This document shows, one piece after another, positions 1-64,000 of a DNA stretch of 64,000 bases; within the stretch, counting starts at the first letter, position 1; the number at the start of each line of letters is the position of its first letter. The translations under genes and the position numbers were made by a program. The notes beneath the pieces are model-generated. The model was not told the origin of the DNA and searched no databases. It saw only the letters and a list, made by a program, of their open reading frames with translations. Source of the stretch: Verrucomicrobium sp. (GTDB taxonomy: Bacteria; Verrucomicrobiota; Verrucomicrobiia; Methylacidiphilales; UBA1321); assembly GCA_017849585.1 (NCBI GenBank), contig JAFIGT010000039.1, forward strand, positions 1 to 64,000, written 5' to 3'.

Positions 1-2
1 AC

Positions 3-839
3 GACGATGAAAAAACAACGGACGCGAAACCCGAGCCGACCGAATCTGTCGACGACAACGACCTCGCCCCCGCCATTTACGTGGTGAAAAAGGGCGACAC
101 CCTTTCCGGGATCGGACGCCGCTTCAAGATTTCCGCCGACGCCATCCGCGAACTCAATGGCATCAAAGGCTCCGCCTTGCGTGTCGGGCAGAAACTCAAA
201 GTTCGCAACCCCGCCGTCGTCACCCCACCCACCAAGCCCGCCCCACCCGTCATCACCTCGCCCAAATCCGCCGTAGTGACCGGAGGCCAAAGCACCAGCA
301 AACCTGTCCTCGCCACCGTCCCCGTCAAACCTTCTTCTGCCAAGCAACGCTACCTCTTCATCGACAAAATCAAGGACAAGCTCGACAAACCCCGCGTCGT
401 CCCCGGTCGCTGGAAATATGTCGTCGTCCACCACAGTGGCACCCCCAGCGGCAACGCCAAGATCTTCGACTACTTCCACCGCAACATCCGCGGCATGGAG
501 AACGGGCTGGCGTACCACTTCGTCATCGGCAATGGACACGACTCCGGCGACGGCGAAATCGAAGTCGGCGACCGCTGGATGCGCCAGATCCAGGGCGGCC
601 ACCTTCGCAGCGACGAACTCAACGAAATCGCCCTCGGCATCTGTTTTGTCGGCGACTTCAATAGCGAACGCCCCACCAAGAAACAGATCGCTGCCGCCAT
701 CGAGTTGATCACCTACCTCAACGAACGCTGCGGCACCCCGCCCATCTTCAAAGCCCACCGCGAGATCAATCCCAAACCCACCGAATGCCCCGGAAAGAAT
801 TTTCCGGTCAAAGCCTTCCACCAGCTTTTTGATCGATAA
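3..839 (+). CDS. LysM-domain N-acetylmuramoyl-L-alanine amidase (5' partial)
   Basis: The reading frame is open from base 3 and has no start in the window, so the N-terminus lies upstream. A GTG at 81 cuts into the LysM motif (YVVKKGDTLSGIGRRF) and is not the real start. After the LysM domain comes a Pro/Ser/Thr-rich linker, then a zinc amidase (Amidase_2/PGRP) domain with the expected ligands: the HH pair in VVVHHSGTPSG, a later HREINP histidine and the cysteine in TECPGKNFP. Enzymes of this family cut the amide bond between muramic acid and the stem peptide; LysM binds the glycan. Location is periplasmic or cell-surface by family knowledge, but the export signal is not visible here. Confidence 0.85.
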   Translation, partial: DDEKTTDAKPEPTESVDDNDLAPAIYVVKKGDTLSGIGRRFKISADAIRELNGIKGSALRVGQKLKVRNPAVVTPPTKPAPPVITSPKSAVVTGGQSTSKPVLATVPVKPSSAKQRYLFIDKIKDKLDKPRVVPGRWKYVVVHHSGTPSGNAKIFDYFHRNIRGMENGLAYHFVIGNGHDSGDGEIEVGDRWMRQIQGGHLRSDELNEIALGICFVGDFNSERPTKKQIAAAIELITYLNERCGTPPIFKAHREINPKPTECPGKNFPVKAFHQLFDR

Positions 840-874
840 GGAATCAGCCCAAGAAGCGGCAAAGAAGGTTCTCG

Positions 875-1297
875 TTGTCTACTCTCTTTTTTATGATGAA
901 GTCACTGTGGAAAATCATTTTTGTGATCGGCGTGATGCTGATGATCTCTGCAATCACAGGCGTACATCAGTTAAGTTATAATAGCGGAGCGGGGTTTTCA
1001 CTCAAATGGCATACAGTGATGAGTCGCACATTTACCTTTATAGCGGGGGCTGGCTTAATCGCTTGGTTCATGGCGGGACATGACAACCCTCTGTTGCAAC
1101 GGCGCTATACACGCGTGGTGCTCTGGATAATGATAGGAGGATGTGCGCTCCAGAGTGTAAGTCTGGTGGTGAGTGGGAATCTCTTATCTGAAAAAGTATG
1201 GGCTATTATCACGCATGGCTTTGTCATCGTATTATTTTTATACCTATTGCGAAAAAAGGACCGCCCGGATCTGAAGAGCGACGGGAAATCGGAGTAG
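875..1297 (+). CDS. Small multi-pass membrane protein, unknown function
   Basis: The 140-residue product has four hydrophobic segments (about residues 11-30, 50-68, 81-100 and 108-125) and a charged C-terminal tail rich in Lys/Asp. I do not recognise a family. A TTG at 875 is preceded by GAAGG about 7 bases upstream, whereas the ATG pair at 893/896 has no ribosome-binding site, so TTG is taken as start with some doubt. The gene is visibly more A+T-rich than the amidase before it and, with the next two genes, may be an acquired segment. Confidence 0.55.
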   Translation: MSTLFFMMKSLWKIIFVIGVMLMISAITGVHQLSYNSGAGFSLKWHTVMSRTFTFIAGAGLIAWFMAGHDNPLLQRRYTRVVLWIMIGGCALQSVSLVVSGNLLSEKVWAIITHGFVIVLFLYLLRKKDRPDLKSDGKSE

Positions 1298-1414
1298 GTA
1301 TCTTCCCCTAAAACCCGGCTACCGGCTGCAAACTCTCCGGGTTTGAAAAGACGCAGTTCCTGACATCCTCCCTCTCGAAAAAGAAAGACGCTCACGGATA
1401 ATTTCCTTTTCCCT

Positions 1415-1565
1415 GTAAGGGGTGGCCGTATCGTCATTGAAACGATGAGCGCCTTGAAGGACCGCACCCACTCCGACTGGTCGCCGCGTTATCAGGCACA
1501 CAAACTGGATCTGGCCCAACGTTACGCCACCGACCGCGAGGTGCTCCGCCGAGTGGGAAACACGA
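1415..1565 (+). pseudogene. Possible remnant of a G+C-rich coding sequence
   Basis: In one frame this stretch translates to a plausible, charged, helical peptide (GGRIVIETMSALKDRTH, then YQAHKLDLAQRY and ATDREVLRRV) with G+C-rich third positions unlike the A+T-richer genes on both sides. It runs without a break into the signal-peptide region of the next gene in a different frame and has no convincing start or end. I read it as a degraded fragment of an older gene, not a functional one. The rest of the gap from 1298 shows nothing else. Confidence 0.25.
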
Positions 1566-2129
1566 ATGAAAATGAAAACAATTCAAGCATCCATACTTTG
1601 CTTCCTTCTTTTCGGAATCGGATTTGTATTGGGCGAAAACGACCCTTCCCTCAAAAAAACCGATGGGGCGATTAAGGAATATGACGATATTGAATTTCCT
1701 GACGATCATCTGAGTAAAATCATTCTTATTTTTCTCGGGAAGCATGACGACGCCTATGGACTGTTTTCCTTGGAGAATAAGAGCGATGTGGTTGTTTCGA
1801 TTGGGGTCGATGCCGGTTTTGGAAAGGTATTTTCCCCAAAAGATGGGAAGGAGTGTTATACGACCAACCTCACCGCACAGTATGAGGTGCAAGAAAAGGG
1901 AGGGTGGAAGCGTCTGCCCCTTTATTACGACATGGCCTCCAATGCGCTTAAAATTCCTCCCGGCAAATCCATTTATCTATTGGTACCCATTTCCTCTTTA
2001 AAATATGAGTACTTTAAAGATTACAAGATGGAGGACGTATTTCGCCTGGTTCTAGGAAAGCTTCGATCCGGGCCGTTCACCCAAGCGATGACCGAGAAGC
2101 CCCACCGAGTTCCCGGAGAGCGGAAATGA
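1566..2129 (+). CDS. Secreted protein of unknown function
   Basis: The 187-residue product begins with a clear signal peptide: a short basic start, a hydrophobic stretch ILCFLLFGIGFVLG and a cut site near residue 23. The mature part is a soluble, probably beta-rich domain with no motif I recognise. Its last bases overlap the next start in an ATGA arrangement (2126-2129), so the two genes are probably co-translated. It is A+T-richer than the window average. Confidence 0.6.
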   Translation: MKMKTIQASILCFLLFGIGFVLGENDPSLKKTDGAIKEYDDIEFPDDHLSKIILIFLGKHDDAYGLFSLENKSDVVVSIGVDAGFGKVFSPKDGKECYTTNLTAQYEVQEKGGWKRLPLYYDMASNALKIPPGKSIYLLVPISSLKYEYFKDYKMEDVFRLVLGKLRSGPFTQAMTEKPHRVPGERK

Positions 2130-3229
2130 ACTTCGTGACCTCCACCAATATCAATGCCGCTGTAGAAAAAATCATCTCGTCAATTGACGAGGTGCGTGAG
2201 CAGTGGAGAGTTCCAGGACTGGCAATCGCCGTATCATGCCGAGGAGAAGATCATTTTTATAACTCCGGTTTGGCTGACGTATGCGCAAAGAAGCCGTTCA
2301 CGGCAGAGACAGTCATTCCTATCGCTTCGGTAACGAAGCCTTTCGTGGCGCATGCGGTGAGCGTGTTAGTGCAGAAAGGTGTTTTGACGTGGGATGCACC
2401 GGTTACTCAATACGTGAAGGACCTTCAGTTCGCTGACACAGAAATTCAAGAGAAAGCATCGCTTGCTGATTTTCTTTCGATGCGTACCGGTCTGGATGGC
2501 TATCAGGAATGGCAAGGTATCGATTGCAATACTTCTGATCAGCTCAAGACGTTTATTTCAAAAATACTACCTACCGGAAGTTTTCGTGAATCCTATATCT
2601 ATTCCGGTTTAAGCATCGCCTTTGCGGCCATGGTGATTCAGGAAGTTTCTGGTAGATCCTGGACAGAGATTCTTGAAGATGATGTCTTTCGTCCAAATGG
2701 AATAAAGGACTATGCCTTTTCATGGAAACAGGCGGTCGAAGAACTCATAACAGCTAAAGGTTACAGTGCAGTTGAATCAGGTTGGGCGGAAATGCCCCTG
2801 ACGCCCCACGAACAACACCTCGTTCGAGCGGACGGCACGTTATGCCTGTCCGCCCGGGAGCTTCTAAAATGGCTGAAGTTACTTTCCTCGCATCCAGAGT
2901 TACAGCGAATGATTACCCCGCATGTGTTAACGCACTTCCCGGATGTTCCCTTGGATTTTTGGCCTGAAAGTTACGGACTGTGCTGGGGGCGGCGCAATTA
3001 TCGAGGGCACGCGATGGCCTATCATCGTGGGAGCGAAAAAGGCTTTCGTACTGTGATCGCTATTCTTCCCGAGTCGGATATCTCTATCGCCATCCTTAGT
3101 AACGGTGACAGGAATTTGCTAATTCACTTGCTGCTCAATCATTTTTTGGATGCATTGCTCAATCACAATTACATCCCATGGGAACCTATTTTTGAGGCGT
3201 ATCGCAAACAGATTGCCCACGGCGCTTAA
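2126..3229 (+). CDS. Serine hydrolase of the class C beta-lactamase family
   Basis: The 367-residue protein has the class C beta-lactamase/esterase fold signatures: the S-x-x-K motif SVTK (Ser68, Lys71), a Y-S-G in the place of the usual Y-x-N (Tyr159), and a C-terminal HRGS motif in the place of K/H-T-G. Such proteins hydrolyse esters, D-amino-acid peptides or lactams; the substrate cannot be read from sequence. There is no signal peptide, so it is likely cytoplasmic. It overlaps the preceding secreted-protein gene by four bases. The Asn-to-Gly change in the second motif argues for an esterase or peptidase, not a true lactamase. Confidence 0.8.
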   Translation: MNFVTSTNINAAVEKIISSIDEVREQWRVPGLAIAVSCRGEDHFYNSGLADVCAKKPFTAETVIPIASVTKPFVAHAVSVLVQKGVLTWDAPVTQYVKDLQFADTEIQEKASLADFLSMRTGLDGYQEWQGIDCNTSDQLKTFISKILPTGSFRESYIYSGLSIAFAAMVIQEVSGRSWTEILEDDVFRPNGIKDYAFSWKQAVEELITAKGYSAVESGWAEMPLTPHEQHLVRADGTLCLSARELLKWLKLLSSHPELQRMITPHVLTHFPDVPLDFWPESYGLCWGRRNYRGHAMAYHRGSEKGFRTVIAILPESDISIAILSNGDRNLLIHLLLNHFLDALLNHNYIPWEPIFEAYRKQIAHGA

Positions 3230-3549
3230 GAAAGCCCTCCTCCCAGCCGAAAATATCGCACACCTATCTCACATAGCTCACCTAAGCCTAACGCTACGGC
3301 CGGATTCTGTGGTTCAATGCCCGCATGACGATGAGACAGATTGGATTCTTAACCCGCATGGGTGCGATAGGTGGGATTCGCGCATGGGGTGCGGGCTCGA
3401 TGGTTGAGCACCAAGGGGTAAGGAAAACAGGAGACGCTCGGAGCGGTTGGGAGCGCGATCCGATTTTTTGCGGGACCGGGCCGGAGCTGGGGGCATGGAT
3501 AATTGTTGTTTGCGGGGGGCTTTTGGGCTAGCCTTGACCCTTACAACCT
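3230..3549. other. Intergenic stretch with no recognised gene
   Basis: About 320 bases separate the hydrolase from the Lrp-type regulator. Short G+C-rich inverted matches occur (CCCGCA near 3354 and TGCGGG near 3388), compatible with a weak hairpin. I see no convincing reading frame, tRNA or strong promoter. Confidence 0.4.
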
Positions 3550-4029
3550 ATGGAACCGCTGTTGAAATTGCTGGAAGAGAACGCGCTCACCTCGCCGGAG
3601 ATCCTGGCCAAGAGGCTGAATCGCCCCGTCGACCAGATCATCAAGGAGATCAAGCGACTGGAAGACGAGAAGGTCATTCTCGCTTACAAGGCCATTGTCG
3701 ACGACGAAAAGGCCAACCGGCAAACCGTCAGCGCGGTGATCGAGGTGCGCATCACCCCCGAGCGCGATGGCGGCTTCAACCGGCTCGCGGCCCGCATTTC
3801 CAAATACCCGGAGGTGACCTCGTGCTTTCTGATGAGCGGCGGTTACGACCTGCTCGTCTTCGTCGAGGGGCAGAGCCTCAAGCAGGTGGCAACGTTCGTG
3901 TCGGAAAAGCTTTCCACGATCCACGGCGTGCTTTCCACGGCAACCCATTTCATGTTGAAGACTTACAAGGAGCAGAATGTCCTGCTCGCCGGTGAAGATC
4001 ACGACGAGCGGCTCAAGGTCAGCCCGTAA
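3550..4029 (+). CDS. Lrp/AsnC-family transcriptional regulator
   Basis: The 159-residue protein has an N-terminal winged helix-turn-helix (LTSPEILAKRLNRPVDQII, about residues 13-35) and a C-terminal ligand-sensing RAM domain (about 62-145, including the glycine-rich SGGYDLLVFVEG segment). Lrp/AsnC proteins are DNA-binding oligomers that respond to amino acids. The aminotransferase gene starts 66 bases downstream on the same strand, so the pair probably concerns amino-acid metabolism and the regulator may control its neighbour. The stop codon is the loop of a small hairpin (CCCG-TAA-CGGG). Confidence 0.88.
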   Translation: MEPLLKLLEENALTSPEILAKRLNRPVDQIIKEIKRLEDEKVILAYKAIVDDEKANRQTVSAVIEVRITPERDGGFNRLAARISKYPEVTSCFLMSGGYDLLVFVEGQSLKQVATFVSEKLSTIHGVLSTATHFMLKTYKEQNVLLAGEDHDERLKVSP

Positions 4030-4033
4030 CGGG
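4023..4033. terminator. Short hairpin with the stop codon as its loop
   Basis: CCCG (4023-4026) and CGGG (4030-4033) pair around TAA (4027-4029), the stop codon of the Lrp-type regulator. The stem is short and no T-run follows, so termination is uncertain. The same geometry recurs at 16342-16356 and 25543-25565. Confidence 0.35.
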
Positions 4034-4095
4034 TCGATTCTCCTTGTAGCGTTCGCCGCGGGAAGATGCCGCGACCGGATGCGAGGGAATTTCCG

Positions 4096-5283
4096 ATGAA
4101 AACCAAGACTATGACCGCGCCCCGCAATTTTGTCGCCGACCACGTACAGGCGATTCCGCGTTCGGGGATCCGCGACTTCTTTGAAATCGTGCAATCGATG
4201 TCCGATGTGATTTCCCTCGGCATCGGCGAACCCGACTTTGTCACGCCCTGGCACATTCGCGAAGCCGCCATTTTCTCGCTCGAACGCGGCCGCACCGGTT
4301 ACACGTCGAACCTCGGCTTGCCGCGACTGCGCCGCTCGATTTCGCGTTACGTGAAGAAGCATTACCACGTGCACTACGAGCCCATGACGGAAGTGCTCGT
4401 CACGGTCGGCGTTTCCGAGGCGATGGACATGTGCCTGCGTGCCGTGCTCAATCCCGGCGACGAAGTCATTTTCCACGAACCATGCTACGTCTCCTACAGC
4501 CCCAGCATCGCGCTCGCGCATGGCAAGGCGGTGAGCATCACGACCAAGGTTGAGCACCAGTTCAAGCTTCGGGCGGAAGACATTCGCGCCGTTCTCACGC
4601 CGCGCTCGAAGGTGTTGATCCTGAATTTCCCGACGAACCCGACCGGTGCCGTGATGACCCGCGAGGATCTCGAGCCGATCGCGGCCTTGGTCAAGGAGCA
4701 CGACCTGCTCGTGATCACGGACGAGATTTACTCCGAGCTGAATTACACGGGACATCACGTCTCCATCGCGTCGCTGCCCGGCATGCGCGAGCGGACGATT
4801 TTCCTGCACGGCTTTTCCAAGGCTTTCGCGATGACCGGTTTTCGCATCGGCTACGCCTGCGCGCCCGTCGCGTTGACGGAGGCGATGATGCGCATTCACC
4901 AATACGCCATCATGTGTGCGACGACGATGAGCCAGGAAGCGGCTTACGAAGCCATGGAGCGCGGCGAACATGACATGGTGGAAATGCGCGAGCAGTATTG
5001 CATGCGCCGCAATTTCCTCGTGGCGTCGTTCAAGGACATGGGCTTGCCCTGCTTTGAACCGCAGGGCGCGTTTTATCTATTCGTGCCGATCGCATCGACC
5101 GGCTTGAATTGCCGCGAGTTCGCCGTGCGCTTGCTCGAGGAAGAGAAAGTCGCCGTGGTGCCGGGCAATGCGTTCGGCCCGAGCGGCGAAGGCTTCGTCC
5201 GCTGCAGCTACGCGACCGCTTTCGAACAACTCGAAATCGCCGTGGAACGCATCGCCCGTTTCGTCAAGAAGTTGAAAGCTTGA
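4096..5283 (+). CDS. Class I/II pyridoxal-phosphate aminotransferase
   Basis: The product is a fold-type I aminotransferase of about 395 residues. It shows the N-terminal GIGEPDF motif, the NFPTNPTG loop, the DEIYSEL aspartate that contacts the PLP pyridine nitrogen, and the PLP-lysine segment HGFSKAFAMTGFRIGYA with Lys in SKAF. The family transfers amino groups between aspartate, aromatic or branched-chain amino acids and 2-oxoglutarate; the exact substrate is not evident. ATG 4096 is preferred over ATG 4066 because GAGG lies about 10 bases before it. The Lrp-like regulator upstream supports a role in amino-acid metabolism. Confidence 0.9.
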   Translation: MKTKTMTAPRNFVADHVQAIPRSGIRDFFEIVQSMSDVISLGIGEPDFVTPWHIREAAIFSLERGRTGYTSNLGLPRLRRSISRYVKKHYHVHYEPMTEVLVTVGVSEAMDMCLRAVLNPGDEVIFHEPCYVSYSPSIALAHGKAVSITTKVEHQFKLRAEDIRAVLTPRSKVLILNFPTNPTGAVMTREDLEPIAALVKEHDLLVITDEIYSELNYTGHHVSIASLPGMRERTIFLHGFSKAFAMTGFRIGYACAPVALTEAMMRIHQYAIMCATTMSQEAAYEAMERGEHDMVEMREQYCMRRNFLVASFKDMGLPCFEPQGAFYLFVPIASTGLNCREFAVRLLEEEKVAVVPGNAFGPSGEGFVRCSYATAFEQLEIAVERIARFVKKLKA

Positions 5284-5306
5284 TCCGGCCGGGTGTGCCC
5301 GGATCA
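5281..5306. terminator. Hairpin between convergent genes
   Basis: TGATCCGG (5281-5288) and CCGGATCA (5299-5306) form a perfect 8-bp stem that begins with the aminotransferase stop codon and ends just before the 3' end of the histidine kinase on the other strand. It could act as a bidirectional terminator. There is no marked T-run on either side. Confidence 0.5.
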
Positions 5307-5307
5307 C

Positions 5308-7464
5308 TCACAGCAGGGATTCGGGATTGAAGATGCTGCGCCCTTCGAGGGCTTGCACCAGTGTCGTATCGAGTTTGTGGATATCGATCGGCTTCAGCAT
5401 GTGAGCGGTGAAGCCTGCGTCGAGCGAGGCGGCCACATCCTGTTCCCGTCCCTGGCCGCTGACAGAGATGGCAATCACCTCACGGAAGGACTCCTCCCGC
5501 TTCAAGCGGCGGATGAATTCGTAACCATCCATCGCCGGCAGATTTAAATCCGAGATGATGATTTCCGGACGCTCTTTTTCCGCCTGCTCCAAACCTTGCT
5601 CGGCGCTTTGGGCCGTGATCACCTGGCACTCCCGGCGCATCAGCAGACGGCGCAACGCTTCCAGCGTGTCGAGGGAATCCTCCACCAGCAGCACCTTGCG
5701 ACCACGCAGGAGAGTGCGGTCCACGCGCTGATTCGCCTGCGGGACTGGCTGACTTTGCCATTGCACGCCCTCGCGCACCAGTGGCAGCCAGAGAGTGAAG
5801 GTCGAGCCCTGGCCCGGACCATCACTTTGCGCGATGAGGCCACCGCCATGCAATTCCGCGAGAGAGCGTGCGACCGAAAGGCCGATGCCGAGACCGCCCG
5901 ACTGGCGCAGGTACGAGGCATGGCCTTGATAGAAGAGCTCGAAGATTTCGTTCAGCTCATGCTTGGTCAGGCCGATGCCGTTATCGCGCACCGCGAAGCG
6001 GATTTCATGATCCGTCTGGCTGAGGGTCACCCAGATTTTTCCGCCCGCATCGGAATACTTGATCGCATTCGAAATGAGATTGGTCAGCACCTGGGTAAGG
6101 CGGCCCGGATCGATCGCATAGGTGAGTGGCTTCTCCGTTCCGACGAAAGAGCAGGTGATCTTCTTTTTATCGAGCGTGGACGCGAGGCCTGTGATCACGC
6201 TGCGCGCCCACTCATTGAGCTCGGTATGTTCGAGGCTCAGGTGCAACTTGCGATTCATGATGCCGGAGAGATCGAGCATCTCATCGATCATGCGCGAGAG
6301 GGATTGGGCGTTGCGTTCCATCAGGCCGATGGTCTTCAGATCCTCCTCGCTCAGGCGGCCCTCGTCGCGCAGTAATTGCGCGCCGGAAATGACCGGAGTC
6401 AGAGGCGTGCGCAATTCATGGCTGAGTGTGGCGAGGAATTCATCCTTCAACCGCGAGGCCTCGCCGAGCTCGAGATTTTTTTCCTCCAGCTCCTTGCGCA
6501 GTGCGAGTTCCTCCGTGACGTCGCGAAAGATGCACAAGGCCAGCTGCGTTCCGCCGAAACCGGAACCGACGACCGGACCGCCGGAAAAGGAAATCAGCTT
6601 CGTGCGGTTCGTCGGCGTGCGGGTAAAGAGGACCACATTGGAAAAACTGTCACCGCGCCAGGCTCGGTTGAAGGGGAATTCATCAAGCGCCGCGCTCTGG
6701 TGGTTGAGCTGGCGGAAATTGAAGGCACCCGGCATGTTGTCGAGCCAGTCCTGCAACATCTTCAGGTCGGGATGGCCGAGGATTTTTAATGCCGCCTCGT
6801 TTGCACTCAGGAAGACGCCGTGCCCATCGATGAGGGTGAGACCATCCGGCATGCGGTTGATAATCGTCTGGAGTTTGGACCGCTCGGCTTCGACGGATTC
6901 GAGGGTTTTCTTCAACTCCACCGTTTTTTCCGCGACGATTTTTTCCAGCTCGGTTTGTTGCAGGGAAAGCTGGCGGTTGGTGGCTTCGAGTTGCGCGCGG
7001 CCCTTTTGAATGCTTTCAGCCAGGGCATTGAACGCATCGCCGAGAGTTTCGAATTCGTCACTCGTTTCAAGATTGGCGCGGGCGGAGAAATCACCCTGTT
7101 GCAGCCGACGCACGTTACGGGCGAGCTGGTTGATCGGCAGAATGATGGATCGCGCCATGACGTGCTGAATGACGTAGGTGAAAAAAATGATAATTCCCGT
7201 GCCGATCCACATGTTGATCACGCGCTGGCGCGTTTCGGCAATTTGCTCGCGTTCGATGGCCTCGAACTGGTTATGCAATTCCTCGTTCAACTGGGCTGGC
7301 AGCTGATACCGTTCCAACGTCGCGGTCAGGTCAGGCCGAAAGCGCAGAATGCTTTCCAGCGAGGATTGCAGATAGATCGCCAGTACAAGCAAAAAGGCGA
7401 TGCTGGCTACAATGCACAGAAAGAGGCGGAACTGAATGCGTAACGGTTTGGGTGTGTTCGCCAT
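5308..7464 (-). CDS. Membrane hybrid sensor histidine kinase with C-terminal receiver
   Basis: The 718-residue protein has two membrane segments (about 12-32 and 86-106) enclosing a small periplasmic sensor, a HAMP linker (about 106-158), a coiled coil (160-200) and a PAS domain (about 200-320, MPDGLTLIDGHGVFLSANEA). The HisKA domain follows with the phospho-accepting His349 in SHELRTPLTP, then an HATPase domain (N box NLISNAIKYSD, G box GLGIGLSVA) and a receiver domain (about 588-705) with the likely phospho-acceptor Asp639 in IISDLNLP. It would phosphorylate itself and pass phosphate to its receiver and perhaps onward. No response regulator gene sits beside it and the stimulus is unknown. 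Confidence 0.92.
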   Translation of the reverse strand: MANTPKPLRIQFRLFLCIVASIAFLLVLAIYLQSSLESILRFRPDLTATLERYQLPAQLNEELHNQFEAIEREQIAETRQRVINMWIGTGIIIFFTYVIQHVMARSIILPINQLARNVRRLQQGDFSARANLETSDEFETLGDAFNALAESIQKGRAQLEATNRQLSLQQTELEKIVAEKTVELKKTLESVEAERSKLQTIINRMPDGLTLIDGHGVFLSANEAALKILGHPDLKMLQDWLDNMPGAFNFRQLNHQSAALDEFPFNRAWRGDSFSNVVLFTRTPTNRTKLISFSGGPVVGSGFGGTQLALCIFRDVTEELALRKELEEKNLELGEASRLKDEFLATLSHELRTPLTPVISGAQLLRDEGRLSEEDLKTIGLMERNAQSLSRMIDEMLDLSGIMNRKLHLSLEHTELNEWARSVITGLASTLDKKKITCSFVGTEKPLTYAIDPGRLTQVLTNLISNAIKYSDAGGKIWVTLSQTDHEIRFAVRDNGIGLTKHELNEIFELFYQGHASYLRQSGGLGIGLSVARSLAELHGGGLIAQSDGPGQGSTFTLWLPLVREGVQWQSQPVPQANQRVDRTLLRGRKVLLVEDSLDTLEALRRLLMRRECQVITAQSAEQGLEQAEKERPEIIISDLNLPAMDGYEFIRRLKREESFREVIAISVSGQGREQDVAASLDAGFTAHMLKPIDIHKLDTTLVQALEGRSIFNPESLL

Positions 7465-7572
7465 GGCCGATCAGGCGACTATCCTAACGCCAGGATCCGA
7501 CCGGGAGCCAGATTATATTGATGAGGAGGGCGCGTGCTCGGGGCGAAACAGGAGAAGCCTTCCTGAAGCGGA

Positions 7573-7770
7573 CTAATAATTACGGAAGACGAAGGCACCG
7601 AGGCTGCCGAAAACCACCGAGCCGGTGAGGGGGATGTAGAACCCGATCATCATGCTGGTTGCGGGAATCACGTGGGCGAGGTGCAGAATGAGAAAACCGA
7701 GGGCGGTGAGGGCACAAATCAATGAGCATCGCAACAAGGTCATAAAAATTCTCCAAAACCCACGACGCAT
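7573..7770 (-). CDS. Small two-pass membrane protein, unknown function
   Basis: The 65-residue product has a basic start and two hydrophobic helices (about residues 9-30 and 38-60) and ends in RNY. It starts at ATG 7770, or at the internal ATG ten codons later. It lies upstream of the histidine kinase on the same strand, about 110 bases away. No family is recognised; the amphipathic basic start and clean membrane helices make it a plausible real gene. Confidence 0.5.
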   Translation of the reverse strand: MRRGFWRIFMTLLRCSLICALTALGFLILHLAHVIPATSMMIGFYIPLTGSVVFGSLGAFVFRNY

Positions 7771-7846
7771 AGCCCGTGCCTAATTTCAACCAACTGTGAA
7801 TCCGTGCTTGGAATACAGAGGAGTTGTAGCGTAACCTTACTGCTTC

Positions 7847-10800
7847 ATGAACCGGTCATTCTGGTCTCTGGTGGTCGCCCAGTGCCAAGTCTTTATCAAT
7901 GACAATGCGGCCAAACTGACGTTGATGGCGCTGGCCATCGCGGTGTTGCCGAAGGAACAGTCGGTGCCGCTCAAGAGTTTCTTGGCGGCGCTGGTGATCC
8001 TGCCGTTCGTGCTGTTGGCCCCAGTCGTGGGCTGGCTGGTGGATCGCTTCTCCAAGCGAGAGGTTCTGCTTTATTCTCAATGGTTGCAACTCGCTGTCAT
8101 GCTGTTGCTTCTGATTGGTCTTTCCGCACACAGCCTGGTTGCCGCAGTGTTCGCTTTCTTTCTTTTGGGCCTGCAATGCTCCATATTTGCCCCAGCCAAG
8201 CAGGGGATCATCAAGGAAATCGTTGGCACGCAAAAACTCAGCACGGCGGTCGGTTGGATTGAAGCGACCGCGATCAATAGTATCCTGATGGGCTCCCTCG
8301 CGGGCGGTCTGTTCTTTGACCTTTGCTTTCAGCGACTCGAAACCATGCGTCCATGGAATCCCGAGAATCCATGGGAGGCGGCGGTCTGGACGGTGTCATT
8401 GCTGTCCGTTTTGGCATCTTTCGGTATCTGGCTGTGTAGCCGAATAGAACGCACTCCGGCACACACGGACCATCCCTTCCGCAAGGAATTGCTTTGGGAG
8501 CATTTCGTGCAATTGCGCGAGGTGTGGCACGATCGCCCCATCCGCCTGTGCATTTTGGGCAATAGCTACTTTTACGCTCTGGCGGGGGCCTTGTTTCTGA
8601 CCTTGCTGGAAGTCGCCTCGGATCTCTCCCATGGCGGTCCTGGCACGGCGACGCGCACGGCGGTATTCATGGCCCTGCTGGGTGTAGGAACAATGGCCGG
8701 TCATTTTTTGGTCAGCCGGTTGACGCTGCATCATATTGAACTTGGCCTGATCCCGATTGGTTCGGCTGGCATGATAGCGAGTCTCACGGGGTTGTGCGTG
8801 GTTTCACCGCAGAGCCAGTGGTTTTTTCTACCGCTCTTTTTGCTTGGATTAAGCGGCGCGCTCTTTGTGGTGCCGCTGAGTGCGCATCTGCAGGACGTGG
8901 TGGCTCCGGAGAAGCGGGGCCGCATCATGACGGCCAACAATCTCGTCACAAATCTCACCGGCATCCTCACCGTCTCCCTCTATTATATTCTATCCGCGCA
9001 ATTTAATCTGGGTCCGGCGGATCAATTTCTTGCCTATGCCGTGCCGACGGGCATTCTCAGTCTCTACGTGATCGCCCTGCTTCCTGAAAACCTGCTTCGT
9101 TTCACCATTGGCATTCTCGCCCGAGTCATTTACCGAGTTCACGGGCGCGGCACGGAACGCATTCCGGAAAAAGGTGGAGTCCTGCTGGTGCCGAATCATA
9201 TCTCCTACGTCGATGCGATCATGCTGCAACTGGCCTGCCCGCGGCCGATCCGGTTTCTGGTCGATGAGGACATCTATCACGTCCGCGCATTGAACTGGGG
9301 CATGCGCCTGCTGCGCACCATTCCGATCAGCCCGAAGCGGGCGCGCAGTGCCATTGATCTTGCCGCTGCCGCGCTGAAAGATGGCGAAGTGGTTTGCATT
9401 TTCCCCGAGGGCGCGCTCACCCGCAGCGCCGCCTTGCACCGGATCAACAAGGGATACGAACTTATTGCCCGCAAGAGCGGCGTGCCGGTGCAACCGGTCT
9501 GGTTGGAAAATCTCTGGGGTTCGGTATTTTCTTATTGGGGCGGCAAATATTTTTGGAAATGGCCCCGCGCGTTGCCCTACCACGTCTGGGTCTATTTCGG
9601 CGCTGCGATCCCCGCGGAGGAATCCAAGAGCGACCGCGTTCGTCGCGAACTATATGATCTCGGTGAGGAGGCCTTTTCCGCCCGTCCGGAACTCGCGTCG
9701 CATGTCGGCTACGAAGTCATCAAGGGACTGCGGCATAAATTCTTCCGCCCGGTTGTCATTGACGCTTACAGCAACGGCCGCACTCTCACCGGTGGCAAAC
9801 TCCTCGGCATAGGCATCGTCATGGCGGACTGGATTCGCCAAAATATCCCCGAGAAGCGCGTGGGTATTATCCTGCCGCCAGGATTGGGCGCCTCTATCGT
9901 CAACCTGGCCTGTATTCTGGCCGACAAGACGGCGGTGAATCTCAACTTCACCGCGGGTCGCGCGGCGAACCTCGCGGCCATGAAATCGGGCAGCATCACC
10001 ACCGTGATCACGGCGCAAGGCGTCGTCGATAAGCTCAAGGATTTTCCCTGGCCCGAAAATCGCATCGACGTGGTGCCGGTCCTCAAGTCCTTTCCCAAAT
10101 CGCGTATACTCGGGTGGATCGCTGCGAGTCTCTTCCTCCCCTCCAGCTTCATTCGCCGCCTTGCCAAGGTGCCGCGTTATGGTGGTCACCAGGAGGCCGG
10201 ACTTCTTTTCACCAGCGGTAGTGTGGGTGATCCGAAGGGAGTTATTCTTTCTCATCGCAATGTACTGGCCAATACCGCGCAGATCGGCGCGATCCTCGGC
10301 AAGATCGAGCTCAAGAACATCCTCGGTTGCCTTCCCATCTTCCACAGTTTCGGTTGCACTGTCACCTTCTGGTGGCCGCTGCTGGGTGGTCCCGCCGTGG
10401 TGACTTACGTGAGCCCGCTCGAGACGCAAAAGCTCATCGAGGTCATCGATAAATACAAGATCGAGCTGTTCCTCAACACCCCCACTTTCCTGCGCTCCTA
10501 TTTACGCAAAGCCAAGCCCGAGCAGATGGATTCCATCAAACTCGTTGTGACTGGCGCGGAAAAGCTGCCCGTCGATTTTGCCGTCGAATTTGAGGACTAC
10601 TTCAAGCTCACTGTCTGCGAAGGGTATGGCATGACCGAGGCAACCCCAGTCGTAGCGACGAACTTGCCCAATGTGCCCATAGGCCGTAACGCGGAAATTG
10701 TCTGCCGGCGCATCGGCAGCGTGGGCCGTCCGCTCCCCGGCATCAGCGTGCGCATTCGCGATCCCGAGACAGACGAGGATCGCTCCATTTTCGAGAGCGG

Positions 10801-11308
10801 TATGCTCTGGCTCAAAGGGGCCAATATTTTTCAGGGCTACCTGAACGATCCCAAGCGTACCGACGAGGTCTTGCGGGATGGTTGGTATAAGACTGGGGAC
10901 ATCGGACGAATGGACGAGGACGGATTCCTCTTCATTGAGGGCCGTCTGACGCGCTTTTCCAAGATTGGAGGGGAAATGATTCCCCATGGCACCGTCGAGT
11001 CCAAGATTTCGGAAGTCATGGGCCTCACGGCGGCCGAAGGCGAAGGTCCAGCAGTCATCGTTGTTGGCGTACCCGATGCGGCGAAGGGCGAACAACTGGT
11101 TGCCCTTTCCACTCATGTGCTGGACCCCGCTGTCGTCCGCACCCGACTCATCGATGCCGGTTTGCCCACTCTTTGGATTCCCAAGCAGATTCGCCAGGTG
11201 GAGAAAATCCCCCTCATGGCCACCGGCAAGCTCGATATTCGCGCCTGCCAAAATCTCGCAGCTACTGGCCAGAACAACCATTCTGGGGAGCACCAGACCA
11301 TTCATTGA
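7847..11308 (+). CDS. aas: Fused lysophospholipid-transporter-like MFS, acyltransferase and acyl-ACP/CoA ligase
   Basis: This 1153-residue protein joins three enzymes that Escherichia coli encodes as lplT and aas. Residues about 1-415 are a 12-helix MFS transporter. Residues about 430-620 are a PlsC-type 1-acyl-glycerophosphate acyltransferase with the H-x4-D motif NHISYVD (His451, Asp456) and FPEGALTR. Residues about 640-1150 are an AMP-dependent acyl ligase with the P-loop-like LLFTSGSVGDPKGVILSH (from about 786) and GYGMTEATP (about 925). Together they would flip lysophospholipids inward, activate fatty acid and re-acylate, a membrane-repair pathway. The phosphatase-like gene follows after a short gap. 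Confidence 0.9.
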   Translation: MNRSFWSLVVAQCQVFINDNAAKLTLMALAIAVLPKEQSVPLKSFLAALVILPFVLLAPVVGWLVDRFSKREVLLYSQWLQLAVMLLLLIGLSAHSLVAAVFAFFLLGLQCSIFAPAKQGIIKEIVGTQKLSTAVGWIEATAINSILMGSLAGGLFFDLCFQRLETMRPWNPENPWEAAVWTVSLLSVLASFGIWLCSRIERTPAHTDHPFRKELLWEHFVQLREVWHDRPIRLCILGNSYFYALAGALFLTLLEVASDLSHGGPGTATRTAVFMALLGVGTMAGHFLVSRLTLHHIELGLIPIGSAGMIASLTGLCVVSPQSQWFFLPLFLLGLSGALFVVPLSAHLQDVVAPEKRGRIMTANNLVTNLTGILTVSLYYILSAQFNLGPADQFLAYAVPTGILSLYVIALLPENLLRFTIGILARVIYRVHGRGTERIPEKGGVLLVPNHISYVDAIMLQLACPRPIRFLVDEDIYHVRALNWGMRLLRTIPISPKRARSAIDLAAAALKDGEVVCIFPEGALTRSAALHRINKGYELIARKSGVPVQPVWLENLWGSVFSYWGGKYFWKWPRALPYHVWVYFGAAIPAEESKSDRVRRELYDLGEEAFSARPELASHVGYEVIKGLRHKFFRPVVIDAYSNGRTLTGGKLLGIGIVMADWIRQNIPEKRVGIILPPGLGASIVNLACILADKTAVNLNFTAGRAANLAAMKSGSITTVITAQGVVDKLKDFPWPENRIDVVPVLKSFPKSRILGWIAASLFLPSSFIRRLAKVPRYGGHQEAGLLFTSGSVGDPKGVILSHRNVLANTAQIGAILGKIELKNILGCLPIFHSFGCTVTFWWPLLGGPAVVTYVSPLETQKLIEVIDKYKIELFLNTPTFLRSYLRKAKPEQMDSIKLVVTGAEKLPVDFAVEFEDYFKLTVCEGYGMTEATPVVATNLPNVPIGRNAEIVCRRIGSVGRPLPGISVRIRDPETDEDRSIFESGMLWLKGANIFQGYLNDPKRTDEVLRDGWYKTGDIGRMDEDGFLFIEGRLTRFSKIGGEMIPHGTVESKISEVMGLTAAEGEGPAVIVVGVPDAAKGEQLVALSTHVLDPAVVRTRLIDAGLPTLWIPKQIRQVEKIPLMATGKLDIRACQNLAATGQNNHSGEHQTIH

Positions 11309-11380
11309 TCGCCTTGGCCGGATGGGGCATGTGATCCCCGGCTTGTCACGCGAGGTTTGATTCGCTTTAGTGGTGGCTTC

Positions 11381-12769
11381 ATGAATTGGCGCGTTCGTTT
11401 TCTGGCATTGATGGTCCTCTTCTTCTTTGGGGCCTTGAGTTTCGTCTACTACAAATCCTTTGTGAAGAAGCGGGCACATGGCGTCATTTTGTTTGTCGCC
11501 AACGGACTCGACCTCACCACGCTTAACCTTGCTCGGCAACAATCCGAGGCGGCCCGCAGTCAATCCAAGATCGATATCTGGATGCAGCCTGCCCGACATC
11601 AGGCACCCACACATCATCAGATTCTCAATCTCGAGGGTTTGCCGCGCATCGCCATTCTCAATGTGCAGGGACTTGGGCAACCCGTCGCGGATGAGGCTGC
11701 TGCCAGCACCGCGCTCGCTTGCGGTCAACGCGTGAAGAATGGCCTCGTCGGGTGCAACTCGCTCGACCAGCAATTGCCCAGTTTGATCTATGCCGCCCAG
11801 AGCGCCAAACGCGCCACGGGCCTCGTCAGCACCAGTTCTCTCACTGATCCCACGCCGGTCGCCTTTTACACCTACATGCGCGACCCGCGCGAAAAATATC
11901 GCGCCGCTTCGGCGTTGGTTGACAGCGCCCGCATTGACGTTGTCCTCGGGGGAGGGGCGGATTATTTCACTCCAGCCACGGTTACCAATGAAATGGGACG
12001 CACGGATGGACGCGACTTGCTGCGCGATGCGGAACGGCAGGGATACACCATCACGCGCACGATTGATGACTTGCGCAAGGTGCCAGTCTGGCGCACGCGC
12101 CAGCTTTTTGGTCTCTTCTCCCCGCAATCTTTCTACTTCTCCGGGTCCACACGTCGCGATCCCCTGCAGCCTTCCCTCTCGGACATGACGCGTACCGCCA
12201 TTCAGTGTTTGCAGTACAATATTAACGGCTATTTTCTCGTGGTGGAGCATGGCCTCATCGCCAGCGCGGCCAAACAAAACATGACGGACCTTGCGGTGAA
12301 CGAAACCGTTGCACTGGATCAAGCCATTGAGACGGCCATTCACTATGCCGGTCCCGATGCGCTTATCATCGTGACCAATAACTACTCTCTTGGGGCGCTG
12401 GCCAATACCACGCCGCTACCGGAGGTGCCCGCGCTTGCCGGAGCCAATACGAGCCTGCGCAAATCGTGGACCAAGACTGCGGTCGCCAAGGCACCCGCGA
12501 CCGAGAATGCTCCCATGTGGCTCAACGGTCCCGGCGGTCCCAGGGTCACCGCAGCCCAGCAGGCCTGGTATAAAGAACGTCTGGCATCTGGTGCCTTCAG
12601 TACGAATTCGGCCAGCATCTTTGCGCCGGATGAAGCGGCCAACTTTGCCGTCGAAGCCGTTCCGACGGCGGCCCCCGCCTGGATGGCGTCGCGTGGATTT
12701 GGCTCGAATCAACTCACCGGTTTCTTCTCCAACGTGGATGTCTACTACATCCTGCGGGAGTTGTTTTAA
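11381..12769 (+). CDS. Alkaline-phosphatase-fold protein, membrane-anchored, probably catalytically dead
   Basis: The protein (about 462 residues from ATG 11381; a TTG at 11357 is an alternative start) has one N-terminal membrane helix (about 7-24) and then the alkaline phosphatase order of motifs. By hand alignment to E. coli PhoA, Asn41 replaces metal ligand Asp51, Glu105 replaces nucleophile Ser102 (VADEAAASTALACG against the usual TDSAASATA), Ala294 replaces Asp327, Lys298 replaces His331, and Asn334-Tyr335 replace Asp369-His370. Asp156 and Thr158 (magnesium site) and Glu289 are kept. Loss of nearly all zinc ligands and the nucleophile points to a pseudoenzyme facing the periplasm. It sits between the phospholipid-repair fusion and rsmA, all on one strand. 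Confidence 0.8.
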   Translation: MNWRVRFLALMVLFFFGALSFVYYKSFVKKRAHGVILFVANGLDLTTLNLARQQSEAARSQSKIDIWMQPARHQAPTHHQILNLEGLPRIAILNVQGLGQPVADEAAASTALACGQRVKNGLVGCNSLDQQLPSLIYAAQSAKRATGLVSTSSLTDPTPVAFYTYMRDPREKYRAASALVDSARIDVVLGGGADYFTPATVTNEMGRTDGRDLLRDAERQGYTITRTIDDLRKVPVWRTRQLFGLFSPQSFYFSGSTRRDPLQPSLSDMTRTAIQCLQYNINGYFLVVEHGLIASAAKQNMTDLAVNETVALDQAIETAIHYAGPDALIIVTNNYSLGALANTTPLPEVPALAGANTSLRKSWTKTAVAKAPATENAPMWLNGPGGPRVTAAQQAWYKERLASGAFSTNSASIFAPDEAANFAVEAVPTAAPAWMASRGFGSNQLTGFFSNVDVYYILRELF

Positions 12770-12790
12770 TTCCGGTCCTGCCGAAGTCGC

Positions 12791-13570
12791 ATGACGCTGT
12801 CCGAGATCAAGCACCTCCTGGCCGACCGGGGATTGCGTCCGCTGAAACAATTCGGCCAGAATTTTCTCCACGATCAGAACATGTGCCGTTGGATCGTTGA
12901 CCAGATCCAACCTGTGGCTGGGGCGCGTTTGCTGGAGATTGGTCCCGGTCTCGGCGCCATCACCGAGGGAATTCTTCAGGCTGGCGTACCACTCGTCGCC
13001 GTGGAAAAAGACCGCGGTCTCGCAGCGATCCTGCGCGAACGCTTCGATCATCTTCCGAACTTCGATTTGCGCGAAGGCGATGCCCTCGATTTGCTTCCGG
13101 AACTTGGCGCGACGGAAAACTTCCCCGTTGTCTGTGGCAATCTGCCCTACAATGTTTCCACGCCGCTCATCATGACCATGCTCGATTGGCCGCAACCTCC
13201 GCGCCGCATGGTCTTCGCTTTGCAAAAGGAGCTTGGCCTGCGGCTCGCCACCGCGCCGCGCACGAAGGATTATAGCGCCTTGTCCGTGATCGTGCAGGCG
13301 GAGTATACGGTGGAGATCGTCAAGAAATTGCCCCACACCGTTTTTTATCCTGAGCCGGAAGTGGAATCAGCCGTGGTGATTTTGCAGGCTCGCGCCGAGC
13401 CGCTCGTGGTGGCGGAAAAACGTCCGGCTTTTCGCGCGCTTGTGAAAAAGGGATTTTCCCAGCGTCGCAAAAAACTCTCCAACCTCATTGGCGGCACCGA
13501 TTCCCGCCGTGCCGAAGAGCTGACGGTCGAAGAGTGGGCTGCTGTGACGTTGGGTGCGCAATCCGAATAA
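12791..13570 (+). CDS. rsmA: 16S rRNA adenine(1518/1519) N6-dimethyltransferase
   Basis: RsmA (KsgA) dimethylates two adjacent adenines in helix 45 of 16S rRNA using S-adenosylmethionine, late in small-subunit assembly. The 259-residue protein shows the family's N-terminal FGQNFLHDQN, the SAM-binding LEIGPGLGAITEGIL and the catalytic NLPYNVSTPL motif. Length is normal. It begins 21 bases after the phosphatase-like gene and may be co-transcribed with it. It faces the sulfate-binding protein gene head-on with only 14 bases between. Confidence 0.95.
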   Translation: MTLSEIKHLLADRGLRPLKQFGQNFLHDQNMCRWIVDQIQPVAGARLLEIGPGLGAITEGILQAGVPLVAVEKDRGLAAILRERFDHLPNFDLREGDALDLLPELGATENFPVVCGNLPYNVSTPLIMTMLDWPQPPRRMVFALQKELGLRLATAPRTKDYSALSVIVQAEYTVEIVKKLPHTVFYPEPEVESAVVILQARAEPLVVAEKRPAFRALVKKGFSQRRKKLSNLIGGTDSRRAEELTVEEWAAVTLGAQSE

Positions 13571-13584
13571 CGGCTGAGTATTTT

Positions 13585-14589
13585 CTACCGCTTGCCCGGC
13601 ACGTAAATCTGATCGAAGAGACCGCCGTCGTTGAAGTGTTCCTTCTGCAGTTTTTCCCAGCCGCCGAGCGAATCCACGCTCACCAGCTTGATGGCCGGGA
13701 AGAGAGCCGCATTGGCTTTCAGTACCGCTTCCGAGCGCGGACGGTAATACTGCTTCGCGATCAGCTTCTGGCCTTCCTCCGACCAGAGATATTGCAGGTA
13801 GGCCGTGGCCAGTTCACGCGTCCCGGCGCGGTCCACATTCTTGTCGATCACCGCCACTGGAGCTTCGGCGAGAATGCTTGCGGAGGGAATCACCACGTCG
13901 AATTGATCCGGCTTGAACACCTTGGAAATCTGCTGCACTTCATTCTCGAAGGTCAGTAAGACATCGCCGAGGCCATTCTGGACGAAGCTCGTTGTCGCGC
14001 CGCGCCCACCCGTGTCGAGCACCGGCACATTGTGAAAAAGCGCGCCCACGAAGGTCTTGATCTTGGCCACATCACCGCCGAACTTGTCGCTTGCATAGGC
14101 CCAGGCAGCCAGATAGCTGTAACGTCCATTGCCGGAGGTCTTCGGATTCGGCACGATCACGCCGATGCTAGGCTTCACGAGGTCGTCCCAATCCTTGATG
14201 CCTTTCGGGTTCCCCTTGCGCACGAGGAACACGATGGTGGAGGTATAGGGCGACGAGCCATTCGGGAATTTCTTCTTCCAGTCGGCCGCAATCAATCCGC
14301 CCTTGGCGAGGATCTCGATATCGGTTTCCTGATTCATGGTCGCCACGTCAGCGGGCAAGCCGTCCAGAATCGAGCGGGCCTGTTTACTGGAACCGCCATG
14401 CGATTGATCGATCGTGATGTCGACGCCTTTTTTCTGTTTCCAATACGCCGCGAAGGCGACGTTGTACTCCTTGTAGAACTCGCGGGTGACATCGTAGGAA
14501 ACGTTGAGGAGTTTCTTCGTTTCGGCCGCTTGCCCAGTCGCGAGAGGTATTAGGGTGACAACGAGGAGAAGGAGTGATTTGATCTTCAT
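13585..14589 (-). CDS. sbp: Periplasmic sulfate-binding protein of an ABC transporter
   Basis: The 334-residue protein has a signal peptide (about 1-22) and the Sbp/CysP solute-binding fold: LNVSYDVTREFYKEYN at the mature N-terminus, QSHGGSSKQA, ADVATMNQETDI and the PNPKTSGNGRYSYLAAWA segment that forms the oxyanion pocket. It would deliver sulfate or thiosulfate to CysTWA. No permease or ATPase gene follows (rsmA converges from the other side), so in this window it is an orphan and must work with a transporter encoded elsewhere. A strong palindrome lies 17 bases upstream of its start. Confidence 0.92.
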   Translation of the reverse strand: MKIKSLLLLVVTLIPLATGQAAETKKLLNVSYDVTREFYKEYNVAFAAYWKQKKGVDITIDQSHGGSSKQARSILDGLPADVATMNQETDIEILAKGGLIAADWKKKFPNGSSPYTSTIVFLVRKGNPKGIKDWDDLVKPSIGVIVPNPKTSGNGRYSYLAAWAYASDKFGGDVAKIKTFVGALFHNVPVLDTGGRGATTSFVQNGLGDVLLTFENEVQQISKVFKPDQFDVVIPSASILAEAPVAVIDKNVDRAGTRELATAYLQYLWSEEGQKLIAKQYYRPRSEAVLKANAALFPAIKLVSVDSLGGWEKLQKEHFNDGGLFDQIYVPGKR

Positions 14590-14605
14590 GAACGGTTATT
14601 TTTAT

Positions 14606-14632
14606 ATAATCTATAGACAAACTATAGATTAT
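14606..14632 (-). promoter_or_regulatory. 11-bp-arm palindrome in the sbp promoter
   Basis: Bases 14606-14616 and 14622-14632 are perfect inverted copies (arm ATAATCTATAG) with a 5-base spacer. On the coding strand it overlaps a possible promoter (TTGCAT, 17-base spacer, TAGATT) directly before sbp. Its size and position fit the operator of a dimeric repressor, such as an Rrf2-type sulfur regulator (inference); no such regulator is in the window. Confidence 0.6.
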
Positions 14633-14723
14633 GCAAATAGTTTTCTCAAGGAATTTACTTATAGTTCGATCCATTCTTGCTGAATGGCTTACGGACTATT
14701 CAGAGGGTGGCTGGATTCCAGCG

Positions 14724-15740
14724 TTATGCTGGCATTGGTGCGGAGGCAGACTCGGTTGCCTGTTGCTTCAGGAAGACTTCGCGGATGACATCCTCGATCG
14801 GCACTTCCTCGATGTTGATATCGTCCGCCTGTAAAGTGCCGAGCAGTTCGCGGCAGGCGGCGACCACTTGATCGCGCGGCACGCGCAGGCGCACCTGTTC
14901 GGCATTCAAATCGAGCACGTCGCCCCAACCGGCATAGCTGTGGCCGGTGGGCAATCCTTGGCGGCGCGTGATCGTCACGATCTTGTGCGTCGCGAAGCGG
15001 TCGAGAATTTGCTGGAGCGGGCCGTCGAAGAAGAGTTTGCCGTGATCGATGATGATCACGCGTTCGCAGAGTTCCTCGATGTCCTGCATGTAGTGCGAGG
15101 TCAGCAGTGTGGTGATCTTGCGTTCGGTGGTGTAGTGTTTCAGGAATTCTCGCACTTTTTTTTGCGAGACGACGTCGAGGCCGATGGTCGGTTCGTCGAG
15201 GAAGAGGACCTTTGGTTCGTGCAACAGTGCGGCGATGAGTTCCATCTTCATGCGCTCGCCGAGGGAGAGTTCGCGGACCATGATGTGCAGCTTGTCGCGG
15301 ACATCGAGCAGCGCGGTCAATTCGTCGATCACCTTTTGCGCGGCGGTTTTTTCCAAGCCGTATATCACGCGGTTCAATTCGAGTGATTCGGAGGCGGGCA
15401 GATCCCACCACAATTGATTTTTCTGGCCGAGCACGATGGAGAATTGGCGGCGGAACGCGTTCTTGCGTTCCCATGGTACGTAGCCGAGCACGCGGGCTTG
15501 GCCGGAGGTGGGATAGAGCAGGCCGGAGAGCATCTTGAGTACGGTGGTTTTGCCCGCGCCGTTGGGGCCGAGGAAGCCGACGAGTTTGCCTTCCTCCACG
15601 GAGAACGAGACGGCGTTGGCGGCGAGCGTTTCGACGTACTGACGATTGTAGAGCCCTCGGACGGCGCCCAGGAATCCGGGCTCTTTTTTGTAAGTGCGGT
15701 AGGCCTTGGTCAGGGCGTGGACCTCTATGGCAAGCGACAT
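14724..15740 (-). CDS. ABC-2-type exporter ATP-binding protein
   Basis: The 338-residue ATPase has Walker A GPNGAGKTTVLK, Q-loop VLGQKNQLWWDLP, signature LSLGERMKMELIAALLHEP, Walker B VLFLDEP and a switch histidine in TSHYMQDIE, plus a C-terminal extension of about 100 residues. It resembles ATPases that pair with two ABC-2 permeases for export of lipids, drugs or polysaccharide. No permease gene lies on either side: sbp is downstream and a divergent gene is upstream. Its partner is therefore elsewhere, or the operon has been broken up. Confidence 0.85.
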   Translation of the reverse strand: MSLAIEVHALTKAYRTYKKEPGFLGAVRGLYNRQYVETLAANAVSFSVEEGKLVGFLGPNGAGKTTVLKMLSGLLYPTSGQARVLGYVPWERKNAFRRQFSIVLGQKNQLWWDLPASESLELNRVIYGLEKTAAQKVIDELTALLDVRDKLHIMVRELSLGERMKMELIAALLHEPKVLFLDEPTIGLDVVSQKKVREFLKHYTTERKITTLLTSHYMQDIEELCERVIIIDHGKLFFDGPLQQILDRFATHKIVTITRRQGLPTGHSYAGWGDVLDLNAEQVRLRVPRDQVVAACRELLGTLQADDINIEEVPIEDVIREVFLKQQATESASAPMPA

Positions 15741-15816
15741 AAGTCTTCAAGTTAACTTTGCTCGACAGTTTGGTCAACGGTCCACATATCTATTCGTGTG
15801 AGGGAATGAGGGATTT

Positions 15817-16350
15817 ATGGATCGGATGATACTGCCCATCTTGCTGGCTGTGGCGATTTTCTTTGCGTACTGGGCTTACGAGCAGAACGCGAACAGATCG
15901 TTCACGGGATTGGTTTCTTCCGCCAAGGCGGCGGAGACGGTCAAGTTGGGGGTGGACGGTGCGGGGCCCGATTTTTATCAGGACATTGAGATGGCTCTGG
16001 CCAAGGGGCGGTTGGAGCACAAGCCTGTGGTGGCGGTCATTACGTCCTACTTCTGCAAGTACAAGAGCGACTTTCTCACGGTGGTGTGTGCGGATCCCCG
16101 GGTGGTGCGTTACCATGACCGGTTTATCTGGTTGCATGTGCAGGCCGAGAACACGCGCGCGTGGAGTTTTGTGTGGAAGTATTCCTCTTTCCGGATGCTG
16201 CGCGAAACGCCAGTCATTCTCTATCTCCGCTGGGATGATCAGGTGATCGCTCTTCACGCTTACGTCCGGGGTGAGACGTTTGCCGAAGCCTTGGAGCATG
16301 TGGCGGGCATGGTTCCCGCGCCCTATCGGGTGAGTGAAGTAAACCCGTAA
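15817..16350 (+). CDS. Membrane-anchored thioredoxin-like protein lacking a CxxC pair
   Basis: The 177-residue product has an N-terminal membrane helix (about 5-20) and a periplasmic domain whose pattern (DIEMALAKGRLEHKPVVAVI, then VCADPRVVRYHDRFIWLHV) fits the thioredoxin_7/DUF255-like fold. At the active-site position it has FCKYKSDF, with one cysteine where CxxC is expected, so ordinary disulfide reductase activity is unlikely. Function is unknown. Its stop codon is the loop of the hairpin at 16342-16356, and it converges with the next gene. Confidence 0.55.
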   Translation: MDRMILPILLAVAIFFAYWAYEQNANRSFTGLVSSAKAAETVKLGVDGAGPDFYQDIEMALAKGRLEHKPVVAVITSYFCKYKSDFLTVVCADPRVVRYHDRFIWLHVQAENTRAWSFVWKYSSFRMLRETPVILYLRWDDQVIALHAYVRGETFAEALEHVAGMVPAPYRVSEVNP

Positions 16351-16356
16351 CGGGTT
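16342..16356. terminator. Hairpin with the stop codon as its loop, between convergent genes
   Basis: AACCCG (16342-16347) and CGGGTT (16351-16356) pair perfectly around TAA (16348-16350), the stop codon of the thioredoxin-like gene. The stem reaches the last codon of the convergent gene. It may terminate both transcripts. Confidence 0.45.
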
Positions 16357-17767
16357 AGGCTTGGTAGCCGAAGTAGCGGCGATCCTTGATGATCTGGCCG
16401 ACTTCGGGCGGGACCATGGTTATCCAGTCGTCTTCGCCGTTGCGGATTTTGGCTAGGACGTTGCGGGAGAAGATGTGGCCGTAGGCGGGGTTGGCGCCGG
16501 TGATGGGCATGACGCTGCCGTTCTCGCGCAGGTGGGTGAAGAGGTGGCAGAGGTGTTTGGGCACGTCCATGTCCGTGAGGGTGGTGGTGGTGCCGAGGGA
16601 GGGATCGCGGAAGGGGTAGACGTAGAGTTTCAGCTCGTTTTTGAAGAGGCGTCCGAAGGATTCGAGAATGCCGCCTTCGAGGGTGTGGTAGTACTTTTCG
16701 TCGAGAATTTCCCGCAGGTTCGGGATGCCGACGACGATGCTGATGTGGTTTTTCGTGTAGCGCCAGAGGTAGGCGGCGAGGCGGTAGTACTCCGCGTAGT
16801 TGGAGATGAGCACGGCCTTGCCGACGGCACCGATCAAGTCGGCGCGGGCGAGGAAATCGCGGTGGTCAATCTCGCCGGTGGCGAGCAGGTTGCGCATGGT
16901 GATTTCCATTACCTCCACGGTGTCGGTGTCGGGAGGGTTGCCGGGGGCACTTTCCTTGCGGGCGGTTTCGAGCATGTCGAGATTGACGTAGGTGACGGGG
17001 CGGAAGCTGCCGCGCTCGATGACGATGTTTTTCTTGTGGAAATATTCGGAGGGCTGGATGACTTCGCCGCTGGGGGCGAGTAGGGCGGCGTCGGTGAGGC
17101 CTTCCTGTACGAGGTTGAGGGCCATCAGGCGGTTGTCCACGTTGCCGAAGTAGGGGCCGTAGAACTTGATCATGTCTACTTCGATGCGGGAGCTGGAGAG
17201 GCCGTCGAGCAGCGCGGTGATGAAGAGGTCGGGTTCGCTGTGGAGGTAGAAGGCGCTGTGGATGAGGTTTACGCCGATGATGCCGAGCGCTTCCTGCTGC
17301 TGGACGTTCTCCTTGTCGAGCATGTTGACGTGGATGACGACGTAGTTCGGTTCGGCGTTGGGCTGGATCTGGAACTTGATGCCGAGCCAGCCGTGACATT
17401 CATTCGTGCCGAGGTAATTGCGGGCGGAGACGGTGTTGGCGAAGACGAAGAAGGCGGACTTCGATCCGCGCTTTTCGTTGAGCCGTTCCATGATGAGCTG
17501 GTACTCGTACTCCAGCATGTGATGGAGGCGGTCCATCGAGACGTAGCGTTCGCCTTTGCCGTAAATGGCGTCGCTGAATTGCATGTCGTAAGCGGACATG
17601 CTTTTCGCCACGGTGCCGGCCGCGCCGCCGACGCGGAAGAACCAGCGGGCGACTTCCTGCCCGGCGCCGATTTCGGCAAAGGTGCCGTAGAAACGGGAGT
17701 CGAGATTGATCTGTTTGGCTTTCTCTTCGGTGGCCGTGATGCGAGCGCTCATACGTATGGTTTCCAA
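16355..17767 (-). CDS. Large conserved cytoplasmic protein, function unknown
   Basis: The 470-residue protein has no signal peptide or membrane helix. It carries long, strongly patterned stretches (INLDSRFYGTFAEIGAGQEV, RVGGAAGTVAKSMSAYDM, GTNECHGWLGIKFQ, ERGSFRPVTYVNLDML, LEGGILESFGRLFKNELKLY), which look like a widespread conserved family I know only as uncharacterised. No catalytic signature can be named with confidence. It is transcribed alone; a start at the later ATG (codon 6) is also possible. Confidence 0.65.
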   Translation of the reverse strand: METIRMSARITATEEKAKQINLDSRFYGTFAEIGAGQEVARWFFRVGGAAGTVAKSMSAYDMQFSDAIYGKGERYVSMDRLHHMLEYEYQLIMERLNEKRGSKSAFFVFANTVSARNYLGTNECHGWLGIKFQIQPNAEPNYVVIHVNMLDKENVQQQEALGIIGVNLIHSAFYLHSEPDLFITALLDGLSSSRIEVDMIKFYGPYFGNVDNRLMALNLVQEGLTDAALLAPSGEVIQPSEYFHKKNIVIERGSFRPVTYVNLDMLETARKESAPGNPPDTDTVEVMEITMRNLLATGEIDHRDFLARADLIGAVGKAVLISNYAEYYRLAAYLWRYTKNHISIVVGIPNLREILDEKYYHTLEGGILESFGRLFKNELKLYVYPFRDPSLGTTTTLTDMDVPKHLCHLFTHLRENGSVMPITGANPAYGHIFSRNVLAKIRNGEDDWITMVPPEVGQIIKDRRYFGYQA

Positions 17768-17979
17768 TGGTTACCTTAATCAGATGGATCGAGTTGTGAC
17801 CAGTCTGGAATTGCCTCGATTCGTTCTATTAGATTCGATGCCCGATTTTGCGCAAGCGGCGCCCCCTGATCTAATACGTTCCCCCCGGTAAAGGTCTTCC
17901 CCGCTATTTCGACATTCTGGGGGCAAAACTTGAGTGCCGCGATGATAAAAAAAATAGCGTCGACGATGCGCTACAAGAA

Positions 17980-18522
17980 TCAACCGACCCTGTTGGCGTT
18001 GCCGGGAGATTGGGGTGGTGTCGCCGTTTCCGGTGGTATTTCAAATTGTTGGCGCAAGCTCTCGAAACGTTTCTCTTCCAGCCCAAGCCGGGCGGAGCGC
18101 AGTTCGTTCTGGCGCTGTTTGATGATGGCCTGGCAGTAGCGGAGGAGATCGTTGGGAGAAAGTCGATTGGCACTGTACGCGCGCATGAACTCCATGCCGA
18201 GGGCCAGTTGCATCGCTTCGGTGAAGTTGATCGGGTGCCGGGCGGCGTGGCTGGTCATGGTCTGGTAGAAGTCGGAGACCTCGTGGAAATCGACGGCGAG
18301 ATCGCGCTTGCGCTCGCGCGCGTAGAATTTGCCCACCGTGGCAAAGTGGACGCGCTTGCCAAAGTGATGATGGATCTTGGCCGCCACGTCGCGCAAAGGA
18401 TCGCCATCGGCAAGCCATTGGAGGATCTGTTTGCGTTCTTCGAGAGGCCAGTGATCGATACGGGCATCGCCACGTAATTTGCGGGTGCCGATGCCGAGTT
18501 CAGAATGAATTTCATTTTTCAT
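17980..18522 (-). CDS. Phage Mu gp27-like (DUF3486-type) DNA-binding protein
   Basis: The 180-residue protein starts with a helix-turn-helix-like block (DHWPLEERKQILQWLADG, then PLRDVAAKIHHHFGKRVHFA) followed by long charged helices, an order like Mu gp27/DUF3486 and small-terminase-like proteins. The assignment is from layout and residue pattern only. No other phage genes surround it, so it is either a relic or a domesticated regulator. The neighbouring DUF2971 gene and short palindromes suggest a small acquired islet. Confidence 0.45.
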   Translation of the reverse strand: MKNEIHSELGIGTRKLRGDARIDHWPLEERKQILQWLADGDPLRDVAAKIHHHFGKRVHFATVGKFYARERKRDLAVDFHEVSDFYQTMTSHAARHPINFTEAMQLALGMEFMRAYSANRLSPNDLLRYCQAIIKQRQNELRSARLGLEEKRFESLRQQFEIPPETATPPQSPGNANRVG

Positions 18523-18642
18523 GCCCCCGATTCTGACAGGTTTTTCGCGGGAGCGTTTGCCTTAGGTTGGCTACGTTGGCTGCGTGTGCGACATTTTTTG
18601 CGGGGAGGGGGCGAAAGTTCTAGGTGCTGGATCGGTCCGATC

Positions 18643-18657
18643 AAACCCGGAGGGTTT
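18643..18657. terminator. Short hairpin downstream of the DUF2971 gene
   Basis: AAACCC (18643-18648) and GGGTTT (18652-18657) pair around GGA, about 20 bases beyond the 3' end of the DUF2971 gene. It has the same size and style as the hairpin at 16342-16356 and may be a weak terminator. Confidence 0.35.
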
Positions 18658-18677
18658 AGGGGAAGGATGTGGCTCGA

Positions 18678-19427
18678 CTAAATTGGAATCTCTTCGTATT
18701 CCAGCGCGTAATGAGTGGGATGAAATTTGGCCTGACGTACTTTAAATAGGGGCCATGAGGCATATCGATCTCGATTATCCGCAATGCCTTTACGGATTTT
18801 TTGTTTGTCTTCCTCCCCACAGGCTACTCCAAAATCTACTGCAAATATAGCTCCCTCCTTCAACTTCATAAAGGCATGAGGCTGATTGGAAACCGTTTTC
18901 CACAAGATCTTGTTTTGCAGGATACGCCATTCGCGTTCATATCGCCATGTCGCGCATTTCCTTGCCATTGTGGGCTTAAGATAATTGAGTTTATCGTCGG
19001 CCGACATCGCTTTTAACTCGTCAGGCTTTCTAAGCTCTAATACGGGGACTTCCTCTACATCATAATCAACTGGAAATGAAAGAAACTCGTCATAATCTTT
19101 GTCGAGAGCAAATCCTATACGTACCCCTTTATGATGGTCAGCATAATGCGACCACAGAAGAATTTCACTTCTGGTGTCTTCCACTGTGCGTTTCGGATAA
19201 TCAATTCCTGCGAGTGAGAAGCAGGCTAAACCTGCAACATTATCCCATGCTTTCAAATATTTTTGATGTTCTACATAGCCTGCGCGATCTTGCTCCTGAA
19301 ATCTAAAACTGAATTCAAATGGATCATTTAACTCGCTGGGTTTGGAGAGTTTTAATTTCATGCTCTGCAATGTACAAAGAGCGTCCTTTGCTTTGAAGTA
19401 TCGAAAGGCTTTTTGCAACTCTGCCAT
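18678..19427 (-). CDS. DUF2971 family protein
   Basis: The 249-residue protein carries the hallmark of DUF2971: the early KLSKPSELNDPFEF block and the central LWSHYADHHKGVRIGFA motif, then a conserved RKCATWRYEREWR segment. The biochemical function of the family is unknown; members are scattered in accessory regions of bacterial genomes. The gene is A+T-rich compared with the flanking genes, consistent with recent acquisition. No partner gene is evident. Confidence 0.85.
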   Translation of the reverse strand: MAELQKAFRYFKAKDALCTLQSMKLKLSKPSELNDPFEFSFRFQEQDRAGYVEHQKYLKAWDNVAGLACFSLAGIDYPKRTVEDTRSEILLWSHYADHHKGVRIGFALDKDYDEFLSFPVDYDVEEVPVLELRKPDELKAMSADDKLNYLKPTMARKCATWRYEREWRILQNKILWKTVSNQPHAFMKLKEGAIFAVDFGVACGEEDKQKIRKGIADNRDRYASWPLFKVRQAKFHPTHYALEYEEIPI

Positions 19428-19459
19428 AGTATTAGTGTCCGTTCATAGTGCGCACCCCG

Positions 19460-19489
19460 GCGCTATGCGCTACCCCTCTTGATAGAGGG
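19460..19489. repeat. Pair of small palindromes
   Basis: GCGC-TAT-GCGC (19460-19470) and CCCTCT-TGAT-AGAGGG (19474-19489) lie back to back upstream of the DUF2971 gene. They look like part of a dispersed palindromic repeat; copy number elsewhere cannot be judged from this window. Confidence 0.35.
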
Positions 19490-19521
19490 AATTCATACTC
19501 TCGGAACTTACAGTAGCCGAA

Positions 19522-19545
19522 ACCTCCGCTGGTGAGAGCGGAGGT
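19522..19545 (-). terminator. Terminator-like hairpin after the cyclophilin gene
   Basis: ACCTCCGCT (19522-19530) and AGCGGAGGT (19537-19545) form a perfect 9-bp stem with a 6-base loop about 17 bases past the 3' end of the cyclophilin gene, followed on the minus strand by TTTC. Confidence 0.6.
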
Positions 19546-19562
19546 CTCATAGGCGTGGCGGC

Positions 19563-20141
19563 CTATTTTTTGGGGGCAGGTTCCGCTGGCTTCACGTCGG
19601 CGGCGACTTGCATCTTCACGATTTTGTCGGGGTCGGTGACGGCGCCGTTGTTGGCTTGGGTGCCGGCCTTGATCTTGTCGACGAATTCCATGCCGCTGGT
19701 GACTTCGCCCCAGACGGTGTATTGGCCGTTGAGGAAGGGGGCGGGGGCGAAGCAGATGAAGAATTGGCTGTCGCCGCTATTGGGGTCGGAGGCGCGGGCC
19801 ATGCCGAGGGTGCCGCGGACGAAGGGGGTGTTGGTGAATTCTCCGGCGAGCTTTTGGCCGGAGCCGCCCATGCCGGTACCTTGGGGGTCGCCGGTCTGGG
19901 CCATGAAGCCGGGGATGACGCGGTGGAAGACGAGTCCGTCGTAGAATTTCTTGCGGACGAGTTCCTTGATGCGGGCGACGTGCTTGGGGGCGAGGTCGGG
20001 GCGGAGCTTGATGACGACGCGGCCGGTGGCGAGGTCCAGATAGAGGGTGTTTTCGAGGTCGTCCGCGGCGTAGGTGGTGGTGGTTCCGAGGGTGAGGGTG
20101 GCGAGGAGGGCCAGACAGAGGGCACGTAAGGTGGTCATCAT
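19563..20141 (-). CDS. Exported cyclophilin-type peptidyl-prolyl isomerase
   Basis: The 192-residue protein has a signal peptide (about 1-25, ending in TYAA) and a compact cyclophilin domain with the active-site FHRVIPGFMAQTGDP, the MARASDPNSGDSQFFICF segment and FLNGQYTVWGEV. It would catalyse proline cis-trans isomerisation during folding of exported proteins in the periplasm. The C-terminus is a short Pro/Lys tail. Length matches the bacterial short form. It is transcribed alone. Confidence 0.92.
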   Translation of the reverse strand: MMTTLRALCLALLATLTLGTTTTYAADDLENTLYLDLATGRVVIKLRPDLAPKHVARIKELVRKKFYDGLVFHRVIPGFMAQTGDPQGTGMGGSGQKLAGEFTNTPFVRGTLGMARASDPNSGDSQFFICFAPAPFLNGQYTVWGEVTSGMEFVDKIKAGTQANNGAVTDPDKIVKMQVAADVKPAEPAPKK

Positions 20142-20672
20142 GGGGCCAGAATGGCGGGCCGTTGGGAAAACTCAAATCACAAAAATTTTAGGCCCTTTTT
20201 TGGGTGTGTTGTACTCATCAGTAGTGGTGGCATCCAGCCCGCTCCCGAGCCTCTTTTCTCCTCTCCATTTGAGTAGATTATTTACTGTGACAACGCGGTA
20301 ACGCTAATACCCGATTACTTCAATCGTCTAATGGAATTCGAGGCGATTTTTTCGCAAAATTTGACACCCTCGCTCTTGCCACTCTTTCGCTAACTCCATG
20401 ATTATCAATAATCAAGGTCTCACATACTACCTATTGTGGTGTTTGCCTCTCCTAAGGGCCCATCCAATGTATAGGGAAAAATTTAACAATTCGGTAAACA
20501 TTCGTAATTTCAAGGAGTTGCGTCGAATAAGACGATTTCGCGAATTTTTGTTTGACCACACTAGGGGTAGTAGTATGATCGCCACTCGCTACTCAATATG
20601 GAGTAGGCCAAGTCCGGTACAATCGACCAAAACCAATCCCCCGCAGTTCAAGTGAAGGAGAACGCCCGCATC
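20142..20672. other. Long A+T-rich leader between divergent cyclophilin and nrdJ
   Basis: This stretch of about 530 bases is markedly A+T-rich beside its G+C-rich neighbours. It contains a distant imperfect inverted pair (20423-20439 against 20556-20577, both ending in CATACTAC on their own strand) and a perfect small hairpin CTACTC-AATATG-GAGTAG (20589-20606). I looked for a cobalamin riboswitch and for NrdR boxes because the next gene is a B12-dependent enzyme, and found no convincing match. A small reading frame at 20398-20655 has no support as a gene. Confidence 0.4.
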
Positions 20673-23600
20673 ATGAAAAACGCCCCCACGAATGGCCTCC
20701 GCGCCAAATTCACCGCTCCTGATTCCAGTACCACCGCCACGCTGAGCCGTAGTAGCCGTCGTGCGAATGGGAAGTCGTCGAAAAAGGGCGGGATGGAGTT
20801 TGCGCGGTTCTTTAGCAAGGATGGCCATCCGTTCGATGAGATCGAGTGGGAGAAGCGTACGGCGGAAATCACCGATGACGGCGGCAAGGTGATCTTCAAG
20901 CAGGAGAACGTGGAGGTTCCGAAGAGCTGGAGTGTGCTGGCGACGAAGATTGCGGTTTCGAAGTATTTCTATGGCGACATCGCCAACGGGACGGACCCGT
21001 CGAAGGGCGGTCGCGAGACGAGCGTGCGGCAGTTGGTGCATCGCGTGACGCGGACGATCACGGATTGCGGTATCGCGGACGGTTATTTCAAGTCGAAGGC
21101 GGATGCGGAGAATTTCTACAGCGACCTGACGTGGCTGTGCGTGAATCAACACGGCGCGTTCAACTCGCCGGTCTGGTTCAACGTGGGCTTGCATCACCAG
21201 TACGGCGTGGGCCGGGACAGCGGGCAGGGCAACTATTTCTACAATCGCGAGACGGGCAAGGCCGAGCGCGCGAAGACGCAGTACGAGTATCCCCAGGGCA
21301 GCGCGTGCTTCATCCAGTCGGTGGAGGATAACATGGAGAGCATCATGAATCTCGCGATGAGCGAGGCGATGCTGTTCAAGTTCGGGTCCGGGACGGGCTC
21401 GGATCTTTCCACGATCCGTTCGACGCGCGAGAAGATGAGCGGCGGCGGACGCCCGAGCGGTCCGATGTCGTTCCTGAAGGTGTATGACCAAATCGCGAAC
21501 GTGGTGAAGTCCGGCGGCAAGACGCGTCGCGCGGCGAAGATGAACACGCTCAAGGATTGGCATCCCGACATCGAGGAATTCGTCACGGCCAAGCAGAAGG
21601 AAGAACGCAAGGCGTGGGCGCTGATCGAGCAGGGTTACGAGGGCAATTACAACGGCGAAGCGTACGGCTCGATCATGTACCAGAATGAGAATCTCTCGGT
21701 GCGTGCGTCGGATGAATTCCTGCAGGCCGCCATCGAAGGCCGCGATTTCTGGACGCAGACGGTTCGCGAGCGCAAGCAGTGCGAGAAGAAGAACGCGAAG
21801 GAACTGCTGCGCAAGATCGCGGAAGGCACGCACATTTGCGGCGACCCCGGTTTGCAGTTCGACGACACGATTCACCGCTGGCACACGTGCAAGGCGACGG
21901 ATCGTCAGCACTCGACGAATCCGTGCTCGGAATATCTCTTCCTCAATGACACGGCGTGCAATCTGGCCTCGTTGAACTTGATCAAGTTCAAGAAGGCGGA
22001 CGGCTCGTTCGATGTGGAGAAGTTCAAGAAGGCCGTGCGCATCTTTATCACGGCGCAGGAAATCATCGTGGACAACGCGAGCTATCCGATCGATCGCATC
22101 GCGGTGAACAGCCACTACTTCCGCACGCTGGGTCTTGGCTACGCGAATCTCGGTTCGCTGCTGATGAGCTACGGCCTGGGTTATGACAGCGACGAAGGCC
22201 GCGGCCTCGCGGGTGCCATCACCGCCATCATGACCGGTCACGCCTACGAAGTGAGCACGGAAATGGCCGAAGTGGTCGGACCGTTCCCCGGTTACTACGA
22301 CGCGTCGCAGTATTTCGGCAGCCGCACCGAGCCGAGCGGCGACACGAGCAATGAAAGCTCGATGCTTGGCGTCATTCAGGATCACCTCGCCCACGTGGAC
22401 AAGATCGACAAGACTTGCCCCGCGAATCTGCGCGAGGCGGCCCGCGAAGTCTGGCAGCGCGCGCTCGTCCGCGGTCGCGAACATGGTTTCCGCAATGCGC
22501 AGGTGACCGTTCTTGCGCCGACCGGCACGATTGGCTTCCTGATGGATTGCGATACGACCGGCATCGAGCCCGACATCGCGTTGGTGAAGTACAAGCTTCT
22601 CGCTGGTGGCGGCATGCTGAAGATCGTCAACCAGACGGTGCCCTCCGCCCTGCGCTCGCTGAAGTACTCCGAGGCGCAGATCAAGGAGATCATCGATTTC
22701 ATCGACAAGAACGACACGATCGAGGGCGCGCCGCACCTTAAGGCGGAGCATCTCTCGGTGTTCGACTGCGCGTTCAAGCCGGCCAACGGCACGCGTTCGC
22801 TCGGTTACCGCGCTCACATCAAGATGATGGCGGCGGCGCAACCGTTCCTGTCGGGCGCGATTTCCAAGACGGTCAATCTGCCCAACGACGCGACGGTCGA
22901 AGACATCATCAACACCTACATCGAGGGCTGGCGCCTTGGCTTGAAGGCGATCGCGATCTATCGCGACGGTTCCAAGCGTTCCGCACCGCTCAATACGAAG
23001 AAGACGAAGGATATGGGCGGCAAGGAAGAAGCTGCCGCGCCTGCCGAAGCCGATGCGGCCACGGCCAACGTCATCCAGCCGATGGCGAAGCCGATCCGCA
23101 AGCGGATGAGCGATACGCGCATCTCGATCACGCACAAATTCGACATCGCGGGCCACGAGGGTTACCTCACGGTCGGTTTGTTCGAGGACAAGCACCCGGG
23201 CGAGCTGTTCATCACGATGGCGAAGGAAGGCAGCACGATCGGCGGTTTGATGGATACCATCGGAACGCTCGTCTCGCTCTCGCTGCAGTACGGCGTGCCG
23301 CTGGAGGCGATGGTCAAGAAGTTCGCGCACGCGCGCTTCGAACCGAGCGGCTTCACGAGCAATCCGGAAATCCGCATTGCGAAGTCGATCCCGGATTACA
23401 TCTTCCGCTGGCTCGGCAACCAGTTCATCACCGGCTACCGCGAAGCGAATTCGCCGCACACCGGCCAGCAGGAACTTCCTCTGAAGGAAATCCTGGAGGA
23501 TGAACAAAAAAAAACGAATAAACCGGTGACGGAACTCGAGGTCGCGGACGACTCCCCCACCGCCCGGACGCATTCGCGCGCCGAGCAGTTGATGGATGTC

Positions 23601-23750
23601 GACGGCCACGACGCAAGTGAGGCATCGAACGAACTCACGGTCCGTTTCCGCGATGGTCTGACCTGCCCCGAGTGCGGTAGCAGCAAGATCAAGCATACTG
23701 GCACTTGCGCCACGTGCTTGAATTGCGGCTCGAGCCTGGGCTGCTCTTGA
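20673..23750 (+). CDS. nrdJ: Vitamin B12-dependent (class II) ribonucleoside-diphosphate reductase
   Basis: NrdJ makes deoxyribonucleotides with adenosylcobalamin as radical source, so it works with or without oxygen. The roughly 1025-residue protein has the N-terminal FNSPVWFNVG, the cysteine segment QGSACFIQSVEDNMESI, the catalytic NPCSEYLFLNDTACNLASL, and APTGTIGFLMDCDTTGIEPD. A later domain (about 790-930) ends in a zinc-ribbon-like tail CPECG...CATCLNCG. ATG 20673 follows AAGGAG at 20655-20660; an upstream GTG (20652) is less likely. It is the only ribonucleotide reductase seen in the window. Three hairpins follow its stop. Confidence 0.95.
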   Translation: MKNAPTNGLRAKFTAPDSSTTATLSRSSRRANGKSSKKGGMEFARFFSKDGHPFDEIEWEKRTAEITDDGGKVIFKQENVEVPKSWSVLATKIAVSKYFYGDIANGTDPSKGGRETSVRQLVHRVTRTITDCGIADGYFKSKADAENFYSDLTWLCVNQHGAFNSPVWFNVGLHHQYGVGRDSGQGNYFYNRETGKAERAKTQYEYPQGSACFIQSVEDNMESIMNLAMSEAMLFKFGSGTGSDLSTIRSTREKMSGGGRPSGPMSFLKVYDQIANVVKSGGKTRRAAKMNTLKDWHPDIEEFVTAKQKEERKAWALIEQGYEGNYNGEAYGSIMYQNENLSVRASDEFLQAAIEGRDFWTQTVRERKQCEKKNAKELLRKIAEGTHICGDPGLQFDDTIHRWHTCKATDRQHSTNPCSEYLFLNDTACNLASLNLIKFKKADGSFDVEKFKKAVRIFITAQEIIVDNASYPIDRIAVNSHYFRTLGLGYANLGSLLMSYGLGYDSDEGRGLAGAITAIMTGHAYEVSTEMAEVVGPFPGYYDASQYFGSRTEPSGDTSNESSMLGVIQDHLAHVDKIDKTCPANLREAAREVWQRALVRGREHGFRNAQVTVLAPTGTIGFLMDCDTTGIEPDIALVKYKLLAGGGMLKIVNQTVPSALRSLKYSEAQIKEIIDFIDKNDTIEGAPHLKAEHLSVFDCAFKPANGTRSLGYRAHIKMMAAAQPFLSGAISKTVNLPNDATVEDIINTYIEGWRLGLKAIAIYRDGSKRSAPLNTKKTKDMGGKEEAAAPAEADAATANVIQPMAKPIRKRMSDTRISITHKFDIAGHEGYLTVGLFEDKHPGELFITMAKEGSTIGGLMDTIGTLVSLSLQYGVPLEAMVKKFAHARFEPSGFTSNPEIRIAKSIPDYIFRWLGNQFITGYREANSPHTGQQELPLKEILEDEQKKTNKPVTELEVADDSPTARTHSRAEQLMDVDGHDASEASNELTVRFRDGLTCPECGSSKIKHTGTCATCLNCGSSLGCS

Positions 23751-23754
23751 AATA

Positions 23755-23861
23755 GTGGGGGCGCTGCCCCCACACCCCACTCAAGGGGCTGAGCCCCTTG
23801 AGAATCCTCTTTTTTGGCGGATGACTTTTTGCGCGGACGCAAAAGAAGTCATCCGCCAAAA
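23755..23861. repeat. Array of three hairpins after nrdJ
   Basis: Three near-perfect palindromes follow one another. GTGGGGGC-gct-GCCCCCAC is at 23755-23773. CTCAAGGGGC-tga-GCCCCTTGAG is at 23780-23802. A long one pairs 23812-23827 (TTTTGGCGGATGACTT) with 23846-23861 and has an inner TTTGCG/CGCAAA stem. The first two look like a dispersed intergenic palindromic repeat, because the second has a degenerate copy at the end of rarA (25543-25565). The third can serve as the nrdJ terminator. Confidence 0.7.
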
Positions 23862-23970
23862 TGAGTTTTACTCAAAGCCTGCATTCCTTAAGCAGGTGTG
23901 AGGCTTAGTATCCCCTGCCCCATAAATCCGGCTTGCGCCGGAGGGGTTCCGGATCGAAACTGGTTGTCTT

Positions 23971-24195
23971 GTGAAAACGCGCCGCCGCCGCTCCTCCCGT
24001 TCCAATCCCGCCGTCCATTTTTCCTATGGGGACCCGCGTGATGGCGATAGCCTGCCGGGGCGGCGAAGGATCAGCCTCTGGCAAGCGTTTGTTTTTGTGT
24101 TGGTCCTGACTGGATTGATCGGGCTGACCGTACTGGTGTTTACCAATCAGCCGACGGAAAAAGAAATCAAGAGGGCGTTCGATGCCGGACCCTAA
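23971..24195 (+). CDS. Small single-pass membrane protein upstream of rarA
   Basis: This 74-residue product starts with GTG, has a very basic N-terminus (MKTRRRRSSRSNP), one membrane helix (about 38-58) and an acidic/basic tail EKEIKRAFDAG. It overlaps the rarA start by 14 bases, so the two are probably translationally coupled. No family is recognised and the ribosome-binding site is weak. Confidence 0.5.
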   Translation: MKTRRRRSSRSNPAVHFSYGDPRDGDSLPGRRRISLWQAFVFVLVLTGLIGLTVLVFTNQPTEKEIKRAFDAGP

Positions 24196-25555
24196 CGACC
24201 TGTTTGCGCCGGAGGAATCTGCGCACGCGGAGACGGTGGCGAAGTCAGCTCCGTTGGCGGCGCGGTTTCGTCCGCGCACGCTGGATGAGTACGTCGGGCA
24301 GGAGCATCTGCTCGCACCCGGAAAACCGTTGCGGCGATTGATCGAATCGGACCGGCTCGCGTCGCTGATTTTGTTTGGCCCTCCCGGCGTGGGGAAAACG
24401 TCGCTGGCTGAAGTGATTGCCCAGCGCACACAATGTCGCTTCGAGCGACTCAACGCCGTCGAATCCTCCGTGGCCGATTTGCGCCGTTGCCTCGCGGCGG
24501 CGTCGACGCGGTTGAAGATGAACGGCCAACGCACGGTTCTTTTTATCGACGAGATTCATCGCTTCAACAAATCGCAGCAGGATGCCTTGCTCCCGGATGT
24601 GGAGAGCGGCACGGTGCGACTGATCGGCGCGACGACGCACAATCCGTCTTTTTACATCAATGGGCCGCTTGTTTCGCGCTCGCAGATTTTCGCGTTGGAG
24701 CCGCTCAGCGATGAATCGATTGCGCGGTTGATCGACACGGCTCTCACTGATACGGAACGGGGTTTGGGCAAGTGGAATGCGGTGCTCAGCGACGACGCGC
24801 GGCGGCATTTGATTTTCACGAGCGAAGGCGATGCGCGCCGGGCGTTGAACGGTCTGGAACTCGCGGTGCTGACGACGCATCCGAACGCCGAAGGCAAGAT
24901 CGAACTTTCGCTCGCGGACATCGAGGCGTGCGTGCAGAAGAAGCGCGTGCTCTACGATCGCGATGAGGATCAGCACTACGATACGATTTCGGCTTTCATC
25001 AAATCGGTGCGCGGCAGCGATCCCGACGCGGCGATTTATTGGTTGGCGAAAATGGTGGAGGCCGGCGAGGAACCGCGCTTTATCGCGCGTCGACTTGTCA
25101 TTCTCGCGGCGGAAGATATCGGTCTCGCGGACCCGCGCGGGATCATGGTCGCCGTCGCGGCGCAGCAAGCGGTGGAGTTCATCGGGATGCCAGAGGGTCG
25201 CATCCCGCTTGCAGAGGCGACGCTCTATCTCGCGACCGCGCCGAAAAGCAACTCGGCGATCACGGCCATCGACAAGGCACTCGAGGCGGTGCGGATGGAG
25301 TCGCAAGTGGCGGTGCCGAAACATCTGCGTGATGCGCATTATAAGGGCGCGGAAAAACTCGGGCACGGCGCGAATTACCAGTACAGTCACGATTTCCCGG
25401 AAGGGATCGCGCCGGGTCAATCGTATGGAATCGCTCCGGGCTCTTTCTATTCTCCCACGCTGCACGGCGCGGAAAAACTGATCTCCGAACGCCTTGCTTA
25501 CTGGAAGTCGCTGAAATCGGGGATTCCGTCCCCGAACCCCCGCTCAAGGGGCTGA
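24182..25555 (+). CDS. rarA: Replication-associated recombination protein A (AAA+ ATPase)
   Basis: RarA (MgsA) is a clamp-loader-like AAA+ ATPase that acts at stalled replication forks. The protein has the N-terminal RFRPRTLDEYVGQEHLLAPG, Walker A LFGPPGVGKTSLAE, Walker B VLFIDEIHRFNKSQQDALL, sensor I GATTHNPSFYINGPLVSRS and the C-terminal tetramerisation segment with YKGAEKLGHGANYQYSHDF. The last residues (NPRSRG) are encoded by a palindromic repeat, and the stop codon TGA is the loop of that hairpin, suggesting the repeat has extended or replaced the original C-terminus. Confidence 0.95.
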   Translation: MPDPNDLFAPEESAHAETVAKSAPLAARFRPRTLDEYVGQEHLLAPGKPLRRLIESDRLASLILFGPPGVGKTSLAEVIAQRTQCRFERLNAVESSVADLRRCLAAASTRLKMNGQRTVLFIDEIHRFNKSQQDALLPDVESGTVRLIGATTHNPSFYINGPLVSRSQIFALEPLSDESIARLIDTALTDTERGLGKWNAVLSDDARRHLIFTSEGDARRALNGLELAVLTTHPNAEGKIELSLADIEACVQKKRVLYDRDEDQHYDTISAFIKSVRGSDPDAAIYWLAKMVEAGEEPRFIARRLVILAAEDIGLADPRGIMVAVAAQQAVEFIGMPEGRIPLAEATLYLATAPKSNSAITAIDKALEAVRMESQVAVPKHLRDAHYKGAEKLGHGANYQYSHDFPEGIAPGQSYGIAPGSFYSPTLHGAEKLISERLAYWKSLKSGIPSPNPRSRG

Positions 25556-25565
25556 GCTTCTTGAG
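25543..25565. repeat. Palindromic repeat that ends rarA, stop codon in the loop
   Basis: CTCAAGGGGC (25543-25552) and GCTTCTTGAG (25556-25565) pair, with two G-U wobbles in RNA, around TGA (25553-25555), the rarA stop. The sequence is a slightly decayed copy of the perfect hairpin at 23780-23802, which also has TGA as its loop. Confidence 0.6.
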
Positions 25566-25599
25566 ACTTCGAGTGGGGTAGGGGGTAACGGCTCGAATG

Positions 25600-26166
25600 T
25601 TATTGATAGCGGACGCTGACGTGGCCGTCGGCGTAGAGGGTGTTGAAGCGGCCGTAGTGGATCGCGTCGATATCGGTGACGATACGGATGCGCGAGGCGG
25701 GAGCGTGGAAGACCTGCTGGCCGCCGCGCATGCGGCCGTAGATATTCACGTCATTGGTGGCGGAGGATTCATCGTCCGCATAGGGCTGCCACATGTAACT
25801 GCAGCCATAGGTGCCGTAGCGGTTGCGCTCGCGCACATCGGACGGGCAACGCAGGGCAGTCCCCGCGATGCCATACTGCGCGAGGATGTCCGGCAGCGAT
25901 TTGGCTGTGGGATCATCCGGGTAATAGGCCGTGCCTTGGGCCATCGCGAAAGCGTCGTTGATCTTGGGGTATTTATTGTCGTTATCCTGCGCGGCGGCGA
26001 GGATGCCGAGACCGATCTGGCGCAGGTTCTGGCCGCACTGGACCGAGCGGGCGCGGTCGAGCGCTTTCTGGTAACTGGGCAGTGCCAGCGTGGTGAGCAA
26101 GGCCAGAATGGCGACGGCAACGGTGAGTTCGATGAGGGAAAATCCCCGGCAATGACGGCGGTTCAT
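25600..26166 (-). CDS. Prepilin-like protein (type II secretion pseudopilin family)
   Basis: The 188-residue product has a type III signal: basic start, cleavage motif RGFSLIELTV with Gly at -1 and Glu at +5, then a hydrophobic helix. The body is like the DUF1559/H-x9-DG group common in Verrucomicrobiota and Planctomycetota, with the SVQCGQNLRQIGLG segment and the C-terminal LYADGHVSV. Such proteins are thought to be processed by prepilin peptidase and displayed at the surface or in the periplasm; their role is mostly unknown. It lies directly downstream of the STN-like protein (gap 5 bases). Confidence 0.85.
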   Translation of the reverse strand: MNRRHCRGFSLIELTVAVAILALLTTLALPSYQKALDRARSVQCGQNLRQIGLGILAAAQDNDNKYPKINDAFAMAQGTAYYPDDPTAKSLPDILAQYGIAGTALRCPSDVRERNRYGTYGCSYMWQPYADDESSATNDVNIYGRMRGGQQVFHAPASRIRIVTDIDAIHYGRFNTLYADGHVSVRYQ

Positions 26167-26171
26167 GGCAG

Positions 26172-27146
26172 TTATTGGCCTTTCGCCGCGGCTTTGCCAG
26201 CCGTGTAGCGGGCGTTGCGCGAGGCGCGTTGTTCCGGCGTGCGGCGGGCATCGCGGCTTTCCATGCGTTCCTGATTTTCGGGGCTCTGGAAAAACTCGCG
26301 CATCTTTTCACGGCGCTGTTCGGGCGTGAGGTTTGCCATGGAAGCGAAGAACGCCTTGCGCGCATCATAAGCTTGGCGGGCTTCCTTTTGTTCTTCCTGG
26401 GGCAGCTGCGCGATCTGCTGCAGGACGCGTTCGTCGATGCGGCCGAAGTCGAGATTCTGCCACATCTCGCGCGGACGTTCGCCGCCTTCTGGTAGCGGTT
26501 GCCGGCGCATTTCGGAGAGGAAAAATACTTCGCGATTCATTCCGGCCGCGGTTGCAGCCAGATTTTTCACGACGTTTTGAATCGTGTCCGATGAGGGCGG
26601 TTTCGCGATGGCGGGATTCCAATCCGTAGGAAAATAAAAGGCGACGTCTGCGCTGAGCGATCCCTGCGTCAGATACTCCTGCAGGTTGGGCGTGGCGGGT
26701 GCTTCCACGCGCCAGCGCATGACGCGGGGATCGATCGGTTCTGTGCTTTGGACACTGACGAAGGGAGGCAATGGCACGGCCTGCCGTTTCCAGTCCGGTG
26801 TTGGTTCTGGTTTGGTGATCTGGGCGAGACCTTCCTTGAGCTTGTCGCCATTGGGGGCCAAGACGTAGAGGAGCGACCAACGGCTGTCGGTGACGGCGGC
26901 GAGCGTTTCGAGTGCTTCCAGGAGCGGGACCTTGGTGACCCACATATTCACTTTGCGCTCGGGATCGATATTGGTGACGAGGGTCACATGGCCCTGCCGT
27001 TCGATGCTGCGGACAATGTCCTTGAGCGGTTGATCCTGTGCGTGAACGGTGATCAGCCCCCAGCCGGAGATGAGGTAATACGCCACGTTCGTGAGGACCA
27101 GCAACACGAGGAGAAGATAGAGCCAGAAGGAGCGGGAGCGGGCCAT
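26172..27146 (-). CDS. Membrane-anchored protein with an STN-like domain
   Basis: The 324-residue protein has one N-terminal membrane helix (about 7-27). A short domain follows (about 33-95, ITVHAQDQPLKDIVRSIERQ, VPLLEALETLAAVTDSRWSL) that resembles the secretin/TonB short N-terminal (STN) fold. The rest is a linker and a very charged, Gln/Arg-rich helical tail (EQRREKMREFFQSPENQERM). STN domains occur in secretins and TonB receptors; a stand-alone copy next to a prepilin-like gene suggests an envelope assembly role (inference). A 46-residue membrane protein gene precedes it by 12 bases. Confidence 0.6.
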   Translation of the reverse strand: MARSRSFWLYLLLVLLVLTNVAYYLISGWGLITVHAQDQPLKDIVRSIERQGHVTLVTNIDPERKVNMWVTKVPLLEALETLAAVTDSRWSLLYVLAPNGDKLKEGLAQITKPEPTPDWKRQAVPLPPFVSVQSTEPIDPRVMRWRVEAPATPNLQEYLTQGSLSADVAFYFPTDWNPAIAKPPSSDTIQNVVKNLAATAAGMNREVFFLSEMRRQPLPEGGERPREMWQNLDFGRIDERVLQQIAQLPQEEQKEARQAYDARKAFFASMANLTPEQRREKMREFFQSPENQERMESRDARRTPEQRASRNARYTAGKAAAKGQ

Positions 27147-27158
27147 AATTATTTTTGA

Positions 27159-27299
27159 TTAATTCGACGGATTCGAAGACGAATCATTAGTGCGTCCACT
27201 CACCCATCGATTCCAGATGTGCCGAGCATAGGCGGGGACGTTGATAAACTCAAGAATGGCAACCAATAAGAGCAGCCAGTAAAGAGTCGGTTTGGGCAT
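27159..27299 (-). CDS. 46-residue single-pass membrane protein
   Basis: From ATG 27299 this frame encodes MPKPTLYWLLLLVAILEFIN followed by a polar tail (VPAYARHIWNRWVSG and a Ser/Asn-rich end). One membrane helix spans about residues 6-20. It ends 12 bases before the start of the STN-like gene on the same strand, so it is likely the first gene of that unit. No family is recognised, and the ribosome-binding site is weak (AGGG about 14 bases upstream). Confidence 0.5.
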   Translation of the reverse strand: MPKPTLYWLLLLVAILEFINVPAYARHIWNRWVSGRTNDSSSNPSN

Positions 27300-27443
27300 G
27301 GGGTATTAAACCCTACGAGGGGTGAAAAGTTGCGTGCCATATGGGCTGGGAGCCAAGCGGACGTTAAAGAATCGCAACCGATCGCGAGCAGATCTTTTCG
27401 ATTTCCGTTAGCTTCCATCGATCACGACACCGTGAGTCTTTTT

Positions 27444-28325
27444 ATGAATCGACTATTTGGATCAAGAGCGCGCCGCGGATTTCGCTCCGTGCGACGTTGG
27501 GAGTTGGAGAGTGAATGGATCACTCGCGGCGTGCTGGACGAGAACATCAAATACCAGTCCATCGATCAGACCGGCATTCTGCTGTGGGACCAGTGGCTGG
27601 CGTTGTTGCGGGAAACCACACAGCTCGGGCATGTGCTCGTTTCGAGCCGCAATAGTCACGCCATCCTGGGTGAATTTCGTGTCTTCCCGGAGCTCATCGC
27701 CGGACCCGAGGAACGTACCGCGGTCGATGCGGGACGGGTGTTGAGTTTCGATTTTGCGTCGTGGTATCAGGCGATGGCATGGAGCGAGCGCCGGGCCAAT
27801 GGCCGCTTGTACAAGATCGAGGTGGTCGATGCGAACGCGCAGCCGTTCTTTCGTATTTCTCTGACGCAGGATTCGGACCGCAAACGGTTTCTCGAACTGG
27901 TGCAGACGCATCAGGGTTGGGGCTTGCAGTGGGAGGCATCCCGCGTACTGAACGCGATGCCGACGGAATCGTCCTGCCTTCCGGTCGTGACGGCGGGTTG
28001 GACGCGAACGCTGGAGCCGGGCGAGTTCTGGAATATGCTCGATGAACTTTGTTTTGCCCGCGCGTCGGTGGAAATCCATGCGGCCAACGCGGGAGTGTCG
28101 CAGATTGTGCGGTTCCCGGTCGGCGCGGTGCAGGAAATGAATGAGTGGCTCTTTCTGAGCGGCACGCAGGCGTGCGCCCATCTGCGGTGGAACGATCTGG
28201 CCGCCCTGCTCTGGAGTGGTCCACCGCAGGATGTGTGCGGCATCTGGCAGGTGCAGGGTTTGCTACCCGATGGCAACGTCGCGTTCAGCCTGAGCGGCAA
28301 TCATTTTTTGCCGTCGTTTGAGTGA
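27444..28325 (+). CDS. Protein with weak resemblance to HemS/ChuX heme-handling proteins
   Basis: The product from ATG 27444 has about 293 residues and no export signal. The segment RVLSFDFASWYQAMAW, then KIEVVDANAQPFFRISLTQD and KRFLELVQTHQGWG, resembles a HemS/ChuX repeat, and the second half could be a diverged second repeat. These proteins bind or degrade heme in the cytoplasm. The match is weak and no heme-uptake genes lie nearby, so function is open. An upstream in-frame start at 27330 is less likely. Confidence 0.45.
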   Translation: MNRLFGSRARRGFRSVRRWELESEWITRGVLDENIKYQSIDQTGILLWDQWLALLRETTQLGHVLVSSRNSHAILGEFRVFPELIAGPEERTAVDAGRVLSFDFASWYQAMAWSERRANGRLYKIEVVDANAQPFFRISLTQDSDRKRFLELVQTHQGWGLQWEASRVLNAMPTESSCLPVVTAGWTRTLEPGEFWNMLDELCFARASVEIHAANAGVSQIVRFPVGAVQEMNEWLFLSGTQACAHLRWNDLAALLWSGPPQDVCGIWQVQGLLPDGNVAFSLSGNHFLPSFE

Positions 28326-28332
28326 GCGCGGG

Positions 28333-29166
28333 TCAAAATGTCTGGCGAGCCCGACGCCGCTGCCCACCTAGAAGTGCGAGGGAACCCAGGACTAGCAGGC
28401 AAGCGCTGGCAGGTTCAGGAACGGCATTCACGGCGAAGGAGTCGACGCCCAGAAAGCTTGTCGATTTACATGCCAGTAAGACTCCAAACCCGGTGATGTT
28501 ACCGCTCAAATCGGTAGCGGGAGAGGTCACGAGAGACTCGATGTTGGTATGGTACGGTATGGTGGAGGTGTTGATGGTGCTACCTGAAGTCAGTTGATAC
28601 CAAGAGGACGCTGTGGCATCAAATGTATACGACAAGGTTTCCGCTGAAGCGGAACTCGTCATCAAGTTGGTGGAGCTCATGTACCACTTGGATCCGACGC
28701 ATACCACCACCCGGGTATAATCTGCTGCAAAGTTGGCAGATCGTTGCAACCACGAGAACTGCAGTTGAGAATAGGCCGTCGGATCTAGCGTTAGCGCCGT
28801 GGTATAAGCCATCATTGTGCAGGTGGCTCCGCCCGTATTGCTGGCGACCAGCATGCCGTTGGTCGTGCTCGAGGCTGTCCCCGTAAGGGCGGCTCCGATA
28901 TTCGTATCGGTAGAAGACAAACCCGCGGCCGAGGTGACGCCCACGCCATAGTAGCCTCCCGGAGCGTAGCCTTCGTAAGTCAGCCATTCGTTCCAGTCGG
29001 TGGCCAATTGCATCGTGCTCTTCCAACTGCCCGTCGAGTTACCGAATACTTGCTGATAGATGACCTCGGCTCGGGCCACTGGCGCCAGGCTCAGCGCGAG
29101 AGTGGCCGCAAAAAGGAACCGCCGAGCCGCACGAACGACACACAGGAAGGTAGTTTCGATATTCAT
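28333..29166 (-). CDS. PEP-CTERM surface protein
   Basis: The 277-residue protein has a signal peptide (about 1-33, ending ARA), a Thr/Ser-rich beta domain and a C-terminal PEP-CTERM tripartite signal: AVPEPASACLLVLGSLALLG and a basic end GGQRRRARQTF. PEP-CTERM proteins are processed by an exosortase and associated with extracellular polymer. A TTGACT/TATTTT promoter and a TAACTTTGTTA site lie directly upstream, linking it to the neighbouring glycan genes. There is no Shine-Dalgarno sequence before the start. Confidence 0.85.
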   Translation of the reverse strand: MNIETTFLCVVRAARRFLFAATLALSLAPVARAEVIYQQVFGNSTGSWKSTMQLATDWNEWLTYEGYAPGGYYGVGVTSAAGLSSTDTNIGAALTGTASSTTNGMLVASNTGGATCTMMAYTTALTLDPTAYSQLQFSWLQRSANFAADYTRVVVCVGSKWYMSSTNLMTSSASAETLSYTFDATASSWYQLTSGSTINTSTIPYHTNIESLVTSPATDLSGNITGFGVLLACKSTSFLGVDSFAVNAVPEPASACLLVLGSLALLGGQRRRARQTF

Positions 29167-29171
29167 TTAAA

Positions 29172-29182
29172 TAACTTTGTTA
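29172..29182 (-). promoter_or_regulatory. TAACTTTGTTA operator of the PEP-CTERM gene
   Basis: This variant of the locus-wide TAACTWAGTTA palindrome lies 5 bases before the start codon and about 10 bases downstream of the -10 element. Confidence 0.55.
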
Positions 29183-29192
29183 GATTAATAGG

Positions 29193-29221
29193 AAAATACG
29201 ATTCCGTTGTGATTGAGTCAA
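29193..29221 (-). promoter_or_regulatory. Promoter of the PEP-CTERM gene
   Basis: On the minus strand, TTGACT (29221-29216) and TATTTT (29198-29193) are separated by exactly 17 bases, a good sigma-70 match, with the operator just downstream. Confidence 0.55.
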
Positions 29222-29269
29222 GTCTATTGCAAAATTATTTTGGCGACATTCCAGTGGATTTTCGCTGGG

Positions 29270-31591
29270 CTATTCCGCGGCCACCTCAAAGAAAACGGTG
29301 GGGCCATGCTTGAGCTGTGCGGTATCGAGCGCGATCTCGAGGGCGTTGCCGTTCACTTGCGTTGCTACTTCTTCCCGGCGACTTCCATTCAGTCCCAACG
29401 CCCAAACTTTCAATCCCTTGCTGTTGGATGAACTGAGGAGAACCTTGAACTGCCCGGTGCGTAGCAATGGCGGAAAGGTTCCCTGCTTGATCATCGTCAC
29501 GCGGTCTTCACTCAAGACCATGCCCGAATTGGCGCTCTCGGTGACATAGATCAACACCATGCGGCGACTTTCACGCAACGGTTTTCCGTCCACGGAGGTC
29601 AGGGTCACCGCTGCGGGAACCTCGGTGGAAACCACTTCGAGGGCAGGGAGTTTACCGCCCTGTCCTGCGTTTAATGTCATGCCTTCGGTGCGCGGGGTGA
29701 TGACCGTCAATCGCTTTTCCTTGGTCTCCAGTTTAATTTGTCCGGTATCGCTTTGAAAAATGCCTTCGTCGACATTGGTGACGTTGTCCGCCGTGAGAAT
29801 GCCTTTTTTTCGCAGCGACTCCACCGCTGCGGCGAGTGAAAAGACGCCATTGCTGGAGGCTTCATTGGCGTTCACCGACCAATCATTCCCCGAGGTGGTG
29901 GTGGTACTTTCGGGATGGATGACAAGATCGGGTTCACGGGATGGAGTCGTGGCTCCTTCGTGCACATAGCGGGTGCCAAATCCTGTCAGCAGTGACAAGC
30001 GGGTCTGTCTGCCATCGCAGGGACGGTTGTAATTCCTTCGCAGGTAGTCCAGGTCCACGCGCACTTCGACGCGATGTGTTGATGGGGTTACATCGCCGCG
30101 GGTATACAGCTTTGCCGCAATGAACTCATTGGCGCGGCCAATTGGTGATTTGCCGATGGTGAATGGGCCCATGGGTGTCGTGACCTGCAACCATACCGGA
30201 TTTTCGTGTACCATGACCGATTCATAATTTTGCAAGGCGGTGTAGGCTCCGAACAGCAGGCCCGCTTCGCGTTCATATTCATTCCAGAAGCAGTGCCCGT
30301 GCTCGGTGATCAGGAATGGTTTGTCCCAGACGCGCGACCATGACAGGGAGCGATAGTAACTGGCCTGCTTGGCGATGGAGCTTTCTTGCGCGACTTTGGC
30401 TCCGACCGTGAAACTACTACCGCCCTGTGGATGACAATAGTAGTTATGCATGGAAATGGCCGGGGACTGGCTGCGTACATACCCGTCGCGGTAAGTCAGA
30501 CTGGCATCATTCCAGGAGTAGAGTCCTTTGTAGCCGATCTCCTGGAGCACGCTGCGATACCAGGCGTGTGTTTCCATCATGGCGGTAAAAAGAAAATGAC
30601 CATACTCGTTTCCTGGCGCATCGCAGCCATAAGGATTTTTGGGCAGGGGTACTTCGTCCATGGACTTGATCTTGAGAAGATCCATGTCCTCCCAGGCCAC
30701 CGCCAAATCCCGCGGGGTGGCGAATCGCTTCTTGAGCCACTCATGCCATTTCTCCGTCACGAGTGCCGCCGCTTTTTTTCCGAGCGAATTCAATCCCAAT
30801 TCTTGTTCATTGTAGAGATTAATACAGACTAGCGCGGGTTCATCCCGGAGGCAGACATTGGTGTAGGGATTGACGTGATTCAGCAGCATGGTCACGCCTG
30901 CCTTCCAGTTGGCTCTGGTATCGGGATGCCCCATCAAGACCTCGGCTTTCATGTTCCACCGGGTCACTTTCTCCTCCCAGGAGCCTTTGTAATACTGGCC
31001 GTAACCGACGACATCGGCATAGATGTAGACGCCCTCCTGTTTCATGGTCGCAAAGAGATAATCAATGCGGTCCAGCAGGACAGGATTGACCACGCCGTCC
31101 TCCTCGCTCCCGCTCATCAGATAGGTATCCAGGCACAGAGCCCGAATCACATTATACCCTTGCCGCTTCACAAGCGTGACGAACTCCCGGATATTGGCCT
31201 TGGTCGCTTCATCCGTTTCCCCTTTGAGGGAATGCATGACGTGAGTTGTTACCATGTCAAAGCCAGAAAAGCGGATGGGTACGCCAGGCTGGTTGCTGAA
31301 GACAAGGTTGCCAGTTGGTCCGGCGATCACGCGTCCATGCTTGCCGGCCGGCCCAGGTTCGATGCCGGCGCTTAAATCCAGGGCGCTGCCAGGTATAATG
31401 CGCACCTCGGACATATCCACCGCCTTCCACTCCGCGTTTTCGACGAAGGTAATAGTCTTGCTGGCCGGCGTTTGAGTGGTCGTTTCCGCACTGGCACCCG
31501 AGGAGATCCATCCTGATACGATCAGGAAAATCGGGAAGTATAGGGCGCTGCGTAAGTGGGGATAAGGGAGTGAAGCGAGAGGGGATTGCAT
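29270..31591 (-). CDS. Secreted GH-A clan glycoside hydrolase (GH5-like)
   Basis: The 773-residue protein has a signal peptide (about 1-35), an N-terminal beta region and a (beta/alpha)8 catalytic domain (about 100-510). The family-typical LVKRQGYNVIRALCLDTYLM, the acid/base ALVCINLYNEQELG and the probable nucleophile PFLITEHGHCFWNEY are visible; the C-terminal third (about 520-773) is beta-rich. It should cut a plant or algal polysaccharide outside the cytoplasm; the specific linkage is not readable. The start codon abuts a perfect 21-bp operator. It is the nearest homologue in the window of the 1343-residue hydrolase at 37016-41047. Confidence 0.8.
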   Translation of the reverse strand: MQSPLASLPYPHLRSALYFPIFLIVSGWISSGASAETTTQTPASKTITFVENAEWKAVDMSEVRIIPGSALDLSAGIEPGPAGKHGRVIAGPTGNLVFSNQPGVPIRFSGFDMVTTHVMHSLKGETDEATKANIREFVTLVKRQGYNVIRALCLDTYLMSGSEEDGVVNPVLLDRIDYLFATMKQEGVYIYADVVGYGQYYKGSWEEKVTRWNMKAEVLMGHPDTRANWKAGVTMLLNHVNPYTNVCLRDEPALVCINLYNEQELGLNSLGKKAAALVTEKWHEWLKKRFATPRDLAVAWEDMDLLKIKSMDEVPLPKNPYGCDAPGNEYGHFLFTAMMETHAWYRSVLQEIGYKGLYSWNDASLTYRDGYVRSQSPAISMHNYYCHPQGGSSFTVGAKVAQESSIAKQASYYRSLSWSRVWDKPFLITEHGHCFWNEYEREAGLLFGAYTALQNYESVMVHENPVWLQVTTPMGPFTIGKSPIGRANEFIAAKLYTRGDVTPSTHRVEVRVDLDYLRRNYNRPCDGRQTRLSLLTGFGTRYVHEGATTPSREPDLVIHPESTTTTSGNDWSVNANEASSNGVFSLAAAVESLRKKGILTADNVTNVDEGIFQSDTGQIKLETKEKRLTVITPRTEGMTLNAGQGGKLPALEVVSTEVPAAVTLTSVDGKPLRESRRMVLIYVTESANSGMVLSEDRVTMIKQGTFPPLLRTGQFKVLLSSSNSKGLKVWALGLNGSRREEVATQVNGNALEIALDTAQLKHGPTVFFEVAAE

Positions 31592-31612
31592 ATAACTAAC
31601 TTAGTTAGTTAT
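31592..31612 (-). promoter_or_regulatory. 21-bp palindromic operator of the GH5-like gene
   Basis: Bases 31592-31612 are a perfect odd palindrome centred on T31602 with the core TAACTTAGTTA. It begins directly at the start codon and covers a proposed -10 (TAAGTT, 31603-31598) placed 16 bases after TTGCTT (31625-31620). This is the best copy of the shared site. Confidence 0.7.
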
Positions 31613-31651
31613 ACTGACCAAGCAAGCTCTCTTTATCTGTTTATGGGGCTG

Positions 31652-32908
31652 TCAGTACGAGAACCCGCCGAAAAGGGCGGCATCAAACTCCTGCCTTCCG
31701 CGTCTGGCCATGCGGGAGTGGAGGAGTTGATCGATTGCCAGCAGGGCGCTTCCGGCGACTTCGGTCTGCTCGTTCAGGATTGCGGTGGAAACGGGGGGGC
31801 GCGTTGCGCCAGACCGACGCTGCCGAAGGTTGGCAATGCCCTCATCCAGCGAGGCGTTCACCAATTCCAGTATTCTTTCCATGATGACCGGCGGCCATCC
31901 GTTCATGATCACGCGATCGAAGGGGAGCAGCAAACAGAGGCCGCGAATCGTCACGCCGAGATCACGGCCTGTCCGATCGACAAACTTACGCGCCTCGCGG
32001 TCATTATTCTTGTAGAGGGCGGCCAGATTCCGGAAATTTTCCTCAAAATCGTCCGATTTCCAGTCTCGTCGCTGGCCAAATGTGACATGGCTTTGGCGAT
32101 CGATCCACGAGGAGATACTGGCGGAAGCTGCCAGAGCACCGGAGAGGAATCCATCTCCGTAAGCTTTGCTGTCGTATACCTGTTGATCGCCGAGCCAGCG
32201 CTTCCAGTGTGTGCTGCCACGAATCAAGCGTCCATCCAGCATCAGGCTGAAACCCAGGCGCTCCCCGACAAAAAGCATGTTGGGACTTTCCGGCAGGCCA
32301 TGATTGCACCAGCGTTCCGCCACCATCTGGGCGTCGGTATCATGAACGATCGTGACTGGCGTATGGAACTTGCGCATCAACACGGACCGCAGCTTTTCCA
32401 CCTGTTCGCATGAGGCGAAATCATTCGCCTCGTAGACACGGCCGGTTTTAAAATCGAATTCACCGCTCAAGCTCAACCCGATGGCGCTCAGCGACACGGA
32501 CTCTACTGTGCCAAGGAGTTTTCGGATGGCAGTCACCACGGTGGTAAAGTCCATCTGAGACTGCGCAATATTAAAGCCGACCCGACTGGACGCCCGCACC
32601 ACGTTACGGAAATCAACCAGGGCCAGTTCCACCTCGGAAGTTTTGAAGGAGATTCCGAGTGCAAAACCCGCTGTATCAGCCAGTGACACGGCATGCTCGG
32701 GACGTCCCCGCCCGCCGTTTCCTGTCTTATCGAGTCGGACGATGCCCCGCTTCTCCAGGATGGAAAGAGATTTGGAGATGCCGATCGAGGAAACTCCCAG
32801 TCGCAAGGCAAGATTCCTGACGGTCATCACCCCATTGCAGCGTAAGAGATGGATAATAGTGCTCTGCGTGTCATTCATTGGCTGATTTGTGACGTTCGGT
32901 TCGGGCAT
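31652..32908 (-). CDS. ROK-family transcriptional regulator of the glycan locus
   Basis: The protein (about 418 residues from ATG 32908, or 408 from ATG 32878) has an N-terminal MarR-like helix-turn-helix (GVMTVRNLALRLGVSSIGIS, then KSLSILEKRGIVRL) and a ROK sugar-kinase-like domain (IGLSLSGEFDFKTG, VHDTDAQMVAERW). The zinc-binding cysteine motif of NagC/Mlc is not visible. ROK repressors release DNA when they bind a sugar. It lies among six transcription units that share the palindrome TAACTWAGTTA or a close variant and is the best candidate to bind it. It is divergent from the GH42 gene. Confidence 0.85.
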   Translation of the reverse strand: MPEPNVTNQPMNDTQSTIIHLLRCNGVMTVRNLALRLGVSSIGISKSLSILEKRGIVRLDKTGNGGRGRPEHAVSLADTAGFALGISFKTSEVELALVDFRNVVRASSRVGFNIAQSQMDFTTVVTAIRKLLGTVESVSLSAIGLSLSGEFDFKTGRVYEANDFASCEQVEKLRSVLMRKFHTPVTIVHDTDAQMVAERWCNHGLPESPNMLFVGERLGFSLMLDGRLIRGSTHWKRWLGDQQVYDSKAYGDGFLSGALAASASISSWIDRQSHVTFGQRRDWKSDDFEENFRNLAALYKNNDREARKFVDRTGRDLGVTIRGLCLLLPFDRVIMNGWPPVIMERILELVNASLDEGIANLRQRRSGATRPPVSTAILNEQTEVAGSALLAIDQLLHSRMARRGRQEFDAALFGGFSY

Positions 32909-33021
32909 CAAGTTTGAATAACAGAATGCTAGTTCTGTCCCCTGTGTAAAGCAATCTTCAGTCGTTGTTTGGGCAAATGCCCGGCACGGCGCGGGGGCTT
33001 TGGGAGGATTAGCCAAATAGC

Positions 33022-33050
33022 TTGACCGTTTTGAAGTCGGGTCGTATATT
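33022..33050 (+). promoter_or_regulatory. Promoter of the GH42 gene
   Basis: TTGACC (33022-33027), a 17-base spacer and TATATT (33045-33050) make a strong sigma-70-type promoter pointing at the GH42 gene. The palindrome follows 6 bases later, where a bound repressor would block the transcription start. Confidence 0.7.
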
Positions 33051-33056
33051 TTTAAA

Positions 33057-33067
33057 TAACTAAGTTT
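33057..33067 (+). promoter_or_regulatory. TAACTAAGTTT operator of the GH42 gene
   Basis: One mismatch from TAACTAAGTTA, located just downstream of the -10 element and between the divergent ROK and GH42 genes, so it could also serve autoregulation. Confidence 0.6.
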
Positions 33068-33167
33068 GTTTAATAAGGTATCAATCCGCAGTAATCTCGC
33101 TACAGCATCACGTTCATCTCCTGTGAACCAAAATAGGCCGCACCACCCCTTTACTACTTCGCCCGCC

Positions 33168-35321
33168 ATGCACTCAATTTGGAAAAAGCCGATCCGCCAC
33201 TTCCTCCACGGAGCCGATTATTATCCGGAGCAATGGCCCTCCAGTGTCTGGAAAGAGGATATTCGCTTGATGAAACTCGCCGAGGTCAATGTTGTCTCGC
33301 TGGGGATCTTTGCCTGGTCCTACTTGGAACCGAAAGAGGGGCACTTTGATTTCGGGTGGATGGACGAAATCATCGCGCTGCTCAAAAAGAATAATATAGC
33401 GGTCATGCTAGCCACCCCCAGCGGGGCTCGTCCGCCCTGGATGGCCCAGCGCTATCCCGAAGTGCTGCGGGTGGATCAACAAGGGATCCGAAACCTGTAC
33501 GGGCAGCGGGAAAATCACTGTCTGACATCCCCGGTCTATCGCGAAAAAGTAGCCTGCATCAACGGCAAGCTTGCCCAGCGTTACGGCTCCGACGATTCCG
33601 TGATCCTCTGGCATGTCTCCAATGAATATTGCGGGGCCTGTCACTGCGAGCGCTGCCAGAGCTCCTTTCGCCAATGGTTACAGCAGCGCTATGGTACGCT
33701 TGATGCCCTGAATGCGGCTTGGTTTACAGCCTTCTGGAGCCATCGCTATACTGATTGGGAGCAGATTCATTCTCCCACGGCGCGCGGAGAAAACGGCTTG
33801 CATGGACTCCGTCTGGCCTGGCGGCGCTACGTTTCCGATCAGACCATCGACTTTTATAAAAGCGAGGTGGCTGCCATTCGGGTCTACGACAAAAAAACAC
33901 CCGCTACGACCAACTTTCACTTGTTCTTCAATAAGTACCAACCCGAGTATTACGATTTCGATTATTTCAAGTTTGCCAAGGAGGTTGATATCGTTTCTTG
34001 GGACAGTTACCCACTTTGGCATTCGACCGGCCAGAGCGAACTGACCACCGCGGCGGCCACCGCATTGGTCCATGACCTCAATCGTTCCATGAAGCCCGGG
34101 CAGCCGCACTTGCTGATGGAATGTGCTCCCAGCCAACCCAATTGGCACCGGGTGAACAAACTAAAGCGTCCTGGTATGCACCTCCTTGCCTCGGCTCAAG
34201 CCATCGCGCATGGTTCCAATTCCGTGCAATATTTTCAGTGGCGCAAAAGTCGCGGCTCGTGCGAGAAATTCCACAGTGCGGTTGTCGACCATTGCGGGCA
34301 TGAGCATACACGCGTCTTCAGTGAGGTGAGCGAGGTGGGAGGCATGCTCAAGGCGACGCCAGACGCTACAGAATCGCGGGTCCAGGCGCAGGTGGCCATC
34401 CTCTATGATTGGGAGAACCGTTGGGGCATCGAGGATTATCAAGGATTTCGTAACGACCGCAAAAATTATGTCGAGGAAGTGCTCCGCTATTATCAACCGC
34501 TTTGGAGCCAGTCCGTCTCCACGGATTGCATCAACCAGGATTCTGATCTGACGGGCTACCAATTCATCATCACGCCCATGCCCTACATGCTTCGTCCGGG
34601 GTTTGTCGAACGGCTGGAGAAATTTGTGGCGGGCGGTGGCACGCTCGTCGCCACGCACTGCGCTGGAATGGTGGACCAGGATGATCTTGTCTTTCAAGGC
34701 GGGCAACCAGGAGCGCTTCGTAAGCTTCTGGGTCTCTGGGTAGAAGAGACGGATGCGCTCTACGATGAAGAGCATGTCACCATCCGCTCGCGGAGCGCCG
34801 CACTGCTTCCCACCGGAACCTACCAGGCAAGAGAGCTCTGCGAGCGCATCCACCTCGAAACAGCCTCGTCACTTGCGGAGTACGCTTCGGAATTTTACGC
34901 CGGTGAACCTTGCGCGACCGAGAATCGTTTCGGCAAAGGCAAAGCCTACTACATTGCCTTTCGTGCGGAGGCCGCTTTCGTTGACGAATTGATCCAGAAG
35001 CTTCTCGCGCAAGCCGGGGTGGCTTCGAACTGGCCGACCCCTCTACCCAAGGGCGTGAACGTGCAGAGGCGCTGCACGGCAACGAGTGACTTTTTGTATT
35101 TGATGAATTTCAATGCAGACATCGCCACTCTGTCCCTTCCGCCCGGAGAATATACCGACGCCCAATCTGGATTGCCTGTGGCGGGTAGTCTCACGCTGGC
35201 ACCCTATGGCATGCAGATCCTGCACCACTGCAAAGAGGTTGACTCCAAATCGGGTGTTCAAGCTTCTCTGCGTACGCGCGCGTCACGGAAACGCCTATCG
35301 ATTGCGCGGGCGGAGAGTTGA
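33168..35321 (+). CDS. GH42 beta-galactosidase
   Basis: The product from ATG 33168 has 717 residues and no signal peptide, so it acts in the cytoplasm on imported oligosaccharides. It shows GH42 features: GADYYPEQWP at the start, the acid/base WHVSNEYCG (Glu near 154), the cysteine cluster CGACHCERCQ that binds zinc in this family, the nucleophile LLMECAPSQPNW (Glu near 318), the middle trimerisation domain and a small C-terminal beta domain. It hydrolyses terminal beta-galactosides. A promoter and operator lie about 100 bases upstream, divergent from the ROK regulator. The tail is Arg/Ser-rich beyond the usual end. Confidence 0.93.
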   Translation: MHSIWKKPIRHFLHGADYYPEQWPSSVWKEDIRLMKLAEVNVVSLGIFAWSYLEPKEGHFDFGWMDEIIALLKKNNIAVMLATPSGARPPWMAQRYPEVLRVDQQGIRNLYGQRENHCLTSPVYREKVACINGKLAQRYGSDDSVILWHVSNEYCGACHCERCQSSFRQWLQQRYGTLDALNAAWFTAFWSHRYTDWEQIHSPTARGENGLHGLRLAWRRYVSDQTIDFYKSEVAAIRVYDKKTPATTNFHLFFNKYQPEYYDFDYFKFAKEVDIVSWDSYPLWHSTGQSELTTAAATALVHDLNRSMKPGQPHLLMECAPSQPNWHRVNKLKRPGMHLLASAQAIAHGSNSVQYFQWRKSRGSCEKFHSAVVDHCGHEHTRVFSEVSEVGGMLKATPDATESRVQAQVAILYDWENRWGIEDYQGFRNDRKNYVEEVLRYYQPLWSQSVSTDCINQDSDLTGYQFIITPMPYMLRPGFVERLEKFVAGGGTLVATHCAGMVDQDDLVFQGGQPGALRKLLGLWVEETDALYDEEHVTIRSRSAALLPTGTYQARELCERIHLETASSLAEYASEFYAGEPCATENRFGKGKAYYIAFRAEAAFVDELIQKLLAQAGVASNWPTPLPKGVNVQRRCTATSDFLYLMNFNADIATLSLPPGEYTDAQSGLPVAGSLTLAPYGMQILHHCKEVDSKSGVQASLRTRASRKRLSIARAES

Positions 35322-35366
35322 TGTGGCTATCGACAAAGGAATTTGCTGGCAGGGTGACAATCGCAG

Positions 35367-36113
35367 TTAATTACCCGAGGGTCTGCCACTCCAGAACTCC
35401 GACAGGCCTGCATCGGTGAATCCGCGGGCCGGAGGAAATTCCTCGGCGCGGAGCTGCGCGACATGTCCATCCCCATACAGGACATTGCTGGTTTTGTTGT
35501 GCGGCACTAATCCGTAGTAGGAAAGAAAGACGAACTGGTTTCCAGGATTCTCATCCTGCTCCAAAATCAGCGCGGTCTTGCTGGGGTTGGCAATCTGCGT
35601 CGTGCGTATGGCTGTATAGGGACTGCCGCTATTCACATAGTTCGGAGCATTGTTCATCGCATAGGAAAAGAGGTTCCAGGCTGACCCAGAAGCGGATGGC
35701 ATCCGTATCGTGTTGAGGGTTTTCACGCGGTATTTTTTGGTGACCGGGCAATGAAAAATATTTTTATCTCGCCCTGTGTTGCCCTGCAGATCGTTCTCGG
35801 GGTAGTTGAAATCCTTTCCAGTATATCCCACGTATGTCCAGATTGCATATGACCAGGTGTATTCCTGACCGGTGGACCCCTGCTTGACGGCGAGGGGATA
35901 GTATCCCTCATTCTCTATGGCGTATAGATTCAGACCGCAAGAAATCTGGCGCAAGTTGCTGGCGCAAATCGCTGTTTTGGATGAAATCAGGGCGCGATTG
36001 ATTGCCGGGAGGCAAAGCGCCGACAGGACTGCAATAATCGAGATGACCACGAGCAGTTCGATCAGACTAAAGGCCCTTATCCTCGCAGTGGGACAATGCA
36101 TTGGAAGACTCAC
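35367..36113 (-). CDS. Prepilin-like protein co-transcribed with a glycan-locus gene
   Basis: The 248-residue protein has the type III signal RAFSLIELLVVISIIAVL (Ala, not Gly, at -1; Glu at +5) and the DUF1559/H-x-DG-type body (TAICASNLRQISCGLNLYA, then NVLYGDGHVAQL). Its start overlaps the stop of the preceding secreted protein by four bases (36110-36113), so the two are translationally coupled and share the upstream operator. The family's role is unknown; placement in a sugar-regulated operon suggests a surface or substrate-binding function. Confidence 0.85.
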   Translation of the reverse strand: MSLPMHCPTARIRAFSLIELLVVISIIAVLSALCLPAINRALISSKTAICASNLRQISCGLNLYAIENEGYYPLAVKQGSTGQEYTWSYAIWTYVGYTGKDFNYPENDLQGNTGRDKNIFHCPVTKKYRVKTLNTIRMPSASGSAWNLFSYAMNNAPNYVNSGSPYTAIRTTQIANPSKTALILEQDENPGNQFVFLSYYGLVPHNKTSNVLYGDGHVAQLRAEEFPPARGFTDAGLSEFWSGRPSGN

Positions 36114-36865
36114 TTTTTGATGCGTTGCAGTGTAATCCGGGCGCCAAAAATATCTTTCTCTCCGCTTTCAATATGCTGTATGGCAGACCATTTCCGACTC
36201 GCAAAGATATCGATGCGAAGATTCTTGTCTCCCCAAGCGCGGCCATCCATGACGCGGAGTTTGCTCAAATCGGCTGATTCAATCGTAATTCGTATATCGC
36301 CTTTCGTCAGGGTAATCTTACGGAAAATATTACCATTTAAGGCCGACGGTGTTGCCTCAATTTGAAAGGACTTGCTGCCGCCTGCGGAACTCCCTTCGCC
36401 CGTTAAGGTTCCACCTTCGTAGGTTTTGATCGGGAGCGTCAGGAAATAGTAAGCTGGCAGCTTCCAATCGGCCGTCTTTAAGTAGGTGGCTTCCACATTC
36501 AAATCGAACTGTCCCGCTTCAGTCTTTTTGTAGGCGACTACGGCCTTGATGAGTTCATCGCCGCCGGACTTGTCATCAGCAGTGATGGTGCTGGTGATCG
36601 TCCATGCAGTGTCGTCCGTGGTTATTTCAGCGGCAGTTCCCCATTTTTGATAGGCCGGTTTTGTGCTGCCTGCCAGATCGCCGACCACTTCGCAGTTTCC
36701 AATCAGGATGTCTGAATCGCCCAGTGTGATCTTGTTTACTTTCTTTTCGCCACTGAACTCAATGGCCCCCGGTCGGAGATCAAATTCCTTCGCGGACTCG
36801 TTACCATAAGACACGGCAGTGAGGGAAAGGAGTGCGGCAAGCGTGCAACGGAGAAGCGAAATCAT
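36110..36865 (-). CDS. Small secreted protein of the glycan locus, unknown function
   Basis: The 251-residue product has a signal peptide (about 1-21) and one beta-rich domain with no recognised catalytic motif; the pattern (LDLRPGAIEFSG-like start, YYFLTLPIKTYEGG in the middle) may be lectin-like. It is first in a two-gene unit with the prepilin-like protein. A TAACTTAGTTA operator lies 7 bases upstream of the start. Confidence 0.6.
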   Translation of the reverse strand: MISLLRCTLAALLSLTAVSYGNESAKEFDLRPGAIEFSGEKKVNKITLGDSDILIGNCEVVGDLAGSTKPAYQKWGTAAEITTDDTAWTITSTITADDKSGGDELIKAVVAYKKTEAGQFDLNVEATYLKTADWKLPAYYFLTLPIKTYEGGTLTGEGSSAGGSKSFQIEATPSALNGNIFRKITLTKGDIRITIESADLSKLRVMDGRAWGDKNLRIDIFASRKWSAIQHIESGEKDIFGARITLQRIKK

Positions 36866-36872
36866 AATAAAC

Positions 36873-36902
36873 TAACTTAGTTAATAAAAAGCAAAAAGTC
36901 AA
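36873..36902 (-). promoter_or_regulatory. Promoter and TAACTTAGTTA operator of the 36865/36113 unit
   Basis: The operator is at 36873-36883. On the minus strand TTGACT (36902-36897) and TAAGTT (36879-36874) are 17 bases apart, so the palindrome covers the proposed -10 element. Confidence 0.6.
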
Positions 36903-36918
36903 ATGCTATTCGCATTCC

Positions 36919-36959
36919 CCCTTCTCTGCCGCAGCTTGAGTTGCCACGGCAGAGAAGGG
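36919..36959 (-). terminator. Strong hairpin after the giant hydrolase gene
   Basis: CCCTTCTCTGCCG (36919-36931) and its exact complement (36947-36959) form a 13-bp stem with a 15-base loop, downstream of the gene ending at 37016 and upstream of the next promoter. A smaller CCCC-TT-GGGG hairpin at 36975-36984 precedes it. Confidence 0.7.
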
Positions 36960-37015
36960 ATCTAGGTGCTTCATCCCCTTGGGGGACTATTCGTGATGAT
37001 CGCGGGGGTGTGAAC

Positions 37016-40000
37016 TCACGGAGCGATAATCACCTCGTACCATGCCGTCAGACAGGAGCGGGCGAGGGAGAACTTGGCGCTGCTGGTATCCCCCGTTACG
37101 GAGATCGCTCGCAGATGTTGTCCCTGCGGGTCCAGAGACCAGACGCTGACGCGTGAGGCGGCCACCGGCAATGTGATCTCGGCATCTATCCCCTCCACGA
37201 GCGAAGGAGCCTGTCCCCAGTTCGAGGCTACACTTGACGTTGCATCCAACGGTCCCTGTCCGGTAACCCAGAGCATATTGTGATTATCCACATAGCCGGT
37301 TGCTGTGATGAGCAATTTTCCGGCGGATTGGAAGTTGGACCCATCCCGCGTTACCATGGAGATGGTACACCAGTCACCTGCCTGCATGGTCGCTCCTGGA
37401 GCGATCTCCACTCCATCGGCAAAGATGAAACTTTGGCCATTGACTTTGCCAAGGATCGACTTGACCTGTGCCGTATTGACCAGCACCAGTCGGTCGGTCG
37501 TGTCCCAGGTTAGCTCGCCCGTGGAACTCAACCATTCGGTTGTTGCCGCTGGCATATAGGGAGCGGAAACCAAGCTGTAGGTGCTGGCGATTTTCATCCC
37601 GACGGGCCATTGCATGGCCGTTAACGGCGAGATGCCGAAGCTGGATGCTCCCAATGCCATTCGAGCGGTCAGGGAGGTCGCCTGGTTTTGGGTCACGCTG
37701 GCTGTTGCCGGTGTGCTCGCTGCGCTCACGCGGGCTTGACGCAATATTGTCGCCGCCACCGGCATGGACACCAGTTTCGCTGGCTGTTGGGCAGACTGGA
37801 AGTAGTTTTTCCCGTACAACTGTTTGGCGGCGGATTCTTCCTGATTATTATATCCGTTTTCGTAGTTGTAGAGAAAGAGCCCGTCCCAGTCCTGCAATGC
37901 TGCATAGGAGGCGGCCAGCAGGAGCGTCTCGCCGCCATAAGTAATCGGCGCGCATTCGTTGTATTCCGTGCAGACGAAGGGTTTTCCCTGAATCCGCGAC
38001 ATGGATGCCTTGCCGAGAGCGCCGCCACTTCCGTCGCCGGCCATGGTCTGATTTTTAATGTACCAGTTATTGGTATCCCAACCGGTGCCGGGAAAGACGG
38101 GATGCTGCCAGTAAGCGTGCTCATCGATTACATCCATATCCGCGCTCAGCATGACGGGGCTGTATGCGGTTTGAGTTCCGATTAGCAACCCCTTGGCTCC
38201 AAGGGTCGTCTTGAGATAGATCTTCATCGTCGACCAATAGGTGCTCTCCTTCTGCCACAGGAAGGCCATCCAGTCCTGCTGTGCGGCGCGACTACGGCTG
38301 TCGTAGCTTTGCTTTTCCAGGATATTGATACTGCCGAGGGTTTCCCCCGCTGGCAGGCCGATGCCCGGTGTGTAGGATTTGAGAGAGATGTTGGCCAGAT
38401 AGACCGAGCCTAGCTGCGCCCCTAATCCCCCTAGAGCCAGACGTACATTGGCGTAATCCAGATTACATCCCAGGAGGACGGAGTAGGTTTTCCAGTCCGT
38501 GGTGAGGTTCACCGATCCGCTGCCCAAGGCTGCCCAGTCGGACTGATTTTTCTGCAGGTAGATGCACATGCTGCGGGCTGAATCTGCCTTGGCTTGAAAG
38601 CTGACGGTGTATGGCTGGTCCTTGTACGCGGTGACGCCGGACAACGCTTGCAGCAACTGTACACCATTCCAAATATCTGTGGAGGCCGTCGCCGTGGTGG
38701 TGATCTTGAGCGCATTGCTCAAACCATCCGGAGCGCCGTTCACGAGGCAGGTCTGGGTTGCCAACGCCGTGTTGGTTGTCGACAACGTCCACGGTGAGAG
38801 GGAGCCAGAGAACGTGCCGTTGGTGGCCAGCTCAGCCGCATATCCGCCCTCTGCCCAGGCCGAACGTGCACCGAGCAGGGAGTTGCCTGATTGCACGGAC
38901 ATATTTGCAAACCAGATATCGCCCGTCTGCTTGGCCAGATTGGTGATGACAAAGCGGGCATTGCTACTGCTGGCGGTCACTGGGATGACCAACGTGTACT
39001 GCCGCCAGTCCGCTGTAATGGTGATATCACTATTTCCCAGCATGTTCCACGGAGTGCCGTATTGTTGAAACCCGGCGTGAATGGTCCGCTGTGAAGACGC
39101 TTTGGCCCAGAATTTCACCGTATATTGAATCGGCGTAATGGTAGATCCCACGACGGGAGAATAGTGAAACTCCACATGGTAAGGATAAGTGATGTCAGCC
39201 GTGGTGACTGAAATGCGGAGCGCTCTGCTGGAGCCATCCGGGGAGCCGCCCTCCACCAGGGAGTAAGTTCCCGCAGCGGGTGCAACGATACTGACGGACC
39301 ATGGAGCGACCGTGCCGCTGAAGGTTCCATTCGTCGTGAGAGCCGTGCCATACGACTGTCCGCTTGAAGCGGCCCACGCCGCTGAAACCGAAGTGGTATT
39401 GGTGTATTTGGACGACAGCCAGCTGTTCCATTGTGACTTGAGTTCATCGAGGTGGGTAACTGCCAAACTGGTTCCCGTGTCGAACCGGCCATTGCGCCAA
39501 CTGTGAATCAAGCCGTCCTCGTTATGAATTTCGATGAGAGCTACCACCGGATCATTGGCATAGGTCAATCCGGTATAGGGATTGGTATGAGTCAATAGCG
39601 CCTGCGCGAAATCCTTCTGCAGCTGAATCATGCCCGCATTGTAAAGACTGACGCCGGGCAACAATCCGAAGCTGTCATCATTACTGCCAAAGTAAACGTT
39701 CAGATTCAGGTTAACATAGATCCCATGCGCCTTGAGTCGCGAAACAAGGTAATCGAGCTTGTCCATTTGGGTGGCGTCCAGTGTCGAGCGCCCCGAGGCA
39801 AGCACCCCGTCCGGGGCAGGTCGGTCAATCGCGTGCAGCCGGACGCAATTGACTCCGAGTTTCGTCAGGTGCGCCGCCATTTTTTCGGCCATGTCTCCCA
39901 GCACCGGATCGTCGTGCGGAGGAAAACAACTCCGCGCCACAAGATTGACTCCAAAGAATCGGATCCGCTGCCCGCCAGCGCTGAAATGGCCACCGCTCAC

Positions 40001-41047
40001 CGTGACCGTTTGATTGGCGGGACCGGTTGACAGGCCGCTTGCATCAGCCGCCGTGCCAGTCGACGCATCATCCCAGGGAAGGACAAAGGGAAACCGGCGA
40101 TAGGCAAAGACCGTCGTCGGACTGGCATTGAGCACCTTGCCATTGGCATCCAAGGCAATGACTAGGTATTCGTATGATTTGTACATATCCAGCGGACCGC
40201 TGTCTCTGTACGTTAAGTACGTCGTGACACCCAGCCAGGCACCGTTGCGGTAGAGCTTGTATTGGGTTGCGCCGGGACAGGCCGGCCATGACAGCGTTGC
40301 GGTGCTGGTGCTCGCCTCCTGTACTGTCAGCTCCAGCGGTGTCCGTATCGCCACATCATCAAACCGTGCAGTGCCTGAGATATTTTTGTACGAACGAAAC
40401 CCCACTTCTCCCGTCGTCCCTCCAAGGCCGGAATAGTAGCTCGTTGCCATAAAGGCCGGCGTTACCGCGGCCGGATCGGTAATGATCAGCGTTGCCAAGC
40501 CTCCACTGGAGCCGAGTGGGCTGAGCACCAGCGTCGCGCAATAGGTCTGTCCGGAAACGAATCCGCCGCCACTCAATGTCTTTGTGCTGCCAAACTGCGT
40601 TCCAGCGGAGCCTGTAGACATCACGCCAGACGTAAAAAAGCGGATTATCTCATCCGAGGTTGAGTTCGTGTTGATGTTGAAAAGCGCCAAATTCGCCTGA
40701 CCGGAGCGATTGCCGAGATTGCCGAAGCGAATGCCGATCGAGTCTCCGTCGGCCTGCAGCACGAACCGCGTTGTCGCGCAAACGCTCGCGAAGGCGGCAT
40801 TGGTTGCCGTGCCATCAGGAACCGTATCATAGACGCACTCGGCCGCCCCCGTTCCTGTATGGCACAGCGCACCGGAGCTGACCGTGAGCGAGCTGCCATT
40901 GTAGGTTTCAAAAAAATTCGACGTGTATTGACTTGTCGAAGAAAAATCAAACGGCCCCGCCAGATATTGAGCGGACAATTGATTCAATCCGATCCATACG
41001 ACAACCAGTATGTGCAGCAAACAGATACGCCCCGAGTTTTTTTTCAT
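37016..41047 (-). CDS. Giant secreted glycoside hydrolase with binding modules inside the catalytic barrel
   Basis: The 1343-residue protein has a signal peptide (about 1-26), a laminin-G/concanavalin-like domain (about 30-235), an FN3-like domain (about 235-315) and a GH-A-type barrel beginning near 350 (IRFFGVNLVARSCFPPHDD). The acid/base motif IEIHNEDG is near residue 507 and the probable nucleophile FVCTEYNEC near 1027. Between them, at about 566-895, lie two tandem CBM4/9-like modules (each starting TNGTFSG). It resembles the 773-residue enzyme at 29270-31591 without the insertion. No membrane anchor is visible at the C-terminus. Confidence 0.78.
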   Translation of the reverse strand: MKKNSGRICLLHILVVVWIGLNQLSAQYLAGPFDFSSTSQYTSNFFETYNGSSLTVSSGALCHTGTGAAECVYDTVPDGTATNAAFASVCATTRFVLQADGDSIGIRFGNLGNRSGQANLALFNINTNSTSDEIIRFFTSGVMSTGSAGTQFGSTKTLSGGGFVSGQTYCATLVLSPLGSSGGLATLIITDPAAVTPAFMATSYYSGLGGTTGEVGFRSYKNISGTARFDDVAIRTPLELTVQEASTSTATLSWPACPGATQYKLYRNGAWLGVTTYLTYRDSGPLDMYKSYEYLVIALDANGKVLNASPTTVFAYRRFPFVLPWDDASTGTAADASGLSTGPANQTVTVSGGHFSAGGQRIRFFGVNLVARSCFPPHDDPVLGDMAEKMAAHLTKLGVNCVRLHAIDRPAPDGVLASGRSTLDATQMDKLDYLVSRLKAHGIYVNLNLNVYFGSNDDSFGLLPGVSLYNAGMIQLQKDFAQALLTHTNPYTGLTYANDPVVALIEIHNEDGLIHSWRNGRFDTGTSLAVTHLDELKSQWNSWLSSKYTNTTSVSAAWAASSGQSYGTALTTNGTFSGTVAPWSVSIVAPAAGTYSLVEGGSPDGSSRALRISVTTADITYPYHVEFHYSPVVGSTITPIQYTVKFWAKASSQRTIHAGFQQYGTPWNMLGNSDITITADWRQYTLVIPVTASSSNARFVITNLAKQTGDIWFANMSVQSGNSLLGARSAWAEGGYAAELATNGTFSGSLSPWTLSTTNTALATQTCLVNGAPDGLSNALKITTTATASTDIWNGVQLLQALSGVTAYKDQPYTVSFQAKADSARSMCIYLQKNQSDWAALGSGSVNLTTDWKTYSVLLGCNLDYANVRLALGGLGAQLGSVYLANISLKSYTPGIGLPAGETLGSINILEKQSYDSRSRAAQQDWMAFLWQKESTYWSTMKIYLKTTLGAKGLLIGTQTAYSPVMLSADMDVIDEHAYWQHPVFPGTGWDTNNWYIKNQTMAGDGSGGALGKASMSRIQGKPFVCTEYNECAPITYGGETLLLAASYAALQDWDGLFLYNYENGYNNQEESAAKQLYGKNYFQSAQQPAKLVSMPVAATILRQARVSAASTPATASVTQNQATSLTARMALGASSFGISPLTAMQWPVGMKIASTYSLVSAPYMPAATTEWLSSTGELTWDTTDRLVLVNTAQVKSILGKVNGQSFIFADGVEIAPGATMQAGDWCTISMVTRDGSNFQSAGKLLITATGYVDNHNMLWVTGQGPLDATSSVASNWGQAPSLVEGIDAEITLPVAASRVSVWSLDPQGQHLRAISVTGDTSSAKFSLARSCLTAWYEVIIAP

Positions 41048-41108
41048 AGAGGATGATTTCTTTCGTGGTGATGGATTGGCTTAGGACGGCGGCCAGTCGC
41101 AATTATTA

Positions 41109-41119
41109 TAATAAAGTTA
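41109..41119 (-). promoter_or_regulatory. Weak operator-like site upstream of the giant hydrolase
   Basis: TAATAAAGTTA differs from TAACAAAGTTA, the reverse complement of the site at 29172, at one position. It lies about 60 bases before the start codon next to TATAAT-like sequence on the minus strand. Confidence 0.35.
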
Positions 41120-41256
41120 GAATAATAGATTATTTAAACGCTATCAATATATTTTAAATAGAAGATACATTGTGACTCGCTCGTGTCGCGATGCTGGTCC
41201 CGTATTGTCAAGGGATGTCGGTCGAGTAAAAAGCGGCTACGACCGTAGATCGAGCC

Positions 41257-41270
41257 GCAGGGGGCCCTGC
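41257..41270. terminator. Hairpin downstream of the giant esterase gene
   Basis: GCAGGG (41257-41262) and CCCTGC (41265-41270) pair, flanked by an outer GAGCC/GGCTC match. It lies just past the 3' end of the minus-strand esterase gene. Confidence 0.45.
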
Positions 41271-41288
41271 TGCAGGGAGGCTCTGCGC

Positions 41289-44200
41289 CTACCGGTACAC
41301 GCGGATGCGCATGAAGCGCTTGGCAGAGCTGGAGATGGGTTGGCTATCTTTTACGACGATGGTTTCCTGTCCTGTCGAGGGCATGTTGTCCATCACTCCA
41401 ATTTGATTGGCCGTCTGGAAGGGATCGATGTCGATCCACGGACCATCTGGCTCATTGGCCACCTGGACTTTGACTGTCAGGTCGCTCGCATTTTTGTTGT
41501 GGATAAAAGTACAAGTGAGGTAACGCGAACCGTTAATGGATTGCTCCTGGACATACGGCATGTCGGTGGGCCGGAGTGCGATGAAATCTCCACTATCGTT
41601 GAAATAGTCGAATCCCAGCGCGTAACGCATTAGATTGGTATTTTGATCGTAGGGGGTGTCGAGGTCGCCGGTGACTCCGGGCACTGTCGTGCTTCCAAAA
41701 TTGAGATAGCGCCAGCTCTCCATTGTGGATGGGAAAAAGGGCGCAGCAGAAGCGAGATCGCTGGATGATCCCGTGTAGGCGGGATTGTAGGGAGTGACAC
41801 GAAAGTAGAGAACCGCTCCTACGGGGAGGTTGTTGAGTGTCGTCGACAGTGCTGGTGCCGAAATATGATCAATCAGGGAGAAGGGACCGCTGGTGGTGTT
41901 GGCGTAGTCTACCCGATAAGCCGTGGCGTTGGTCGTGGCGCTCCATGTGATCGTAACTGAACCAACGCTGCTTCCAGTCGCTGCGACGATGGAAGCTGTT
42001 TTGCCGATGGCACTGTACGGATTGTTGGGCAGGGACGAAACTACCGCGCTGTAGGAGGATTCGGTTCCCTGATAGATGGCTTGGACTCGATAAAAGTAAG
42101 TTTGAGTCATCGTGAGATTGGCGTCTGTGTAAGTCAAAGACGGGGCGTTGACGGTGGCGATCTGGACAAAGCCGCTAGTGGATGCCGTGGAGCGTTCAAT
42201 CTTGTAATACTCGGCATTGGTGGCGGCGCTCCAGTTCAGGGTGATTCTTCCCTCGCTGGAGCCTGGCTGGGCGGTAACCGTGGAAATGTTGCCCACCTGC
42301 GGCCCGGTCACTTCGATGGAAGCTGTAGCGGTGGGGCTGGTCAGCACGCCGTCCGTCACGGTGTAGGTGAACGTATCTTTTCCACTGTAAATGGAATGGG
42401 CCGTGTAGGTGTAGGCGCCGGTGCTGGCATTCACCGTAAGGGAACCGTGAGCCGGGTGCGTCGTGATCGTATAGGCTGTGATTGCGTTGCCCTCAGGATC
42501 AACACCGGAGAGTGTCCCTGTTTTGGTGGTGCCGGGATTGAGGCTAAAATAGAGCGATCGGGCCACAGGGGGAAAATCGGTGGGAATAACATAAAGCACC
42601 CGGAAGGCGTCACGCTTATTACCTAGCACGTCTGTCGCCACGACTGAGAACGAATGGGCTCCGGTGGTGGTTGGGGTAAATTGCCATTGCCAGTTGGGTC
42701 CGGAGGTATCTGCGCCCAGCCAGGTCTCGCCATCGTAAAAATCCACGGAAGCCAGTGCGTTGGTATTATCAAAATCGCGCGGATCAATCTCAATTGTCAC
42801 CGAGTCGCCGACCATCACCGGGCGCAGGAACTCGGCATATTGCGACGGAGAGACAATGCGTACTGGGGACTGGGTGGGCACGGCCTCGCGTTTGATCAGG
42901 TCAGTTGAGGTCATCGCGCGATACGCGCGGGCCATTGTTTCGCTTGGCAGCCAGGATGAATTAGTCACGGTGCCGGAGTAACTCGCCACGGGGGCCACGT
43001 AGGCAAATGGTCGGGTCGTCACCGGGACGTTCGAGGCATTGAACGTCGCTCGCTCGCCCAACCACGCGCTTGAGTCATTGACATCCAGCAGGGTGGGTAA
43101 TGCTCCTGTCTTGAGCGATGGAGTCATTGGGCGCGGGTAGCGTTGATTCACAATCTCGCGCATCCAGAGAGATTTGGCTTCATCTCCCTGATTGCCCGCC
43201 GAGGTATGCGCCACATTCCAATTCACGGCATAGGCAGCTCTGCCATTTTGATTGCGCCACCAGGAAAACATCGTTTGCATGAGAGTCGCCCAAGTCATGG
43301 CATTCCCATCATCGGAACCCGGCATGAAAAGAACAGGCACTTTCTGGATATCCGGAGTCATTGTAAAGTTGTTCCATTCGCCGCCGCAACTGGGCGTCAC
43401 CGTGATGACGCGACTGGGCCAGTTGCGGGCCAGATAGCAGGAGTCAAAAGCACCCCGGGAATTGCCGGTGGCACACAACGGCGCATTAGAAATTTCAGGA
43501 TGACCAGTAACGCTGGCGGCCGCATTCAGTACCGTTTGAACGGCCGTCTGGATCAATGCGGGTTTGTCTCCGGCTGTGAGGTTCATACGAGAGCTATCGC
43601 TATAGCCGATGAGGCCAAACCCCAGCACGCGGGCGGTTTCCTGCCAGAGGGCGTTATTTGTCGTGATGCGTCCGTCGCCTCCGTCTCCGGGACCGATAAA
43701 AATAATGCCGCGGATAACCGGCTCCGTCGAAGGCAGCCAGATTCGATAGCTGCCTGTTATTGTCCGTGAATACTGATCGATGTAGGTGGCCGTGAAAGCG
43801 TGGGAGGGCTCATCCAGGAGCCGGGTGCTGTCATTTTCGACACGTACATTGTCCCAGGAAACCGTTGAAATCTCCGGCGAGGTCGTGGCATTGCGGGTTG
43901 CTTCCAGAAAAAGAGAGGAGTCTCCGGTGCTACCCCACTTCGCTCGATCCAATCCATGCGAACCAGTGAAGCGAAACAAGCCCAGGCTGGCATTGTCGTT
44001 GTATCCGGCCAGTCGAAACCGTTTGGCATTAACAATCATCTCGAAATTATTGTACAGGGTGCTGCTGGCAACATAGCCCAACAATCCTGTGACGCCGAGT
44101 GGATAGGTGTTTCCGTTGGGATCGATGGAATTATACCCCGGCTTGTCCAGTCGGGTTGCCAGCAGAAGCCGACTATCCAGTTGCTCGACTTCCAATACCA

Positions 44201-45305
44201 GCGCATCCGCCGCGCTGTTGGACTTGGTGGCCGTCGAGGTAAACCCCATGCGCCCCGAGACTATCCACGCCTGGGAAGCCGTCTGCATCATCGTCGCGCT
44301 GAGCCGTAATTGATGATCAAAAAAATTAAACCGCGGCTGCAGTGTGGTATAGGCACTGCCGACGGCATAAGAATTGGTTGTCGCGGTTGCCACCGTCTCC
44401 ACAAGCTGGCCGGCGGTCTCGGTGATCGATCCCGTTGCAGAGGGCACGGTCGTCCAGATGCTGGTATCCCAATCTGCATTTGCTATCGTGCTATTCGAAA
44501 AGGAGTCCTCGAATCCGACCAATTGCGGTGCAAGGCTCGTCACCAAAAAATTGTCCAGGATAGTTACCGCCGTGACGCCCGCACCCGTCGAGGAATCCGA
44601 TGTTCGCATGGTTTCGAGTTGAAAAGCGGTCTTTCCGTCTATACCCCATTGCGCAGCGATCAGCCTATGCTTGCCGCTGAAGCTTTGGCTGCCCGTTCCA
44701 CCGGTAAAGCGGACCACGAACGTATAGTCCGTTGCATCCAAGGTCAGATCAAACCCCGTCACCGTTGACCCCGGATTCATGGTGACCAGCTTGGTCACGT
44801 TCTCAACCACGGTTTGCGAGCGATCCTGTTTCCCCGCGAGCTTCACGTTATTATACGGATCAATCGTGACTACGAGTGCATCCTCGGCCACATAGTTGGT
44901 CACCGTCGTTCCCGAGGCGGAACCGGTCAGGGCAAACCGGAACAATCCATATTGTCCCGTTATGGAAACATCCGTGGAAAAGCGCAGTTTTCTCTGGAAA
45001 AAATTATAATCCTGCTTCACTGGACTCGAGAACAAGCGGGCTCCGAGGCTTCCATTGCCACTCGTGGGGCCTCCAGCGGTCATCGTCAGCTTGCCTCCCG
45101 ATTCCACTACCGAAGATACGGTGGTAGTGGTCGTCGGAATCCAAAAGGCGGTACAGGTCTCACTGTCGACGACAATTCCATTCTCAAATGTATCGGAAAA
45201 GAGAGTGAGCTGGGCATTCGCTGCCAATCTTCCCACGAGTAATGAGACCGGCACCAAACTCAACAGCAGCCAGACACGGCGAATCGCGGAAAGAGAGCGC
45301 CTCAT
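41289..45305 (-). CDS. Giant multidomain secreted esterase
   Basis: The 1338-residue protein has a signal peptide (about 1-31), two laminin-G-like modules (about 32-265 and 275-520), an alpha/beta-hydrolase domain (about 520-790), an Ig-like domain (850-940), a cadherin-like repeat (about 940-1050, DPEGNAITAYTITTHPAHGS), two FN3 domains (about 1060-1240) and a C-terminal beta domain. The probable triad is Ser near 615 (GNSRG), Asp near 663 (GSDDGN) and His near 700 (NVAHTSAG). It could remove acetyl or feruloyl groups from polysaccharide. A 13-bp operator copy lies directly upstream. Confidence 0.72.
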   Translation of the reverse strand: MRRSLSAIRRVWLLLSLVPVSLLVGRLAANAQLTLFSDTFENGIVVDSETCTAFWIPTTTTTVSSVVESGGKLTMTAGGPTSGNGSLGARLFSSPVKQDYNFFQRKLRFSTDVSITGQYGLFRFALTGSASGTTVTNYVAEDALVVTIDPYNNVKLAGKQDRSQTVVENVTKLVTMNPGSTVTGFDLTLDATDYTFVVRFTGGTGSQSFSGKHRLIAAQWGIDGKTAFQLETMRTSDSSTGAGVTAVTILDNFLVTSLAPQLVGFEDSFSNSTIANADWDTSIWTTVPSATGSITETAGQLVETVATATTNSYAVGSAYTTLQPRFNFFDHQLRLSATMMQTASQAWIVSGRMGFTSTATKSNSAADALVLEVEQLDSRLLLATRLDKPGYNSIDPNGNTYPLGVTGLLGYVASSTLYNNFEMIVNAKRFRLAGYNDNASLGLFRFTGSHGLDRAKWGSTGDSSLFLEATRNATTSPEISTVSWDNVRVENDSTRLLDEPSHAFTATYIDQYSRTITGSYRIWLPSTEPVIRGIIFIGPGDGGDGRITTNNALWQETARVLGFGLIGYSDSSRMNLTAGDKPALIQTAVQTVLNAAASVTGHPEISNAPLCATGNSRGAFDSCYLARNWPSRVITVTPSCGGEWNNFTMTPDIQKVPVLFMPGSDDGNAMTWATLMQTMFSWWRNQNGRAAYAVNWNVAHTSAGNQGDEAKSLWMREIVNQRYPRPMTPSLKTGALPTLLDVNDSSAWLGERATFNASNVPVTTRPFAYVAPVASYSGTVTNSSWLPSETMARAYRAMTSTDLIKREAVPTQSPVRIVSPSQYAEFLRPVMVGDSVTIEIDPRDFDNTNALASVDFYDGETWLGADTSGPNWQWQFTPTTTGAHSFSVVATDVLGNKRDAFRVLYVIPTDFPPVARSLYFSLNPGTTKTGTLSGVDPEGNAITAYTITTHPAHGSLTVNASTGAYTYTAHSIYSGKDTFTYTVTDGVLTSPTATASIEVTGPQVGNISTVTAQPGSSEGRITLNWSAATNAEYYKIERSTASTSGFVQIATVNAPSLTYTDANLTMTQTYFYRVQAIYQGTESSYSAVVSSLPNNPYSAIGKTASIVAATGSSVGSVTITWSATTNATAYRVDYANTTSGPFSLIDHISAPALSTTLNNLPVGAVLYFRVTPYNPAYTGSSSDLASAAPFFPSTMESWRYLNFGSTTVPGVTGDLDTPYDQNTNLMRYALGFDYFNDSGDFIALRPTDMPYVQEQSINGSRYLTCTFIHNKNASDLTVKVQVANEPDGPWIDIDPFQTANQIGVMDNMPSTGQETIVVKDSQPISSSAKRFMRIRVYR

Positions 45306-45310
45306 TAAAA

Positions 45311-45340
45311 TAACTTAGTTATCTTAAATGAAGGAATCAA
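45311..45340 (-). promoter_or_regulatory. Promoter and TAACTTAGTTA operator of the esterase gene
   Basis: The operator core is 45311-45321 (palindrome extends to 45310-45322). On the minus strand TTGATT (45340-45335) and TAAGTT (45317-45312) are 17 bases apart, the same layout as at 36873-36902. Confidence 0.6.
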
Positions 45341-45423
45341 GCTCATTTCTACAGTCTCATATTTGCGGAGTATCCCCACCCGATGCGTTAGGGGGGAAGT
45401 GACGGCGTCAAACGGGCTTCCAC

Positions 45424-46395
45424 CTAGCGCTCAGTCAGGCAGTGCTCGACTAAGGTATCCACGGAAACCTGTGCGAGACATATCCTCGTGTCCGCACCGC
45501 CGTAATAGATATTCAACGTGCCATCGGGCATCACGACGGCTCCATTGGTGAAAACCACGTTCGGCACTTGCCCCATGCACTCATAAGGGGTCTCGGGCTG
45601 GAGGATAAACTGGCGTGGAGCGGCTACGACGCGGTCCGGTTGCTGGAGATCAAGCAGCATGGCGCCGAGATAATAATTCTCAGTCGCGCAATTCTTCGCC
45701 GTTGCATGATACACGCACAGCCAGCCTTGTTCGGTCTTGATCGGGATCGCGCCCGCGCCCACCTTGCAGCGGCTCCATGGGGTGTCTGGCAAAATCACGG
45801 GACGGGACTGCCCCCAGTGCAGCAGGTCCGGGGAATAACTGACCCAGATGCGTCCGCCGCCATCGATGTTCTGGGGGCGTTCCAGCCGTGCGTAACGGCC
45901 TTGAATCTTTTCCGGGAACAGGGCGGCATTGCGATTTGAGGGGACGGAGAGTTCGCCCACGGGTTCGAAGGAGCGAAAATCCTTTGTCAGTGCGGTACCG
46001 ATGCAACTGCCATAACCGCCTAGCCAACTGGCATGGGTGACATAGTAATGGCCTTCCAGTTGCGTGATTCGCATGTCGAAACGGTTTTCCAAAAAGCGGC
46101 TTTCCGTATCGCGTAGCGGGTAATCAATGGGCTCCGGTTGAATTTCAAAGTTCACTCCATCTTTGCTCGTGGCCACATGGAAGGCGTTATCCCGGGCCAT
46201 GTCTTCCACGCGCAGGAGCAGCAGGACGCGGTCTTCAAATCGGGTTGCTCCACAGTTAAACACGGAGGAGCATGGAACCGGCATGTCGCCTGGCGCGATA
46301 ATGGGATTCTTGGGATGGCGTTGAAGAATTCCTGTTTGATAAGGGCGCGGGGTTGTTTCGCGGGCGTGTTGGCGGGTGGCAGGCAGCGTTTTCAT
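45424..46395 (-). CDS. GH130 beta-mannoside phosphorylase family protein
   Basis: The 323-residue protein is a five-bladed propeller of GH130 type: NPIIAPGDMPVPCSSVFNCG at the start, LLLLRVEDMARDNAFHVATS, FEDPR-like region replaced by RFDMRITQLEGHYYVTHASW, and the C-terminal IYYGGADTRICLA. GH130 enzymes phosphorolyse beta-mannosyl-glucose or mannooligosaccharides to mannose 1-phosphate, or hydrolyse them. There is no signal peptide, so it is cytoplasmic. It is the last gene of the LacI operon, 3 bases after the regulator. Confidence 0.88.
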   Translation of the reverse strand: MKTLPATRQHARETTPRPYQTGILQRHPKNPIIAPGDMPVPCSSVFNCGATRFEDRVLLLLRVEDMARDNAFHVATSKDGVNFEIQPEPIDYPLRDTESRFLENRFDMRITQLEGHYYVTHASWLGGYGSCIGTALTKDFRSFEPVGELSVPSNRNAALFPEKIQGRYARLERPQNIDGGGRIWVSYSPDLLHWGQSRPVILPDTPWSRCKVGAGAIPIKTEQGWLCVYHATAKNCATENYYLGAMLLDLQQPDRVVAAPRQFILQPETPYECMGQVPNVVFTNGAVVMPDGTLNIYYGGADTRICLAQVSVDTLVEHCLTER

Positions 46396-46398
46396 AAA

Positions 46399-47508
46399 TT
46401 AAAAAGACAAGGAGCGAACCGTTTCGCCGGGGTTCCACGAAGCATCGAGTTGAATGCTGATGGGCAATCCTTCCGGGTAGGCGATGCGTCGTTGGACAAC
46501 CTCTGGAACCAATCCACCCACTTTGTCCATCGGCATGACCAATCCGGAGAGGGCATGGCCGTCCTGGGTCAGCCCTTCCTCTTCGACGCCGTAGGAAACG
46601 ATGCTGATGTCCTTTGGAATATGCAGGCCGGTCTCCTCCAGTTGCGCAATCAATTCGCGGGCGATCGAATTGGACGCGCATACAATGGCCGTGGGCTGGG
46701 GTCTCGTCTCGAGAATCTTCCGGCATCCCTGCCGGACCGCCTCGCTGAGGGAGGTGGTGGTCCAATCCCGCTCAATCAGGCAGACCGGCCAGTTTGCCAA
46801 GTCCGGGTGTTGATTGGCCAGATAGAGCCAGGACGCGTAACGCATTCCGTGTCCGGAGTGGGATAACCAATCCGCCGTATCCTCGTCGCTAAATTCCTCG
46901 TCCGGCAAAAGAAAGGGCGCATGCCGATCCAGAATTCCGAGCCAGGCGATATTGCGATGTCCTGCCGTCCTCAGTTTGTTGACGGCCAAGGCCGTCGCGC
47001 GTGCTTCGTTGAAGTAAACCGAATCCACGCCGGTTTGAAAGTCATGCCCAATTGTATAGATCACGGGGGCCGATTTGCGCATCGCATTGAGCCATCGGGT
47101 TGGATACGGTTCGCTCAGCGCCACGCCGTGAAAATGCTCCTTGTTCAGAAAGGCGAGCATTTCATCGAGGGTCGCAAAAGAGCCGGCTACAGCGGTTCCC
47201 TCCATTTTAGCCAGACTGCGATTCAGGCCGGTCATCATGTCATTGCGATAAGGCACCACGTCACCGCGATCAAGGGAGCCGACCGTGGGGCAGAGTAAAG
47301 ACAGCTTGTTGTCCGAGCCGCTAAATGCTTTCACGAAGGGAGGAAAGAGACGATCCTTCGATGAGAAATAACCGATCTCTTCCGCCTTGCGACGCACCAG
47401 CCGTCGTGTTTCCTCGCTAATACGGCCGATGCCGCGAAGCGACTTGGAAACGGTCATCGTCGTTACGCCCAGTTCGGCGGCTATATCCTTGAGTGTTGGT
47501 CTGTTCAT
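46399..47508 (-). CDS. LacI-family transcriptional regulator
   Basis: The 369-residue protein has the LacI DNA-binding headpiece (PTLKDIAAELGVTTMTVSKS, then LRGIGRISEETRRLV) and a periplasmic-binding-protein-like sugar domain with the typical VYFNEARATALAVNKL and AIVCASNSIARELIAQL segments. It is embedded in the operon that ends with the GH130 gene, so it probably senses a sugar released by these enzymes and controls its own operon. Its binding site is not certain; the palindrome at 52534-52546 is one candidate. Confidence 0.93.
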   Translation of the reverse strand: MNRPTLKDIAAELGVTTMTVSKSLRGIGRISEETRRLVRRKAEEIGYFSSKDRLFPPFVKAFSGSDNKLSLLCPTVGSLDRGDVVPYRNDMMTGLNRSLAKMEGTAVAGSFATLDEMLAFLNKEHFHGVALSEPYPTRWLNAMRKSAPVIYTIGHDFQTGVDSVYFNEARATALAVNKLRTAGHRNIAWLGILDRHAPFLLPDEEFSDEDTADWLSHSGHGMRYASWLYLANQHPDLANWPVCLIERDWTTTSLSEAVRQGCRKILETRPQPTAIVCASNSIARELIAQLEETGLHIPKDISIVSYGVEEEGLTQDGHALSGLVMPMDKVGGLVPEVVQRRIAYPEGLPISIQLDASWNPGETVRSLSF

Positions 47509-47553
47509 TTTTTCAATCCGTTACCGTGAGCATCGCTGCACTTGGTCCTTCGA

Positions 47554-48288
47554 TCATTTTAAGGAAATATCATCCACATCAAAAGCACGAGCTGTTCCGC
47601 AGTTTCCCACCACCACGACATTCACCTTGGTGAATTTAACGGTGGTGCCAAAGGACCGGATCGGTGCCGACTCTATCACTACATCCGGGGCATCCCCGGC
47701 TTCACGGATCGTCAGCTTGCCTTCAATGGTCGCGGAATGCGGATCGCGGGAGAGATCCGAGATCACAATCTCATACCACGTTTCCTTCTTCCATGTGGCT
47801 TTTTTCATGTCGTCGAAGGAAATCTTTCCCCAACTCGCGCCACCATTGGAAACCTGGATGAAATTATCTGCCGATCCATCGCGATGGCCTCCATTAAAAC
47901 GAACAGCGACTCCATGCACTCCATCATTGGAGCCAATCAGGACTTGAGTCATGACGTAGCCATCATTCGGCGCCATGATGCGCAGCTTAAGGCGGAATTC
48001 GCCTGTCGCTTTTTCCTCCAGGATCAGCGCCTGATTCTCGGGAATCTGGCAGCGGTACTGTTCATTTAATTCGATCCTCGCCCCAAGGCCTGAATATCCC
48101 GCGGCCAACTTCACTTTGCCGCCCTGCCCATCGCCCTGATGCACCGTCCAGTTCTCCACGGTTTTAAGGTCCGCATCCTGAGCCGCTCCGGAAAAGACTT
48201 CCTGCCATTCCGCCGTACCCGGGAGGATCATGGACTGCAGGGCCCAGAGCATCATTACTGGGAGGCGTAGAGAAGAGTTCATTTTCAT
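47554..48288 (-). CDS. Secreted lectin-like protein, paralogue of the next gene upstream
   Basis: The 244-residue product has a signal peptide (about 1-26) and one concanavalin/laminin-G-like domain. It aligns with the PEP-CTERM protein encoded just upstream: VLIGSNDGVHGVAVRFNGG against ILAGKNDGVNGLAVVFDGG, and SNGGASWGKISF against SSGGTGWGSITY. It lacks the PEP-CTERM anchor and ends AFDVDDISLK, so it is probably released. Carbohydrate binding is an inference from fold and context. Confidence 0.7.
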   Translation of the reverse strand: MKMNSSLRLPVMMLWALQSMILPGTAEWQEVFSGAAQDADLKTVENWTVHQGDGQGGKVKLAAGYSGLGARIELNEQYRCQIPENQALILEEKATGEFRLKLRIMAPNDGYVMTQVLIGSNDGVHGVAVRFNGGHRDGSADNFIQVSNGGASWGKISFDDMKKATWKKETWYEIVISDLSRDPHSATIEGKLTIREAGDAPDVVIESAPIRSFGTTVKFTKVNVVVVGNCGTARAFDVDDISLK

Positions 48289-48307
48289 AGAGGCAGGGGC
48301 AAGGTAT

Positions 48308-49126
48308 TTACGAAATTCGGATTCGGCGACGCAAAAGGGGAATGCTCAAGAGAGTTAGTCCGACAAGCGACAATGCGCCTGGTTCGGGCACGGCCAGCGC
48401 GGACAGATCATCGAAATTGATTTGTCGGGAAGTTGCTTTGTTCCCCACGAGCAGACTGTCAATGGTGTTAAAGGTGCCGGAATTACCAAAGCCCGTGACG
48501 AGTTGATTGCTCAGCAAGATTGTCGACGTGGTGAGGTCTGTAATCGTGACATAGCCTGTCACGGCCGAGCCGTATCCACTGGAAACAAGGGAGATATTGG
48601 AGAAGTCCACCTGATACCAATCGTTGGCCTTCCAGTTCAGATTCATCGTCGTATAGGTGATGCTGCCCCAGCCGGTGCCTCCCGATGAAATCTTGATTGC
48701 ATTGTCCGTGTTCGCATCCGAAGTGCCGCCATCGAAAACCACGGCGAGACCGTTGACCCCATCGTTCTTCCCCGCCAGGATCTGGGCTTGCTGATAGCTG
48801 TTGACGCTGCCTAATTGTAATTTGACGCTGTAGCCGCTGATGGTGGTGCCGCCAGCTGTCATTCTGTCTTCGGTTGGAATCGTGTAGCGGTAGAGACTGA
48901 CATTGTTCATCGTTGCTCCGGCGCCGCTATAGCCTGCGGTGGAGGAAACGGTGGCGTTCGTCGTGCCTGACTGCAAGCTCCATCCCGGCACGCTTGGAAG
49001 CGCGGTGCCGTCCGTGACTCCCGAAAAGTCCTCCAGGGTGATGACCTCGGCGCGAAGCACGCCACATGCTGAAAGCGCGACCGCTGCCAGTCCGATGATT
49101 AGTTTTCTCATGTTTTTCATTTTCAT
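48308..49126 (-). CDS. PEP-CTERM lectin-like protein
   Basis: From ATG 49126 the 272-residue product has a signal peptide (about 1-25), a laminin-G-like domain and a PEP-CTERM tail (AVPEPGALSLVGLTLLSIPL, then RRRIRIS). The start overlaps the TAA stop of the upstream hydrolase by one base, showing translational coupling; a longer reading frame upstream is therefore not the gene. It is a tandem paralogue of the unanchored protein that follows. Confidence 0.85.
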   Translation of the reverse strand: MKMKNMRKLIIGLAAVALSACGVLRAEVITLEDFSGVTDGTALPSVPGWSLQSGTTNATVSSTAGYSGAGATMNNVSLYRYTIPTEDRMTAGGTTISGYSVKLQLGSVNSYQQAQILAGKNDGVNGLAVVFDGGTSDANTDNAIKISSGGTGWGSITYTTMNLNWKANDWYQVDFSNISLVSSGYGSAVTGYVTITDLTTSTILLSNQLVTGFGNSGTFNTIDSLLVGNKATSRQINFDDLSALAVPEPGALSLVGLTLLSIPLLRRRIRIS

Positions 49127-51783
49127 TATGGTGAAGATTGAGCGGCCCTTGATTGCGTGCCACCAGCTCCTCGGGTCGCCTCGGGAGGAGTTTTCGTCAG
49201 GGTAAAAGGAGAGGAGCTGGAGGGTGCGAGAACCCACTGCCGGAAAGCGGCGGGACGTTTGCCCTCGCCGATGCCGGGAGTGAGCCCGATCCAGCATTTG
49301 CGTCCGCGACCATCATTATCATTGGCAATGAGGTTCATCCGAAAGACACGGCCATTGGCGGCATCGGGGAAATTGAGCGCCGACCAGGGGACTGACATTT
49401 CGTAAATTGTCACGCCCTCTTCGCGTCGACTGCTGACAGCCACGTCATCACGCGCGCGTGAATCTGGATAGGTCTGGTAAACGCCTGTGCCGGTAGCCGT
49501 GCGAAAGACTCCCAGTTCCACGCACCGGCTGTCGTACCCAGAGTCGGCGCGGCTGCCCATATCCCAGCCAATCTGGAGCGAATCCTTTTGCCAGAATTGA
49601 GCCTCCTTGGTGCTTGCCTCGGTGGCGATATCGTCTGTGACTTTCACTGCCAGATAGAGACCTTCCAGGGTCCAGCCGGTCCACACTTCCATGGAAAGGT
49701 CTTTGGGTCCGTTCCAGTCCACGCCCGGATCGTGCGGCGAGACCGCCTCGCGATTCTCCAGGACGAGCGACTTGAGCCCGGTGATTTCGTCCAAGCGACC
49801 ATCGATTTTCACCGGAGCCAGCTTGGCAATGGGGGTTAAATCATAAGTGTACAGGAAGGTGATTTTTTTCCCGCTGGCTTCCTGCAAAAGCTCCAGTGGA
49901 ATTTCTCCCTTGCCCGCCAGCGGCGCACTTAAGGACAGTGTCACCATGGAAGATCCCATCGGCAGTTTGCGCGATTTGGCGAGATCTGGTTTATCTTTGG
50001 GAAAGAGTTTAACCGAACAGGATTCCCCGCTGTTGTTGACCACATCGACATTCAAGAGGCTGACATCCGTGAGGTAGGCATGCTCGATTAAAAGGGTTTC
50101 CCGCGCTTGCTGCGGAGCCGATCGAATGGCTTTCTCGAGACGGTCCGCTTCGATACCCGCAACCCGGACATACAAGGGCAAAGCGCGCACAACCCAGTCG
50201 CCAGTAATTGCGCGGCCATAACCGTCGTTGATTTCGAGGATGTTTAAATTCTTTTCAGTCAATGCCATTAGAATTTCGCCACCTACAGACTTCGGTTCAC
50301 TCAACCAAAGGAGAAAGATGCCTTCGCCATTGCGCTGGTCGGCAAAGCGCAAAACCTTGCCAAAATCTCCCAGCGGAAAAGCGCGAACAAAGCGAACATC
50401 ATCCAGAAAACGGGCGCATGTTGCATACGCTGCAGCTCCCGGTGTTGGATAGGAGTTCGGAGGATTGCCGTGAAACATTCCATAGGTAAAGCCTCCCTCA
50501 TAGCCGGGAAAAAACATCGAGAACCAAAATAGCTTCTCCACTTCGGGAACAGACCTGGCCATGGCCATGGCTTGTGCCAGATAGGCCGCCAGCAGTTCCG
50601 TGGACGGGGAGGTCAAGGGCTCGTCCTTATGCAGCCCCCAGCCAAATTCCGTCGACCAGATGCGGGGCTTGAGTCCATGCTTTTTCATCAACTCGGCCAT
50701 GGCGGCGAATCGTCCCGCCGTCTGGATCGCATCGGGCGATTCCGCTTTCGCATCGGAACCCAAATAGCGTGACCCCGTGTAGGGGTGTCCGCCCATGATA
50801 TTCATGGCTGCAGGAACTTCGGCCAGGGTCGCCTGGCTAAAACCCAGATGGGGGAAATCCACACCACTCACGTCCAAGCCGATGACTGGCAACTCGGGCG
50901 CGATGCCCTTGATTGTCTCGTAGGCTGTCTTCAGCAGGATGGCGTAGATGTGGGGGATCGGAACTTTTCCACTGGCTTTCCGTGCACATTCGAGGTCCGG
51001 CTCATTGACCACTTCGATGGCTGCCACCTGACCACGGTAACGCTCCACTACATCCTTTGTGAACTTTTGAAAGTAGGGGAGAAGTTCCGGCTTTGACAGT
51101 TCTTCCACCGATTTCCACTTCGCCCATTTCGGAGGGATCTCGGGACGAATCACCAGAACCACGCCAATCCCATGCTTTCGCAGTTCGGTAACACGTGCAT
51201 CGAGCTTTTCCCACGTGTAGGCACTCTCTGCGGGAGAAAGCCATTCCCAGACGGCTTGCTGCCGTTCACATTTAATCCCGATGCGTTGCGCTGCCTCCGG
51301 ATCGCGGTTGAACATGGTGCCGAAGAAACTCCGGGCATCCATTCGGCCGTAGTTCGGTAGTTTCTCCACCACAGCGAGCGCGCTCTCCCGACGCGCCAGT
51401 AGGCGGCCATCGCTTCGCAGGGTGACGAGCAGGCTCCAATAGCCGCGCGAAGTCGTTGGGAGGGACAGCGTCTTCTCGATCTTGCCCCCGCTTTCCAGCG
51501 AGAGGTTCCAGCGTTCCAGACGCGCTTCTTGGCCGGGTGCCTGAATGGAAACGATCAGTTCGGCGTCCCTTTTTGGCTCCATCCTATTTTGCACGGTGAT
51601 CTGGTAGTCAACGACTTCACCCACGAAGGCTATTCCGGATGCCACATTTGGAGTGATGACAATCTCGTAACTCGGACGCGATTCAGCGCCCAATCCGGGC
51701 ATCCATCCCATCCACAGGAAGATCAGAACCAATCGTCCAATGTAACTCCGGATTTGCCGATTTTGTTCGTATCTGGGATTCAT
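49126..51783 (-). CDS. Secreted GH-A clan (GH39-like) hydrolase with C-terminal CBM9-like domain
   Basis: Start ATG 51783 overlaps the prepilin-like stop (ATGA). The roughly 885-residue protein has a signal peptide (about 15-35), an Ig-like domain, a barrel domain (about 130-480) with acid/base AIEVVNEPD (Glu near 259) and nucleophile WSTEFGWG (Glu near 378), a beta region, and a C-terminal CBM9/DOMON-like domain (about 660-870, LYLAVKVTDDIATEASTKEA). It should act on exported or bound polysaccharide. It is second in the LacI operon. Confidence 0.8.
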   Translation of the reverse strand: MNPRYEQNRQIRSYIGRLVLIFLWMGWMPGLGAESRPSYEIVITPNVASGIAFVGEVVDYQITVQNRMEPKRDAELIVSIQAPGQEARLERWNLSLESGGKIEKTLSLPTTSRGYWSLLVTLRSDGRLLARRESALAVVEKLPNYGRMDARSFFGTMFNRDPEAAQRIGIKCERQQAVWEWLSPAESAYTWEKLDARVTELRKHGIGVVLVIRPEIPPKWAKWKSVEELSKPELLPYFQKFTKDVVERYRGQVAAIEVVNEPDLECARKASGKVPIPHIYAILLKTAYETIKGIAPELPVIGLDVSGVDFPHLGFSQATLAEVPAAMNIMGGHPYTGSRYLGSDAKAESPDAIQTAGRFAAMAELMKKHGLKPRIWSTEFGWGLHKDEPLTSPSTELLAAYLAQAMAMARSVPEVEKLFWFSMFFPGYEGGFTYGMFHGNPPNSYPTPGAAAYATCARFLDDVRFVRAFPLGDFGKVLRFADQRNGEGIFLLWLSEPKSVGGEILMALTEKNLNILEINDGYGRAITGDWVVRALPLYVRVAGIEADRLEKAIRSAPQQARETLLIEHAYLTDVSLLNVDVVNNSGESCSVKLFPKDKPDLAKSRKLPMGSSMVTLSLSAPLAGKGEIPLELLQEASGKKITFLYTYDLTPIAKLAPVKIDGRLDEITGLKSLVLENREAVSPHDPGVDWNGPKDLSMEVWTGWTLEGLYLAVKVTDDIATEASTKEAQFWQKDSLQIGWDMGSRADSGYDSRCVELGVFRTATGTGVYQTYPDSRARDDVAVSSRREEGVTIYEMSVPWSALNFPDAANGRVFRMNLIANDNDGRGRKCWIGLTPGIGEGKRPAAFRQWVLAPSSSSPFTLTKTPPEATRGAGGTQSRAAQSSP

Positions 51784-52526
51784 TTGATCAGGTCGTTTAG
51801 AGCCTGCTGCTTCCACCGCATATCCCCATAAGCAGCCATCTCGATATGCCCATCCGCCATCAAAACGTTGGCCAGATTCCGGTGACGCGCGGTAAATCGT
51901 GAATCTCCTGCGGCCGTGGCGGTAGGATTATCGAGGCTGTAAAGCGCGCCTTTGTCGGCATCCATCACGACAGGCCAATTCGATAAATTTTGGATGCGGG
52001 AGTATAAACGCGTGTCGTCTTGGGATCGGTGCGCCGTTGGAAACCAAATCATCGCGTCCAGCATCCCGTAATTGACCGAAGTGGGCGGGATCGTTCCAAA
52101 CGTAATCGGTCCATTCTTCTGTGCGGGACAGGACAACACTTTGGGGGACGTCAGATATCCCGCTCCCTTCGCCCCGGACGATGGCCCGAGGAGTTGATGA
52201 AACCAATAATAGGTGGTGGTCGCATCGTAGATCTTCGGCATGACCCCGTCGTTCTCGGAACGATACAAGGCCAGGGCCACCCCAATCTGACGCAAATTAG
52301 ACTGGCAGGTTGCCGATTTTGAAAGCGCTTGAACTTGCCCTACTACAGGCAGGGAAATGGCCGTCAAGATTGTGATAATCGCTACTACCACCAGAAGCTC
52401 AATCAAGGAGAAAGCAGGGCATCGCTTTTCGGGCGCCCGCGTAGGCCATGCTGGGAGCTCACTTTCATGGTCGAGCAGAGATCGCCATGCTGCGAGAATG
52501 CAAGAGATGGTAAAAGCGCCGGACAC
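51780..52526 (-). CDS. Prepilin-like protein, first gene of the LacI operon
   Basis: The 248-residue protein has a long leader before PAFSLIELLVVVAIITIL (Ala at -1, Glu at +5) and the H-x-DG-type body (ATCQSNLRQIGVALALYRSE, then NVLMADGHIEM). The start is GTG 52526, close behind the promoter; no Shine-Dalgarno is visible, and an internal start is possible. It is coupled to the downstream hydrolase by a 4-base overlap. This is the second prepilin-like gene built into a glycan operon in the window. Confidence 0.82.
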   Translation of the reverse strand: MSGAFTISCILAAWRSLLDHESELPAWPTRAPEKRCPAFSLIELLVVVAIITILTAISLPVVGQVQALSKSATCQSNLRQIGVALALYRSENDGVMPKIYDATTTYYWFHQLLGPSSGAKGAGYLTSPKVLSCPAQKNGPITFGTIPPTSVNYGMLDAMIWFPTAHRSQDDTRLYSRIQNLSNWPVVMDADKGALYSLDNPTATAAGDSRFTARHRNLANVLMADGHIEMAAYGDMRWKQQALNDLIK

Positions 52527-52533
52527 ATAATAA

Positions 52534-52560
52534 GGTTATAATAACCCTAATAAATGTCAA
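52534..52560 (-). promoter_or_regulatory. Promoter and GGTTATAATAACC palindrome of the LacI operon
   Basis: On the minus strand a consensus TTGACA (52560-52555) is followed after 14-16 bases by TATAAC/TAACCT. The palindrome GGTTA-taa-TAACC (52534-52546) covers the -10 region. It differs from the TAACTWAGTTA sites, so this operon is under a separate regulator, perhaps its own LacI protein (inference). Confidence 0.55.
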
Positions 52561-52702
52561 CTTGATATTTTTTTGTCTAAAATTGTATTAATCTGAATTA
52601 TTATAACTCATATCTCCACGGATTGAGCTTAAAGTAGAGGGCCTGCCTTCCGCCCGACGAGGTTGGGTATGTGTGGCTTAAAAGCCCCAGTCTCTTCTTC
52701 GA

Positions 52703-53953
52703 CTACGTCATCGCCGTGGCCAGAACATTCCAGCTCAGGAATCCGGGATTGAAGTCAGAAAAGCCGGTGTCGGGGTGATAATATTCATGGATGGTTCCGC
52801 TACGCTCAATATCGCGTTGGAGCAAGTCCCGGGTTTTTTGAGCGAGTAGGGAGGCGTCTTCATGGAAGCCATACTCTTTCAATCCGCTATAAATCATGTA
52901 ATTGGGCAAAATCCAGATTGGTCCCAACCAATTGCTGGGATTACCGCTCTTCACATCGGGGGCATACATTTTCTCACACTTTGCCAACGAGGGCACGCCC
53001 GAGGGCGTGTTGAATTCGTTTTCATTGCGCAGGTGCCGCTCGACTAATTGTTTGGCTTGCTTTCGCGTGGCGACGCCGCACCACATGGGCAGAAATCCGG
53101 TGAAGACCTTGATCTTCAACGGCAGCGTTTTCCACGACATATCCATGCCGCGTGGAATATGCTTCGGAATATAGGTGTCGCGCGCATCCCGGCATTGCAC
53201 ATCGACGGTATAGAAAAATCCATCGGTCTCATCCCAGCATTCAGTTTGGATGGCGATCTTGAGGGACTCCGCGCGCTCGCTGAGGATTCGCGCTTCTTCC
53301 TTCAAGTTCAGTTCCTGCGCCAATTGGGTTCCTGTGATGAGATCCTTATAACAGAAGCAGTTCAGCAGGAGATTGGCCGAGGAGAATTCGGGACGCCCGT
53401 AGGTTGTCGGATCATTGTCGACGCCGATCGCCACGTCTGAACCCCAAACCAAAAGTCCGGCGGGAGTGCCGTACCGATTGAACCAGCGATCATAGAATTT
53501 CAGGAGTTGGGGAAAATAGGGCCGGACCCATTCCGAATTGCCAATGGACTGGGAAATTTCCCAGGCAAGCTGGGCGAGGATGGGCTTGGCTTGATTATGC
53601 TCGATGCCGTTATCGTCCGCGCAGTGGAACACATCACGGTCGTCCGACTTGATCAGGATCGGTATGGTTCCGTTTTCGGCCTGATTCTCCATGAAATTCT
53701 TCCAACTGCCTTGCGCGGCTGCGATGACTTCCCGTGCGAGCGTCTGGTCCATACGTTGGAGCAGGGCTAAATAGCCCTTGGCCACCCAGAAACTGTCCCA
53801 ATCCCATAATTGGTCGAAGTAATGGCCTCCTGGAACGATGTAGGGATGTTTGAGAAAGCCAGAGGCGGGGCGAAGAATATCGCGGACTGCTTTGAGAAAA
53901 TAGCTCTCTAGGATATCCTGTTGAGAGGGCGATGGAGATGTGGAGGAAGACAT
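52703..53953 (-). CDS. GH63-like cytoplasmic glycosidase
   Basis: The 416-residue protein is an (alpha/alpha)6-barrel glycosidase: QLWDWDSFWVAKGY at the start, GSDVAIGVDNDPTTYG with the likely catalytic acid Asp near 179, NWLGPIWILPNYM, and the likely base Glu near 389 in IHEYYHPDTG. This arrangement fits GH63 (alpha-glucosidase or mannosylglycerate hydrolase types) and, more distantly, trehalase. No signal peptide is present. It is upstream of, but separate from, the LacI operon and may process imported oligosaccharide. Confidence 0.8.
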   Translation of the reverse strand: MSSSTSPSPSQQDILESYFLKAVRDILRPASGFLKHPYIVPGGHYFDQLWDWDSFWVAKGYLALLQRMDQTLAREVIAAAQGSWKNFMENQAENGTIPILIKSDDRDVFHCADDNGIEHNQAKPILAQLAWEISQSIGNSEWVRPYFPQLLKFYDRWFNRYGTPAGLLVWGSDVAIGVDNDPTTYGRPEFSSANLLLNCFCYKDLITGTQLAQELNLKEEARILSERAESLKIAIQTECWDETDGFFYTVDVQCRDARDTYIPKHIPRGMDMSWKTLPLKIKVFTGFLPMWCGVATRKQAKQLVERHLRNENEFNTPSGVPSLAKCEKMYAPDVKSGNPSNWLGPIWILPNYMIYSGLKEYGFHEDASLLAQKTRDLLQRDIERSGTIHEYYHPDTGFSDFNPGFLSWNVLATAMT

Positions 53954-54124
53954 GAGGCGATTCTAAAAGCAACTGTGGAAAAGAACAAGGGTGACCACGG
54001 TCGGCTCCTGGTTTGCGCTCCTCGCGGCGGACTTCGACGCTGTCGCGATGTGAGCGGCGAATTTCAGGCTTTCATCCTAATGGGGGGAACGCTGTACTCA
54101 CCTGCGGGAGCTATGAGGATCTCT

Positions 54125-55159
54125 ATGAAATTTCGCGCCGGCTTGTTTTTAGCGCTTTTCATTTTAAGCCGGACGCAAGGGAGTGCTGTCGAAAAGATCG
54201 GCTCAGACCAATCGAAGCTGGAGGTGGGCACGACGCCTGTCTTTGCTCCCACCAGCTTTTGGTATCAACCGATCCCCAAGGAGGCACCGCTACATCCGGA
54301 CTCGGATCATCTCGTGGCCGAATTCCTGAGGCAAAAAAAGAAGTATTATAATACGGTTGCGATCAATACGGTCGCCTTTGCCTGTCCGGTGTACATCGTT
54401 TCGCAGGATACCCCCACGATCCAAGTCGGGGAGTGGGACAGTCAAAATAAGGGTTTCAAAAATCCGAAACTGGCCGCGCAATGGGAGGCGGTGCCGATTC
54501 CCGAGTACGCGGCCCAGGCGGATGGAACAGATGCCGAGATGTGCATTTATCAACCTGAAACCGACACTCTGTGGGAGTTTTGGAATGCCCGCAAACGTGA
54601 GGGTAAGTGGGAAGCGAGTTGGGGTGGAAAGATGTCGAATGTCTCCAGGAATCCCGGCATCTGGCCGGATCATTTCGGAGCGACCGCAACCAGTCTCCCC
54701 TTCCTGGGGGGACAGCTTACGGCGTCGGAACTCCAGCGCGGCGTGATCGAGCATGTGATCGGCATTGCTCTCGTTGACTGCGAAGATTCCCGTATCTTTT
54801 CCTGGCCGGCACAACGATCGGATGGAGCGAATCCGGAGGGATTGCCGCATCGCATCCCCCAAGGACAGCGGTTCCGCCTCGATCCGCGTGTCGATGTTGA
54901 GGCATTGCCATTGCATCCTGTCGGTAAAATGATTGCTCGAGCGGCGCAGAAATATGGATTCGTGGTCTGGGATCGCGCCGGTGCCATCACGCTACGGGCG
55001 CAGAATCCGAAAACGTGGACTCAACGGGGTTTGCCCAATCCATATCCGAAGATTTTCATGGGTGCGGCTGAATGGGAAATTTTGCAGGGATTTCCTTGGG
55101 AGAAAATCCAGTTTTTGCCGCCTCATTACGGAAAGCCGGGTGGATCTGCGAGCCAGTGA
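54125..55159 (+). CDS. Secreted protein of unknown function
   Basis: Start ATG 54125 is preceded by AGGA five bases away; ATG 54113 is the alternative. The roughly 344-residue product has a signal peptide (about 1-21) and one large domain with conserved-looking aromatic patches (FAPTSFWYQPIP, YYNTVAINTVAFACPVYIV, AEMCIYQPETDTLWEFWNAR, RVDVEALPLHPVGKMIARAA). I recognise no named family. It diverges from the GH63-like gene, and context hints at polysaccharide handling, but no catalytic motif can be assigned. Confidence 0.65.
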   Translation: MKFRAGLFLALFILSRTQGSAVEKIGSDQSKLEVGTTPVFAPTSFWYQPIPKEAPLHPDSDHLVAEFLRQKKKYYNTVAINTVAFACPVYIVSQDTPTIQVGEWDSQNKGFKNPKLAAQWEAVPIPEYAAQADGTDAEMCIYQPETDTLWEFWNARKREGKWEASWGGKMSNVSRNPGIWPDHFGATATSLPFLGGQLTASELQRGVIEHVIGIALVDCEDSRIFSWPAQRSDGANPEGLPHRIPQGQRFRLDPRVDVEALPLHPVGKMIARAAQKYGFVVWDRAGAITLRAQNPKTWTQRGLPNPYPKIFMGAAEWEILQGFPWEKIQFLPPHYGKPGGSASQ

Positions 55160-55164
55160 TCCGG

Positions 55165-56073
55165 TTAGATTTCAATGTCTGCCGTGACCGACTGGCACAG
55201 TCCAATAAAGGTTTCCTCCGGCAAGCTCAGTCGCCGTCCCTGCCGGTGGAGGATTCCCCATCGGCGTTTGAGTTTTCTCCCGGGCAGGGGGATGGATACG
55301 AGTGCGCCCTGTTCGATTTCCTTGCGGGCGATCCACGGGGCGAGAATGCCAACTCCAAGGCCGAGCTTCACGAGCTCCTTGATGGCGACCATGCTCCCTA
55401 ATTCAATGAAAGACTTGAGCACGATTTCCTCCTTGTCGAAAAATTCCTCAATCAATTTGAAGGTGGAGCTTGTCTTATTGTAGAGGATGTAATTTTGCGC
55501 GCCGATTTCTTGGTGAACGGCGCGGCCCTTCTGTGCCCAGGGATGCAATGGACTGGTGATAAAGGTGAGTTCATCGGTGAAAAGAGGACGAAATTTGAGT
55601 CGGGCTTCATGGGAGGCCTCGAGCGAAAGGGCGATATCAACGCGGTTCTGATGCAGAAGCTCAATGGCTGCCGGGGAGTCCCCGGGGTCAATACTGATGT
55701 GGCACCGGGGAAAGCTTTCCTTGAATTCACGCAGGACGGCGGGAAGGATGTATTCGCAGGCGGTACTACTCGCGCTCAACCGCAGACGTCCCGTGCCCCA
55801 TTTGCTGAGTTGGCCTAATTCCAAGCGGGCCCCCGCCATTTCATCCAGGATCGTCCGAGCCCGGACAAGGAACTGTTCTCCGGCCTGAGTCACGAAGACC
55901 GATTTACCCATCCTGTCTAAAAGTCTACAGCCCACATCTTCCTCGAGAGCCTGCATGGCATGGCTGATTGCGGACTGGGTCAGATTAAGATGCCTTCCGG
56001 CGAGCGTGAAGCTCCCGAGATCCGCGACGGCGACGAAGGCTCTAAGCTGACGGCTATCAAGCGTTACGCTCAT
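55165..56073 (-). CDS. LysR-family regulator divergent from the nitrate genes
   Basis: From ATG 56073 the 302-residue protein has the LysR helix-turn-helix (LGSFTLAGRHLNLTQSAISH, then AMQALEEDVGCRLLDR) and an effector-binding domain (about 90-295). It is divergent from the transporter cluster with only 70 bases between, the usual arrangement for a LysR activator of the neighbouring operon, so nitrogen assimilation control is likely (inference). A TTCAT-N7-ATGAA site lies between the two starts. Confidence 0.9.
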   Translation of the reverse strand: MSVTLDSRQLRAFVAVADLGSFTLAGRHLNLTQSAISHAMQALEEDVGCRLLDRMGKSVFVTQAGEQFLVRARTILDEMAGARLELGQLSKWGTGRLRLSASSTACEYILPAVLREFKESFPRCHISIDPGDSPAAIELLHQNRVDIALSLEASHEARLKFRPLFTDELTFITSPLHPWAQKGRAVHQEIGAQNYILYNKTSSTFKLIEEFFDKEEIVLKSFIELGSMVAIKELVKLGLGVGILAPWIARKEIEQGALVSIPLPGRKLKRRWGILHRQGRRLSLPEETFIGLCQSVTADIEI

Positions 56074-56085
56074 ATATGAATGAAT

Positions 56086-56102
56086 TTCATGATAAAGATG
56101 AA
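56086..56102. promoter_or_regulatory. LysR-type binding site in the divergent region
   Basis: TTCAT (56086-56090), seven bases, ATGAA (56098-56102): an inverted repeat of the T-N11-A form typical of LysR regulators, between the LysR gene and the first transporter-cluster gene. Confidence 0.5.
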
Positions 56103-56143
56103 AAATATGCAACCTATTAATTTATAGAAAAAGACTGCATGGC

Positions 56144-57274
56144 ATGATCGCTGCCTCTTTTGGCGACGTGATTAAAAAACTCCAGACCGTAAACCGGTTG
56201 AAAGCGAAAACCCTAAAAGTGGGGTTTGTGCCGCTGGTGGATTGCGCTCCTCTGGTCGTGGCTCGCGAGCTTGGCTTATTTGCCAAGTATGGCCTGAGTG
56301 TGGAGTTGAGTCGCGAGCTCGGTTGGGCATCGATTCGCGACAAGGTGATCTACGGAGAGTTGGACGCCGCGCAGGCGGTCGCGGGCATGGTCTTTGCCGC
56401 GGCTTGGGGATTGGGTTCCATTCCGTGCGAGTGTCTGACGGCGCTCGTATTGAATTCACAAGGAAACGCAATCACGCTGTCCAATCGGTTGTGGACACTG
56501 GGAGTTCGCGATGTGGCCTCGCTCCGTGCGCTGATCCAGCATCGGCGGGAAGAGAAGCCGCTGGTTTTTGGGGTGGTCTTTCCTTATTCGTCCCATCATT
56601 TCCTGCTGCGGCAGTGGTTGAAGTCGGGGGGCATTGATCCGGATCGCGACGTGCAGATCGTGGTTGTGCCGCCCCCGCAAATGTTCAGTAATCTGAAAGC
56701 CGGAAATCTAGATGGCTACTGTGTGGGTGAGCCATGGAACACGGTAGCGGTGCAGGCGCGGGTAGGTTGGTGTCCTGTCACGAGCAGTGGGCTTGCGCCG
56801 TTGCATCCGGAAAAAGTGTTGATGGTGCGCGCGGACTTTGCGGCGACGCGGCATGACGAGCATGTGGCGCTGGTGAGTGCCCTCTTGGAAGCGTGTGCCT
56901 GGTGTCAGAAGGCGGGGAATCGGCGGGAGATGATCCGGGTTCTGGCTCGTCCTGCCTATGTAAATGCACCTGCCCGGGCGATTGAGGGGAGTTTTGAAGC
57001 GCGGTTCGATTGTGGACATGGTCAGTATTCGGATGAAGGCGCCTTTCATCTTTTCTTTGGAGGCGAATTGAACGCACCCACGGCGGACAAGGCTGCCTGG
57101 ATTCTGCATCAAATGCGTGTGAGCAAGTTGCTGGAGCCTCTGGCTTGGAGTACGACTCCGCAGGAAACCAATTTATTCCGGTGCGATATCTATGACGCCG
57201 CTTGGAGACTATTTAGCAAAAAACGAATCCTGGAATCTATCGATCATGAAAAACAAATCCTCCATTCCTACTAG
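56144..57274 (+). CDS. Cytoplasmic NrtA-like protein, possibly a NasS-type nitrate sensor
   Basis: The 376-residue protein is homologous to the NrtA downstream (LKVGFVPLVDCAPLVVAREL, VVVPPPQMFSNLKAGNLDGY, CVGEPWN) but has no signal peptide. Cytoplasmic NrtA homologues called NasS bind nitrate/nitrite and control the antiterminator NasT; this protein fits that form. No NasT-like ANTAR protein is in the window. It ends 29 bases inside the NrtA gene, so the two are co-expressed. It could instead be a diverged binding protein that lost its signal. Confidence 0.75.
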   Translation: MIAASFGDVIKKLQTVNRLKAKTLKVGFVPLVDCAPLVVARELGLFAKYGLSVELSRELGWASIRDKVIYGELDAAQAVAGMVFAAAWGLGSIPCECLTALVLNSQGNAITLSNRLWTLGVRDVASLRALIQHRREEKPLVFGVVFPYSSHHFLLRQWLKSGGIDPDRDVQIVVVPPPQMFSNLKAGNLDGYCVGEPWNTVAVQARVGWCPVTSSGLAPLHPEKVLMVRADFAATRHDEHVALVSALLEACAWCQKAGNRREMIRVLARPAYVNAPARAIEGSFEARFDCGHGQYSDEGAFHLFFGGELNAPTADKAAWILHQMRVSKLLEPLAWSTTPQETNLFRCDIYDAAWRLFSKKRILESIDHEKQILHSY

Positions 57275-58532
57275 TACCCTCATCTCCCGCCGGTCCTTTC
57301 TGAATCGCTCGCTGAAAGGTTTGGGCGCAGCTGCTTTGCTCGGCGGCATGCCGAAAGGCTGGATCGGATCGGTTTACGCGAGTGATGCGCCAGAAGTGGA
57401 TACGCTGAAATTTGGCATGATCGCGCTGACAGATTGCGCCCCTTTGGCGATCGCTCATGAGCGGGGCTTGTTCAAGAAGTACGGTATCAATTCGGTGATC
57501 AGCAAAGGGGCGAGTTGGGCTGCGATTCGCGATTCGCTTTCCAACGGCGATTTGCAGGCGACGCACATGCTGCTGGGTATGCCGATTGCCTCGACGATGG
57601 GACTGCTGGGTTCGCCAAAGAAACCCATGATTGTGCCGTGGTTGCTCAATCGCAATGGCCAGGCCATTACGTTGAAGCAGGATCTGAAGGGTAAGGTCGG
57701 TGCTAATCCCAAGGCGCTGAAACCCTTCGTCGATGAAGCAAAGTCCAAGGGGACGCCGATGACGTTTGCCATGACCTTTCCGCCCGGCACTCATGCGATG
57801 TGGATGCGTTACTATCTCGGAGCGGGCGGAATTAACCCGGACAAAGATGTCGCGCTGATCACCGTGCCACCGCCGCAGATGGTGGCCAATATGAAGATCG
57901 GCAAGATGGATGGCTTCTGCGTGGGAGAGCCGTGGAACGCTCGCAGTATTGCCGACGGCATCGGATTCACGGCGATGACCACGCAGGATATGTGGAAGGA
58001 TCACCCGGAAAAAGTGTGCGCCTTTCTCGCGGAGTTTGCGGATAAGAATCCGAAGACGGTGAAGGCGGTTCTCAAGGCACTCAATGAAGCCAGCGTGTGG
58101 CTCGATGAGATGGCGAATCGGCCGGAGGCTTGCGGCATCGTCAGTCAGCCGACTTACATCAATTGCCCGAAGGAGCTCATTCTGGGCCGCATGCAGGGCG
58201 CGATTGATTACGGGGACGGTCGTAAAAAAACGGAGGACACCTATTACATGACCTTCAGCAAGCGGAACTGCAATTATCCGCAGCTGAAGTATGGCGTGTG
58301 GTGGCTCTCGCAATTCCGCCGCTGGGGAATGGTGGAAGGCGCGCCCGATTATATGGGCGTGAGCAAACAAGTGATGCGACCCGATCTTTACGAAGAGGCC
58401 ATGAAGGAGGTCGGATACGCGCATGGGGGTGCTGATCACAAACCGGAAACCTTGTTCGATGGCGTCACGTTTGATCCATCGCAGCCGGAAGCTTATGCCA
58501 AGGCCTTTGCGATTAATAACCTGAAGGGCTAG
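57246..58532 (+). CDS. nrtA: Nitrate/nitrite ABC transporter substrate-binding protein, Tat-exported
   Basis: From ATG 57246 the 428-residue protein has a twin-arginine signal (SRRSFLNRSLKG, Arg15-Arg16) and the NrtA fold: LKFGMIALTDCAPLAIAHER, MTFAMTFPPGTHAMWMRYYL, TVPPPQMVANMKIGKMDGF and CVGEPWNARS. NrtA captures nitrate or nitrite outside the inner membrane and presents it to NrtB. Bicarbonate (CmpA) binding is the alternative in this family, but the flavoprotein reductase at the end of the cluster favours nitrogen. It overlaps the NasS-like gene and precedes nrtB by 19 bases. Confidence 0.9.
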   Translation: MKNKSSIPTSTLISRRSFLNRSLKGLGAAALLGGMPKGWIGSVYASDAPEVDTLKFGMIALTDCAPLAIAHERGLFKKYGINSVISKGASWAAIRDSLSNGDLQATHMLLGMPIASTMGLLGSPKKPMIVPWLLNRNGQAITLKQDLKGKVGANPKALKPFVDEAKSKGTPMTFAMTFPPGTHAMWMRYYLGAGGINPDKDVALITVPPPQMVANMKIGKMDGFCVGEPWNARSIADGIGFTAMTTQDMWKDHPEKVCAFLAEFADKNPKTVKAVLKALNEASVWLDEMANRPEACGIVSQPTYINCPKELILGRMQGAIDYGDGRKKTEDTYYMTFSKRNCNYPQLKYGVWWLSQFRRWGMVEGAPDYMGVSKQVMRPDLYEEAMKEVGYAHGGADHKPETLFDGVTFDPSQPEAYAKAFAINNLKG

Positions 58533-58551
58533 CGCCGAAGAAAATCCGATT

Positions 58552-59331
58552 ATGAATAAAGAAAACCAATTCAAATTCGACTGGGTAATCCTGCCCCTTC
58601 TTGCCGCCGTAACGGTGATTGTCCTCTGGGCGATGGTCAGCAGTATTCAGGGGGTATCATTGCCTTCTCCGCTGAAAACATGGGAGGCGAGCAAGCTTTA
58701 TATTCTCGAGCCTTTTGCCAAGCGTGGAGAGCTGGATCAGGGGATTTTGCGTTTCACCTGGTATTCGCTCGTGCTGGTAGTCAAGGGCTATGCGCTGGCC
58801 TTGATTGTGGGCACGCCGTTGGGATTTCTCCTCGGTGTCTCGAAGCTCTTTACGAAAAGTCTCGATCCGTTGATTCAAGTTCTTCGTCCGGTTTCCCCGC
58901 TGGCTTGGTTGCCTCTCGGTTTGATTCTTTTTCAGAAATCGGAGCCGGCGGCGATTTTCACCATCGCCATTTGTGCCATGTGGCCGACGGTACTGAATAC
59001 GGCCATGGGTGTGCGTGCGATTCCGCAGGACTACCTCAACGTTGCTCGCGTGCTCAAACTCTCCCGCAGCCGCACTCTCTTCAAAATTCTCATTCCAGCA
59101 GCGCTTCCCTACATGTTCACCGGATTTCGCCTGAGTCTCGGAATTGCATGGCTGGTGATCGTGGCGGCAGAGATGTTGACCGGTGCACCTGGTGTGGGTG
59201 GTTTCCTATGGCAGGAATACAACAGCCTGATCTATGAACACATCATCCTCTGTATTCTCACCATTGGCATTATCGGTTTCGTGCTTGACCGATTGATGAG
59301 CTTGGTGGAGCAGCGCTTCAAAACCGCTTAG
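58552..59331 (+). CDS. nrtB: Nitrate/nitrite ABC transporter permease
   Basis: The 259-residue inner-membrane protein has about six helices and the permease EAA-type loop (MGVRAIPQDYLNVARVLKLS, then RTLFKILIPAALPYMFTGFR) that docks on the ATPases, plus RLSLGIAWLVIVAAEMLTG typical of NrtB/SsuC/TauC permeases. It forms the channel for the substrate delivered by NrtA. It sits between nrtA and two ATPase genes in an unbroken operon. Confidence 0.92.
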   Translation: MNKENQFKFDWVILPLLAAVTVIVLWAMVSSIQGVSLPSPLKTWEASKLYILEPFAKRGELDQGILRFTWYSLVLVVKGYALALIVGTPLGFLLGVSKLFTKSLDPLIQVLRPVSPLAWLPLGLILFQKSEPAAIFTIAICAMWPTVLNTAMGVRAIPQDYLNVARVLKLSRSRTLFKILIPAALPYMFTGFRLSLGIAWLVIVAAEMLTGAPGVGGFLWQEYNSLIYEHIILCILTIGIIGFVLDRLMSLVEQRFKTA

Positions 59332-59356
59332 TAAAAATCAAGCCGGAGAATCCATT

Positions 59357-60262
59357 ATGGCATTCATCGAAATTGAAGGAGCGGGGAAAAGCTACGGTGG
59401 CAACGTGGTATTGCGAGATATTAATCTCACCATCGAACGCGGGGAATTTGTAGCCATCGTGGGCTACTCAGGCGCTGGCAAGACGACGCTTATTTCCATG
59501 CTGGCGGGTTTGGTGACTCCCGATACGGGAACCGTGAAGATGAATGGCCTGGAGATCACCGATCCGGGTCCCGATCGGAGCATTGTTTTTCAAAATTATT
59601 CGCTACTTCCCTGGATGACCGTTTACGAAAACATTCATCTTGCGGTTGATCAGGTTTTTCCGAACTGGCCCGCCGAGCGCAAGAAGCAGGAGACCGAAAA
59701 ATACATCTCCATGGTCAAGCTGACGCCTGCTCGCGATAAAAAACCGGGAGAGCTTTCCGGTGGTATGCGGCAACGGGTTTCGGTGGCGCGGGCCTTGGCG
59801 ATTGATCCGCAGGTGTTGCTGCTGGATGAACCGCTCAGCGCCTTGGACGCGCTCACCCGGGCGACGTTGCAGGATGAGATCGAGCGTATCTGGAGCGAAA
59901 ATAAGAAAACGGTCGTTCTGATTACGAATGATGCCGACGAGGGAATTTTGTTGGCGGATCGGATCATCCCGCTGAGCGCAGGTCCGGGGGCCACGCTGGG
60001 GCCGAGTATTGCGATTGATTTACCGCGGCCTCGGGATCGCAAGACAATCAATCATGATCCACGTTACAAGGCGGTGCGTAATCATGTGCTGGATTATTTG
60101 CTGACCAGCGGAGCAAGACAAAAGACTGTGATTAATCGCAAGTTGATCCTGCCGGATATCGAGCCGGAAGATTTGTCAATGCGGGTTCCGGGATGGCATT
60201 TCGGCCGCCGGCCTGTGCGTCGGAAAGAAATCAAAAGCGAATCGGTGGAGGTGCCGTCATGA
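59357..60262 (+). CDS. nrtC: Nitrate/nitrite ABC transporter ATPase (NrtC/NrtD type)
   Basis: The 301-residue ATPase has Walker [15 protein letters not shown]-loop [16 protein letters not shown], signature [20 protein letters not shown] and Walker [12 protein letters not shown]. It lacks the NrtA-like C-terminal domain of cyanobacterial NrtC and instead has a short basic tail of about 45 residues. The switch position reads TNDADEG (Asn-Asp where Thr-His is usual), so its hydrolysis site may be weak and dependent on the partner ATPase. Its stop overlaps the next start (ATGA). Confidence 0.88.
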
Positions 60263-61149
60263 GCGAGTATGTCCTTCTTTCCAAACTCACCAAGATCTAT
60301 GAGACGCCGAAAGGTCCGGCGGTAATTGTACGGGACTTTGATCTTTCGATTAAAAAGGGTGAATTTGTTTCCTTGATCGGACACTCCGGTTGCGGAAAAT
60401 CGACGGTGCTTTCGATGGTGGCGGGGTTGAGCGAGGTGACGTCTGGAGGTGTCATCATTGGAGGCAAAGAGATCAACGGGGCCGGCCCGGATCGTGGCAT
60501 TGTCTTCCAATCGCCATGCCTTCTCCCCTGGCTGACGGCGATGGAGAACGTCATGCTTGGTGTCGATCAGGTGTTCTATACGGCAGGGAAATTGGAGCGG
60601 CGGCAAATTGCAGAGTACTACCTTACTTTGGTTGGATTGGGGGAGTCGCTCGACAAGAAACCGGCGGAACTTTCGCAAGGCATGCGGCAGCGGGTAGGAA
60701 TTGCCCGGGCTTTCTCGCTCTCCCCAAAGATGCTGTTGTTGGATGAACCTTTCGGGATGCTCGATTCGTTAACGCGATTCGAATTGCAGCAGGTGCTGCT
60801 CGAACTGTGGCGCAAGGACAGGAAAACCGCGCTGATGGTGACGCATGATGTGGACGAAGCTCTCTTTCTCTCGGATCGCATCGTCATGATGACCAATGGG
60901 CCTGAGGCCGAGGTAGGAGAGATTCTGGAGGTGCCGTTCCCGCGTCCTCGTGATCGCAAGGCGGTGCTGGAACATCCGGAATACTACAAGCTGCGTGAGC
61001 AGTTGATTGGTTTTCTCGAAGAACGTGCCCATATCCGTCCGGAGAAGAAACAGATGGAATTGCATCGCGTTTCGATGGCCGAAGTGCCGCCAACCAATCT
61101 GGGGAGTATCGATAAAAACCAAACACAGCCAGTTGAACTCAAGTCATAA
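60259..61149 (+). CDS. nrtD: Nitrate/nitrite ABC transporter ATPase (second subunit)
   Basis: From ATG 60259 the 296-residue ATPase has Walker [15 protein letters not shown]-loop [16 protein letters not shown], signature [20 protein letters not shown], Walker [12 protein letters not shown] and a normal switch histidine in [12 protein letters not shown]. It probably forms a heterodimer with the preceding ATPase, which lacks that histidine. A tail of about 50 residues follows the domain. It is coupled to its neighbour by a 4-base overlap. Confidence 0.92.
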
Positions 61150-61162
61150 ACAAGGAAAGAGA

Positions 61163-62728
61163 ATGCATCGAACAACACAAATGCTTTGCCTTTGGGCCGT
61201 ACTAGGCTTGCTCCGGTCGACGACTTTTGCGGGCGTGGACGGGAAAGACATCACAACGCCGATCCTCAACTCAGGCCTTCCGGACAAACCGGTGGCCGTT
61301 GAGAAAAGTGAGGGGTGGAAGTGGGGCGATCCGATCACATTGGCGGACGGCATGGTGATCATTGATGGAGAGGAGCGGATGCGCTTCGAACTGCGAAATA
61401 ACAATTTCGATTTCAATGACAGTGTGAATAACGTCACGGATGATAGCTATCTGCTTCAACGCTTCCGCGTTGGCGTGATGGCAAAGCCGCTGGAGTGGGT
61501 GACGCTCTATGTGCAGGGACAGGATTCTCGCGAGATTGATTCCGACCGGCCGGATGTGCCGTTTGTCATGGGGTCCGAGGGCGACAATGATTTCAATCTG
61601 CGCCAGGCCTGGATCCAACTCGGCAATCCCAAGGAGTTTCCTGTGTCGACGAAGATTGGTCGTCAGACTCTGATTTATGGTGATGAACGGTTGGTGGGAG
61701 CCTTTGACTGGAACAATTTTGGGCGGACTTTCGACGCGGTGAAAATGACCTATGACATCCCGGCAGCCAAGACGACCATTGATGCCTTTGTGGCCAACGT
61801 GGTGACCATTCGGCCGAATAATCAGACGAATAATGATGAGTATGCATTCAATGGTTCAGACCCATACGATCTTTTTACCGGCATCTATGCAAAGTCGGAC
61901 TATCTCGATTTTCAGACGACGGAAGCCTATTTCCTCTATCGCGATAAGACACGCAATGGCCCCATCTATAGTGATCCGCCTTTCGTCGCCAACACGGCAA
62001 GCGCGGCTTCGCTGCCGTACGATGTCCAGCAGGAAGTGTTCACGGTGGGCGGTCGCGTAAAATCGAGCGATCCCAAAAAACTGCATGGCTTCGATTACGA
62101 AGCGGAGGGCGCTTACCAATTCGGCTCAACGGATGGACGTAATGGAACGGTATCCGGCGGAGCGTTTAGTTTTCCCACGGGCAGCGCGCTAAATTTGAGC
62201 GCCTTTGCCGCGCACGGAGCCGTGGGCTATACCTGGACGAGTTGCGACTGGAAACCTCGTGCTGGACTTCAATATGACGTGGCTTCCGGGGACGATAATC
62301 CCAGCGATGGTTCCTCGCAGACGTTCATGAATTTGTATCCAACCAATCACAAGTTCTACGGCTATATGGATCTCTTCGCATGGAAGAATATCCATAATCC
62401 CTCCTACAACTTCAGCATCAAACCGATGAAAGATTTGACGCTAACTTTTGCGCATCAATTCTTCTGGCTCTATACCACTCAGGATGCCTGGTATCGCGCG
62501 AATGGCGTGGCTCAAGTTCGCCCGCTGAACGGGGCGGCGATGAGCGCAAGTAATTATGTGGGTAATGAAGTGGATATAACGGCGACTTATTCCCCGATCA
62601 AGAATTTGGGAATTCTGGTTGGTTACAGTCATTTCTTTGCCGGAGATTATGTGAAGGATACGCAGGCGGGTGCCAATGGGCCTGACGATGCGGATTTCTT
62701 TTACCTGCAATCCACGGTCAAGTTTTAA
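61163..62728 (+). CDS. Outer-membrane porin of the alginate-export type
   Basis: From ATG 61163, with AAGGAAAG just upstream, the 521-residue protein has a signal peptide (about 1-23) and an alternating beta-strand pattern ending in a C-terminal phenylalanine (YLQSTVKF), typical of outer-membrane barrels. The LLQRFRVGVMAKPLEWVTLY and LRQAWIQLG segments and the SKIGRQTL-like region fit the AlgE/Alginate_exp porin family. Inside a nitrate operon it probably admits nitrate or nitrite through the outer membrane, not alginate (inference). It starts 13 bases after nrtD. Confidence 0.82.
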   Translation: MHRTTQMLCLWAVLGLLRSTTFAGVDGKDITTPILNSGLPDKPVAVEKSEGWKWGDPITLADGMVIIDGEERMRFELRNNNFDFNDSVNNVTDDSYLLQRFRVGVMAKPLEWVTLYVQGQDSREIDSDRPDVPFVMGSEGDNDFNLRQAWIQLGNPKEFPVSTKIGRQTLIYGDERLVGAFDWNNFGRTFDAVKMTYDIPAAKTTIDAFVANVVTIRPNNQTNNDEYAFNGSDPYDLFTGIYAKSDYLDFQTTEAYFLYRDKTRNGPIYSDPPFVANTASAASLPYDVQQEVFTVGGRVKSSDPKKLHGFDYEAEGAYQFGSTDGRNGTVSGGAFSFPTGSALNLSAFAAHGAVGYTWTSCDWKPRAGLQYDVASGDDNPSDGSSQTFMNLYPTNHKFYGYMDLFAWKNIHNPSYNFSIKPMKDLTLTFAHQFFWLYTTQDAWYRANGVAQVRPLNGAAMSASNYVGNEVDITATYSPIKNLGILVGYSHFFAGDYVKDTQAGANGPDDADFFYLQSTVKF

Positions 62729-62732
62729 ACAT

Positions 62733-64000
62733 ATGCCTACGGCTCCTCCCACTATTCCGGAAAATGCTCCATTTACGCCGGAGCAGAAGGCGTGGATTAA
62801 CGGCTATCTGGCCGGGCTCTATGCGTGTACTCAAGGCACCGCAAGGTATTTGACTCAAGGGGAGGAAGCTCTGCGGGAGCCCTTGCACATCTTGTTTGGC
62901 AGTCAGACGGGAACGGCGGAGGGGCTGGCTCATCGGTTGTCAAAACTCGCTCAGAAAAAAGGATTCGGTGCGCAAGTGAAGCCATTGGGAGAAGGGGCGA
63001 CGCTCGATTGGAATTCAGTGAAGAATCTGTTGGTCATTACGAGTACATATGGTGATGGCGATATGCCCGACAACGCGCAAGCGTGCTGGGAATTTCTCGC
63101 TTCGGATCAAGCGCCGATGTTGTCCCAAGTACGATTTTCAGTGCTGGCGCTGGGGGATACCAACTACAGTGCCTTTTGTCTGGCGGGAAAAAAGTTTGAT
63201 GCTCGGTTGGAGGAATTAGGTGCTCGGCGCGTGTCGCCCCGGGTGGATTGCGACGTAGATTATGAGAAGGCGGCGCTTGCGTGGTTCGAAATGGCGATGG
63301 CTGGACTAGGGGCCAATACCGCGACGGTTGCGGGCGTGAAGGATGATTCGGAGCCTGTTGTTTCGACTGGTTACACCCGGATCAATCCCTTTCCGGCCAA
63401 GCTGTTGACGAGTTGTGTGCTCAATGGAGCGGGATCGAGTAAGGAGACGCGGCATGTCGAGATCTCGTTGGAAGGTTCGGGATTGAACTATGAGGTGGGC
63501 GATGCGCTGGGAGTGATGCCGAGCAATTGCCCAGTACTGGTCGATGAATTGATTCGTGCCCTGCATTGCGATGGGGAGGAGGCCGTACCGCTGTCAGTTG
63601 GAGGAGAGACATCGCTTCGGGCGGCACTACAGAATCACTATGATATCACGAAAATATCGAATGAACTGGTGCAGGATTTTTTCCGTCGTTCGGGTGAGGC
63701 AATTCATGCGCAATTACTAGCACCGGGACGTGAGGACGATCTAAAGAAATATCTTTACGGCCGGGATGTGATCGATCTTTTAGTGGAATTTTCCAAGGTT
63801 CGATACACGGCGGCAGAGTTGTGTGCCTTATTAAAGACACTTGCGCCACGTCTCTATTCCATTTCCTCCAGCCCTCTGGCCCATCCTGGGCAGGTGCATC
63901 TGACGGTTGGTATTGTTCGTTATGAAGTCAATGGACGTTCACGGGGTGGGGTATGTTCGACATTTTTGGCGGATCGTATTGGAGTTGGCGGTACGGTGCC
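62733..64000 (+). CDS. CysJ-like flavoprotein reductase (3' partial)
   Basis: From ATG 62733, four bases after the porin stop, the frame stays open to the window end (about 422 residues). After a 50-residue N-terminal extension comes a flavodoxin domain (ILFGSQTGTAEGLAHRL, TSTYGDGDMPDNAQ, LALGDTNYSAFC) and then a sulfite-reductase/P450-reductase FAD domain with RLYSISSSP. Such proteins carry electrons from NADPH through FAD and FMN to a sulfite or nitrite reductase, or to an assimilatory nitrate reductase. Its place after the Nrt genes suggests service to nitrate or nitrite reduction. The NADPH domain is beyond the window. Confidence 0.88.
   Translation, partial: MPTAPPTIPENAPFTPEQKAWINGYLAGLYACTQGTARYLTQGEEALREPLHILFGSQTGTAEGLAHRLSKLAQKKGFGAQVKPLGEGATLDWNSVKNLLVITSTYGDGDMPDNAQACWEFLASDQAPMLSQVRFSVLALGDTNYSAFCLAGKKFDARLEELGARRVSPRVDCDVDYEKAALAWFEMAMAGLGANTATVAGVKDDSEPVVSTGYTRINPFPAKLLTSCVLNGAGSSKETRHVEISLEGSGLNYEVGDALGVMPSNCPVLVDELIRALHCDGEEAVPLSVGGETSLRAALQNHYDITKISNELVQDFFRRSGEAIHAQLLAPGREDDLKKYLYGRDVIDLLVEFSKVRYTAAELCALLKTLAPRLYSISSSPLAHPGQVHLTVGIVRYEVNGRSRGGVCSTFLADRIGVGGTV

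Follow-up and report, generated by a model that had tools for sequence, protein, structure and literature searches.

Why would a protein keep the fold of an alkaline phosphatase (AP) after its catalytic centre has gone? One open reading frame in a 64,000-nt stretch of Verrucomicrobium sp. DNA (contig JAFIGT010000039.1, positions 1–64,000; hereafter the window) raises this question. The frame (11381–12769, + strand) starts with ATG, contains no internal stop and encodes a membrane-anchored protein of 462 residues, a call based on the ORF, Pfam, alignment and dN/dS; its GC3 of 0.68 is similar to that of the neighbouring genes. The initial annotation had described the product as a membrane-tethered AP-fold pseudoenzyme selected for a non-catalytic role. 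AP in its classical form is a textbook enzyme, hence the interest of a clade in which it appears dead. Our analysis favours, with a probability of roughly 0.6, a non-catalytic role in the envelope, most likely as a ligand sensor or as a scaffold. The pseudoenzyme pattern is also much wider than had been suspected, extending through the order Methylacidiphilales and the class to which it belongs.

The pseudo-AP is composed of a single N-terminal transmembrane helix and an AP domain. Transmembrane prediction places the helix at about residues 5–27 (11393–11461), and in the AF2 model it spans residues 3–29. The AP core, in which the zinc ligands and nucleophile are all exchanged, comprises residues 33–340 (11477–12400) as judged from Pfam, alignment and AF2. 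A Pro/Ala-rich insertion with pLDDT mostly below 50 (residues 341–390; 12401–12550) lies in the C-terminal half of the domain; its length varies and it is probably disordered. The C-terminal portion of the fold (residues 416–462; 12626–12766), recognized from AF2, alignment and structure match, carries a proline at the position of PhoA His412. The Pfam scan of the protein returned PF00245 alone (E = 7.1e-46; 157.4 bits versus a cut-off of 24.4; residues 35–336), with no sulfatase-family match and no second family. Against the NCBIfam PhoA equivalog (PRK10518/NF007810) it scores 98 bits, far below the 540-bit cut-off.

The predicted membrane tether holds throughout the family, with one N-terminal transmembrane helix in every pseudo-AP relative checked, including 28 from elsewhere in the class. 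Because it is homologous to exported APs, the AP domain is most likely periplasmic, outside the inner membrane. Most class relatives show a clear positive-inside charge bias, which in the window protein is weak or runs the other way.

With the 11 closest family members alone, AF2 produced a poor model (pLDDT 55.6). Enlarging the input with 30 more distant APs to an alignment of 41 rows gave a pLDDT of 80.7, a pTM of 0.77 and core values above 90, with a bias toward an AP-like model that comes from the active APs among those rows. All 50 PDB entries listed for the model are APs (Z 42–47, top 46.8; 311–353 residues; rmsd 1.9–3.4 Å), and a Foldseek search likewise led to the ordinary AP fold. The Pfam match, the AF2 model and the structural matches agree with the intact core anticipated in the initial annotation, and at the level of the model they confirm a complete AP fold following the transmembrane helix.

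Active-site residues were mapped by pairwise phmmer alignment to solved APs, by MAFFT alignment with E. coli PhoA (K-12) and in a 62-row family alignment, all of which agree. Asp51 of PhoA corresponds to Asn41, and the nucleophile Ser102 to Glu105 (codon 11693–11695). The zinc-site residues Asp327, His331, Asp369 and His370 align with Ala294, Lys298, Asn334 and Tyr335, respectively. Each of these replacements had been named correctly beforehand; to them we add His412, which is replaced by proline (about Pro428) in a loosely aligning region, and the substrate-binding Arg166, which is lost from the aligned column in the window protein and in all 41 pseudo-AP rows. None of the six residues of the two-zinc site (Asp51, Asp327, His331, Asp369, His370 and His412) is present. 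Asp101 and Ala103, flanking the nucleophile position, are retained. A protein lacking zinc ligands, nucleophile and Arg166 would be expected to have no phosphatase activity.

Taking 20 canonical APs and a conservation threshold of at least 90% gave 48 AP-invariant columns. The window protein keeps 0 of the 8 zinc, nucleophile and Arg columns versus 30 of the 38 other (non-catalytic) invariant columns (Fisher p = 5e-5); the losses are thus directed at the catalytic centre, and general divergence does not account for them. The active site is lost in the orthologues too, in keeping with the pseudoenzyme claim. Retention of the zinc, nucleophile and Arg residues is 3.8% in the order rows and 17.9% in the class rows, against 73–79% for the other invariant columns, and the 28 class relatives have just 1–3 of the eight residues left, mostly Asp51. 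All eight are present in 20 of 20 canonical rows.

Of the four magnesium-site residues, Asp153 (Asp156 in the window protein), Thr155 (Thr158) and Glu322 (Glu289) are present, with Asn at the Asp51 position. The initial annotation had drawn attention to this remnant, which is real in the window protein but not conserved in its relatives, where Asp153 is found in 3 of the 13 order rows. The retained residues could belong to a protein that is still an enzyme, performing one-metal Mg or metal-free chemistry through residues newly acquired in the former active-site cleft. The class rows give this reading some substance: with Asp or Glu at the Asp51 position in 28 of 28 and Asp at the Glu322 position in 24 of 28, part of the clade might still have a Mg site. 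There is also a precedent in YejM, long called inactive and later reported to be a Mg-dependent phosphatase (PMC7576196), an activity that is disputed. The order rows argue the other way, having Asn or Pro at the Asp51 position in 13 of 13, having lost Asp153 in 10 of 13 and retaining Ser102 in 1 of 13. Nor does the alignment contain a His or Cys, or a new acidic column, that is conserved across the pseudo-AP clade. We therefore regard an enzyme with other chemistry as unlikely. Some members of genus g3, outside the 13-row order alignment, still have Asp at the Asp51 position.

Intact metal ligands elsewhere in the protein, which would contradict the pseudoenzyme claim, were also looked for. 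The fold is that of an ordinary AP, and the Asp, Glu, His or Cys columns shared by the whole pseudo clade offer no set likely to form a second metal site, the metal-site geometry being assessed from sequence alone. What has taken the place of the zinc ligands is frequently basic: the His331 position is Lys or Arg in 10 of the 13 order rows and the Asp369 position in 19 of the 28 class rows, so that the position of the replacement differs between the two sub-clades. Such residues are a hint of anion binding.

The distribution of the family was examined at three levels. Within the order, a 15-row profile matched 44 of 62 Methylacidiphilales genomes, and about 40 carry the pseudo-AP. It is absent from 12 genomes of family f9, genera g13 and g15 (G024, G029, G032, G035, G038, G041, G043, G045, G047, G049, G051 and G053), which have no PF00245 protein above the cut-off at all; this absence is a lineage-specific loss. 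G019, of the same family, retains a divergent pseudo-AP. Named relatives come from Verrucomicrobia/Methylacidiphilales MAGs, including Tous-C9LFEB (95% identical), UBA1321, SRB-18 and SRB-291, several of which have been placed in candidate family UBA1321 (PMC8706344). Beyond the order, more than 30 genomes from ten families of the class (f17, f21, f22, f26, f31, f33, f36, f41, f44 and f55) encode full-length relatives. Among 241 genomes sampled from the phylum, the top score outside the class was 155 bits and covered the AP core only; full-length pseudo members nearly all score at least 196 bits. A search of viral contigs yielded no relative. We found no paper on this family in the open-licence literature searched.

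A maximum-likelihood tree of 62 rows groups all 41 pseudo rows in a single clade (support 100/99), apart from the active APs. Within it, the 13 order rows make up a sub-clade (100/98) whose sister is family f21. The closest active-site-intact relatives, L176 (genome G077) and L180 (G225), belong to the same class. With the pseudo rows united in a single clade and active APs of that class as its sister group, the simplest reading is that activity probably disappeared a single time, in an ancestral member of the class, and that the disabled protein was then inherited. A long-branched AP relative outside the pseudo clade, L195 (G099, 594–1916, − strand), has a half-lost site, with Ser102, Asp327, Asp369 and Arg166 present and His331, His370 and His412 changed; it is a possible second, independent loss.

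The pseudo-APs of the window genome and its nearest relative, G002, share 94.8% amino acid and 84.5% nucleotide identity, and 180 of their 215 differences fall at third positions. For this pair dN is 0.034 and dS 0.92, giving a dN/dS of 0.037 (NG86) or 0.029 (YN00); the corresponding values are 0.042 for rsmA and 0.015 for the neighbouring Aas gene. Purifying selection on the pseudo-AP is about as strict as on rsmA. A pseudogene or sequencing error is ruled out by dN/dS and by the presence of relatives in independent assemblies. The many substitutions at conserved positions might be read as signs of a gene in decay, with selection weak or absent, but the frame is open in all full-length pseudo-AP relatives, and the low dN/dS and the single class-wide clade in the tree refute this reading. 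The selection for a non-catalytic role proposed in the initial annotation is thus borne out by dN/dS, by the one ancient clade and by retention across the class. A protein disabled probably once, long ago, and still retained by related bacteria throughout the class very probably does something useful apart from catalysis.

APs are dimers, and a dead protomer might act as the regulatory subunit of a heterodimer with an active AP. A candidate partner exists in the window genome, which also encodes a canonical AP with all zinc ligands (L182; G000:C23:148045–149319). The pseudo-AP is, however, the sole PF00245 protein in most genomes of the order, including the 99% complete, single-contig G018. 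With no active AP in the majority of order genomes, an obligate or general partner role is unlikely, and we give the heterodimer very little weight as an explanation of the family. The same distribution bears on annotation: PF00245 matches would be read as phosphate scavenging, and in most Methylacidiphilales the sole match appears to be the dead protein.

The gene lies between two co-directional neighbours identified by profile match and locus comparison. Upstream, separated by 72 nt, is an LplT–PlsC–AMP-ligase (Aas) fusion (7847–11308, +), a known kind of three-domain fusion whose top NCBIfam model is PRK08633 (1052 bits versus a 1221-bit cut-off). A functional link to this phospholipid-repair fusion had been suggested, and it did not survive comparison: the fusion adjoins the pseudo-AP only in the window genome and the 95%-identical G002, and is not beside it in G001, of the same genus, or at any other locus checked. 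Downstream, after 21 nt, is rsmA/ksgA (12791–13570, +), encoding the 16S rRNA dimethyltransferase. Linkage to this gene, which the initial annotation had suggested surveying in orthologues, is conserved: rsmA is next downstream and co-directional in 33 of the 35 order genomes examined, spanning several families, mostly at 0–30 nt, with three larger gaps (268, 328 and 490 nt). Of the two exceptions, G019 has rsmA on the opposite strand and G015 has none within the stretch examined; in some f4 genomes the two frames abut. A promoter and terminator scan found 2 promoter-like sites versus 2.5 expected and nothing useful between the two genes. The pseudo-AP and rsmA are probably co-transcribed in Methylacidiphilales.

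So close an association could mean that the pseudo-AP is a membrane partner of RsmA, acting in ribosome maturation, envelope-coupled translation or a stress response. Yet rsmA is absent from the examined flanks of all 28 class relatives sampled, which argues for a basic role independent of it, and a periplasmic domain would be separated from RsmA. RsmA is cytosolic, and the linkage points to no obvious envelope function. We consider the partnership improbable.

Outside the order, the pseudo-AP has no widely common neighbour. A gpmI-like gene, called from its N-terminus, is divergent to it at six loci in three class families (L159, L161, L164, L165, L174 and L175); the gpmI product is itself an AP-superfamily enzyme. 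A hemB-like gene, called from the start of its sequence, is nearby at five loci outside the order. In genus g3 of family f1 (L114, 28–9919), the pseudo-AP lies 3' of genes that by sequence resemble bamA, skp/ompH and lpxD, which are outer-membrane and lipid A genes.

The favoured reading, a non-catalytic envelope sensor or scaffold, can be set out as a pathway. The ancestor would have been an exported AP, with its N-terminal helix turned into the present membrane anchor. Both zinc sites, the nucleophile and the substrate-binding Arg would have disappeared, probably a single time, in an ancestral member of the class, and purifying selection would since have preserved the AP fold in a domain without catalysis that most likely lies on the periplasmic side. 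A ligand or a partner protein may bind in the empty active-site cleft or on the surface of the domain, and through such binding the protein would act as an envelope sensor or scaffold. Our guess for the ligand is a phosphorylated envelope molecule, because Lys or Arg replaces zinc ligands in most lineages. The family offers a clear natural conversion of enzyme to pseudoenzyme, with apparently one loss, a fold then held under strong selection and a spread of about 19 bacterial families; active-site-intact sister enzymes in the same class are available for comparison.

The obvious reference is E. coli PhoA, the PF00245 AP. The pseudo-AP is homologous to it over the full length after the transmembrane helix, has the same fold (Z about 44–47) and retains Asp101, the GGG motif and the C-terminal segment. 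Unlike PhoA, it has no zinc ligands, Ser nucleophile or Arg166, and it carries an N-terminal membrane anchor and the Pro/Ala-rich insertion. The canonical class APs L176 and L180 are closer in the tree, but have 8 of 8 zinc, nucleophile and Arg residues. By descent and fold, the window protein is a member of PF00245; by mechanism, its sequence indicates that it is not an alkaline phosphatase.

A second comparison is with PbgA/YejM/LapC, an enterobacterial protein of the inner membrane whose periplasmic domain has a hydrolase fold; it regulates LPS synthesis via LapB, and its catalytic residues are described as improperly placed (PMC7773988). Both proteins are membrane-bound and carry a hydrolase-fold domain of the same superfamily, and the role of YejM is regulatory. 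They differ in that the YejM domain is of the arylsulfatase/LtaS type in a multi-span protein, whereas the pseudo-AP combines one transmembrane helix with PF00245. The membrane portion of YejM is a five-TM domain. The likeness is one of analogy, with no family-level homology, although the mode of working is perhaps similar. On a more specific and tentative proposal, the pseudo-APs would be an ancient, class-wide family of single-pass membrane proteins in Verrucomicrobiota in which zinc has given way to basic residues and which now sense or scaffold a phosphorylated envelope molecule, an independent counterpart, built on the classical AP, of the YejM-type regulator.
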